Shown here in pieces: positions 1 through 39,835 of a stretch of DNA of 39,835 nt (the stretch's first letter is position 1; every line of letters begins with the position of its first letter). The stretch is from Candidatus Iainarchaeum sp. (GTDB taxonomy: Archaea > Iainarchaeota > Iainarchaeia > Iainarchaeales > VGJJ01). The notes under the pieces are model-generated. The model was given only the letters and a program-made list of their open reading frames with translations. It was not told the origin of the DNA and ran no database searches. The position numbers and the translations under genes were made by a program. The DNA lies in NCBI GenBank assembly GCA_016867455.1, contig VGJJ01000004.1:1-39835 (forward strand). Direction: 5' to 3'.

Positions 1-160
1 GAAAATTATTTATGTTGCATCATGCACTAAAAGATTTTTTCCCCAAAATCAAGTTCCACATAAGAAACGGAGGCTATTTAGGGCTTATTTTCGCCTGTTA
101 AGTGCCTGAAAAACCGCTTATTGCATAAAAAGCTCTAATTTAGCTTCTTTTTCCGAAAGG

Positions 161-168
161 TATATATA
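161..168 (+). promoter_or_regulatory. TATA box candidate with purine-rich BRE-like sequence (ccgaaagg) upstream
   Basis: ccgaaaggTATATATAct in an AT-rich intergenic region; predicted start ~190. Confidence 0.5.
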
Positions 169-426
169 CTTGGTTTGTTTGTAGATGTCGCGAGGTTTTT
201 CGGATGACATCAAATTCCCCTCTGGAAATCAATTCCAAAATGTCTCTCGAAAAGGCGTACGTTGAGTCGCCCTCCCTGGTTTCTGAAGCCGGGATAAAGG
301 TCAGCGATTCAGTCCTCGCATGGGCAAAGAAGGTTGGGAGAGGAAGACACGGGCCCGCAGAACCCCCCCGTTCGAGCGAAGCACCCGTCCCCTCACCAAT
401 TTCACATTGTCCAAACTGACGCTTTG

Positions 427-472
427 GTTTCCGCGGTTGGCACCCCCTGCACCCGCGGAAACTGCTTTTTTT
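427..472 (+). terminator. Hairpin plus T-tract terminator-like element
   Basis: Perfect 10-bp inverted repeat GTTTCCGCGG (427-436) / CCGCGGAAAC (453-462) followed by TGC and TTTTTTT (466-472). Confidence 0.55.
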
Positions 473-565
473 GGTGCATTTTTTGGGTAGTTTTGATTTT
501 GGTTAACGCGCGGATTGATGTGTGCGGGCGCGCACGTTTATGAACTAGTGTTTCCCATTTTTGAA

Positions 566-1090
566 ATGACTCCAAAGCATGTGGCAAAAAGATACATAAT
601 TTGGTTGGTGTCTGGCACTCCCGGCACCGGAAAAACCACCCTCGCTCACCAAATTGCCCCTTTGTTACACGCCACCATTCTCGAGGAAAAAACCCTCGCA
701 CGAAAAAAAAGAATAGGGGCGTGGAATTCCCGCACGAAAGAGTATGAGGTTGACCTCCCTTCCTTGAAAAAAGAACTCCTCTCTCGAATCACGCATACGC
801 GGAAAAATCTCGTAATTGTGGGCCACCTCTCGTGCGAGTTCTCACTGCCCGTGAACCAAGTCATCGTGACCCACTGCCCACGCTCAACGTTGGAAAAACG
901 ATTACGCCAACGAAAATATTCCGAACTCAAAATCCAAGAAAACGTGTACTGCGAAGAAGAAAATTATGTCTTGGAGAACGTGAAAAAGCATTATCCTCGT
1001 TCCAACATTCGCGTGGTGTCGACCCATCGCCCTAAAAAAGGAGTTCCTCCCTCCATTCTGCGTATCATTCGTTCACTGACGAATAACTAA
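566..1090 (+). CDS. Fap7/AK6-like adenylate kinase family NTPase
   Basis: ORF with Walker A GTPGTGKTTLAHQIA near N-terminus; size and layout of archaeal Fap7/AK6 (UPF0129); internal ATG at 566 preferred. Confidence 0.8.
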   Translation: MTPKHVAKRYIIWLVSGTPGTGKTTLAHQIAPLLHATILEEKTLARKKRIGAWNSRTKEYEVDLPSLKKELLSRITHTRKNLVIVGHLSCEFSLPVNQVIVTHCPRSTLEKRLRQRKYSELKIQENVYCEEENYVLENVKKHYPRSNIRVVSTHRPKKGVPPSILRIIRSLTNN

Positions 1091-1109
1091 ATAGAGGGGG
1101 CCTTTCATC

Positions 1110-2363
1110 GTGAGAAACGGAATATTTTTTGGAATATTGTTGAGCATACTATTTTTTTCCACCGGAGTCAACGCACTCATACTGACGGAAAAAACACTCT
1201 CCACGAGTGGTTTTTCCGGACTCATATCGGATGGATTTGGTCAATCACGCTGCGATGATTTCGCATTCACCCCATTTACCGGATATGACGAAAAGGAAAA
1301 TGACACCATTCTCACGCTCAACGTGCAAACCACTCCCGCGAATGATAATGATGCCAACGTCCAAGTCTACGTGAACAACGAATTATTCCAAACCATTCAC
1401 GCGAGAGACTTGCTTGAAAATAATACCATTCACCTGCGCTTACCTTCTGATATTCAAGCAGAACAAAACACCATCCGTGTGTGCGGAAACAATTCCTCCG
1501 TCACCGAACGAGTGACCGTGCGCAGCGACACCAAAATTGGATTATACCAACTCGCACGATTTGATGAACTGAATGCATTCCAAACATTCGTCGCAGGAAC
1601 CAACCCCGTGTTGGGAGACCCCATCACGATTGAATTGTATTTGACGAACAACGGAGGAGAAGCCACGGAAGTAAGTATTGATTACCGCAAGTACGAGTTA
1701 GAATACATTCCATTATTGAAAGGAGAAACTGGATTCAGCGGAACAATACTCCCCGGAGAAACCAAAAAACTCGTGTATGACATCAAACCCTTGCGCGCCG
1801 TATCCATACTCTTACCGCCGGCCGTGCTCACGTATACGAATATTTTCGGAGAAAAAATTACTCAAGAAAGCACGCGAGCATTTTTGCTCGTGGACGCGCC
1901 CGAGTTTAACGTGAGAGGAGCGTTCTTGGTGCCCCAAGTCCGAGTAAATGTGAACGAACCCGTGGATGTACAATGGGTTGCGCAAAACGATGGAATAACA
2001 CCCATACATGGACTCAAAGCCACGTTCACGGTTTACCCGGAAGGAAAAATGACTCCTTCCTCAACTAATATCGACACACTCTCCCCCGCCAAAGCCGTGA
2101 GCCAACCCTTCACCGTAACATTCGACAAGCCCGGAATATACACGCTGGGATGTTATTTGTCTCCCAAAGCAGATCCATTCTTGACCACAAACTGTCAAAG
2201 CGCCACGATTGAAGTCGTAGAACCCAACACAGGAATCACCTTACTATTTTCCCTGTTGATTCTCCTCATCGCGATTGCCGTGTACGCGTACATCTACGTG
2301 CTGCCCAATGCGCCGCCCAAAGTCGAGCCTCCCCGCAAGGGAAGGTTCTACTCGGGAAAGTGA
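1110..2363 (+). CDS. Secreted/membrane-anchored CARDB-like beta-sandwich protein
   Basis: N-terminal signal sequence, repeated beta-sandwich segments (VNEPVDVQWVAQNDGITPIHGLKATF), C-terminal TM and basic tail; GTG start. Confidence 0.6.
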   Translation: MRNGIFFGILLSILFFSTGVNALILTEKTLSTSGFSGLISDGFGQSRCDDFAFTPFTGYDEKENDTILTLNVQTTPANDNDANVQVYVNNELFQTIHARDLLENNTIHLRLPSDIQAEQNTIRVCGNNSSVTERVTVRSDTKIGLYQLARFDELNAFQTFVAGTNPVLGDPITIELYLTNNGGEATEVSIDYRKYELEYIPLLKGETGFSGTILPGETKKLVYDIKPLRAVSILLPPAVLTYTNIFGEKITQESTRAFLLVDAPEFNVRGAFLVPQVRVNVNEPVDVQWVAQNDGITPIHGLKATFTVYPEGKMTPSSTNIDTLSPAKAVSQPFTVTFDKPGIYTLGCYLSPKADPFLTTNCQSATIEVVEPNTGITLLFSLLILLIAIAVYAYIYVLPNAPPKVEPPRKGRFYSGK

Positions 2364-2384
2364 CACTCAACACGAAAACGAGCC

Positions 2385-2404
2385 CCTGCCCAGGCAGGTT
2401 TTTT
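2385..2404 (+). terminator. Terminator-like hairpin after the CARDB-like gene
   Basis: CCTGCC CA GGCAGG followed by TTTTTT. Confidence 0.5.
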
Positions 2405-2519
2405 AATTCGACGAAAGAGAGTTACGTGTAACATACACAGGAAATACAGTCATGGAATCCAATACCCCATTTGCTCATTTTCATCCGGTAACCAACCCAC
2501 CTCACGCATCACTCTTTTC

Positions 2520-2541
2520 GAACATTTTGCGCAAAATGTTC
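2520..2541. repeat. Perfect 22-bp palindrome upstream of TRAM gene
   Basis: GAACATTTTGC|GCAAAATGTTC, immediately 5' of AGGAGG RBS. Confidence 0.9.
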
Positions 2542-2568
2542 AATCCATAAAATTAGGAGGCCCCATCT

Positions 2569-2868
2569 ATGATGAATTCAAATATGCACAACAACTATGA
2601 AAACCGACCCCGCCGACCATCGTTCGGTCCCGTCCCCGTAAAGGAAGGAGACACGTACGACGTCACCATCGAAGGAATCGGAGAAAAAGGAGATGGGATT
2701 GCCAAAATACAAGGATTTGTAATCGTGGTCCCCAAAACACAACAAGGACAACGCGTGAAAGTCAGGATCACAGCCGTGCGCGGAAAAGTTTCCTTCGGAG
2801 AAGTCGTGGGAGAAGCCACGAGCGAAGAACCAGCATCCGACTCAATGGATGAAGAAGAGGAACAATAA
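2569..2868 (+). CDS. TRAM domain small RNA-binding protein
   Basis: EGDTYDVTIEGIGEKGDGIAKIQGFVIVVPKTQQGQRVKVRITAVRGKVSFGEVV is a TRAM domain; RBS AGGAGG at 2555-2560. Confidence 0.9.
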   Translation: MMNSNMHNNYENRPRRPSFGPVPVKEGDTYDVTIEGIGEKGDGIAKIQGFVIVVPKTQQGQRVKVRITAVRGKVSFGEVVGEATSEEPASDSMDEEEEQ

Positions 2869-2881
2869 ATTTTAGAAAAAA

Positions 2882-2916
2882 AATAATGAAGAGGGTTTTA
2901 TTGCCCTCTCATTATT
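2882..2916. terminator. Bidirectional terminator hairpin between convergent genes
   Basis: AATAATG-a-AGAGGG / CCCTCT-CATTATT, 13 bp with one bulge, loop ttttattg, T-rich flank. Confidence 0.6.
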
Positions 2917-2929
2917 CCATTTTATTTTA

Positions 2930-3694
2930 TTATTTTTTCTTTTTCTTAGCCAATGAACGCTTCGCGGAAGCGTGCTTAATTGATTTCACGTGATGTGACG
3001 CGTGACCGTGCAACACTCCGGAATCCTTGACGACTTCTCCAAACATAATGTAGGAAGTCATCCACCACGTGTACGTGGCCGCACCCATAAACAATTCCGA
3101 GAGGGCGTTGAAACTAGGAATGGAGAGAATCGCCACCACTCCAATCAACACGACTCCATAGGCCATGAGCAACAACCACGTAATCCAATAATCCGACATG
3201 GAAATGACTTTCCAAATCTTAGATAATTGGAACGCAGAACCAATTCGTTTGTCGTGAGCAAACAATTGAATACCAATCGGAGCCATGAGCATGGCAAAAA
3301 AAGTGAGAATGAGCGCCAATGCACCAAACACCGCTCCATTGACTAGTAATCCAATAAAGCTCTGCACCGAAAGAATGGGGTTTTGCGTGAGACTAATGAA
3401 AATACTCCAAACTAATGGAATAGTAATAATAGCTCCCAACAACAATACCACGAGTGCGGGAATGAAAAATAATACTCCCACCACTATCACGAGCAAACCC
3501 GACAAGTACATGTCCACAAAGTCCGAAAAATGGGGCATGGTCTCATTCCCACTCTGCGTGCGACGTGCACTCTCAACGCCTAAGCCGTGTAACAAAGGGC
3601 GCAATGGCGCAAAGACTGCGAAAAGGGTTCCCAATACAATGGTAATCGGGTCCGTTTTCCAAGGCCGCTTGACCGCCTCCACAAAATCAATCAT
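2930..3694 (-). CDS. DUF4013-like polytopic membrane protein
   Basis: Multiple TM segments; MPHFSDFVDMYLSGLLVIVVGVLFFIPALVVLL resembles the DUF4013 signature; Lys-rich C-terminus. Confidence 0.65.
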   Translation of the reverse strand: MIDFVEAVKRPWKTDPITIVLGTLFAVFAPLRPLLHGLGVESARRTQSGNETMPHFSDFVDMYLSGLLVIVVGVLFFIPALVVLLLGAIITIPLVWSIFISLTQNPILSVQSFIGLLVNGAVFGALALILTFFAMLMAPIGIQLFAHDKRIGSAFQLSKIWKVISMSDYWITWLLLMAYGVVLIGVVAILSIPSFNALSELFMGAATYTWWMTSYIMFGEVVKDSGVLHGHASHHVKSIKHASAKRSLAKKKKK

Positions 3695-3839
3695 ACCTAC
3701 TCCTCCATGCCCACGCGGGCAAAAACTACTCCCAACAAAATATCGGCGTTTATAACCATTTAGACATGCTTTACTCGAAACCGATTTCTTTCACGCGGGA
3801 GGGGTGGTGATTATATGCCCTGACTCTACTATTTTCTGC

Positions 3840-4388
3840 ATGGTTTCCACTCCCAAACCGCGACGACGAGAGCGGGAAAAACTTCCCATTGAGCGGGCGT
3901 GCGTCGCACTCGTTTACCGTGGAAAAAAATTTCTTTTACTCAAGAGAACGTACTCGCGAAACTGGACTGCTCCCGGTGGACAAGTCGAAAAAGGAGAAAC
4001 CGATGAAGAAACCGCGAGGAGAGAAGCATTTGAAGAAACCGGACTAAAAAATCTCGTATTTATTCCCCGATTCAAACGAGTCAACATTTACACCATGTTT
4101 AGGGGAACCAAAAAAGTGGAACGACACGTATTATTTTTTCTCGCGGAAAGCAAAAGCGGAGAAATTGTATTGTCCCCTGAACACACCGCCTATGAGTGGT
4201 TGGACTTTCACGATGCCATCAAACGCGTACGATTTCCCGCACTAAAGTCTATTCTCGCAGGAGCAGCCCAAAAACTCGACCCCGAATTCAAATGGAAGCC
4301 GAGTGAAAGCATGTTGAAAGGAAACCCCACGGAAGAAGAACACGGTGATTGGCTTCCCAAAAAGCCATTGTTTAAAAATATGAATTAG
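3840..4388 (+). CDS. Nudix hydrolase
   Basis: Nudix box GGQVEKGETDEETARREAFEETGL. Confidence 0.9.
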   Translation: MVSTPKPRRREREKLPIERACVALVYRGKKFLLLKRTYSRNWTAPGGQVEKGETDEETARREAFEETGLKNLVFIPRFKRVNIYTMFRGTKKVERHVLFFLAESKSGEIVLSPEHTAYEWLDFHDAIKRVRFPALKSILAGAAQKLDPEFKWKPSESMLKGNPTEEEHGDWLPKKPLFKNMN

Positions 4389-4399
4389 GTGAAGTGACT

Positions 4400-6157
4400 A
4401 TGATTGCACAAAAAAAACTATTGATAGGAACCATTGGAATACTGCTCATTTTCATTTTAGGATGCGTCTCCCCTTCCCCGCAACCGCCGATTAATCCTCC
4501 GGTGAACCCGCCCTCTTCGGGCGTGAGTTGGTTGTATTTTTCACCCGTGCAAGCCCACACGAATCCGTGGCAAGTCGCTGATACTGATTTCACCAGCACC
4601 CCCACTGAAGAACAACTCGTTGAGGCGTGGTTGTCCAGCATCGCTATCTCTACTTCAACTATCCTGTTTATTCCCCACGACGAAATCGTTTGTGAAGCAC
4701 TCAACTGCCCGCGCGGAGATTATTTACTCGTGCTTCCACGCACAACGCAAGCACAATCCGAATTAATCGAAGAAGGATTCGCTCCCATGAAAGAACCATT
4801 CTTCTATGCGCAAACCAGCGAAAACAATGTTGTCTCACTCACGTTAGTAAATCCATCCCCCGAAAAAATATTTTATGGAGGATGCAACGATTACACGATA
4901 CGAAAACTCACTCCCAATGGAGAAGGAATGTTACTTCCCGGAAAAACATGCATTTTGGAAGGAATCCCCAACGTATTAGAGAGTGGAAAATCCATTACTT
5001 TCCATGAAACCATTTCCACGAATGGAAACTATGAAGGAATGCTCGGATACAGCACCGGTTGTGCGTCTGACAAACCCATTTCCGAAGCCGCGTGCACGAG
5101 TGAACACACCCTCCAAACGAACACGTTCACCATTCAAAATACAGTGAACGCGTCAACCATCTCGGCCGTATACGGGTTAAAACAATGCAACTCCAACCCG
5201 TGGCAAACAGACACCAATGCATTCACTCTCAACGAGGACAAGGTTGCATTCACGAATTGGTTAGAAGAAAATGGAATAACTCCCAAATATGTTTCCTATG
5301 TTCCCGCGCCCGAAGGATTGGCCGTATGTTTAGCATGCAGTTGTGCAAGCGGAGAAACCTACCGCATTATCATTTCAACTAGCGAACAAGTTGCTGCCGA
5401 AGGATTAGGATTTATCACGGAAGGCGCGTACGCGTGGCCGGAAGAAACACCTGCCTTTTCCGCAGCCGATTGGAGAATCGTGACACCGTACCAATGCTTT
5501 GCCAACAAATGGAACACGGAACATATTTCGGTGCGAAACGTTGAGAAAGATTTTGAATTATTACAAAAATGGTTAGAAGAACAAGGAGTCAACGTCACCT
5601 ACCTCGCGCACATCCGCGGAGTAACATTGAGCCAGCAATGCACCAAACTCTCCACCGACAAGTACGGGATTGGCATCCTGAACCAAGAAGACGTGGACTT
5701 GTTATCGTCCCTCGGATTCATTGCCGCAGGACCCCAACAAACCAAATTGTTCACCGACACCGAAAACATGGAAGAGCGACAATATTTATACAAGACTAAA
5801 TTCTGCCAAACCCCTCCGTGGGGAGCACCGGATTTGAGCAACGGCAACGAAGCCGAAGTCGTGGAACGCGTACACGCATGGTTGACGGAAATGGGCATTC
5901 CCGCCTACGAAAAACCAACCATTCATTCGGTGGGAGTTTCCCCCACGGGAAGCTGCGGAACGGACTCTGGATTAAGCGTATTCATTACCATCCCTGCGTG
6001 GGGAGAAGTGCACATCCTGCCGTATGGTTTTGCAAAGCCATCCTATGCATTCAACCCTGCGAAAAGCCAAGTGTATCCCATCACTAATTCCTCTGCCGGT
6101 GGAACGATGATAGCGGGTGGGGAAACCTGCGAAGGAGACGCGTGCGCGTACACCTAA
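4400..6157 (+). CDS. Secreted lipoprotein with four divergent ~85-95-aa repeats and an Ig-like insert
   Basis: Lipobox-like FILGC then Pro-rich linker; repeats start at ...NPWQ, CNSNPWQ, CFANKWN, CQTPPWG. Confidence 0.75.
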   Translation: MIAQKKLLIGTIGILLIFILGCVSPSPQPPINPPVNPPSSGVSWLYFSPVQAHTNPWQVADTDFTSTPTEEQLVEAWLSSIAISTSTILFIPHDEIVCEALNCPRGDYLLVLPRTTQAQSELIEEGFAPMKEPFFYAQTSENNVVSLTLVNPSPEKIFYGGCNDYTIRKLTPNGEGMLLPGKTCILEGIPNVLESGKSITFHETISTNGNYEGMLGYSTGCASDKPISEAACTSEHTLQTNTFTIQNTVNASTISAVYGLKQCNSNPWQTDTNAFTLNEDKVAFTNWLEENGITPKYVSYVPAPEGLAVCLACSCASGETYRIIISTSEQVAAEGLGFITEGAYAWPEETPAFSAADWRIVTPYQCFANKWNTEHISVRNVEKDFELLQKWLEEQGVNVTYLAHIRGVTLSQQCTKLSTDKYGIGILNQEDVDLLSSLGFIAAGPQQTKLFTDTENMEERQYLYKTKFCQTPPWGAPDLSNGNEAEVVERVHAWLTEMGIPAYEKPTIHSVGVSPTGSCGTDSGLSVFITIPAWGEVHILPYGFAKPSYAFNPAKSQVYPITNSSAGGTMIAGGETCEGDACAYT

Positions 6158-6165
6158 TAAAATCG

Positions 6166-6834
6166 TTAATCCAGCATGCCATTCGCACGCATGCTGAACA
6201 ATTCTTCACGCGTAACAATCACGTGGTCCACTAATTCAATATCTATCCACTTGGATGCTTCCAAAATCTGCTTGGTCAAAATAATATCTGCCGGCGAAGG
6301 TTGAGCGATTTGGGAAGGATGATTATGCATTATCACTATTTTTCCCGCACCACGCTGCAACGCTTTGCTTAATACTTCGCGTGCATCTACGTGAACACGG
6401 AAACGGGTGCCCTCGCTCAATAAGATAGGTGCACCCATGCATGTGCCGCGCATATCCAAGCAAACTAAAAAAAATAATTCATTGGATGCATGACGCAAGC
6501 GAGAAGAAATAGAAACAACCGCGTCCTCCATGAAAACAGGTTCATGATTGACGTAGTGGATGCGTGAACCTAACTCAAGAGAGGCATGCAACTCAATGGC
6601 TTGCACTTTTCCCAAACCATTTTTTACGAGGCCGGCTAAATCCCTATTCTTGAGCACACTCAAATCACCGTCGCAGGAAGACAAAACATCCTGTGCTTGC
6701 TCAATGGCACTTTTACCTTTCCTCCCGGAACGCAGAATAATAGCCACTAATTCCACATCCGAAAGATGGGCCACTCCATTCATCCACGCCCGCTCACGCG
6801 GACGCAAATGAACAGGAATGAGACTGATTTTCAT
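6166..6834 (-). CDS. radC: RadC-like JAB/MPN domain protein
   Basis: RPRERAWMNGVAHLSDVELVAIILRSG N-terminal RadC region and JAMM motif HNHPSQIAQPSPADI. Confidence 0.85.
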   Translation of the reverse strand: MKISLIPVHLRPRERAWMNGVAHLSDVELVAIILRSGRKGKSAIEQAQDVLSSCDGDLSVLKNRDLAGLVKNGLGKVQAIELHASLELGSRIHYVNHEPVFMEDAVVSISSRLRHASNELFFLVCLDMRGTCMGAPILLSEGTRFRVHVDAREVLSKALQRGAGKIVIMHNHPSQIAQPSPADIILTKQILEASKWIDIELVDHVIVTREELFSMRANGMLD

Positions 6835-6929
6835 TCCTTTTACATGCGTGAAAACGAAGAAAAACCAACGAAGAATAATACATAACGCATTTTCGTCGTA
6901 ATTAAAAACGCCCCTGAGTTCTTTGGAAC

Positions 6930-7745
6930 ATGGCACCACTACACGAGCATGAAGAAATCCCGCTCCGTATTACGGCGTACTTTGATTTCATGTGTCCATG
7001 GTCTTACTTAGGAAGGGTGCGCCTCGCGCATGCACTGCAAAAAATAGGCGTGAAAAATTATCGAATAGAATGGGTGCCATTCGAATTATACACTCACAAC
7101 AAGGATCACCGCGTCTCCCGCGAAAAAATAATCGGACACGAACGCTTGAATGAAACCTATCACGAACTCCACTCTCTAGGAATGCGTGAAAACATTTTGA
7201 TATATCCCCCCAAATACGAAGCGAGCTCCAAACGCGCACTCACAGGATACTTGTACGCCCTCTCCCACGGATGCGGGGAAAAATACGTCGATGAACTTTT
7301 TCGAATCGCTTTCGAACACACGATGGACATTTCCTCATTTGCTGTATTGCGCCGAGCCGCACACACGCTTCACTTGAACACGGAAGAATTCTTACAATTC
7401 ATCCAAGACGAAAAAAACCACGACAAAATAGAAGAATACACGCGCGTGGCCAAACTAAATGGCGTGAGAGGCGTTCCCGCATATTACATTAATCACTTCC
7501 CCATCACGGGCGCGTTGAGCGTGGGAGAATTTGAACACATCATTCACACCGCCGCGCGAAAAACAACCCCCGCTTTCGTGCTTCCCGAGAAAAAAACTAT
7601 TCATCTGCCCGCAGCACGAAAAAAAAAGAAAAAAAATTCTACACTCAAAACAATCCAAAAAATACTTCACACACGCAAACCAGCGCCCAAAACCAAACAC
7701 CCCAAAAAAGGAAAAAAACCCGCTAAACGAGCTAAAAAACGATAA
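6930..7745 (+). CDS. DsbA-family (FrnE-like) thiol oxidoreductase with Lys-rich C-terminal tail
   Basis: TAYFDFMCPWSYLGRVRL, cis-Pro region GVRGVPAYYIN; tail KKKKKNS...KPAKRAKKR. Confidence 0.8.
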   Translation: MAPLHEHEEIPLRITAYFDFMCPWSYLGRVRLAHALQKIGVKNYRIEWVPFELYTHNKDHRVSREKIIGHERLNETYHELHSLGMRENILIYPPKYEASSKRALTGYLYALSHGCGEKYVDELFRIAFEHTMDISSFAVLRRAAHTLHLNTEEFLQFIQDEKNHDKIEEYTRVAKLNGVRGVPAYYINHFPITGALSVGEFEHIIHTAARKTTPAFVLPEKKTIHLPAARKKKKKNSTLKTIQKILHTRKPAPKTKHPKKGKKPAKRAKKR

Positions 7746-7798
7746 TTATCCCGAAAAAAGCATCCCTTTAATTTCCCTGCGCCACCGAGTGAAGTAGT

Positions 7799-9193
7799 AT
7801 GCCCACGATCAACAAGCCAAAAAACGCTAAACCGGCCAAAAAGACGAGCCAAAAACTCTCATCATTAACTAAAAAAAACACCCCAAAAACCATCCCGCGT
7901 GAACGTGAAACCATATTAGAAAAAAAACTCGCAACGAGAATCCCTTCTCCAATGGCAACAGTGCCTGCGGCGCACACTCCAGCACGAAATCAATCCCTCA
8001 CGAATACTCATCCTGCGTCAACACCGGCCCGTGCTCCAGACAATCAACCAGTGCCTCATTCTGCCCACTCAACTGCGAAACGTTTCGCGGACATGCACTT
8101 ACCCTCGTCCGTGATGAAAGGATTAGATGAACTCGGGTACGTGCAACCCACGCCCATTCAAGAAAAAACCATCCCACTCATTTTGAGCGGAAAAAACGTG
8201 TTAGGACAAGCCAAAACAGGCACCGGAAAAACAGCCGCGTTCGGAATACCCATTTTCATGCACGTGAATCCTGCGTTGAAAAAACCCCAAGCCATCATCG
8301 TCGTCCCTACCCGAGAATTAGCCTTACAAGTCCGAGACGAATTAGAAAACATTGGAAAATACACGCAAACACGAATCACCGCCCTCTTCGGGGGAGCGAG
8401 TATGAATACGCAGGCCGCCGCGCTGCACTCCGGAGCGGGAATAATCGTGGGAACACCCGGGCGAATGATGGATTTCATGCGACGAGGAACACTTGATTTG
8501 TCACAAGTAAACATGGCCGTATTAGACGAAGCCGACAAAATGCTGGACATGGGATTCAAGGATGATATCGAAACCATTTTTTCACAACTCCCGCACGAAA
8601 AACAAGCATTATTATTCTCGGCGACCATGCCGCCCGAAATCAAATCATTGGCCAAAAAATATTTGCGCGGATATGAAGAAATCAACCTGAGCGAAGACAC
8701 ATTAACAGTGGAAGGAGTCACTCAATACTACTTGAACGTAGACCCACGTGAACGCGTACACATGTTGCTCGGACTCATTCAACACTTTCACATTACGAGG
8801 GGAATTATTTTCTGTTCCACGAAACGAACCGTGGACTGGTTATCGAGACAACTATACCACTATGGGGTGCGCGCCGCCGCCATTCATGGGGATTTGTCCC
8901 AAGTCCAACGCCAACGCAGCTTGTCAGAATTTGATGAAGGAAAATACTCCCTCTTACTTGCCACCAATATTGCGGCACGAGGAATCCACATTGAAAACAT
9001 TACTCACGTGATTAATTTTGATTTTCCCGAAGAAAATGAAACGTATGTTCACCGCATCGGACGAACCGCACGCAAGGGAACAAAAGGGGTTGCCATTACG
9101 TTTGTAACAAACATGGGCCAAATCCGCCAGCTGCAAGACTTGGAAGCCGTAATGAATGCCAAAGTGCACGAACTCCGAGTAAAGAACGTTTAA
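7799..9193 (+). CDS. DEAD-box RNA helicase with low-complexity basic N-terminal extension
   Basis: AKTGTGKTAAFGIP, PTRELALQ, VLDEADKMLDMGF, SATMP, ATNIAARGIH, HRIGRTAR motifs. Confidence 0.95.
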   Translation: MPTINKPKNAKPAKKTSQKLSSLTKKNTPKTIPRERETILEKKLATRIPSPMATVPAAHTPARNQSLTNTHPASTPARAPDNQPVPHSAHSTAKRFADMHLPSSVMKGLDELGYVQPTPIQEKTIPLILSGKNVLGQAKTGTGKTAAFGIPIFMHVNPALKKPQAIIVVPTRELALQVRDELENIGKYTQTRITALFGGASMNTQAAALHSGAGIIVGTPGRMMDFMRRGTLDLSQVNMAVLDEADKMLDMGFKDDIETIFSQLPHEKQALLFSATMPPEIKSLAKKYLRGYEEINLSEDTLTVEGVTQYYLNVDPRERVHMLLGLIQHFHITRGIIFCSTKRTVDWLSRQLYHYGVRAAAIHGDLSQVQRQRSLSEFDEGKYSLLLATNIAARGIHIENITHVINFDFPEENETYVHRIGRTARKGTKGVAITFVTNMGQIRQLQDLEAVMNAKVHELRVKNV

Positions 9194-9232
9194 CGCATAT
9201 TTAACGCCCTTTTGGTCGAAGTTACCGCCACG

Positions 9233-9240
9233 CTTTAAAT
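9233..9240 (+). promoter_or_regulatory. TATA box for leaderless geranylgeranyl reductase transcript
   Basis: CTTTAAAT about 26-33 nt upstream of ATG 9266. Confidence 0.5.
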
Positions 9241-9265
9241 CTCTTTTCCCAGGCGTATTTCTCTT

Positions 9266-10528
9266 ATGACTGCCGAAAACATGCCATCTACCCAAGCCAA
9301 GAACACCTATGACGTTATCGTCGTGGGAGGGGGCCCGGGTGGAAACTCAACCGCGATGTTTTTGCACAAGAAAGGATACCGCGTTTTATTATTGGATAAG
9401 GCCAAGTATCCCCGCGACAAAATATGCGGAGACGCCATCTCCGGAAAAAGCGTGGGAATGCTCAAAGAACTCGGCATCGAACACGAAATGGAAAAACTAG
9501 ATACCGCAAAAGTATACGGACTCGTCTTCTCTTCTCCGGAAGGAAAAATGCTCGAAATCCCTTTTCCTGTAAAAGATGGGGAAGGACACACGAAAGCACG
9601 AGGATACGTTTGCCGACGCATCGTGTTTGACAATTTCTTATTTTCACACACCAAAAAAATGGTGGATGCCAAAGAAGAATTCCAAGTAACCGATTTGATT
9701 TGGGACAACGATACCGTGGTTGGAGTCAAAGGATTTGACATGAACACGAAGAAAGAATACGAATACAAGGCAAAATTTGTCATTGGAGCAGACGGTGCCA
9801 CTTCACTCGTGGCCAACAAAGTGGGTGCGGAAAAAGTTCCCGACGAACACTTGTGCATGGCGACGCGCGTATACTACGAAGGAATATCTGGAATGACGCC
9901 CAACATTGAAATTCACTTCATCGACTCCGTCATGCCCGGATATTTTTGGATTTTCCCATTAGAAAATGGAAAAGCCAACGTAGGATTGGGAATGGTTTCT
10001 ACGGACCGGCAAAAGAAAGGCGTCAATTTGGTGGCAGAAACCGAACGCGTAATTGTAGAACACCCCTTATTCAAAGAACGATTCAAGAATGCCAAAAAAC
10101 TAACGGACGTAAAAGGATGGACTCTTCCGTTTGGAAGCTTCAAACGAAAACTACACGGAAAAGGATGGTTTTTGGTAGGAGACGCCGCCTCGCTTGTTGA
10201 CCCATTCTCCGGAGAAGGAGTGGGAAACGCGATGACGAGTGGAAAATACGTCTCGGAAATAATCGATGAAGCATTCAAAACCAACAACTTCATGCAGGAA
10301 CACCTGTCACAATACGACACACGCTTATGGAAAGAAATCGGCCCCGAATTGCATACGAGTTACATGCTCCAAAAAATGGGCCGACACAAATGGTTGCTGA
10401 ACATGGTCATCGGGAAAGCATCCCGAAGCAAAGAAGTACGAGACACGATTAGCGGAATGCTGGTGAACGAAGAAGCACGAAAAAGCTTCATTTCACCCAT
10501 GTTCTACGTGAAATTACTCCTCGCGTAA
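9266..10528 (+). CDS. Geranylgeranyl reductase family FAD-dependent oxidoreductase
   Basis: YDVIVVGGGPGGNSTAMFLHKKGYRVLLLDK, CGDAISG, GWFLVGDAASLVDPFSGEGVGNAM. Confidence 0.85.
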   Translation: MTAENMPSTQAKNTYDVIVVGGGPGGNSTAMFLHKKGYRVLLLDKAKYPRDKICGDAISGKSVGMLKELGIEHEMEKLDTAKVYGLVFSSPEGKMLEIPFPVKDGEGHTKARGYVCRRIVFDNFLFSHTKKMVDAKEEFQVTDLIWDNDTVVGVKGFDMNTKKEYEYKAKFVIGADGATSLVANKVGAEKVPDEHLCMATRVYYEGISGMTPNIEIHFIDSVMPGYFWIFPLENGKANVGLGMVSTDRQKKGVNLVAETERVIVEHPLFKERFKNAKKLTDVKGWTLPFGSFKRKLHGKGWFLVGDAASLVDPFSGEGVGNAMTSGKYVSEIIDEAFKTNNFMQEHLSQYDTRLWKEIGPELHTSYMLQKMGRHKWLLNMVIGKASRSKEVRDTISGMLVNEEARKSFISPMFYVKLLLA

Positions 10529-10534
10529 ACACTC

Positions 10535-10558
10535 AACAGGGACTCTTCGTCCCCTGTT
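10535..10558 (+). terminator. Hairpin after geranylgeranyl reductase gene
   Basis: AACAGGGAC tcttc GTCCC(c)TGTT, one bulge. Confidence 0.5.
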
Positions 10559-10596
10559 CCAGAGGGTTTTAATTCCAACTCCGGGTGAACAAAGGT

Positions 10597-11322
10597 ATGC
10601 CTGCTCCTCAAAACGTGGACGTGTCGGTAGTTGTCTGCACGCTCAATGAGGAAAAGAACATCGTTTCGTGTTTGAACGCGCTGCGGGAACAAGAATTTAG
10701 TGGAAAATACGAGATCATCGTCGCGGATGGACATTCCGAAGACAACACAGTAGCATTGGCCAAACCACTCGCCGACAAGATAGTGTTAGAAAAAAAACGA
10801 AGCATTGCTAACGAAAGACAGGCCGGTGCCCGTGTTGCACGAGGAAAAATAATTGCTTTCACGGATGCTGACTCGCGCGCTCCTAAGGATTGGGTCAAAA
10901 AAATACACGAAACATTTGAAAAAAACCCCGACATTGCACTCATTTATGGTCCTGTATTCTATTCGGATGTCACGGAAAACGAGCAGTGGTTATCCACCTT
11001 CTTCATGCCCAAATTCTTACGAATAATGAGCATGCTGCGAATGCACAATCCTATTGGAAGCAACTTAGCCATCCGACGAGAAGTATTTGAAAAAATTGGC
11101 GGGTTTGACACGAGTTACATTACGTGCGAGGATTTAGACTTAGGAAAACGAGCCGCACAACACGGGAAACTACACTATCACTCGCACTTGAAACACTACG
11201 TTTCCGCACGCCGCGTACGAAAGTGGGGCTACCTCAAGTACGTGGGATTCCACTTATACAACGGCGTACGGTATCATTTCACGGGAAAAGCTTCCCGAAA
11301 ATACGAGGACGTGCGGGAGTAA
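10597..11322 (+). CDS. Glycosyltransferase family 2
   Basis: VDVSVVVCTLNEEKNIVSCLNAL, FTDADSRAPKDWV, GGFDTSYITCEDLDLGKRA. Confidence 0.88.
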   Translation: MPAPQNVDVSVVVCTLNEEKNIVSCLNALREQEFSGKYEIIVADGHSEDNTVALAKPLADKIVLEKKRSIANERQAGARVARGKIIAFTDADSRAPKDWVKKIHETFEKNPDIALIYGPVFYSDVTENEQWLSTFFMPKFLRIMSMLRMHNPIGSNLAIRREVFEKIGGFDTSYITCEDLDLGKRAAQHGKLHYHSHLKHYVSARRVRKWGYLKYVGFHLYNGVRYHFTGKASRKYEDVRE

Positions 11323-11358
11323 TTCTCCATTATAAAGCCCGAAAGGGATGAAACCATC

Positions 11359-12510
11359 ATGCGCATCGCCATTTTCACGGATTCATTCTGGCCGCAAGTC
11401 AACGGAGTAACCACGAGCATCCTCAACATGGTGGACACCTTATCCCAGGAAGGGCATCACTTTCTCATTTTCGCCCCCAAACCCAAAAAATTCCCAGGAG
11501 ATGCTCCACTGCTCAAAAACACTCAAATCATTTGGCTGCCCGCGGAACCACTCCCAACATACACCGATTATCTCATGGCCTATCTTGTTCCACCCTCGGC
11601 GAAAAAAATATTCAAGGAATTCCACGCGGATTTAGTGCACGTCCACACGCCCTTTTTTGTGGCCCAAAAAGGAATCAAATACGCACAACGGGCACACATC
11701 CCCGTGATTGGAACATTTCATACTCTGGTATCGGAGTTCTTGGACTATGTTCCTATTCCAAAAATCAAACACAACCCCATCATGAAACAATTAACCTGGG
11801 TGTACACGCAACATGTTTATGGAAAATGCGACGTGATAACAACTCCCACGAAAGTATTAGCGGATGAATTACACGAACACGGATTCAAAAACGTGCACGT
11901 GCTCACGAATGCCATCGATTATGAGTTATTCTCTCACGGAAAAAATGCCGAATGGGGAAAAAAGATTAATTTGTGTTACTTTGGACGCGTATCATTCGAA
12001 AAACGCATTGATGTGGCGCTCGAAGCATTATTTTTGCTTCGCAAAAAATACACTAGTGTGGAGATGAACATTATTGGGTCGGGCCCCGCTGAAAAATCAC
12101 TCCAAACACTCTCACGCGAATTAGGATTAGAAAAACACGTTCACTTTTTAGGCGTCAAACGAGGAAAAGAACTCGCACGCGCCGTAAAACAAAACCATCT
12201 CCTCATTGCTCCCTCCCCCATGGAGACGCAAGGATTGTACGTGTTAGAAGCCATGGCTGCCGGCTTGTGTGTCGTTGGCGCGAATGCGCGCGCCATTCCC
12301 GCAGCATTAGGAAAAAACGAGCGCGGATTATTGTTTGAAGCCAACAATGTAGAAGATTGTGCCCAAAAAATAGAAAAAGTCATGAAAAACGCTCAACGTA
12401 GAAAAAAACTCGCCACGAATGCAAAAAAATGGGTGAAACACTACAGCAAAAAGTCTATTGCACGCGAGTGGATGGCACTCTACACGAAAACACGAGCCCA
12501 TCACCCTTAA
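11359..12510 (+). CDS. Glycosyltransferase family 4 (diacylglycerol glucosyltransferase-like)
   Basis: MRIAIFTDSFWPQVNGVTTSILNMVDTL, LVHVHTPFF, CYFGRVSFEKRIDVALEAL, APSPMETQGLYVLEAMAAG. Confidence 0.88.
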   Translation: MRIAIFTDSFWPQVNGVTTSILNMVDTLSQEGHHFLIFAPKPKKFPGDAPLLKNTQIIWLPAEPLPTYTDYLMAYLVPPSAKKIFKEFHADLVHVHTPFFVAQKGIKYAQRAHIPVIGTFHTLVSEFLDYVPIPKIKHNPIMKQLTWVYTQHVYGKCDVITTPTKVLADELHEHGFKNVHVLTNAIDYELFSHGKNAEWGKKINLCYFGRVSFEKRIDVALEALFLLRKKYTSVEMNIIGSGPAEKSLQTLSRELGLEKHVHFLGVKRGKELARAVKQNHLLIAPSPMETQGLYVLEAMAAGLCVVGANARAIPAALGKNERGLLFEANNVEDCAQKIEKVMKNAQRRKKLATNAKKWVKHYSKKSIAREWMALYTKTRAHHP

Positions 12511-12524
12511 ATTGGCCCCAATTT
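12506..12524. promoter_or_regulatory. TATA-like element overlapped by inverted repeat upstream of frdA
   Basis: cttAAATTGG CC CCAATTT; TATA-like cttaaatt ~22-29 nt upstream of ATG 12535. Confidence 0.4.
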
Positions 12525-12534
12525 TGGTTGAAGT

Positions 12535-14250
12535 ATGTCCACGCTCACGCATGACATTCTCATTATTGGGGCAGGCCTCGCCGGACAGCGCGCGGCGATT
12601 GAAGCACGCAAACAAAACATGGACGTGGGAATTATTTCCAAGGTCCACCCCGTACGTTCGCACTCTGTGGCGGCCGCGGGAGGAATTAATGCAGCCATTG
12701 GAGAAGGGGATGACTGGAAAGCCCATTTCCGCGACACCGTGTATGGAAGTGACTTTCTCGCCGACCAAGACGCGGTCAAAATACTCTGCCAAGACGCCCC
12801 CTCGCGTGTAAAAGAAATGGAATCCTGGGGCGTAGTCTTCTCACGAACCAACAAAGGAGAAATCGCCCAACGACCATTTGGAGGACAATCCGTTGCGCGC
12901 ACGTGTTACGCGTCCGACCGCACCGGACACATGCTCCTGCACACCACGTATGATCAGCTCATGAAAACACGCCCGACGATTTACTCGGAACACTATGCAT
13001 TATCCCTCATCACGGAAAACAACCACTGCGCGGGAGCAGTAGTATGGGACATGGAAAAAGGAAAAATCATTAGTATGCGTGCCAACGCCGTGCTGCTCGC
13101 CACAGGAGGATATGGGAGAGCATTCTCCGTGACCACGAATGCGCGCATCTGCACCGGAGACGGACTCTCCCTCGCGTACAACGCGGGATTGCCACTAGAG
13201 GACATGGAATTCGTCCAATTTCACCCATCCGGAATGTATGGAAAAGGATTCTTAGTCAGTGAAGCCTCGCGCGGAGAAGGAGCATACCTGCTCAACTCCA
13301 AGAATGAACGATTCATGAAAAAATATGCCCCCCAAAAAATGGAACTCGCTTCACGCGATATTATCGCGCGCGCAATCATGAGTGAAATCGCCCACGGAAG
13401 GGGATGCGGTTCCCAAAAAGACCACGTGTATTTAGACGTGCGACACTTGGGGGAGAAAAAAATCATTGAACGCATTCCAGAAATACGAAAAACCGTGCAC
13501 GAACAACTCGGCATGGATTGCGTGAAAGAACTCATCCCCATTATTCCAACCGCACATTACTCCATGGGGGGCGTTCCCACGAATGTGCACACGCAAGTCA
13601 TTGTGGACGCGCACAATAATCCTTTTCCAGGATTATATGCCGCGGGAGAAGTGTCCTGCTTATCCGTACATGGAGCTAATCGATTGGGAGGAAACTCTCT
13701 ACTAGAAACCATTGTATTTGGACGCATCGCCGGACAAAAAATGGCCGAGCATGTGCGCGAAAACACACGCAACAAGGGAAGTGTTGATTTTTCCCACCAC
13801 GAAGAAAAGGCCCGTGCTCGCGTGGACGAACTATTAACAAGCGTCAAAGGAACCAAGAGCCACGTTTTGAGAACAAAACTCCAACAACTCATGATGGAAA
13901 ACGTGGGCGTATACCGAAGCAAAACAGGATTAACCAGCGCCCAACGCGCATGGAAAAAACTCTCTACGGAAAGCAAAGCCATTCACGTGGAAGACAAGTC
14001 CCCTACGTTTAACATGGACCTCATTCACGCGTTAGAATGTCAAAACCTCGTAACATTCTCTCAAAGCATAATCGCCAGTGCCCTCGCACGAACCGAAACA
14101 CGTGGGAGCCACGCACGCACAGACTATCCCGCTAGAAATGATCAAAAATGGTTGAAACACTCCATGGCCGTGCAACACGGAGAAAACGTCCAATTATTCT
14201 ACAAGCCGGTAATCATTGCAGGATATGCTCCGGAAGCGAGGCACTACTAG
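12535..14250 (+). CDS. frdA/sdhA: Fumarate reductase/succinate dehydrogenase flavoprotein subunit
   Basis: HSVAAAGGINAAIGEGDDWKAHFRDTVYGSDFLADQDAV, RPFGGQSVARTCYASDRTGH, QFHPSGMYGKGFLVSEASRGEGAYLLN, HYSMGGVPTN, HGANRLGGNSLLETIVFGRIAG. Confidence 0.93.
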   Translation: MSTLTHDILIIGAGLAGQRAAIEARKQNMDVGIISKVHPVRSHSVAAAGGINAAIGEGDDWKAHFRDTVYGSDFLADQDAVKILCQDAPSRVKEMESWGVVFSRTNKGEIAQRPFGGQSVARTCYASDRTGHMLLHTTYDQLMKTRPTIYSEHYALSLITENNHCAGAVVWDMEKGKIISMRANAVLLATGGYGRAFSVTTNARICTGDGLSLAYNAGLPLEDMEFVQFHPSGMYGKGFLVSEASRGEGAYLLNSKNERFMKKYAPQKMELASRDIIARAIMSEIAHGRGCGSQKDHVYLDVRHLGEKKIIERIPEIRKTVHEQLGMDCVKELIPIIPTAHYSMGGVPTNVHTQVIVDAHNNPFPGLYAAGEVSCLSVHGANRLGGNSLLETIVFGRIAGQKMAEHVRENTRNKGSVDFSHHEEKARARVDELLTSVKGTKSHVLRTKLQQLMMENVGVYRSKTGLTSAQRAWKKLSTESKAIHVEDKSPTFNMDLIHALECQNLVTFSQSIIASALARTETRGSHARTDYPARNDQKWLKHSMAVQHGENVQLFYKPVIIAGYAPEARHY

Positions 14251-14251
14251 T

Positions 14252-15082
14252 ATGGCTGCACGCCAAAAAAAACGTAAACAAACGCGCAAAAACACGCGAC
14301 CGCGTTCACGCGAAACGAAAAAACGCCAACGCGCCCCCGTGAAAAAAACACGTGCAACGTTAAACATTGAAAAATCCATTCTTCACGTGAGAGTAGCGCG
14401 ATACAATCCTCAAATGGATTTTCACGCGCGCACGCACGAGTATCACGTGACGCTCAACAAAGGAGAAAGTGTACTTGATTTACTCACGCGAATTCACGAG
14501 ACGCAGGATGGGAGCTTAACCTTCCGTGCAAGCTGCGGATACGGAGGATGCGGTGCATGCGGAGTCAAAGTGAATGGAAAAACGGTACTCGGTTGCGTGA
14601 CGCAAGTCAGCGACCTCATGACCGAAAACCAAACCATACACATTGAACCATTGCATGAGAACGTCATCAAAGATTTAGTGGTGGACGAAAAGCCCTTTTT
14701 TGATGAATTAGAAAAAATAAGCCCATGGATAACCCCCCGCATAAATGATGTGAAACGAAACCACAAAATGGGAATCAATGATGTCCAAAAACTAGGAAAT
14801 GCCCACCAATGCATTCTCTGCGGAATATGCAACGCCCACGCCGAGAGTCAAAAAACAGGAGAATTAGGTCCCGCCGCCATGGTGAAAGCCTATCGATACC
14901 GCATGGATGTCCGCGACGCCAACACGCAGCGCGACGCTGTTATTAGTAAACAATTCCCCGTTCATTACTCACTAGAAAAGGCCAACGCCTGCCCCCGAAG
15001 CATTTTCCCGGGGGATAAAATAAAAGAGATGAGAGAATTATCTCATAAACAAAAACAAACTTTTCGCGGTGTGAAAAAATAA
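14252..15082 (+). CDS. frdB/sdhB: Fumarate reductase/succinate dehydrogenase iron-sulfur subunit, lacking [3Fe-4S] ligands
   Basis: [2Fe-2S] motif CGYGGCGACGVKVNGKTVLGC; CILCGICNAHAE and ANACPRSIFP; GPAAMVKAYRYRMDVRD; basic N-terminal extension. Confidence 0.9.
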   Translation: MAARQKKRKQTRKNTRPRSRETKKRQRAPVKKTRATLNIEKSILHVRVARYNPQMDFHARTHEYHVTLNKGESVLDLLTRIHETQDGSLTFRASCGYGGCGACGVKVNGKTVLGCVTQVSDLMTENQTIHIEPLHENVIKDLVVDEKPFFDELEKISPWITPRINDVKRNHKMGINDVQKLGNAHQCILCGICNAHAESQKTGELGPAAMVKAYRYRMDVRDANTQRDAVISKQFPVHYSLEKANACPRSIFPGDKIKEMRELSHKQKQTFRGVKK

Positions 15083-16563
15083 TGAAAAAAATACGCAAAC
15101 ATTATCGACTCGAGCAAGACGCCCTCGGAACCAAACGCGTTCCCAATGATGCGTACACGGGAATATTTTATTCCCGCGCAAAAGAAAACTTTTCACTATC
15201 AACAAGACGATTTCCTCAGGAATTTTTCCACCAATTAGCTATTATCAAACGCGTCTCGGCCGAAGAACACGTGAAATTGAAACAACTCGATGAAGAAGTA
15301 GGAAAAGCCATTGCACGCGCAACTAGGGAAGTAGAAAAAGGAACATTTGACGAGTGGTTCGACATTGATGTATACGAAGCAGGGGCAGGAACACCCCTCA
15401 ACATGACCATGAATGAGGTTATTTCTAACCGCGCACTCGAATTATTGCACGAACGCAAAGGAAAATACGCACGAATACATCCAAATAATCACGTCAACAT
15501 GGGACAGTCCACCAATGATGTAATTCCCACCGCACTGCGGATCACCACCTTATTATTTTCACGAGAACTTGAAAACGAACTAGAAAAAACCATCCACGAA
15601 ACACTAAAACTAAGTAAACGTTATTCCACTTTTGCAAAAACCGGACGCACGCACGTACAAGCAGCTGTTCCCGTGACATTTGGACAAGAATTGAGCGTGT
15701 ACGCCCATTCGTTACGTGAACGATTGGAAACCATCCGCGAGGCGAAAAACCATTTACTCACGATTCCACTCGGGGGAACAGCGGTAGGGACGGGCATCAC
15801 CACGACCCCCCATTACGCGCGCGCGGTCGTGCAACGATTAGCGCGCGAAACACGACTCCCTTTACGCGAGGCGCCTAATAAAATGCTCTTAACGAGCCAC
15901 ATGACGGATTTTCAACATTATTCCAATGCACTATCGGAGCTAGCATCGGATGTGCAACTATGGATGAACGATTGGGTACTCTTGGGATCGGACCCTTACG
16001 CGGGGTTGGGGGAAATCCACCTACTTGAAGTGGAACCGGGAAGCAGCATCATGCCTGGAAAAATTAATCCAAGTATTTTAGAAGCACTCAAAATGATCAC
16101 GTTACAAGTCCAAGGCAATCACGAGACCATCCGTCTGAGTTGCGAGTCCACGCAACTCGAACTTAATGTCATGACTCCCGTGATGGGAAGCAATTTGTTC
16201 GAATCCATTCAACTATTGACACGTGGAATAACCATGTTCCGCGAAAAATGTCTCGTACACGTTCGGGCAACTCCTCGTATGAGCGAATTATTACAAAAAA
16301 GCACATCCGTGGCAACGGCACTCAACCCATATGTGGGGTATGATGTGGTTGCATTCCTCGTGAAAAAATCACTCGCTACGAATACGTTGTTCTCCCAACT
16401 CGTGATAAATGAGGGATTGCTCCTCCCTGCCGAAGCCAATGTTTTACTGCATCCAGCATATCTAACAAAACCCCGAAAAGTAGATGCTGCTTTGCGCGCG
16501 GCCATCCGTTCACGCACAACGTATCAAAAAATTCGCGAGCATGTGCAAAAATATTCCCGATAA
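15082..16563 (+). CDS. aspA: Aspartase/fumarase superfamily lyase, probably aspartate ammonia-lyase
   Basis: RLEQDALGTKRVPNDAYTGI, AGAGTPLNMTMNEV, HVNMGQSTNDVIPT, GSSIMPGKINPSILEA, QLELNVMTPVMGSNLFESIQLL (aspartase-like rather than FumC-like). Confidence 0.78.
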   Translation: MKKIRKHYRLEQDALGTKRVPNDAYTGIFYSRAKENFSLSTRRFPQEFFHQLAIIKRVSAEEHVKLKQLDEEVGKAIARATREVEKGTFDEWFDIDVYEAGAGTPLNMTMNEVISNRALELLHERKGKYARIHPNNHVNMGQSTNDVIPTALRITTLLFSRELENELEKTIHETLKLSKRYSTFAKTGRTHVQAAVPVTFGQELSVYAHSLRERLETIREAKNHLLTIPLGGTAVGTGITTTPHYARAVVQRLARETRLPLREAPNKMLLTSHMTDFQHYSNALSELASDVQLWMNDWVLLGSDPYAGLGEIHLLEVEPGSSIMPGKINPSILEALKMITLQVQGNHETIRLSCESTQLELNVMTPVMGSNLFESIQLLTRGITMFREKCLVHVRATPRMSELLQKSTSVATALNPYVGYDVVAFLVKKSLATNTLFSQLVINEGLLLPAEANVLLHPAYLTKPRKVDAALRAAIRSRTTYQKIREHVQKYSR

Positions 16564-16600
16564 TCAGCGATCTTAAAAAGAAAAGAAACCGTTTCCACGC

Positions 16601-17029
16601 ATGGCTCACCGATATTTCACACTAACTGAAGCGGAAGCACTATTGCCTAAAGTAAAACTCCACATGGACAAACTAATGAATCTTCACGATGAATTATCCG
16701 CACTCTCAGGAGTAAAATTACACGCGGAAGAACTCGATTGGAAAACACACTTACTTGCTATCAACATCAACAAACGATATCATGAACTATCATTCAAATA
16801 TTTCGCCGAACTAGAAGCGCTCACCCATTTAGGATGCTACGTGAAGGACGTAGGACAAGGGCTCGTTGATTTCTATTCTAAACTCGACCAAAAAGACGTG
16901 CTACTCTGTTGGCAGTACGATGAACCCACTATCTTGTATTATCATGACGAAAGCACGGGAAAGAGCGGGAGAATCCCCATTCACGTGTTAAAAGAAAAGC
17001 TCGCGGCCCAAACGAAGACGCTGCTCTAA
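16601..17029 (+). CDS. DUF2203 family protein
   Basis: YFTLTEAEALLPKVK ... GCYVKDVGQGLVDFYSKLDQKDVLLCWQYDEPTILYYHDESTGKSGRIPI. Confidence 0.8.
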   Translation: MAHRYFTLTEAEALLPKVKLHMDKLMNLHDELSALSGVKLHAEELDWKTHLLAININKRYHELSFKYFAELEALTHLGCYVKDVGQGLVDFYSKLDQKDVLLCWQYDEPTILYYHDESTGKSGRIPIHVLKEKLAAQTKTLL

Positions 17030-17055
17030 TAAACACAACACGCTTTCTTTTTCTG

Positions 17056-17700
17056 ATGACTGGATCCGTTCACGATTACGTGGAAAAATATTCGCTGGGG
17101 GTTATATTACGAGATAACACGCTCAGCGAGTACAACACATTTTTGAAAAATTTGGGCGAGCATACCTCGCTCGAAAAAATTGCAGCCGAATACGTGAAAC
17201 GAAAAGGTTCATGCCGCATTTTAGATATTGGTTGTGGAAACGGACAAGCGCTGCACGAACTCAAACAACATGTATCAACACTTGTACATGCGATTGGAAT
17301 TGACCTCCTTCCATTGCACGACGCAAGAGTACTTGATGAATTTATTCAAGGAAACGTGCATGACGTTCCATTGCCCAGCGAGTGTGATATTATAGTTAGT
17401 TTTCGTGCCCTTCACGAAATAGGCTCGCTCGAACAACTCCTTCCGCGTGTAACAAATGCATTAGGAAAGGGCGGCCGTGCGTATTTGTGGATACGCTTTC
17501 GAAAAATAGTGGAAGGAAAAATTGTTTTTGAAGGAGAAATGAACGAGCACGAGGAAAAATACCTCCAAACAATGGCTTCACAACGTGAATTAGGCAATTG
17601 TCGCGTGTTAGTGGAATCGGTTCCCTTGCCCATTCCAGGTCAAGCACACCATAAACCCGCGTATGCGGCGGGATACATTATCGTGATGCTCCGGCAATAA
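17056..17700 (+). CDS. Class I SAM-dependent methyltransferase
   Basis: CRILDIGCGNGQALHEL motif I, IVSFRALHEIG, GGRAYLWIR. Confidence 0.82.
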   Translation: MTGSVHDYVEKYSLGVILRDNTLSEYNTFLKNLGEHTSLEKIAAEYVKRKGSCRILDIGCGNGQALHELKQHVSTLVHAIGIDLLPLHDARVLDEFIQGNVHDVPLPSECDIIVSFRALHEIGSLEQLLPRVTNALGKGGRAYLWIRFRKIVEGKIVFEGEMNEHEEKYLQTMASQRELGNCRVLVESVPLPIPGQAHHKPAYAAGYIIVMLRQ

Positions 17701-17727
17701 TTCCATTTTTTTTCGCTCGCGCGTTTG

Positions 17728-17734
17728 TTTATAT
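17728..17734 (+). promoter_or_regulatory. TATA box for superoxide dismutase gene
   Basis: TTTATAT about 50 nt upstream of ATG with GGAG RBS. Confidence 0.5.
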
Positions 17735-17784
17735 CCATTTTGATTTACTATCGTTACTATTCGTTATGAAAAGGAGCTGAAACC

Positions 17785-18396
17785 ATGACTGACGCTAAAC
17801 CACTAACCTACAAGACTCTCAACGGCCTGTCCGAAAAACAACTCGCCGAACACCACGACGTGCTGTATGCAGGATACGTGAAGAAAACGGATGAAATTCG
17901 CGAAAAACTCAAAACGGTTGATTTGACGAAAGCCAATGGAACATATTCTGATTTGAGAGAACTCAAACTCGAAGAAGGATTTGCGGTGAATGGTGTACGT
18001 TTGCACGAAGGATATTTTGCCGCGTTGGGAGGAAACGGTGGAAAACCGCAAGGGGACTTATTGAAAATGATTGAACACGACTTCGGATCATATGAGAAAT
18101 GGGAAGCCGAATTCAAAGCATTGGGTTTGTGTGCCCGAGGATGGGTCGTGCTCGCATTTGACTGGGAAGACATGAAATTACACAACTACATTTGTGATGT
18201 GCACAACCACGGAGGAATATGGTCCTGCTCTCCCGTTCTCATACTCGATGTGTACGAGCACGCGTACTTTTTGGATTATGGAACCAAACGCAAGGACTAC
18301 ATTGATGTGTTCATGAAGAACGTGAACTGGAAGAACCCGGAAACATTTGTACAGAATATGCGCCTCATGGAAGGAAGAAAGGCCGCAGGACACTAA
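17785..18396 (+). CDS. sod: Fe/Mn superoxide dismutase
   Basis: LAEHHDVLYAGYVKK; PVLILDVYEHAYFLDYGTKRKDYIDVFMKNVNW metal-ligand signature DxxEHAYxLDY. Confidence 0.92.
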   Translation: MTDAKPLTYKTLNGLSEKQLAEHHDVLYAGYVKKTDEIREKLKTVDLTKANGTYSDLRELKLEEGFAVNGVRLHEGYFAALGGNGGKPQGDLLKMIEHDFGSYEKWEAEFKALGLCARGWVVLAFDWEDMKLHNYICDVHNHGGIWSCSPVLILDVYEHAYFLDYGTKRKDYIDVFMKNVNWKNPETFVQNMRLMEGRKAAGH

Positions 18397-18435
18397 TCCT
18401 ACCCCCCTTTCCCGGGTGCCTTTTAATTTCTTTTT

Positions 18436-19635
18436 ATGGCCGATGATACTATGACGCTGGATACGCAAAACCCGTATGATATAGCCATTATTGGCGCCGG
18501 CCCCGCCGGGGGAAGCGCAGCCATCCATGCATCCAAAATGGGTCTCAAAACCATCGTTTTAGAAGAACACGCCAGTGTGGGAGACCCCGTGCACTGCGGA
18601 GAATGTTTGAGCGAAGTCGCTGAAACCCGCATCAACATGAAATTTCCACGCGAAGTCATCGCGCGACACGTGAAAGGAGTCAATGTCATTTTCCCGGACT
18701 CACACAAAGTAAAACTAACGGAAGCCGGATACGTTTTAGAAAAACACGCATTCGAAAAATGGTTGTCCAACGAGGCCCAAAACGCGGGAGCGGAATTATC
18801 ACTCTCTACACGCGTAACGAGTCTCGCACGTGAAAATGAACAATGGAATATTGAAACATCCCAAGGAAAAATTTCGGCACGCATGGTAATAGACGCATCC
18901 GGCGCCGCAGGAGTGGCCAACCGCATGCTCAACATGAATACGCGTTTTAGTGTCACGACGGGAATACAATACGAACTCTTGGATATTCCCCAAGAAGAAT
19001 ACTTGGATTTTTACTTGTGGCCAAGGCTCGCTCCCCACGGATACTTGTGGATGATTCCCAAAAATGATGGACGCGCGAACGTGGGACTGGTAACCCATGA
19101 TATTACGAAAGCCAAAACATACTTGGATCAATTCGTAAAAGAACTCGGTTGGGAATCCAAGAAAAAAATCAAAACATTTGGGGGACCCATTCCCTCGTCA
19201 GGGCCGGTGCAAAATACGGTGGGAGAAGGAATTATTTTAGTAGGAGACGCTGCCGGGTTTACTTCGCCATTATTCGAAGGAGGAACCCAACTCAGTCTCG
19301 TGAGCGGAAGGATGGCGGCAGAAGTAGCAAAGGACGCGTTCACCCAAAACAAATTCGACAAACCATTCTTGTCGCAATACGAAAAAAAATGGCGCGCCGA
19401 ATTCCCATCGTATGATAAAATAATCAAAGGAAAAAATGTCATTTATAATTTCACGGAAGACGAACTCAATCGCATTGGCCACTTGATGCCGGGAGAATTA
19501 TCTAATTTATCCGCAGTAGATAAAGCCAAAGTCGGTTTCAACGTGCTATCCCACAACTATGACTTGTACAAGAAAGGCGTTGTGGATGCATTCTTAGCAT
19601 TCGGATACTCTCGAGCAGCCCATTATGGCTGGTAG
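18436..19635 (+). CDS. Geranylgeranyl reductase family oxidoreductase (second paralog)
   Basis: YDIAIIGAGPAGGSAAIHASKMGLKTIVLEEHASVGDPVHCGECLSE; GIILVGDAAGFTSPLFEGGTQLSLVSGRMAAE. Confidence 0.87.
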   Translation: MADDTMTLDTQNPYDIAIIGAGPAGGSAAIHASKMGLKTIVLEEHASVGDPVHCGECLSEVAETRINMKFPREVIARHVKGVNVIFPDSHKVKLTEAGYVLEKHAFEKWLSNEAQNAGAELSLSTRVTSLARENEQWNIETSQGKISARMVIDASGAAGVANRMLNMNTRFSVTTGIQYELLDIPQEEYLDFYLWPRLAPHGYLWMIPKNDGRANVGLVTHDITKAKTYLDQFVKELGWESKKKIKTFGGPIPSSGPVQNTVGEGIILVGDAAGFTSPLFEGGTQLSLVSGRMAAEVAKDAFTQNKFDKPFLSQYEKKWRAEFPSYDKIIKGKNVIYNFTEDELNRIGHLMPGELSNLSAVDKAKVGFNVLSHNYDLYKKGVVDAFLAFGYSRAAHYGW

Positions 19636-19667
19636 CATTTTATTAATTCTGAGAACAAGAATCCTAT

Positions 19668-20537
19668 ATGAGTGTTTTGCACGTCGTCGATTATTCTCAT
19701 TCTGAAAAAATGTGCCGCAAACACGCCACCAGTTTCTCACTCGCCGCCGAATACCTTCCCGAACGCGAACGATTAGCCGCCTATGCCACGTATGGTTTTT
19801 GCCGCGTGACCGACCAAATCATTGATGGAAATGATTCTGTTCCGGAAAAGAAAAAACGATTAGATGAATGGAAAAATAATCTCACTCAGACCTGGAATCA
19901 TGGAACATCGTCCGACCCCATTTTGCATGCGTTTATACAAACGTGCCAACAATACGACATCCCTCCCGAATGGGGATTCCGACTCATTGAGGGATTGAAA
20001 AAAGACTTAGAAAAAAACACGTATGACAATTTTGATGAATTGTATGAGTATTGCTTCTCCGCCGCCGCCATCCCTGGACTGCTCATGGCATATGTTTTGC
20101 GCGCTCCTCATTCAGCACTTGAACATGCGATTGAATTAGGCATTGCGATGCAACTCACTAACATTCTGCGTGACGTCAAAGAAGACTTGGATGCAGGAAG
20201 AGTGTATTTGCCTCAAGATGAGATGAAAAAATTTAATTACACGCGTGAACAACTGGCTCGCCATGAAAAAAATGATTCTTTTTCTCAAATGATGGCATTC
20301 AACATCGCGCGCGCAAGAGATTATTACACCAAATCCGATGAAGGAATATCCCATCTGCCTGAAGATGCACGGTTAGGCATGCGTTTGTGCGCCGTATTCT
20401 ACCGCGAAATACTCTCCGAAATAGAAAAACGAGAATATGATGTTTTCACACAACGGGTATACGTATCCGATGAACGAAAAAAAGAACTGTTAATGAAAGA
20501 AAAAGACCTCCTCACAACGAGGATTAAAACAAAATAG
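19668..20537 (+). CDS. crtB: Phytoene synthase
   Basis: HATSFSLAAEYLPERERLAAYATYGFCRVTDQIID and NILRDVKEDLDAGRVYLPQDEM (two DxxxD motifs). Confidence 0.93.
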   Translation: MSVLHVVDYSHSEKMCRKHATSFSLAAEYLPERERLAAYATYGFCRVTDQIIDGNDSVPEKKKRLDEWKNNLTQTWNHGTSSDPILHAFIQTCQQYDIPPEWGFRLIEGLKKDLEKNTYDNFDELYEYCFSAAAIPGLLMAYVLRAPHSALEHAIELGIAMQLTNILRDVKEDLDAGRVYLPQDEMKKFNYTREQLARHEKNDSFSQMMAFNIARARDYYTKSDEGISHLPEDARLGMRLCAVFYREILSEIEKREYDVFTQRVYVSDERKKELLMKEKDLLTTRIKTK

Positions 20538-20554
20538 GGTGCACACTATATACT

Positions 20555-22108
20555 ATGCCTCGCCCCCGAAAAAATGACACCACTTCATCCGCGAAAAAAT
20601 CCCCTTCTCCGGACATACTAATCGTGGGAGCGGGATTAGGAGGGCTTTCCCTCGCGTGCCGATTAGCGAAAAACGGGTTGCGCGTGGAAATATACGAAAA
20701 AAACCCTTTTCCGGGAGGAAGGGCTGCACAAAAGAAAGTAAAGGGATACACGATTGACTTGGGTCCCACGTTTCTCCTCATGCCCGGAGAATTCGAAGAA
20801 CTATTTGCTTATTGCGGAAAAAAAATGAGCGACGTGCTCCCAATCGATTTACTATTGCCGAGTTACCGTTTGCACTATTGGGACGCTCAACACATGGATG
20901 TCAGCTCGAATCTCCCCCACATGCTCGCCGAAATAGCACGAGTATCGCCGCGCGAAACATCGGGATTTTTACGCTACCTCGAGCACGAATACCATGTGTA
21001 TGAGACCGTGTACCAGAACTTTATTGCCCACTCTCCCACGTCTCTCATTGATATTCTACTTTCGGGAAAAGCATTTTCATTTCTGCACGCGGACGGTTTT
21101 CATTCGATGTGGGACCACATGGAAAACTTTTTCACGAATCCTAAACTCAAACTTGCTTTCAGTTTCCAATCCATGTACTTGGGACAAAGCCCCCTGCTCA
21201 CGCCCGCGACCTACAGCATCGTGCCCTATGTGGAATTAGCCCAAGGAGTATGGTACCCACGCAAGGGGATTTATTCCATTGTCACCGAAATAGAAAAACT
21301 CGCACGCGAATTAGGAGTAATAATCCATTATGGAAAAAAAGTACGCGAAATAGTCATTGAAAATAATGCCGCGGTGGGGATACGATTGGAAAATGATGAA
21401 ATAATTCGATCCGCCACCATTGTTTCCGATGTGGATTTACCTGCCACGTACGCAAAACTCATTAATGCTCAACATCGGAAAAAATATTCAGACGCAAAAC
21501 TAATGAAACTCGAATACACGTGTTCGGCGTTCATGCTCTACCTGGGAGTGGACCAAAAATATGAACAATTATTACACCACAACGTGTTCTTCTGCGAAAA
21601 CTATTTGCAAAACTTCCACGAATTATTCGAACAAAAAGTTCTACCAACCAACCCAAGCATTTACGTCAATGTTCCCTCGCTCACAAATCCCAAACTCGCC
21701 CCCAAAGGCAAACACTTACTCTATGTATTAGTCCCCGTCCCCTCGAATGATCCCAAAAACGCGCAACATATTGATTGGGATGCGGAAAAAAACGCGTTCG
21801 CGGACAAAATCATTGAACAATTAGAGAAAAATGGCCTCACGGATTTGAAAAAACACATCTGCATGAAAGAAATACTCACTCCCAACGAGTGGGAAGCACT
21901 CGGCGGTTTACATCACGGAGCCACGTTTGGACTCTCTCCTACTTTCTTCCAAAGCAGCGTGTTTCGACCCCAACAAAAAAGCGAAGAGTTCAAGAATTTG
22001 TATTTTGTGGGTTCCAGCACTCACCCAGGAGGGGGAATGCCCATGGTGCTCATTTCCGCACGCACGTGCGCGGAGAAAATACTTTCCTTATTCCCGCGAG
22101 AAAAATGA
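20555..22108 (+). CDS. crtI: Phytoene desaturase
   Basis: ILIVGAGLGGLSLACRLAKNGLRVEIYEKNPFPGGRA; YFVGSSTHPGGGMPMVLISARTCAEKIL. Confidence 0.93.
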   Translation: MPRPRKNDTTSSAKKSPSPDILIVGAGLGGLSLACRLAKNGLRVEIYEKNPFPGGRAAQKKVKGYTIDLGPTFLLMPGEFEELFAYCGKKMSDVLPIDLLLPSYRLHYWDAQHMDVSSNLPHMLAEIARVSPRETSGFLRYLEHEYHVYETVYQNFIAHSPTSLIDILLSGKAFSFLHADGFHSMWDHMENFFTNPKLKLAFSFQSMYLGQSPLLTPATYSIVPYVELAQGVWYPRKGIYSIVTEIEKLARELGVIIHYGKKVREIVIENNAAVGIRLENDEIIRSATIVSDVDLPATYAKLINAQHRKKYSDAKLMKLEYTCSAFMLYLGVDQKYEQLLHHNVFFCENYLQNFHELFEQKVLPTNPSIYVNVPSLTNPKLAPKGKHLLYVLVPVPSNDPKNAQHIDWDAEKNAFADKIIEQLEKNGLTDLKKHICMKEILTPNEWEALGGLHHGATFGLSPTFFQSSVFRPQQKSEEFKNLYFVGSSTHPGGGMPMVLISARTCAEKILSLFPREK

Positions 22109-22384
22109 AAAAAGAATGAGTGCAAACCAAAGCATTTCTATTCCAAAGAAAATATTCTCGATGGGGACGAATGGCACCAAAACTCCCAGCGTTTCTGCGG
22201 AATTAAAGGACCACAATCCTTGCTGCGTAAAATAATTATCAAAAAAAAGTTGAAAAACAATAAAAACAACCGTCGTATACACCATCCGCGGAGAAAAACC
22301 AATTATTTTGGTGCGAAGAAGAATGCGGTCGAGAAATAAGACGATGACGAAACCAATTATTGTTGAAATAGTGTATTCCATCAT
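22088..22384 (-). CDS. crtYd: Lycopene cyclase domain protein (CrtYd-like subunit)
   Basis: Three TM segments; NYFTQQGLWSFNSAETLGVLVPFVPIENIFFGIEMLWFALIL. Confidence 0.82.
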   Translation of the reverse strand: MMEYTISTIIGFVIVLFLDRILLRTKIIGFSPRMVYTTVVFIVFQLFFDNYFTQQGLWSFNSAETLGVLVPFVPIENIFFGIEMLWFALILFSFFSRE

Positions 22385-22704
22385 TTGATTTTCACCCTCA
22401 ACGAGTGCATTTTATTCGAAATTTTCCACAAAACAATTCCAAAAAAAGGAATAACCGCGAAAAAAACAATTTCTTCAAGGGGCTGATTCCCCAGCATAAT
22501 GCCGAGCATGTTTTCCAAACCAAACCACCAATGGTTGCGCGACACCGCCCATGAATCCCAGGAAACAAAAACAATAACCGTTGCCGCTAGTGAAAAAATA
22601 ACCGCTCTTTTTTCACGCGGAGAAAACGAAATATGAAACACACGCATGAATGCCAGCGTGCCGAGGAGGGCCACCAGCAAATATCCCGCGTACATGAAAT
22701 TCAT
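22381..22704 (-). CDS. crtYc: Lycopene cyclase domain protein (CrtYc-like subunit)
   Basis: Three TM segments; SWDSWAVSRNHWWFGLENMLGIMLGNQPLEEIVFFAVIPFFGIVLW. Confidence 0.85.
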   Translation of the reverse strand: MNFMYAGYLLVALLGTLAFMRVFHISFSPREKRAVIFSLAATVIVFVSWDSWAVSRNHWWFGLENMLGIMLGNQPLEEIVFFAVIPFFGIVLWKISNKMHSLRVKIK

Positions 22705-22775
22705 ACCCTCGACTATGGGAAACTAACTATATTAGGGAGCGTGTAAAAAAAATAGAAAAAGAACGAAGGAAAATA

Positions 22776-23771
22776 TTACGCGTTCGCCGCATGGCGTGTG
22801 CGGCGACGAGAACGCGATTCAGTAATCGTGGGAATGGGTTTAGCCGTATTCTTCATTTGAGGGGACATACGATAACCCACAAACGCAGCGGCTTTCAACG
22901 CAGCGTGAATGGGTAATGCGAGCACGCTCGCTAATTGATACACTCCCGGAAGGCGAACAAATTCATCCTGCAACTCCGCGTCGCGCAACAACGCTTCCGC
23001 GTGATCGTGCGTGCCCGTGGGAAAGTGTTCACGCACATGAGAATGGGGGAAGAATTCTTCCAACTGATACAATCCCATCAAGTGTTTTACTCGTGATTCG
23101 GCAAAGCGGAAAAATGTTTTGGGAGATTGTACGGTCACGCTTGCCGTAGGATGTGTTTCCACAGTGTCAATGCCCAAATACATCTGCAACCACAAATCAT
23201 CCGCAATCACATGCTCGGGGAAGCGAACGCCGCGCACTACATTGGCACGCACGGCCATACACGATGCTTTCCGATCACGCAACGCAAGAGATGATAATGA
23301 AATTTCACTAATACCAAACAATAAGTGGTCGAGCACGGACTCTGAATTAGGAATAGCCGCCACATCGTTTGCCGAAACCGCGTTCAATTTTTTGTTGCGG
23401 CGCAACATCATTGTCAAATCCGCAATCGTGCTTTCTTGCACCTGCGCATCGGCATCCAAAAACAAAACCACGTCACTAGTTCCCAATTTTCTTGTTTTCT
23501 CCGCACGATCCATTAATGCGTTGAGCGCACGAGGCTTACCGGGAACACTTTCAATGACATAATCCAAATTTTTGTGCTTGAGTTTGAGGGTTTCAAGCAC
23601 GTCAACCGTGTTATCCGTACATGCGTTCGCGCCCACAATCACGTGGGTTTTGGCATCCACATCCTGTGATGTGTTCACGGCATAAATGGCCGACGGGAGA
23701 TTTCGAGATTCGTTGCGTGCCGGCATGAGCACAACGACTTCGTTTTGAGACGTGTTGGGAGTGGTTTTCAT
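22776..23771 (-). CDS. Glycosyltransferase family 2
   Basis: VVVLMPARNESRNLPSAIYAVN, VGANACTDNTVDVL, DVVLFLDADAQVQESTI. Confidence 0.85.
   Translation of the reverse strand: MKTTPNTSQNEVVVLMPARNESRNLPSAIYAVNTSQDVDAKTHVIVGANACTDNTVDVLETLKLKHKNLDYVIESVPGKPRALNALMDRAEKTRKLGTSDVVLFLDADAQVQESTIADLTMMLRRNKKLNAVSANDVAAIPNSESVLDHLLFGISEISLSSLALRDRKASCMAVRANVVRGVRFPEHVIADDLWLQMYLGIDTVETHPTASVTVQSPKTFFRFAESRVKHLMGLYQLEEFFPHSHVREHFPTGTHDHAEALLRDAELQDEFVRLPGVYQLASVLALPIHAALKAAAFVGYRMSPQMKNTAKPIPTITESRSRRRTRHAANA
22779..22816 (-). terminator. Interrupted hairpin in the last codons of the GT2 gene
   Basis: CGCGTTC GCCGCA tggcgtg TGCGGC gacga GAACGCG, T-rich downstream on minus strand. Confidence 0.45.
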
Positions 23772-23793
23772 GGCGAAATGGACCCGATTGGCC

Positions 23794-23801
23794 TATAAAT
23801 A
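23794..23801 (-). promoter_or_regulatory. TATA box for GT2 gene
   Basis: Minus strand TATTTATA about 25-30 nt upstream of ATG. Confidence 0.5.
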
Positions 23802-23893
23802 CCTTATCCCTAGTTTCCAGCCGTTCTAACGCTTTGTTCTTTGTTTAACGTGCACCCGCGCGTTTTTTTAACTCCGATAAATTGAGCGTGCGT

Positions 23894-24130
23894 ATGAAAC
23901 ATTATCTCATGGGCGTGGCCATGTTGTTGGTTTTGTCATTGGCTCTTTTTCTAGTGGAAACCCATCGAACATGGGGGTTGATTGTGTTCATGCTCGCACT
24001 CATATTCTATGCATTGTTTGCCAATCCCTGGAAACACGCGCAACGAACCGCATTCGCACGCGAAGTGGAAGCACGTTCCACGCTAAACAAGCGAAAAAAG
24101 AAGAAAACCCCTAAAAAATCCAAAAAATAG
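23894..24130 (+). CDS. Small membrane protein with two TM helices and Lys-rich tail
   Basis: MKHYLMGVAMLLVLSLALFLVETHRTWGLIVFMLALIFYALFANPW...KRKKKKTPKKSKK. Confidence 0.6.
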   Translation: MKHYLMGVAMLLVLSLALFLVETHRTWGLIVFMLALIFYALFANPWKHAQRTAFAREVEARSTLNKRKKKKTPKKSKK

Positions 24131-24220
24131 AACGAAAGTATGTTGAAACGCCTCAATAAACACTCTCAAAGGGCCATTTTTTCCTTGTTTTAACCTTGTT
24201 TTTCTCGGCCTACGAACAAC

Positions 24221-24228
24221 TTTATAAG
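24221..24228 (+). promoter_or_regulatory. TATA box for rpo operon
   Basis: TTTATAAG upstream of a ~130-nt leader to rpoH. Confidence 0.55.
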
Positions 24229-24379
24229 GGTTTTCTCGAACTTTTAGTGTATCCTTTGAGGGTTGCGACGCGGTTGGTTACGTTTAACGTGGGGAACGAT
24301 TTTTTTTATTCGTTTTAATTCCGCGAAATGCGGACCCTTTTTCCAAACGCTTCGACAAAAAAAACGGAGATGAGGGGAC

Positions 24380-24610
24380 ATGCTGAAGTCTTTATCGGAG
24401 CATCATTTGGTGCCAAAACACGAACTTCTTTCCGCGGATGAAACGCAAAAACTTCTTTCTCAATTCGGTCTTGATTTTGACAAACTTCCTCAAATGTCAC
24501 AAGAAGATCCCATGGCCCAAGAATTAGGAGCCAAAGTGGGAAACATTATTCGCATTACTCGCAACTCTCCCGTCGCGGGAGAAACGTTGTATTACCGGAG
24601 GGTGGTCTAA
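24380..24610 (+). CDS. rpoH: DNA-directed RNA polymerase subunit H
   Basis: LSEHHLVPKHELLSADETQKLL...DPMAQELGAKVGNIIRITRNSPVAGETLYYRRVV. Confidence 0.95.
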   Translation: MLKSLSEHHLVPKHELLSADETQKLLSQFGLDFDKLPQMSQEDPMAQELGAKVGNIIRITRNSPVAGETLYYRRVV

Positions 24611-26086
24611 ATGTCGCAGCAGTGGGACCAATACGCACTCGTGGAGAGTTGGTTCAAGTCACGCAACTTCGCGCAGATGAACATTAACTCCTACAATCAA
24701 TTTGTCGACGACAAACTAAATGAAATTATTCACGAAAACAAAACAATCACACCTAAAATTGAAGAAGTGCGCATCGAATTGGAAGACATTGAAGTATTGA
24801 AACCCCGCATCGTGGAAGCAGACGGAAGCCCGCGAAATGATTTTTATCCCATGGAAGCGCGCATGAGAAACCGAACGTATTCAGCACCATTATTTTTGAC
24901 GATGCGCTTGCTGCGAAGAGACGTTGAACAAGACGTGAAGAAAACATACATTGGCGAATTGCCCGTCATGCTCAAATCAAAACTCTGCCACTTGCAGGGA
25001 AAAACAGCCGAAGAACTCATCAGCATGGGAGAAGACCCCATGGACTTTGGTGGATACTTCGTGATTAATGGAAGCGAAAAAGCACTCACCGCGCAGGAAG
25101 TACTTTCTTCAGACAGAATCCTCATCACCGAAAGTGCGGATGACAAAACCAGTGCGGAAGTTATTTCCACGAAAGGAGCGTTCAAAGGACGTGTACGTGT
25201 AACACGGGCGAAAGATGGTTTGTTGAGCGTGAGCTTCCCTGCCTCTCCGAGAAAACTACGATTATTTGTTTTGCTGAAAGCACTCGGCCTCAAAAGCGAA
25301 AAAGAAATTAATGATGCCTTTCCCGCGTTGAACGAAGTCATGAATGATGTCATGATCAACATGGAAGCCATGGACGTGAAAGACGAAGAAGAAGCACTCG
25401 ACAGGATTGGTAAGTATGTGGCGCCGGGACAAGTCATTGATTATCGTTTACGCCGAGCACAAGAAGTCATTGACGCATTCTTGCTTCCTCACATCGGAGA
25501 CAAGAAAGAAGATCGCCGCGCCAAAGCATACTTTTTGGCAACCATGGCCACGCGTGCCATTGAACGAGCGAATGGATTGCGCGGACAAGACGATAAAGAT
25601 AATTACGCCAACAAACGACTTGAACTATCGGGAAAGCTCATGGAGCACTTGTTCCGACACTCATTCAAGTATTTCATTAAGGATTTGACATTCCAGATTG
25701 ACCGAACCGTTACACGTCGTAGGAAATTAAACATTTCTACCGTCGTGCGACCCGGCGCCGTGACCGAACGCATCTTGTTTGGAATGAGCACGGGAAATTG
25801 GATCGGACGCTCAACGGGTGTGTCGCGCTTCATGGACCGCGTGAATTATTTGGGTCCGCTCACCGAGTTCCGAAAAGTAAAGTCTCCATTGAACAAGAAC
25901 CGCGAATTATACGAAGCACGTGACGTGCACGGAACACACTGGGGAAGACTGTGCTGCATTGAAACGCCGGACGGTCCACAATGTGGTTTGGTAAAGAACT
26001 TAGGATTGTTCTCCGAAGTCACGCAGGATGTGAAACCGGAGCCCGTTGAAAAATTACTCAAGGGAATGGATGTGTATTTGAAATAG
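24611..26086 (+). CDS. rpoB2: DNA-directed RNA polymerase subunit B''
   Basis: GGYFVINGSEKALTAQE, GLRGQDDKDNYANKRLELSGKLM, VHGTHWGRLCCIETPDGPQCGLVKNL. Confidence 0.97.
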   Translation: MSQQWDQYALVESWFKSRNFAQMNINSYNQFVDDKLNEIIHENKTITPKIEEVRIELEDIEVLKPRIVEADGSPRNDFYPMEARMRNRTYSAPLFLTMRLLRRDVEQDVKKTYIGELPVMLKSKLCHLQGKTAEELISMGEDPMDFGGYFVINGSEKALTAQEVLSSDRILITESADDKTSAEVISTKGAFKGRVRVTRAKDGLLSVSFPASPRKLRLFVLLKALGLKSEKEINDAFPALNEVMNDVMINMEAMDVKDEEEALDRIGKYVAPGQVIDYRLRRAQEVIDAFLLPHIGDKKEDRRAKAYFLATMATRAIERANGLRGQDDKDNYANKRLELSGKLMEHLFRHSFKYFIKDLTFQIDRTVTRRRKLNISTVVRPGAVTERILFGMSTGNWIGRSTGVSRFMDRVNYLGPLTEFRKVKSPLNKNRELYEARDVHGTHWGRLCCIETPDGPQCGLVKNLGLFSEVTQDVKPEPVEKLLKGMDVYLK

Positions 26087-26120
26087 TATTAAACATGGGA
26101 ACGAGGTTGAGGTGAAAAAC

Positions 26121-27938
26121 ATGGCTGCACAAGAAGGAAAAGTGTTCGTGAATGGAAAACTTGTGGGATTTCACAAGGATATCCACAAATTAACCAAAGA
26201 CCTCGTTGCCAAGAGACGATCGGGAAAAATTGACCCGCACGTGAACATTGCTTTGCACGAAGACACGCTCGAATTATACGTGAACACGGACTCCGGACGC
26301 GTGCAGCGACCCGTGATCGTCGTTGAGAGTGGAAAACCACGTGTAACGAAAGAAACGATCAAGCAAGTCAAAGATGGAAAACTCACGTGGAATGATTTAG
26401 TGCTGCAAGGATACATTGAATACTTGGACGCGGAAGAAGAAGACACGAGCCACATTGCGCTGCGCGAAGAAGACATTGTTCCCAAAACAACTCATTTGGA
26501 AATCAACCCCATGGGAATATTCTCGGTCATCTCATCCATGATCCCATTCTTAGAACACAACTTGGCTGGAAAAACATTACACGGTGCAAAAGTGTTCAAA
26601 CAAGCAGTAGGAATTCCTGCTGCTAACTATAATTTACGCACGGACACGGAATCATACTTGCTCTATTACCCGCAACGCGAACTTGTACGAACGAAAACAC
26701 TTGACTTTTTGAACACGGATCAACGACCCATGATTCAAAACTTTGTCGTGGCCATTATGCCCTACATGGGATTCAACGTTTTGGACTCCGTGGTGTTAAA
26801 CAAAGGAGCCGTTGACCGCGGACTCGGACGCGCAGCCTATTTCCGCAATTACGAAAGCGAAGAAACACGCTACCCGGGCGGACAAGTGGACAAATTTGAA
26901 ATACCCAACGAAGAAGCAGTAGGACACTTGGGAGAAGACCCGTACAAAAAATTAGGAATTGACGGATTAGCCGAATTAGAAATGAGCGTATCGGACAAGG
27001 ATGTCATCATCGGAAAAACATCCCCTCCCCGATTCTTAGAAGAAATCACCGAATTTGGAGTGATACAAGAAAAGAGACGCGAAGCCTCACTCTTTCCACG
27101 CAAGGGAAAGCCCGGCGTCGTTGATCGTGTTATTTTGACGGAAGGAACGAGTGGTGCACGCATTGCCAAAGTGAAAGTGCGCTCCAACATGATTCCCGAG
27201 CCCGGTGACAAATTTGCATCCAAACACGGACAAAAAGGAGTATTAGGAGCCATTATTCCCGAAGAAGACATGCCTTTTACGGAAAGCGGTATTCGTCCGG
27301 ATCTCATCCTGAACCCACACGCTATTCCCACACGTATGACGATTGGTCACATGCTCGAAATGCTCACGGGAAAATCCGCTGCATTGGGTGGAAAAACCAT
27401 TGATGGAACACCCTTCAACGAAGATCCAGTGGAAGACTCGAAGAAGATTCTCGAACAATTCGGTTTTCGCAGCGACGGAAAAGAAGCATTCTACGACGGA
27501 CGCACCGGTCGGAAAATTGAAGGAGAAATCTACACCGGAATCATTGCCTATCGTCGATTATTCCACATGGTCGCGCACAAGCTTCAAGCACGTTCACGCG
27601 GACCTGTCCAAATTCTCACCCGACAACCCACGGAAGGTAAGGAAAAAGAAGGTGGATTGCGTTTCGGAGAAATGGAAGGAGAAACACTCGTGGGGCATGG
27701 TGCAGCAATGCTATTGCAGGAAAAATTCATTGATGATTCCGACAAAGTCACCGAACTCGTGTGTGACAATTGCGGAGTCATTGCAGTGAACGATCAGATT
27801 CGAAAGAAACGATTCTGCCCCATGTGTGAGAGTACGAGCGTTTACCCCGTGCAAATGTCATACGGGTTCAAACTCTTACTCGATGAGTTGAAAGCACTCG
27901 GAATTTATCCCAAAATGAAATTGGTGGATCGAGCGTAA
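26121..27938 (+). CDS. rpoB1: DNA-directed RNA polymerase subunit B'
   Basis: GDKFASKHGQKGVLGAIIPEEDMPFTESGIRPDLILNPHAIPTRMTIGH; CDNCGVIAVNDQIRKKRFCPMC. Confidence 0.97.
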   Translation: MAAQEGKVFVNGKLVGFHKDIHKLTKDLVAKRRSGKIDPHVNIALHEDTLELYVNTDSGRVQRPVIVVESGKPRVTKETIKQVKDGKLTWNDLVLQGYIEYLDAEEEDTSHIALREEDIVPKTTHLEINPMGIFSVISSMIPFLEHNLAGKTLHGAKVFKQAVGIPAANYNLRTDTESYLLYYPQRELVRTKTLDFLNTDQRPMIQNFVVAIMPYMGFNVLDSVVLNKGAVDRGLGRAAYFRNYESEETRYPGGQVDKFEIPNEEAVGHLGEDPYKKLGIDGLAELEMSVSDKDVIIGKTSPPRFLEEITEFGVIQEKRREASLFPRKGKPGVVDRVILTEGTSGARIAKVKVRSNMIPEPGDKFASKHGQKGVLGAIIPEEDMPFTESGIRPDLILNPHAIPTRMTIGHMLEMLTGKSAALGGKTIDGTPFNEDPVEDSKKILEQFGFRSDGKEAFYDGRTGRKIEGEIYTGIIAYRRLFHMVAHKLQARSRGPVQILTRQPTEGKEKEGGLRFGEMEGETLVGHGAAMLLQEKFIDDSDKVTELVCDNCGVIAVNDQIRKKRFCPMCESTSVYPVQMSYGFKLLLDELKALGIYPKMKLVDRA

Positions 27939-27964
27939 GGAGAAGGAAACCGGAGGGAACAAAC

Positions 27965-30583
27965 ATGCTGTTGAAAAAAATCCAAAACATTGAATTCGGT
28001 GTACTTTCTCCTGAACAAATACGAAAAATGTCAGCGATTGAAATCAAAAGTCCTGAAACATACGACAAAGACGGATACCCCATGGAAGGCGGACTCATGG
28101 ATCCCCACTTGGGAGTCATCAATCCCTCATTACGCTGTAAGACCTGTGGACAAAAAATGAAACAATGCCCCGGACACTTCGGTAGTTTAGAAATGGTCCG
28201 ACCCATTGTTCATCCCAAGTTCTCCAACAAACTCGAAGAATTATTGCATGCCACGTGTAAAGAATGCGGAAAAATAGCATTGAAAGACGAATCATTAGAA
28301 GAATTCAAGAAATCCATTGAACGATTAGACAAAGAAGAAGCCGTGAAATTACTCGTGAAGAAAACCAAAACCAAGCGAAAATGCCCCCACTGCGGAGCGG
28401 CGAGAGCGGAAATTTTGTTGGACAAACCAACCAACTTCTACTTGGACAAGGACCGACTCTACCCATCCCAAATTAGAGAATGGGTCGAAAAAATATCCGA
28501 AGAAGACTTGAAATTATTCGCCTATGACTTGACACGACTGCGACCCGAATGGTTTATTCAAACCGTGTTGCAAATCCCCCCCATCACGATTCGACCATCC
28601 ATTACTCTTGAATCGGGAATCAAATCCGAAGATGACTTGACGCACAAGTTAGTAGATGTTATCCGCATTAATCTACGATTGAAAGACAACATTGATGCGG
28701 GAGCACCACAACTCATTATTGAAGACTTGTGGGACTTGCTCCAGTATCACGTCACCACGTACTTTGATAACGACACCGCGGGAGTGCCTCCCGCGAAACA
28801 CCGCTCGGGTCGTTCACTCCGAACACTGGTGCAGCGATTGAAAGGAAAAAAGGGTCGTTTCCGATACAACTTAACCGGAAAGCGCGTCAATTATGCCGCA
28901 CGATCAACGATTATCCCAGACCCCTACTTGAGCATTAACCAAGTCGGAGTGCCTGAACCCATTGCCAACAATTTGACGGTGCCCGAATTTGTCACGGAAT
29001 GGAACATCGAAGAAATGAAAAAATTCATCAAGAAAGGAGACAATGTCGTTTACATCACGAAACCCAATGGTTTACGTAAGAAAGTCACGGAACTCAACAA
29101 GAAAGAAGTCATTGAAGAATTAGAAGTAGGAAGCAAAGTCGAACGCATTCTACAAGACGGAGACATCGTCTTGTTCAACCGACAACCCTCACTTCACCGA
29201 TTGTCCATGTTGGCGCACGAAGTAAAAGTCATGCCCAACAAGGCCATCCGAATGAACCCCATGGTATGTAAACCCTACAACGCGGACTTCGACGGAGACG
29301 AAATGAACCTACACGTGCCTCAAACACAAGAAGGAATATCCGAAGCACGCGAACTAATGTACGTGGAAAACCAAGTCATCTCCCCAAGACACGGTCAACC
29401 CGTTATTGGCGGACAAGAAGATGACATGACAGGATTATTCATCCTAACCATGGACCAGACCGAGTTCACAAAAGAAGAAGCCATGCACTATTTGTACAAC
29501 ATGGGAATTACTGAACTTCCAGAACCTGATCGCGGAAAAAAATACTCCGGAAAACTCATCTACTCCATGGCATTGCCTGAGAAACTAAACGTGGAATACC
29601 ATAACAACACGGCCAAACAATTGAAAGGAGCCAAAATTCCACGAGAAGGAAATGAAGCCATCTACAAAGACGCGGAAGTCAAAATCGAAGATGGAAAACT
29701 CGTGAAAGGAACAATCGACTCGTCTTCTGCACTTGTTGAGAGTATTTTACGAAACTACACCCCGCATGAATTGGAACGCTATTACTGGAGAATGGCCCAC
29801 CTCACGCACGAATTATTGACAACGAAAGGATTGTCCATTTCCATTGCCGAATTTGAAAACACTCCCGAATTAGAAAACGTGCGAAAAGAAGCCATCGAAG
29901 AAGAAATCACGGAAGGAACAGAACTCGCACGCAAGTTTGCGGAAGGAGTACTCGAACCATTGCCCGGACGCACCGTGGGAGAAAGTTTCGAATTACTCAT
30001 GGTTAGATTGGGAGGAAAAACAAAAGCCAAGGTCCAAGGAAAAATTGCCGAATACAAACTCAAGAAACTCTTGGAAGCCAAACGCCCCACTCTCGACACG
30101 ATGCCTATTATTGTTTCCGGAGGACGCGGAAGCATGCTGAACGTGGCCAACATGTCCGGATTCTGGGGACAAATCTCCGTCCGTACCGGAAGACCCAAGA
30201 AAGGATTCACGGGCCGATTAATCGCATTGAACGAGAAAAACGACCTCGCTCCCAAAGCCGGAGGATTCGTCTCCTCGAACTTTGTCCAAGGAATGAACCC
30301 CACGGAATACTTCATGCACTCCATGGGTGGACGACAAGGAGAAGTGGACACGGGTGTTGCGACAAAAGTGTCGGGATACTTGTACAGACGATTAGCTAAC
30401 TCCTTGAAGGATTTGCACGTTTCCAACGACGAAACTGTACGAACGGCCAACAAAGACGTTGTCCAATTCCGCTACGGAGAAGACGGAGTATTCCCCGCCC
30501 GCACGAGTGGGGGGAACTTTGCCAATATGGATGAAATTATTCGCAACATGAATCGCAAAGAAAAAAAGGAAAGGAAGAATTAA
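27965..30583 (+). CDS. rpoA1: DNA-directed RNA polymerase subunit A'
   Basis: Catalytic NADFDGDEMNLHVPQT; zinc ribbons CKTCGQKMKQCPGHFG and CKECGK/CPHCGA. Confidence 0.98.
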   Translation: MLLKKIQNIEFGVLSPEQIRKMSAIEIKSPETYDKDGYPMEGGLMDPHLGVINPSLRCKTCGQKMKQCPGHFGSLEMVRPIVHPKFSNKLEELLHATCKECGKIALKDESLEEFKKSIERLDKEEAVKLLVKKTKTKRKCPHCGAARAEILLDKPTNFYLDKDRLYPSQIREWVEKISEEDLKLFAYDLTRLRPEWFIQTVLQIPPITIRPSITLESGIKSEDDLTHKLVDVIRINLRLKDNIDAGAPQLIIEDLWDLLQYHVTTYFDNDTAGVPPAKHRSGRSLRTLVQRLKGKKGRFRYNLTGKRVNYAARSTIIPDPYLSINQVGVPEPIANNLTVPEFVTEWNIEEMKKFIKKGDNVVYITKPNGLRKKVTELNKKEVIEELEVGSKVERILQDGDIVLFNRQPSLHRLSMLAHEVKVMPNKAIRMNPMVCKPYNADFDGDEMNLHVPQTQEGISEARELMYVENQVISPRHGQPVIGGQEDDMTGLFILTMDQTEFTKEEAMHYLYNMGITELPEPDRGKKYSGKLIYSMALPEKLNVEYHNNTAKQLKGAKIPREGNEAIYKDAEVKIEDGKLVKGTIDSSSALVESILRNYTPHELERYYWRMAHLTHELLTTKGLSISIAEFENTPELENVRKEAIEEEITEGTELARKFAEGVLEPLPGRTVGESFELLMVRLGGKTKAKVQGKIAEYKLKKLLEAKRPTLDTMPIIVSGGRGSMLNVANMSGFWGQISVRTGRPKKGFTGRLIALNEKNDLAPKAGGFVSSNFVQGMNPTEYFMHSMGGRQGEVDTGVATKVSGYLYRRLANSLKDLHVSNDETVRTANKDVVQFRYGEDGVFPARTSGGNFANMDEIIRNMNRKEKKERKN

Positions 30584-31798
<1,215 letters not shown>

Positions 31799-31802
31799 TG
31801 CG

Positions 31803-31816
31803 CCGCTTCCGATCGG
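31803..31816 (+). repeat. Post-stop hairpin motif copy 1 (CCGCTTCCGATCGG)
   Basis: Identical 14-mer at 35729-35742 after EF-2 stop. Confidence 0.75.
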
Positions 31817-31829
31817 CGGTCCCGGTGTT

Positions 31830-31852
31830 GTGGTGCCAATGAATGGCACCAC
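31830..31852 (+). terminator. Perfect 8-bp hairpin in rpoA2-L30e spacer
   Basis: GTGGTGCC aatgaat GGCACCAC followed by tctttt. Confidence 0.5.
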
Positions 31853-31893
31853 TCTTTTCCGTCAACACTTTTCCACCGAAAAGGGCTGGTGGG

Positions 31894-31920
31894 GTTATTG
31901 CTTTGCAATAACTCGTTTTT
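31894..31920 (+). terminator. Intrinsic-like terminator upstream of L30e promoter
   Basis: GTTATTGC ttt GCAATAAC followed by TCGTTTTT. Confidence 0.6.
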
Positions 31921-31936
31921 CGCTTTCAGGGGCGGA

Positions 31937-31943
31937 TTTATAT
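31937..31943 (+). promoter_or_regulatory. TATA box for L30e-S12-S7-EF2 operon
   Basis: TTTATAT in ggcggaTTTATATgcc, with GGAGGTG RBS downstream. Confidence 0.55.
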
Positions 31944-32004
31944 GCCTTTCCCAGGGGATTTAGAGTATCATTCATTGATTCTGTGAAACACGGAGGTGTG
32001 GAGA

Positions 32005-32379
32005 ATGGATCATGCAGAAGCCGGAAAAGAGATTCGTCGTGCCGTAGACACGGGAAAAGTCCTTTTTGGCACGAAAGAAAGCCTGTATTCACTCAAACAC
32101 GGTGAAGGCTTATTGCTCATTCTCACGAAAAACGCTCCCGTATTAAACGTGGAAGAAATGACTCACATTGCCACCCTCGCCAGCGTTCCCGTATACACTT
32201 TTGCGGGAAACGGATTGGAATTAGGAAGCGTGTGCGGAAAACCATACGTTATTTCGGCATTGTTGGTTACGGACGCAGGAAAGAGTAAAGTCCTACAATT
32301 AGGAGAAGCCAACACGCAAGTAGCGGAAACGGCAGTCGAAACCAGTAAAAAAGGGAGAAAAAAACGCGCAGCGAATTGA
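32005..32379 (+). CDS. rpl30e: Ribosomal protein L30e
   Basis: IRRAVDTGKVLFGTKESLYSLKHGEGLLLILTKNAP...VPVYTFAGNGLELGSVCGKPYVISALLV; position after rpoA2. Confidence 0.9.
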   Translation: MDHAEAGKEIRRAVDTGKVLFGTKESLYSLKHGEGLLLILTKNAPVLNVEEMTHIATLASVPVYTFAGNGLELGSVCGKPYVISALLVTDAGKSKVLQLGEANTQVAETAVETSKKGRKKRAAN

Positions 32380-32431
32380 GGAATTTATAATTCTTAGCGC
32401 GTACACAACTACTAACACACGGTGAAAAAAA

Positions 32432-32860
32432 ATGGCTCGAGGAGAATTTGCAGCACGACAATTGGAAGACAAGCGTTCCAAATGGCGAATGAAGGATCCC
32501 TATCACAAGCGACGCATTTTACGATTACGCGAAAAATACGACCCATTAGAAGGAGCACCGCAGGCCAAAGCTATTGTTTTAGAAAAACGCGGAGTCACCC
32601 AAAAACAGCCGCACTCCGGAATCATGAAATGTGTACGCGTACAATTAATCAAAAATGGAAAACAAGTCACGGCATTCTGCCCACGCGACGGTGCCATCAA
32701 GTTCGTGGATGAACACGATGAAGTCATCATCGAAGGAATTGGCGGATCCCAAGGAGGACCATACGGTTCACAGTGGGGAGTCAAGTACCGCGTGACGCAT
32801 GTGAACGGACAATCATTAGAAATGCTCCGCTCTGGAAAGAAGGAGAAGGTCAAGCGATAA
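32432..32860 (+). CDS. rps12: Ribosomal protein S12 (uS12), with unusual loop residues
   Basis: [40 protein letters not shown]; position between L30e and S7. Confidence 0.95.
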
Positions 32861-32897
32861 TATTCTAAAAAAAGGTAAACGTGTGAGTGTGAAAACA

Positions 32898-33503
32898 ATG
32901 GAAACCAAAGTGTTTGGAAAATGGGACGTCTCCGGAGTCACGATGAAAGACCAGACGTTAACGCGACAAATCGCCTTAACCGGAAAAGTAGTCCCCCATA
33001 CCTTTGGACGAGGAGCCAAGCGCGCCTACGGTAAAGAAAAAATCAACATTGTGGAACGACTCGTGAACAAAGTCATGCGTTCCGGACAAGGAAAACGAAA
33101 GTTGAGCGGAAAATATATCCGCGGACGCGGTTCCTGCGGAAAAAAAATACAAGCCATGCGCATCGTGGAAGAAGCATTTGACATTGTTCACACGCAAACG
33201 AAAGAAAATCCCATTCAAATACTTGTACGAGCTATCGAGAACGCTGCCCCACGCGAAGACATTACCCGATTAAAGAAAGGTGGAGTCGCCTACTCGCAAG
33301 CCGTGGATGTTTCCCCCCTCAAACGAGTGGATGAGAGTGTGAAGAACCTCGCCCTCGCCGGATTCTACGGAAGCTTCAACAACAACACTTCTGCCGCCGA
33401 AGCATTAGCCAAAGAACTCGTTCAAGCCGCCAAAGACGACAACAACGCCATGTCGATTAAACGCCGAAATGAAGTGGAACGTATCGCATTGGCTTCACGA
33501 TAA
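32898..33503 (+). CDS. rps7: Ribosomal protein S7 (uS7)
   Basis: INIVERLVNKVMRSGQGKRKLSGKYIRGRGSCGKKIQAMRIVEEAFDIVHTQTKENPIQILVRAIENAAPREDITRLKKGGVAYSQAVDVSPLKRVD; start uncertain (ATG 32898 or GTG 32883). Confidence 0.93.
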   Translation: METKVFGKWDVSGVTMKDQTLTRQIALTGKVVPHTFGRGAKRAYGKEKINIVERLVNKVMRSGQGKRKLSGKYIRGRGSCGKKIQAMRIVEEAFDIVHTQTKENPIQILVRAIENAAPREDITRLKKGGVAYSQAVDVSPLKRVDESVKNLALAGFYGSFNNNTSAAEALAKELVQAAKDDNNAMSIKRRNEVERIALASR

Positions 33504-33535
33504 TTGAGGAAGTTGTATAGGGGAGCTGATGAGTT

Positions 33536-35728
33536 ATGGGTCGAAAAGAAGAAATGGCCGCCGCGGCACAAAAACTGATGGGGCACCAGCAGGATGTTAG
33601 AAACTTAGGAATTGTGGCGCACATCGACCACGGTAAAACAACGCTCTCCGACAACCTCATCGCAGCTGCCGGACTCATCAATAAAGAATTGGCTGGAAAG
33701 CAACAGTTCATGGATTTTGAAGACCAAGAACAAGAACGCGGAATTACCATCAACGCGGCCAACATCTCCCTCGTTCCAACCGTGCACGGAAAACAATACC
33801 TCATCAACTTAATCGACACCCCCGGACACGTTGACTTCGGTGGAGAAGTCATCCGCGCCATGCGTGCGGTAGATGGAATTATCCTAGTAGTAGACTCCGT
33901 TGAAGGAGTCATGCCTCAAACAGAAACCGTTATCCGACAAGCATTGCGCGAAAACGTTAAACCAACTTTATTCATCAACAAAGTAGATCGCTTGATTAAC
34001 GAGTTGCAAGTGGATGAAGCCGAAATGCAAAAACGATTCGTGAAAACCATTACGCAAGTGAACAATCTCATTCGAAAAAACGCCCCCGCGGGAAGAGAAG
34101 AAACGTGGCAAGTCAACCCCGGAAATGGAAGCGTTTGCTTTGGAAGCGCCTACAATCACTGGGCCGTGTCCGTGACATCCATGGCACGCACGGGAATTAA
34201 TTTCAAACAAGTGTACGACTTGATGAAGACAGACAAGCAAAAAGAATTGTCGGCCAAATCTCCATTAGAAGACACGATCTTCGAAATGGTCGTCAAACAC
34301 TTGCCCAACCCCACGGAAGCACAAAAATACCGAACGCCCGTGATTTGGACCGGAGAACAAGAAAGCGAAATAGGAAAATCAATGGTGGCCTGTAACCAAA
34401 CAGGACCCGTTGCCATGATGGTTACCGATGTTTCGGTAGACCCGCACGCAGGAGACATTGCAACCGGACGCGTGTACTCGGGAACGCTCAAGAAAGGAGT
34501 GAAAGTCAAACTCGTGGGTTCACAAAAAGAAGCCCAAATCAACCGCGTGGGAGTGTACATGGGACCCGAATTCGTGGAAGTTGAGAGTATCCCTGCTGGA
34601 AGTATCGGAGCCATCGTAGGATTGCGCGAAGCCTACTCCGGACAAACCGTCTCCGAATTAGAAATGCGCGAATTTGAATCATTCAAAACAAACGTGGAAC
34701 CGGTCATCACGGTTTCCATTGAAGCCAAGCAAACGAAGGATTTGCCTAAGCTGATTGAAGTCATTCGACAACTCACGAAGGAAGACCCCAACCTGAGAGC
34801 GAGTATCAACCAAACAACCGGAGAACACTTGTTGTCTGGAATGGGTGAATTGCACTTGGAAATCAACCAATACCGTATCGAAAAAACGCACGGCGTTGGA
34901 ATCACGGTCTCACCCCCAATTGTGGTGTACCACGAAACGATTACCGGAACATCTCCTGAATTGGAAGGAAAATCACCCAACAAGCACAACAAATTGTTGA
35001 TGATGGTGGAACCCATTCCCGCGGAAATTCAAAACAAATTAATCGAAAACAAAGTCCAAGGAAAAGTAAAAATGAAAGACAAAGAATGGATTGAAAAATT
35101 CCAAAATGCAGGAATAGACATTGATGAATCCAAAAAAGTGTGGGCGATTGAAAACTACAATTTGCTCGTGGATGGAACCAAAGGAATTCAAGCATTGCAC
35201 GAAATACGCGAACTCGTGATTCAAGGATTCCAAGAAGCCATGCACGGCGGTCCTCTCGCCAAAGAAGAAGTCCACGGTGTGAAAGTAACCTTAATGGATG
35301 CAAAGTTGCACGAGGATGCGATTCACCGCGGTCCATCACAAATTATCCCCGTGGTATCACGCACTATTTTCGCGTGTATGCTCTCCGCCAAAGCCGTGTT
35401 GCAGGAACCCAAACAATTGCTCACGATTACAACGCCTGAAGAATACATGGGTGCTGTGAGTAAAGAATTGCAGCAACGACGCGTACAAATAACGGAAATC
35501 AAAAACGAAGGAGACCAAGTGATTATCATTGGACTCGCCCCCGTGAAAGAACTCATCGGGTTCTCTCAAGCCATTCGCGGAGCCGCCCAAGGAAGAGTTA
35601 TTTGGACAGCCGAGTATCACGGATACGAGATTCTCCCGCCCGAATTGCAACGCAAGACCGTGGAAGAAGTGCGCAAACGAAAAGGAATGGATGCGGAAGT
35701 CAAACCCTATCATTTCTTCCTCGAATAA
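33536..35728 (+). CDS. fusA: Translation elongation factor EF-2
   Basis: GIVAHIDHGKTTLSDNLI, DEQERGITI-like box, DTPGHVDFGGEV, diphthamide region DAKLHEDAIHRGPSQIIP. Confidence 0.97.
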   Translation: MGRKEEMAAAAQKLMGHQQDVRNLGIVAHIDHGKTTLSDNLIAAAGLINKELAGKQQFMDFEDQEQERGITINAANISLVPTVHGKQYLINLIDTPGHVDFGGEVIRAMRAVDGIILVVDSVEGVMPQTETVIRQALRENVKPTLFINKVDRLINELQVDEAEMQKRFVKTITQVNNLIRKNAPAGREETWQVNPGNGSVCFGSAYNHWAVSVTSMARTGINFKQVYDLMKTDKQKELSAKSPLEDTIFEMVVKHLPNPTEAQKYRTPVIWTGEQESEIGKSMVACNQTGPVAMMVTDVSVDPHAGDIATGRVYSGTLKKGVKVKLVGSQKEAQINRVGVYMGPEFVEVESIPAGSIGAIVGLREAYSGQTVSELEMREFESFKTNVEPVITVSIEAKQTKDLPKLIEVIRQLTKEDPNLRASINQTTGEHLLSGMGELHLEINQYRIEKTHGVGITVSPPIVVYHETITGTSPELEGKSPNKHNKLLMMVEPIPAEIQNKLIENKVQGKVKMKDKEWIEKFQNAGIDIDESKKVWAIENYNLLVDGTKGIQALHEIRELVIQGFQEAMHGGPLAKEEVHGVKVTLMDAKLHEDAIHRGPSQIIPVVSRTIFACMLSAKAVLQEPKQLLTITTPEEYMGAVSKELQQRRVQITEIKNEGDQVIIIGLAPVKELIGFSQAIRGAAQGRVIWTAEYHGYEILPPELQRKTVEEVRKRKGMDAEVKPYHFFLE

Positions 35729-35742
35729 CCGCTTCCGATCGG
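35729..35742 (+). repeat. Post-stop hairpin motif copy 2 (CCGCTTCCGATCGG)
   Basis: Immediately follows the EF-2 TAA; identical to 31803-31816. Confidence 0.75.
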
Positions 35743-35756
35743 TTGTGCCGGAGTTA

Positions 35757-35780
35757 GGGTCCCTGCGCGTGCAGGAACCC
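35757..35780 (+). terminator. Strong hairpin downstream of EF-2
   Basis: GGGTCCCTGC gcgt GCAGGAACCC, one C.A mismatch. Confidence 0.5.
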
Positions 35781-35837
35781 AGACATTTTTCTCTGGCGTG
35801 TTACTCAAATAAAAACTGTGAGCGCGTGGAACAGTTC

Positions 35838-37358
35838 ATGTTCCCGCGACTCTATTCTTTTTTTCTTTTTTTCTTCGGAATACTTTTTTTTATCGGGTGT
35901 ATTTCTCCGCCTATTGAACCGCCTCCTGTTCCTTGCGTGGAAAACTGGACATGCAACCATTGGAGCACATGTGAAAACGGAATGCAAAACAGGGTGTGTG
36001 CGGATACCCATGCGTGCGGCACGGACGTAAACAAACCTATCATCACACAAACATGCGAAATGCCCCCGGTTTCCGTATGCGGAGATTTTGTCTGTGATGG
36101 GGATGAAAATGAAGTAACGTGTCCACTTGATTGTAAAACGATAGAACCCGCGCCAGAACCATTGGACATTCCTCTCGAAGTAACACTGGGAAATGTTCAA
36201 ACCGTGTTTGATTACGAAGAAGAATCATGTGCACAACTGGATTTGCCGGACGTTTACGCGCACGCATTTCGAGATGAACAAAATAATATTGTACTCGTTT
36301 CAGGAAACGCACCGGATAATTACTTCATGTATGGAAGCACGTTCAACAATCTTTCACGAAACTGTTCCCCCGTGCTGCGAAGCGGAGACGAATGGGATGT
36401 GGAAACATTCGACCATCAAGAATGGATCACCTCCACCTACACCGATGATGGGAAAACCATTCACGCGTTAGTACACAATGAGTATCACGATCCATATTCA
36501 CTAATTTGTAAACCCGGCGACACGCAACCGAGTAATTTGTGCTGGTATAATTTTGTCTCCTACGCACGCTCAACGGACGGGGGAAAAAAATTCACTCAAC
36601 CCAGTAGTCCAAACCACTTAGTGGCCGTTCCCCCATTCCAATGGGATGCAAATTCCGGAGGCATCAATCGAAAAGGAGAACCCATGAGGCCTGCTCCGCA
36701 AGGATATATGGAGCCCTCCAACATTGTGAAGCGAGAAGATGGATACTATTATGCCATGGTGCGCATGCTCCCCGGTAAAAGAAGCGGAGGCGACACCGTG
36801 TGCGTGATGCGCACCCAAAATTTGAGTCAACCCAACTCATGGAAATTCTGGGACGGAGACGCATACACGATTCCACTCACGAATCCTTATCCGAATGAGC
36901 CCGCGAATCCAAGTGATTACATTTGCGAACCCGTGAGTGAAGCCATCATCGGAGGGTTGCACGGAAGTTTAACCTACAACACGTACTTGCAACGATACAT
37001 GAATGTGGGCGCAGGAGTTTATGCGGATGATTTAGGAGAACTAACATGCGGATTTTGGTATTCGCTTTCGGAAGATTTAATCACGTGGGGAAAACCCCAC
37101 TTGTTGTACGAAACAGTTTTTGGATGGTCTCCGTGTAACAACCCCACGACCGCGCAACAAGCATTAAGCATCGACCAAGAAGCGTATCCCTCAATCATTG
37201 ACCACGATTCAAATGATCGAAGTTTCACCACCGCCGATGACACGGTGTATTTGTATTACATGCAAAACCAAGACAACCATTCCGCGGGAGGGTGGGGGCT
37301 GCGACGGAACCTTGTGAGGGTGCCCCTCATTTTTACTAAAAATAGTCTTCCCGAATGA
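35838..37358 (+). CDS. Secreted lipoprotein: TSP1-like and Cys-rich modules plus Asp-box beta-propeller (glycosidase-like)
   Basis: Lipobox-like FFIGC; WTCNHWSTCENGMQNRVC; CGDFVCDGDENEVTCPLDC; ARSTDGGKKFTQP Asp-box; FWYSLSEDLITWGKP. Confidence 0.7.
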   Translation: MFPRLYSFFLFFFGILFFIGCISPPIEPPPVPCVENWTCNHWSTCENGMQNRVCADTHACGTDVNKPIITQTCEMPPVSVCGDFVCDGDENEVTCPLDCKTIEPAPEPLDIPLEVTLGNVQTVFDYEEESCAQLDLPDVYAHAFRDEQNNIVLVSGNAPDNYFMYGSTFNNLSRNCSPVLRSGDEWDVETFDHQEWITSTYTDDGKTIHALVHNEYHDPYSLICKPGDTQPSNLCWYNFVSYARSTDGGKKFTQPSSPNHLVAVPPFQWDANSGGINRKGEPMRPAPQGYMEPSNIVKREDGYYYAMVRMLPGKRSGGDTVCVMRTQNLSQPNSWKFWDGDAYTIPLTNPYPNEPANPSDYICEPVSEAIIGGLHGSLTYNTYLQRYMNVGAGVYADDLGELTCGFWYSLSEDLITWGKPHLLYETVFGWSPCNNPTTAQQALSIDQEAYPSIIDHDSNDRSFTTADDTVYLYYMQNQDNHSAGGWGLRRNLVRVPLIFTKNSLPE

Positions 37359-37467
37359 CATTTTTGACATATTTAATGATTATTACACAAAAACAAGAAC
37401 CGCTTATTACTCGTGTTTTGACGGTTTTTGGCCCTATTCCTATTTAAATCATCCCTAGGGATTTTGC

Positions 37468-37473
37468 TTTATA
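37468..37473 (+). promoter_or_regulatory. TATA box candidate for EF-1A operon
   Basis: TTTATA in ttgcTTTATAccgcg ahead of a ~105-nt leader; alternative tatttaaatc at 37441. Confidence 0.4.
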
Positions 37474-37505
37474 CCGCGCCGGAAAGGGTGGCTTTTTCCC
37501 TCGTA

Positions 37506-37585
37506 AAAGGGGGATTCCCTTTAGTGTTGGTTGGAAACAACAAAAGGGAAGAGGTTTTTGATGAACCTTTTTCCTAAAAAGGTTC
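37506..37585 (+). promoter_or_regulatory. Structured EF-1A leader with alternative hairpins
   Basis: AAAGGG 37506-37511 / CCCTTT 37517-37522 / AAAGGG 37543-37548; GAACCTTTTT 37563-37572 / AAAAAGGTTC 37576-37585 just before GGAGG. Confidence 0.55.
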
Positions 37586-37601
37586 TTTGGAGGAATCAAC
37601 A

Positions 37602-38870
37602 ATGGCAGAAAAGCCCCATATCAATTTGATTTTCATTGGTCACGTCGACCATGGTAAGTCCACGTTAGTTGGACGCTTCCTGTACGATTCAGGAGCACTC
37701 GCCGAAAACGAGTACCGAAAAATTAAGGAAGAAGCAGAAGCCCGCGGAAAAGGATCATTTGCTTTCGCATACGTCATGGATAATTTGAAAGAAGAACGCG
37801 AACGCGGAGTTACCATTGACGTTTCCTATAAGAAATTTTCAGGAAAGAACAACAACTTCACCATTATTGACGCCCCCGGACATCGTGACTTCGTCAAGAA
37901 CATGATTACGGGAACCAGTCAAGCCGATGCGGCCGTGTTGGTTATTTCAGCCAAAGACGGTCCCCAGATGCAAACCAAGGAACACGCATTCTTGGCGAAC
38001 GTGATGGGAATCAAAGCACTCACAGTTGCCATCAACAAGATGGATGAAGTCGGATACAAAGAAGACGCATTCAAGAAAGTCAAAGAAGAAGCCACTAAAC
38101 TTGTAAAAATGGCCGGATTCCGCGACGAACAATTCGCTATCATCCCCGTGTCTGCGTGGTTAGGAGACAACGTTGCCAAGAAAAGCACCAACATGCCTTG
38201 GTACACCGGTCCCACGTTGTTAGAACGATTGGATTCGTTAACAGCGCCCAAGTTGCCCACGGACAAGCCTTTGCGCTTGCCCATTCAGGATGTCTACTCC
38301 ATTAAGGGAGTGGGAACCGTGCCTGTTGGACGCGTGGAAACGGGAATCATCAAGCCGAATGATAAGATTATCTTCATGCCCTCCAAAGCAGTGGGAGAAG
38401 TCAAATCACTCGAAGCGCATCACGAACAATTGCCTCAAGCATTGCCCGGAGACAACATCGGATTCAACGTGCGCGGACTCGAACGAAAGGATTGTAACCG
38501 CGGAGATGTGGTTGGACACCAATCTCATCCGCCCATGGTTGCCAAAGACTTCGAAGCCCAAATCGTCGTGTTGAACCACCCTACCGCAATCCCTGTAGGA
38601 TACACGCCGGTGTTCCACATGCACACGGCCCAAATGTCATGTACATTGGCCGAATTGAAGAAGCGAATGGATCCCAAAACAGGTGCCGTGCAGGAAGAGA
38701 ACCCCAAGTTCTTGAAAGCCGGAGACGCTGCGTTGGTGAAAATCATTCCGCAGAAACCATTAGTGGTGGAAGAATTCAAACTCTTCCCCTCACTCGGACG
38801 ATTTGCTGTCCGCGACATGGGACAAACCGTTGCTGCGGGAGTCGTGTTGAAGGTCACGCCCCGCGAGTAA
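37602..38870 (+). CDS. tuf: Translation elongation factor EF-1 alpha
   Basis: [63 protein letters not shown]. Confidence 0.97.
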
Positions 38871-38871
38871 C

Positions 38872-38890
38872 TGTCCAATTTCGATTGGAC
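38872..38890 (+). terminator. Post-stop hairpin downstream of EF-1A
   Basis: GTCCAAT ttcg ATTGGAC, starts within three nt of the stop codon. Confidence 0.5.
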
Positions 38891-38992
38891 CAACCGACGG
38901 ACTACATCGCGGAGTTACTAGCGCAACCCCACAGTAGGCCTTCGTTAAAAATGTAATGTTGAAAAAAATGTTTAGAACAAGGTGAAAAGAAC

Positions 38993-39304
38993 ATGCAAAA
39001 AGCCCGAATCACATTAACTAGTCCGAGCTACGCCACCTTGTCAGACATTTGTTCAAAGATTGTGGACGTAGCGGATAAGACCGGAGTCAAACACTCCGGC
39101 GTTATCCCATTGCCCACGAAAAAACTCTTGGTGCCCACGCGCAAAAGTCCTTGCGGCGGAGGTACGGAAACGTACGAACGCTGGCAGATGCGCGTGCACA
39201 AGCGAATGATCGACATGGTGTCGGATGACCGCACACTCAGACGAGTGATGCGTATTGACATTCCCGAAGACGTTCAAATCAAAATCGATTTCAAAGATAA
39301 GTAA
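38993..39304 (+). CDS. rps10: Ribosomal protein S10 (uS10)
   Basis: ARITLTSPSYATLSDICSKIVDVADKTGVKHSGVIPLPTKKLLVPTRKSPCGGGTETYERWQMRVHKRMIDM. Confidence 0.95.
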   Translation: MQKARITLTSPSYATLSDICSKIVDVADKTGVKHSGVIPLPTKKLLVPTRKSPCGGGTETYERWQMRVHKRMIDMVSDDRTLRRVMRIDIPEDVQIKIDFKDK

Positions 39305-39317
39305 AATTTTACATGCT

Positions 39318-39346
39318 GAGGGAATTATTCCCTCGCCCTATTTTTT
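39318..39346 (+). terminator. Intrinsic-like terminator after S10
   Basis: GAGGGAA tta TTCCCTC then TTTTTT. Confidence 0.65.
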
Positions 39347-39500
39347 CTAATTATTTTTTGCGCGTCGTGAAACTATATTTTCATCACGCAAAAACACTAA
39401 ATTACGTCCATCCGCGAAGTTATTTTCACACAATGACGTTTTTCTTTTAAACCATCAGTTGCAGGATTAGTTTAGTTTGACACGAGGAGGTGTCTGTAAA

Positions 39501-39835
39501 ATGGATCAAAAAATTGGATCATGGGCTTTCATCATTGGTGTGGTGTTGGCCATCTTAGTTGGACTTTTGGGAGCAACCGTATTTGGTGGCTTTGCCCAAT
39601 GGCTTCCGGTAGTGTTCATTATTTTGGGATTAATTGTTGGATTCCTCAATATTGGGGATAAAGAAACAACCGCTTTCTTAGTGGCTGTAATCGCTTTGCT
39701 CGTAGCGGGCGGAGTCGATTGGACGGTCGTCCCAACTATTGGAACCTATTTCGCCAGCATTTTCGGATACGTTGCCAGCCTTTTAGCTCCAGCGGCCGTG
39801 ATTGTAGGACTTAAAGCCGTTTGGAATTTGGCCCG
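39501..39835 (+). CDS. Polytopic small membrane protein, partial at window end
   Basis: MDQKIGSWAFIIGVVLAILVGLLGATVFGGFAQWLPVVFIILGLIVGFLNIGDKETTAFLVAVIALLVAGG...; RBS gaggagg; no stop before window end. Confidence 0.75.
   Translation, partial: MDQKIGSWAFIIGVVLAILVGLLGATVFGGFAQWLPVVFIILGLIVGFLNIGDKETTAFLVAVIALLVAGGVDWTVVPTIGTYFASIFGYVASLLAPAAVIVGLKAVWNLA

Follow-up and report, generated by a model that had tools for sequence, protein, structure and literature searches.

A candidate quinone-independent fumarate reductase related to complex II, with a neighboring lyase, in Candidatus Iainarchaeum sp.

In the genome of Candidatus Iainarchaeum sp. (Diapherotrites/Iainarchaeota), genes encoding FrdA and FrdB subunits of the complex II type are followed by the gene of a lyase belonging to the aspartase/fumarase superfamily. 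Does this locus encode a fumarate-reducing electron sink operating without quinones, and from which substrate would its fumarate be supplied? The analyzed window, the whole stretch of 39,835 nucleotides, was contig C4 of an assembly of 876 kb (genome G000); since this assembly was 94% complete and consisted of 62 contigs, gene absences in it are not proof. On balance, we lean slightly towards the view that this operon specifies a fumarate reductase of the cytosol, derived from respiratory complex II and independent of quinones, together with a lyase supplying it with fumarate. The three genes are as follows:

12535–14250, + strand: frdA, FrdA/SdhA-type flavoprotein of 571 aa (TIGR01812)
14252–15082, + strand: frdB, FrdB/SdhB-type iron-sulfur subunit of 276 aa without [3Fe-4S] ligands (TIGR00384, Fer2_3)
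15082–16563, + strand: lyase gene, aspartase/fumarase-superfamily lyase of 493 aa, probable fumarase (PF00206 and PF10415)

The tight packing of these genes, reported in the preliminary description, was exact in all coordinates: the stop codon of frdA at 14250 and the ATG of frdB at 14252 leave a gap of 1 nt, and in the TAATG at 15080–15084 the TAA of frdB overlaps the ATG of the lyase gene. Geranylgeranyl-reductase-family genes flank FrdAB in this genome and in two related ones (G074 and G072), and one such gene is located nearby in a third (G071).

FrdA scored 741 bits with TIGR01812, above the cut-off of 567. The predicted site of flavin attachment was located as follows:

12661–12663, + strand: FrdA His43, counterpart of E. 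coli SdhA His45 in the alignment and predicted to bind FAD covalently

Equivalents of SdhA F119, H242, E255, R286, H354, and R399 were retained in the alignment, while the position of SdhA Q50 was occupied by Ala in FrdA of both the window and G072. The FAD-binding His and the checked dicarboxylate-site residues were intact in both of these proteins; as judged from the alignment, the dicarboxylate/FAD site of FrdA is intact. Homology of FrdA to L-aspartate oxidase (391 bits with TIGR00551) raises the alternative that it is NadB, serving NAD biosynthesis. We consider this extremely improbable and rejected it: the score does not reach the NadB cut-off of 453, FrdA passes the SdhA/FrdA cut-off, the covalent-FAD His occupies the position of a Ser in E. 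coli NadB, and FrdA is paired with FrdB.

FrdB was recognized by TIGR00384 (165 bits, cut-off 88) and by the Fer2_3 domain. Alignment to E. coli SdhB, supplemented for the N-terminus by sequence and pLDDT, gave the following features:

14252–14376, + strand: Lys/Arg-rich N-terminal tail of about 41 aa with low predicted order
14534–14596, + strand: [2Fe-2S] cysteines C95, C100, C103, and C115
14810–14830, + strand: [4Fe-4S] cysteines C187, C190, and C193 (CILCGIC)
14840–14842, + strand: Ala197 where SdhB has C159 (first missing [3Fe-4S] ligand)
14960–14962, + strand: Val237 where SdhB has C206 (second missing [3Fe-4S] ligand)
14978–14980, + strand: Lys243 where SdhB has C212 (third missing [3Fe-4S] ligand)
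14990–14992, + strand: fourth [4Fe-4S] cysteine, C247

In canonical complex II, the [3Fe-4S] center relays electrons between the complex and the quinone. Its loss, claimed earlier for the window, is real (A197, V237, and K243) and recurs in three further species of the family: all three [3Fe-4S] cysteines were missing from each of the four FrdB proteins of the window's family (G000, G073, G074, and G072), in which the eight [2Fe-2S] and [4Fe-4S] cysteines were invariant. All three were kept in 79 of 79 other FrdB/SdhB relatives among the best 80 of 280 matches. These sequences were mostly collected via patterns of the [2Fe-2S] domain, and the comparison set is therefore unbiased as to the keeping of the third cluster. 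The loss in 4/4 family proteins and in 0/79 others, among the best 80 of 280 matches, thus represents a lineage trait rather than an error. Within the phylum, FrdB relatives were present in 6 of 87 genomes.

The AlphaFold model of FrdB (pLDDT 83) matched SdhB/FrdB chains, the best being 1nek_B with an E value of 1.7e-17, and by this model the protein is still predicted to adopt the complex II fold despite the lost ligands. The first 40 residues of the model had low pLDDT. The start codon of frdB is itself a prediction, and a shorter protein may begin from GTG at codon 30.

Between positions 9000 and 20600, the + strand had no ORF of at least 60 aa containing a hydrophobic stretch of 19 aa, and two minus-strand hydrophobic ORF matches in this interval were antisense shadows; the lack of an SdhC/SdhD-like transmembrane ORF near the operon, stated previously, was thus borne out. 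The Sdh_cyt anchor (PF01127) had no match in the genome or in the family, while 8 of 14 controls were positive; this genome-wide anchor search covered PF01127 only. No anchor-like gene was present beside FrdAB in the inspected syntenic regions of relatives. The 49-kDa subunit of complex I and POR_N, a possible source of reduced ferredoxin, were not found in the genome. Genes gltA, icd, sucCD, and mdh were also not found, while the same query was positive in G071. The genome encoded a single UbiA-family protein with the best score for GGGP geranylgeranyltransferase; by sequence, this sole UbiA-family enzyme is of the lipid type. A query with E. coli cydA, cyoB, nuo, and ndh (a menD-free set), run without a positive control, had no match in five genomes and is given no weight here beside the family searches.

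The preliminary description had proposed a soluble fumarate reductase with a non-quinone donor and pointed to sdhC/D, quinone, and TCA cycle genes as the place to check it. Both the lost [3Fe-4S] ligands and the genome search (no PF01127 anchor, no complex I 49-kDa subunit, one lipid-type UbiA, and no gltA, icd, sucCD, or mdh) agree with that proposal. Because the [3Fe-4S] ligands are lost, no PF01127 anchor, complex I, TCA cycle, or POR genes were found, and UbiA is of the lipid type, quinone independence is well supported, and FrdAB is very probably soluble and quinone-independent. It could, in principle, still be linked to quinones through an unrecognized or distant anchor, with electrons leaving [4Fe-4S] directly; small anchors diverge fast, the anchor search was confined to the PF01127 class, and FrdB is modeled with the complex II fold. 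We regard this as quite unlikely, given that all three [3Fe-4S] ligands are gone across the whole family, that neither Sdh_cyt nor complex I nor any UbiA other than the lipid-type one was found in the genome, and that the operon contains no transmembrane ORF and the inspected syntenic regions no anchor-like gene next to FrdAB. Where neither a quinone nor another high-potential acceptor is available, established redox potentials lead one to expect fumarate to be reduced rather than succinate oxidized, and FrdAB likely works in the fumarate-reducing direction.

Membrane complex II (SdhABCD, FrdABCD) shares with the window's proteins homologous FrdA and FrdB, the FAD-binding His, the dicarboxylate site, and the [2Fe-2S] and [4Fe-4S] clusters; the window's FrdAB differs in that the [3Fe-4S] ligands are missing, no anchor gene was found, and presumably no reaction with quinone takes place. 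Among archaeal fumarate reductases that are cytosolic and consist of two parts, thiol:fumarate reductase of methanogens (TfrAB), with its FrdA- and FrdB-like components, comes nearest. The window's FrdAB matched the NCBIfam TfrA and TfrB models; however, FrdB (276 aa), which stops behind its SdhB-like domain, covered only positions 3–222 of the 488-position TfrB model, far below its cut-off, and lacked the C-terminal CCG (HdrB-like) domain of TfrB and a thiol-coenzyme module. A 2023 review sets the membrane complex II classes apart from the soluble homologues flavocytochrome c, yeast Osm1, and L-aspartate oxidase (PMC10238741). Flavocytochrome c fumarate reductase of Shewanella, Osm1, and NadB are likewise soluble and without the quinone half-reaction (PMC10238741), but they are SdhA-type proteins without FrdB, whereas the FrdA–FrdB pair is retained in the window. 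In the open literature searched, we recognized no soluble FrdAB without [3Fe-4S] and no two-cluster FrdB, which by itself is no proof of novelty.

The family is not uniform in FrdA. In G074, the FrdA ORF was intact, while the equivalents of SdhA R399, R258, F119, and T254 were lost; FrdB of the same genome retained all eight cluster cysteines. With these substrate-site arginines lost, at least one family member may have another role. Furthermore, FrdAB was present and the lyase not detected in G073 and G074, both of the same genus as the window's genome; thus, partnership with the lyase is not obligatory for FrdAB. These observations, together with the geranylgeranyl-reductase-family genes around FrdAB in G000, G074, and G072 and nearby in G071, would fit a repurposing of FrdAB into a flavoprotein redox module whose main substrate is no longer fumarate and which is perhaps connected with the surrounding isoprenoid-lipid genes, the lyase being a separate housekeeping enzyme. 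For the window, such repurposing is rather unlikely, as the checked dicarboxylate-site residues are all intact there and in G072 and the lyase gene is in both either cotranscribed with FrdAB or close to it; synteny by itself is no proof of function.

The substrate of the lyase bears on where the fumarate would come from. The preliminary description read its motifs QLELNVMTPVMG and DALGTKRVPNDAYTGI as aspartase-type; they are present but not diagnostic, the AspA and FumC equivalog models giving equal scores (392 and 393 bits), both below the respective cut-offs of 681 and 665. The lyase shares with AspA/AspB and FumC the superfamily fold motifs and intact active-site blocks, including the SS-loop GSSIMPGKIN, which satisfies the superfamily motif GSSxxPxKxN (PMC13411527). 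Only four alignment positions were diagnostic between AspA and FumC, and their outcome was mixed. A tree was built from eight Diapherotrites lyases and seven references each for AspA and FumC. In it, the Diapherotrites sequences formed a separate group with a support of 91/89 (97/93 for the seven-member set without G041), the AspA references formed their own clade (100/99), and the window's lyase, on a long branch of 1.31, was outside both the AspA and the FumC clades. Phylogeny, to which the choice between AspA and FumC had been left, produced neither grouping; with the Diapherotrites lyases apart from both, it leaves the substrate undecided.

Gene context is more telling. The gene order in G072 was FrdA–FrdB–malic enzyme–lyase, and the malic enzyme adjoined the lyase in G063 and G017; these three genomes, with malic enzyme beside the lyase or between it and FrdB, represent three separate families. 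The lyase of G071 adjoins FrdAB; this genome has gltA, icd, sucCD, and mdh, and this type of lyase is its sole fumarase candidate. No class I fumarase was found there or in the window's genome. In G002, the lyase is located near FrdA and genes identified by eye as SucCD-like. Across the phylum, the lyase occurred in 8 of 83 genomes and class I fumarase in 7 of 83 with no overlap, a pattern suggestive and too sparse to count.

Because the malic-enzyme neighbors and the TCA cycle context of G071 lean to malate, fumarase is favored over aspartase, and the window's lyase is probably a fumarase as judged from gene context. The step from aspartate to fumarate proposed earlier was not supported, with the lyase in neither the AspA nor the FumC clade and its relatives adjoining malic enzyme. 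Fermentation in which an aspartase deaminates aspartate to fumarate, which FrdAB then reduces with a soluble donor, is a possible but doubtful alternative. It would agree with Bacillus AspB (1j3u) as the closest solved structure, with the AspA-like GAGT and STN residues, and with the location of the genome's malic enzyme on contig C26, not adjoining the lyase. The 'aspartate ammonia-lyase' model NF008909 also gave the lyase 476 bits against 393 for FumC, but was rejected as an aspartase marker, as E. coli FumC scores 545 with it, above its cut-off. The tied equivalog scores, the position of the lyase clade outside AspA, and the context indicating malate further count against aspartase. A route from malate via fumarate to succinate is thus likelier than one from aspartate.

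In the malate route, the lyase would convert malate, imported or formed by the genome's malic enzyme, to fumarate. A soluble low-potential donor, such as ferredoxin or a similar protein or a flavoprotein carrying electrons of NAD(P)H, would reduce the [4Fe-4S] or [2Fe-2S] cluster of FrdB; electrons would then pass to FAD and fumarate, yielding succinate as the electron sink. Malic enzyme, the lyase, and FrdAB together could perform a redox-balanced dismutation of malate, one branch giving pyruvate, CO2, and NAD(P)H and the other giving fumarate and then succinate.

A candidate electron source for FrdAB is a two-subunit [NiFe]-hydrogenase encoded on contig C2 with HypA, HypD, HypE, HypF, a maturation protease, and a DASS-family transporter. 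Its closest solved relatives were alpha subunits of cytosolic hydrogenases/sulfhydrogenases; the small subunit, of 177 aa, was short, and neither an NAD(P)- or F420-binding subunit nor an Hdr partner was recognized beside the hydrogenase genes. A quinone-free cytosolic H2:fumarate pathway, in which this minimal hydrogenase feeds the two-cluster anchorless FrdAB via a cytosolic carrier, is conceivable and rather improbable. The hydrogenase was rejected as a dedicated partner of FrdAB for want of specificity: homologues of its large subunit were encoded in 25 of 83 genomes of the phylum, most of them without FrdB. As hydrogenase homologues occur in many Diapherotrites without FrdB, we claim no specific link.

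In the passages of a 2021 DPANN survey used here, percentages for complex II are given for Micrarchaeota and Parvarchaeota only (PMC8407392). The present locus suggests the conversion, in a small archaeon, of respiratory complex II into a freely floating sink for electrons. With the [3Fe-4S] ligands lost and no anchor found, it is a natural test case for which cluster accepts electrons from a soluble donor, and the two-cluster FrdAB family also informs how complex II may leave the membrane. For the poorly understood DPANN archaea, the operon offers a concrete fermentation route, from malate or aspartate to succinate.

The FrdA of genome G074, which belongs to the same genus as the window, was encoded by an intact open reading frame; its substrate-site residues, numbered as in E. 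coli SdhA, were lost (Gly at R399, Cys at R258, Leu at F119, and Pro at T254), and the accompanying FrdB retained eight of the eight cluster cysteines. Neither the lyase nor the hydrogenase was detected in genome G074. This FrdA is a putative natural case of repurposing or decay. The features concerned here are the following:

L009:8997-10736, G074 FrdA
Window 9266-10528 and 18436-19635, a pair of flavoproteins of the geranylgeranyl-reductase family, one on each side of the FrdAB cluster
Window 14252-14376, Lys/Arg-rich terminal tail of FrdB
L156:1881-10528 (G000:C2, the window's own genome) and L158 (G073:C49, same genus), minimal two-subunit [NiFe]-hydrogenase
Window 17785-22108, consecutive superoxide-dismutase-like, geranylgeranyl reductase, phytoene-synthase-like, and phytoene-desaturase-like genes

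G074 and G072 also keep geranylgeranyl-reductase-family genes on both sides of FrdAB, and in G071 one gene of this family was found close to the lyase-FrdAB locus. The same gene order occurred in JAGVNS010000090.1 (L016), titled Thaumarchaeota archaeon DeMMO3_24, apparently identical to G073:C152, a contig assigned to the same genus as the window; the "Thaumarchaeota" title is probably wrong. Near a lyase from the same clade as the window's, on G002:C30 (L114), an FrdA-like gene was present with no FrdB beside it and with SucC/SucD-like and citrate-synthase-like frames, named by eye, close by; possibly, this is another soluble FrdA arrangement.

Lys/Arg-rich terminal tails were also carried by a DEAD-box helicase-like protein (window 7799-9193) and another protein (6930-7745), perhaps as a general trait of the lineage.

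The hydrogenase had a short small subunit in both genomes, with no NAD(P) or F420 partner subunit recognised, and adjoined a DASS-family anion transporter in each.

The gene row at 17785-22108, named by eye except for the geranylgeranyl reductase, suggests that the window archaeon may synthesize carotenoids.

Follow-up and report, generated by a model that had tools for sequence, protein, structure and literature searches.

Complex II is the textbook case of a linear electron wire, in which the last iron-sulfur cluster is tied to quinone chemistry. Can such an enzyme give up this cluster, and with which partner would it then exchange electrons? The question is raised by a gene pair in the window, i.e., the whole stretch of 39,835 nucleotides analysed here, which belongs to an archaeal draft genome of 876 kb in 62 contigs. 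An sdhA/frdA-like gene for a flavoprotein subunit of 571 aa (12535..14250, + strand) is directly followed by an sdhB/frdB-like gene for an iron-sulfur subunit of 276 aa (14252..15082, + strand). The latter lacks the three cysteine ligands of the [3Fe-4S] cluster. A natural loss of exactly this cluster tests whether it serves anything beyond quinone exchange.

Cluster ligands of the iron-sulfur subunit

The product of 14252-15082 matches Pfam Fer2_3 (8e-28), the NCBIfam SdhB family (1e-54) and the SdhB chains of complex II in the PDB. Its ligand positions were set by alignment with E. coli SdhB and FrdB. Eight cysteines were counted in the translation, and every one of them is a ligand. The four cysteines of the [2Fe-2S] cluster, which the initial annotation described as intact, are present as C95 (14534-14536), C100 (14549-14551), C103 (14558-14560) and C115 (14594-14596), within 14534..14596 (all ligand codons are on the + strand). 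The [4Fe-4S] ligands C187, C190 and C193 stand in motif I, CILCGIC (14810..14830), and C247 (14990..14992), the equivalent of E. coli C216, is kept as the fourth. Hence, E. coli SdhB C149, C152, C155 and C216 all correspond to cysteines in the window protein. The three [3Fe-4S] ligands are lost: A197 (14840..14842) stands in the place of E. coli C159, V237 (14960..14962) in that of C206 and K243 (14978..14980) in that of C212. The initial annotation had read the first motif as CILCGICNAHA at 14810-14842, with the first three cysteines kept and alanine at the fourth position, and both coordinates and reading are exact. Its account of the second motif, in which only the last cysteine is retained and the two preceding ones are replaced by V and K, agrees with the alignment, as does its division into four kept [4Fe-4S] ligands and three lost [3Fe-4S] ligands.

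A shifted or substituted ligand was ruled out. The displaced cysteine against which the initial annotation had warned does not appear in the alignment, the protein having eight cysteines only, and no conserved Asp, His or Cys is found near the lost positions. The window protein is therefore considered, with high confidence, to lack a [3Fe-4S] cluster, as far as its sequence can tell. The AlphaFold model of the subunit has a mean pLDDT of 77, with core blocks mostly at 75-95. Its best fold matches in the PDB are E. coli SdhB (1nek_B) and other (mitochondrial) complex II SdhB chains, and the core superimposes on 1nek_B with a target-normalised TM-score of 0.78. With such best matches, the subunit is predicted to retain its fold even in the absence of this cluster.

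Distribution and reality of the loss

SdhB was present in six of the 87 genomes searched for the phylum. The family studied here, of very small and uncultured archaea, comprises four Diapherotrites/Iainarchaeota-like genomes, namely the window genome (G000), G001 and G002, which belong to the same genus, and G003 from a second genus. All are drafts, with completeness estimated at 94%, 96%, 86% and 71%, respectively. The triple ligand loss is common to all four in the alignment; the initial annotation had proposed a search of relatives for the same three-cysteine loss and named close homologues with full ligand sets as a refutation, and the close homologues have the loss. The Ala/Val/Lys pattern of the three same-genus genomes is not a strict signature, as the second and third residues are Ile and Ala in G003 (A/I/A). 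None of the four proteins has lost any of the other eight ligands. The extra cysteines of G001, G002 and G003 sit at non-equivalent positions, and no conserved replacement ligand was seen among the four aligned sequences.

In the tree, the four family SdhBs group as a single clade with a long stem (support 100/99), so a single loss event is the simplest history. The open reading frames are intact, and the codon comparison yielded dN of about 0.4 or more with dS mostly saturated, which speaks against both assembly error and chance; the family sdhAB genes are under purifying selection. An error of sequencing, assembly or frame, for which the draft state of the window genome might be invoked, was ruled out and has a negligible probability, since the same loss is common to four diverged genomes whose SdhBs are 36-54% identical to the window protein and have the eight other ligands intact. 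The triple loss is virtually certain to be real.

Outside the family, the cysteines are kept. All three [3Fe-4S] cysteines are found in the SdhB of G019 and G041, which belong to the same order, in E. coli SdhB and FrdB, and in the other 78 of 80 genome-contig loci, which were the best 80 of 280 matches to two peptide patterns. The record JAGVNS010000090.1 (L007), titled Thaumarchaeota archaeon, has the same SdhB as G002. This title is probably a misassignment, G002 being of the window genome's genus.

The family SdhB also has a Lys/Arg-rich N-terminal tail (14252..14365, + strand), with 17 K/R among the first 40 residues of the window protein, which is predicted to be disordered (pLDDT about 50). 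The tail is common to the three same-genus genomes and weaker in G003. An association with the membrane surface or with nucleic acid is possible.

The flavoprotein subunit and its substrate site

The window SdhA scores 740.9 bits against TIGR01812 (cut-off 567), matches Pfam FAD_binding_2 and Succ_DH_flav_C, and finds the SdhA chains of complex II in the PDB with an E-value of 1e-150. Its residues were compared with those of E. coli SdhA, FrdA and NadB. The covalent-FAD His45 and the residues H242, E255, R286, H354 and R399 are kept in G000 and G003, and T254 is replaced by Ser in both, a conservative change. L-aspartate oxidase (NadB), acting in NAD synthesis next to a vestigial iron-sulfur subunit, was also considered. 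NadB is a close paralogue of SdhA, and TIGR00551 gives 391 bits. This score is, however, under the cut-off of 452.75, while that of TIGR01812 is well above its own; the covalent-FAD His is present at position 45, where NadB has Ser; and NadA, which 12 of 14 control genomes match, was not found in G000-G003 by single-family search. NadB identity was ruled out on these grounds, and such a reading is highly improbable. On family scores and residues, the window SdhA is no aspartate oxidase but an oxidoreductase of dicarboxylates.

The SdhA of G001 (L093 9997-11736) departs from this picture. R399G, T254P, F119L and G51D were found in it, the FAD-binding His being kept. The substrate-binding Arg (E. 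coli R399) is thus Gly in this genome, and the two-cluster SdhB is still intact. The protein evolves fast (49.9% identical to that of G003, against 60.6% for G000), and its function may have changed or be drifting. Either G001 obtains fumarate elsewhere and its site is remodelled, or its enzyme is in the course of repurposing or decay. As these changes come with the lack of any detected class II fumarase/aspartase in G001 and G002, fumarate reduction cannot be assumed for the whole genus.

The same observations could indicate a complex in decay, the redox function fading and the iron-sulfur subunit being retained structurally: in G001, SdhA evolves fast and has lost substrate residues, and neither G001 nor G002 yielded a lyase. 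However, the eight other ligands persist in four of four genomes, the reading frames are unbroken, dN lies far below dS, and the SdhA of G000 and G003 is intact. Decay is thus quite improbable.

Membrane anchor and quinone

The enzyme could still be linked to the membrane if the [4Fe-4S] cluster delivered electrons directly to an anchor-bound quinone or haem, the anchor being one beyond the reach of the Sdh_cyt model; complex II anchors are poorly conserved. In single-family searches, whose negative results are weaker for G003 (71% complete) and G002 (86%), no match was obtained in G000-G003 for Sdh_cyt (PF01127; 8 of 14 control genomes match), COX1 or the 49-kDa large subunit of complex I/hydrogenase. 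The SdhA, SdhB, lyase and DUF2203 products of the cluster contain no TM-like segment. In the family neighbourhoods read, sdhAB has no multi-pass membrane gene next to it, nor was an SdhE/CCG subunit observed next to the window sdhAB. Moreover, the quinone-site positions P160, W163/W164 and I209 of E. coli SdhB are not conserved in the family, and the equivalent of H207 is kept in two of the four proteins.

In G019 and G041, by contrast, sdhB is immediately followed by the gene of a membrane protein in which five TM-like segments are predicted. These two genomes keep both the cysteines and a membrane gene, and neither was found at the family sdhAB. The cysteine triad and the anchor therefore go together here, as one evolutionary contrast and not several. 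The membrane genes of G019 and G041 likewise matched none of the NCBIfam families and reached no Pfam cut-off, which leaves some room for an overlooked anchor in the family, and a ferric-reductase-like multi-pass membrane protein, identified by eye, is encoded about 8 kb from sdhAB in G003 (L094 19310-19888). Against this stand the neighbourhoods, the missing COX1 and complex I-type subunits and the altered quinone site, and a membrane link is considered unlikely. The initial annotation had suggested that the electron partner is probably not a membrane quinone. The genome context, with no anchor, COX1 or complex I-type subunit, supports this suggestion, and family SdhAB very likely has no quinone partner. 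A cupredoxin-like protein was also noticed by eye near sdhAB in G003 (L094 4931-5617).

Gene neighbourhood and probable source of fumarate

The stop codon of sdhB is overlapped by 1 base by the gene of a class II fumarase/aspartase-family lyase (15082..16563, + strand; 493 aa), as indicated by Pfam Lyase_1, PRK12273 and PDB matches. The lyase scores 476 bits against PRK12273, below the cut-off of 510, and matches aspartase in the PDB with an E-value of 6e-103. It has the motifs QSTND and GRTH (QSSND in the G003 lyase), and unusual substitutions occur at normally conserved motifs (GRTHVQA, GSDPYAG). The signatures are mixed, and the choice between fumarase and aspartase is ambiguous from the motifs. 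The lyase is the probable fumarate-producing partner of SdhAB. In G003, the gene order is GGR-family flavoprotein, sdhA, sdhB, malic enzyme and fumarase/aspartase. Malic enzyme is also present in G000 and G001.

Other neighbours are linked to isoprenoids. A geranylgeranyl-reductase-family flavoprotein is encoded at 9266..10528 (+ strand; TIGR02032, 211 bits), and the GGR-family gene of G003 lies immediately upstream of sdhA (L094 11688-12917). Carotenoid-synthesis genes are also grouped near sdhAB, with SOD, geranylgeranyl reductase, phytoene synthase and a CrtI-type desaturase (window 17785-22108; G001 L093 2108-7705). Small lycopene-cyclase-like ORFs were recognised by eye in the G001 cluster.

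A repurposed flavoenzyme is suggested by this setting. SdhAB would act on another dicarboxylate or on an isoprenoid-linked step, and the [4Fe-4S] cluster would exchange electrons with the neighbouring geranylgeranyl reductases or the CrtI-type desaturase. The neighbourhood with GGR-family flavoproteins and SOD is conserved, CrtB/CrtI accompany it in G000 and G001, and the adjacency in G003 as well as the R399G change and the lack of a detected class II lyase in G001 point the same way. Nevertheless, the dicarboxylate-site residues tested are retained in the SdhA of G000 and G003 except for the conservative T254S, the lyase of the operon and malic enzyme are ordinary enzymes of C4-dicarboxylates, and neighbours in small genomes need not belong to one pathway. 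Repurposing is therefore rather unlikely, although it fares best among the alternatives.

Candidate electron donors

A small ferredoxin with a single [4Fe-4S] cluster (Fer4_13/Fer4_15) is encoded in G000, G001 and G003. In the PDB it matches a few proteins, every one of them a short ferredoxin, and we take it to be of the Pyrococcus/Thermotoga type. Most Fer4 matches were rejected as carriers, as they appeared by eye to be ABCE1/RLI or RNA polymerase subunit D-like proteins, and the small ferredoxin is the sole candidate. For its reduction, each of the genomes G000-G003 encodes exactly one NAD_binding_1 NAD(P)H reductase of the FNR superfamily. POR_N has no match in any of the four; ferredoxin reduction driven by POR was rejected on this ground, which makes a path through the FNR-type reductase likelier. 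In a comparative study, ferredoxin was recorded for 72.4% of Diapherotrites, and complex II was listed for Micrarchaeota and for Parvarchaeota (PMC8407392).

The genes of the ferredoxin and the reductase sit on other contigs than sdhAB, and no specific tie to SdhB is seen in the genomes. Both proteins probably also serve the geranylgeranyl reductases and other enzymes. The chances that ferredoxin would be the direct donor to SdhB are put at even. The succinate/fumarate couple, near +30 mV, is far more oxidising than ferredoxin and cannot reduce it. A ferredoxin partner thus implies fumarate reduction, which is likely to be the main direction in G000 and G003.

Proposed mechanism

The ligand loss and the lack of any sign of an anchor in the genomes point to an enzyme that is probably a soluble fumarate reductase using a small electron carrier. 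From the sequences, we infer cluster content, donor, direction and physiology of the family SdhAB. The pair at 12535-15082 would be a membrane-anchor-free FrdAB with a wire of FAD, [2Fe-2S] and [4Fe-4S]. The [3Fe-4S] cluster would have been lost once, in the family ancestor, together with the need for an anchor in the membrane. A low-potential, soluble carrier of single electrons may dock at the former anchor/[3Fe-4S] region and feed the [4Fe-4S] cluster directly. The likeliest carrier would be the single-[4Fe-4S] ferredoxin, reduced via the FNR-superfamily NAD(P)H reductase. Electrons would then run from NAD(P)H through the reductase and ferredoxin to [4Fe-4S], [2Fe-2S], the covalent FAD and finally fumarate, which would be reduced to succinate. 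The fumarate may come from the adjoining fumarase/aspartase gene product, supplied by malic enzyme (pyruvate + CO2 to malate) or by aspartate. In sum, the pair would act as a cytosolic electron sink in a fermentative cell without a respiratory chain. An anchor-free FrdAB with a shortened wire, reducing fumarate with electrons from ferredoxin as a cytosolic sink, is slightly favoured overall. More tentatively, the enzyme might represent a distinct class of complex II in one DPANN family, i.e., a soluble two-cluster FrdAB fed at [4Fe-4S] by ferredoxin or by the FNR-type NAD(P)H reductase and reducing fumarate independently of quinone and membrane.

If true, this would provide a naturally soluble FrdAB for electrochemistry. 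It would also illustrate a way in which minimal, fermentative archaea could convert an enzyme of respiration to a redox sink in the cytosol.

Comparison with known systems

The classes of complex II differ in their anchors, and fully soluble SdhA homologues exist (PMC10238741). Like the SdhAB and FrdAB of E. coli and mitochondrial complex II, the window pair has the catalytic SdhA residues, the covalent-FAD His, the SdhB fold and the [2Fe-2S] and [4Fe-4S] ligands. Unlike them, it is without the three [3Fe-4S] ligands, the quinone-site residues and a recognised anchor. The pair is an SdhAB by fold, flavin site and two clusters, and departs from this type at the third cluster and the anchor.

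In E-type enzymes, a second [4Fe-4S] cluster takes the place of [3Fe-4S] (PMC2680327). The quinone-proximal cluster is altered both in these SdhAB-SdhE enzymes (Acidianus, Wolinella, Campylobacter) and in the family, and the family SdhB branches near sequences with the extra E-type cysteine, with a support of only 96/73. In the family, however, the cluster is removed and not replaced. A second [4Fe-4S] of the E-type was ruled out, as the window protein has eight cysteines only and position 209 reads S, D, S and D.

The thiol:fumarate reductase TfrAB (CoM/CoB) of methanogens is quinone-independent, cytosolic and archaeal, and the family enzyme is proposed to be alike in these respects. The TfrB profile matches the window SdhB over positions 3-222 of 488 with 120.8 bits (cut-off 385). 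TfrB identity was ruled out by this score and by the absence of a C-terminal HdrB-like domain in the 276-aa protein.

The soluble fumarate reductases Osm1/Frd1 of yeast maintain redox balance in anaerobiosis (PMC10238741; PMC6242907). They and the flavocytochrome c3 of Shewanella are soluble like the proposed enzyme, but they have no SdhB and no shortened iron-sulfur wire. Osm1/Frd1 take electrons from reduced flavin, and in flavocytochrome c3 the electrons come from a haem domain. No report of a plain loss of the third cluster was found in the open-access literature searched, most subscription journals being outside its scope.

Other features of the window

The B and A subunits of RNA polymerase are split over two genes each (24611-27938 and 27965-31798), as in many archaea. 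A RadC-family gene (JAB domain) is present in this archaeon at 6166-6939, and a similar RadC-like ORF was noted by eye beside the syntenic cluster of G001 (L093 16559-17260).
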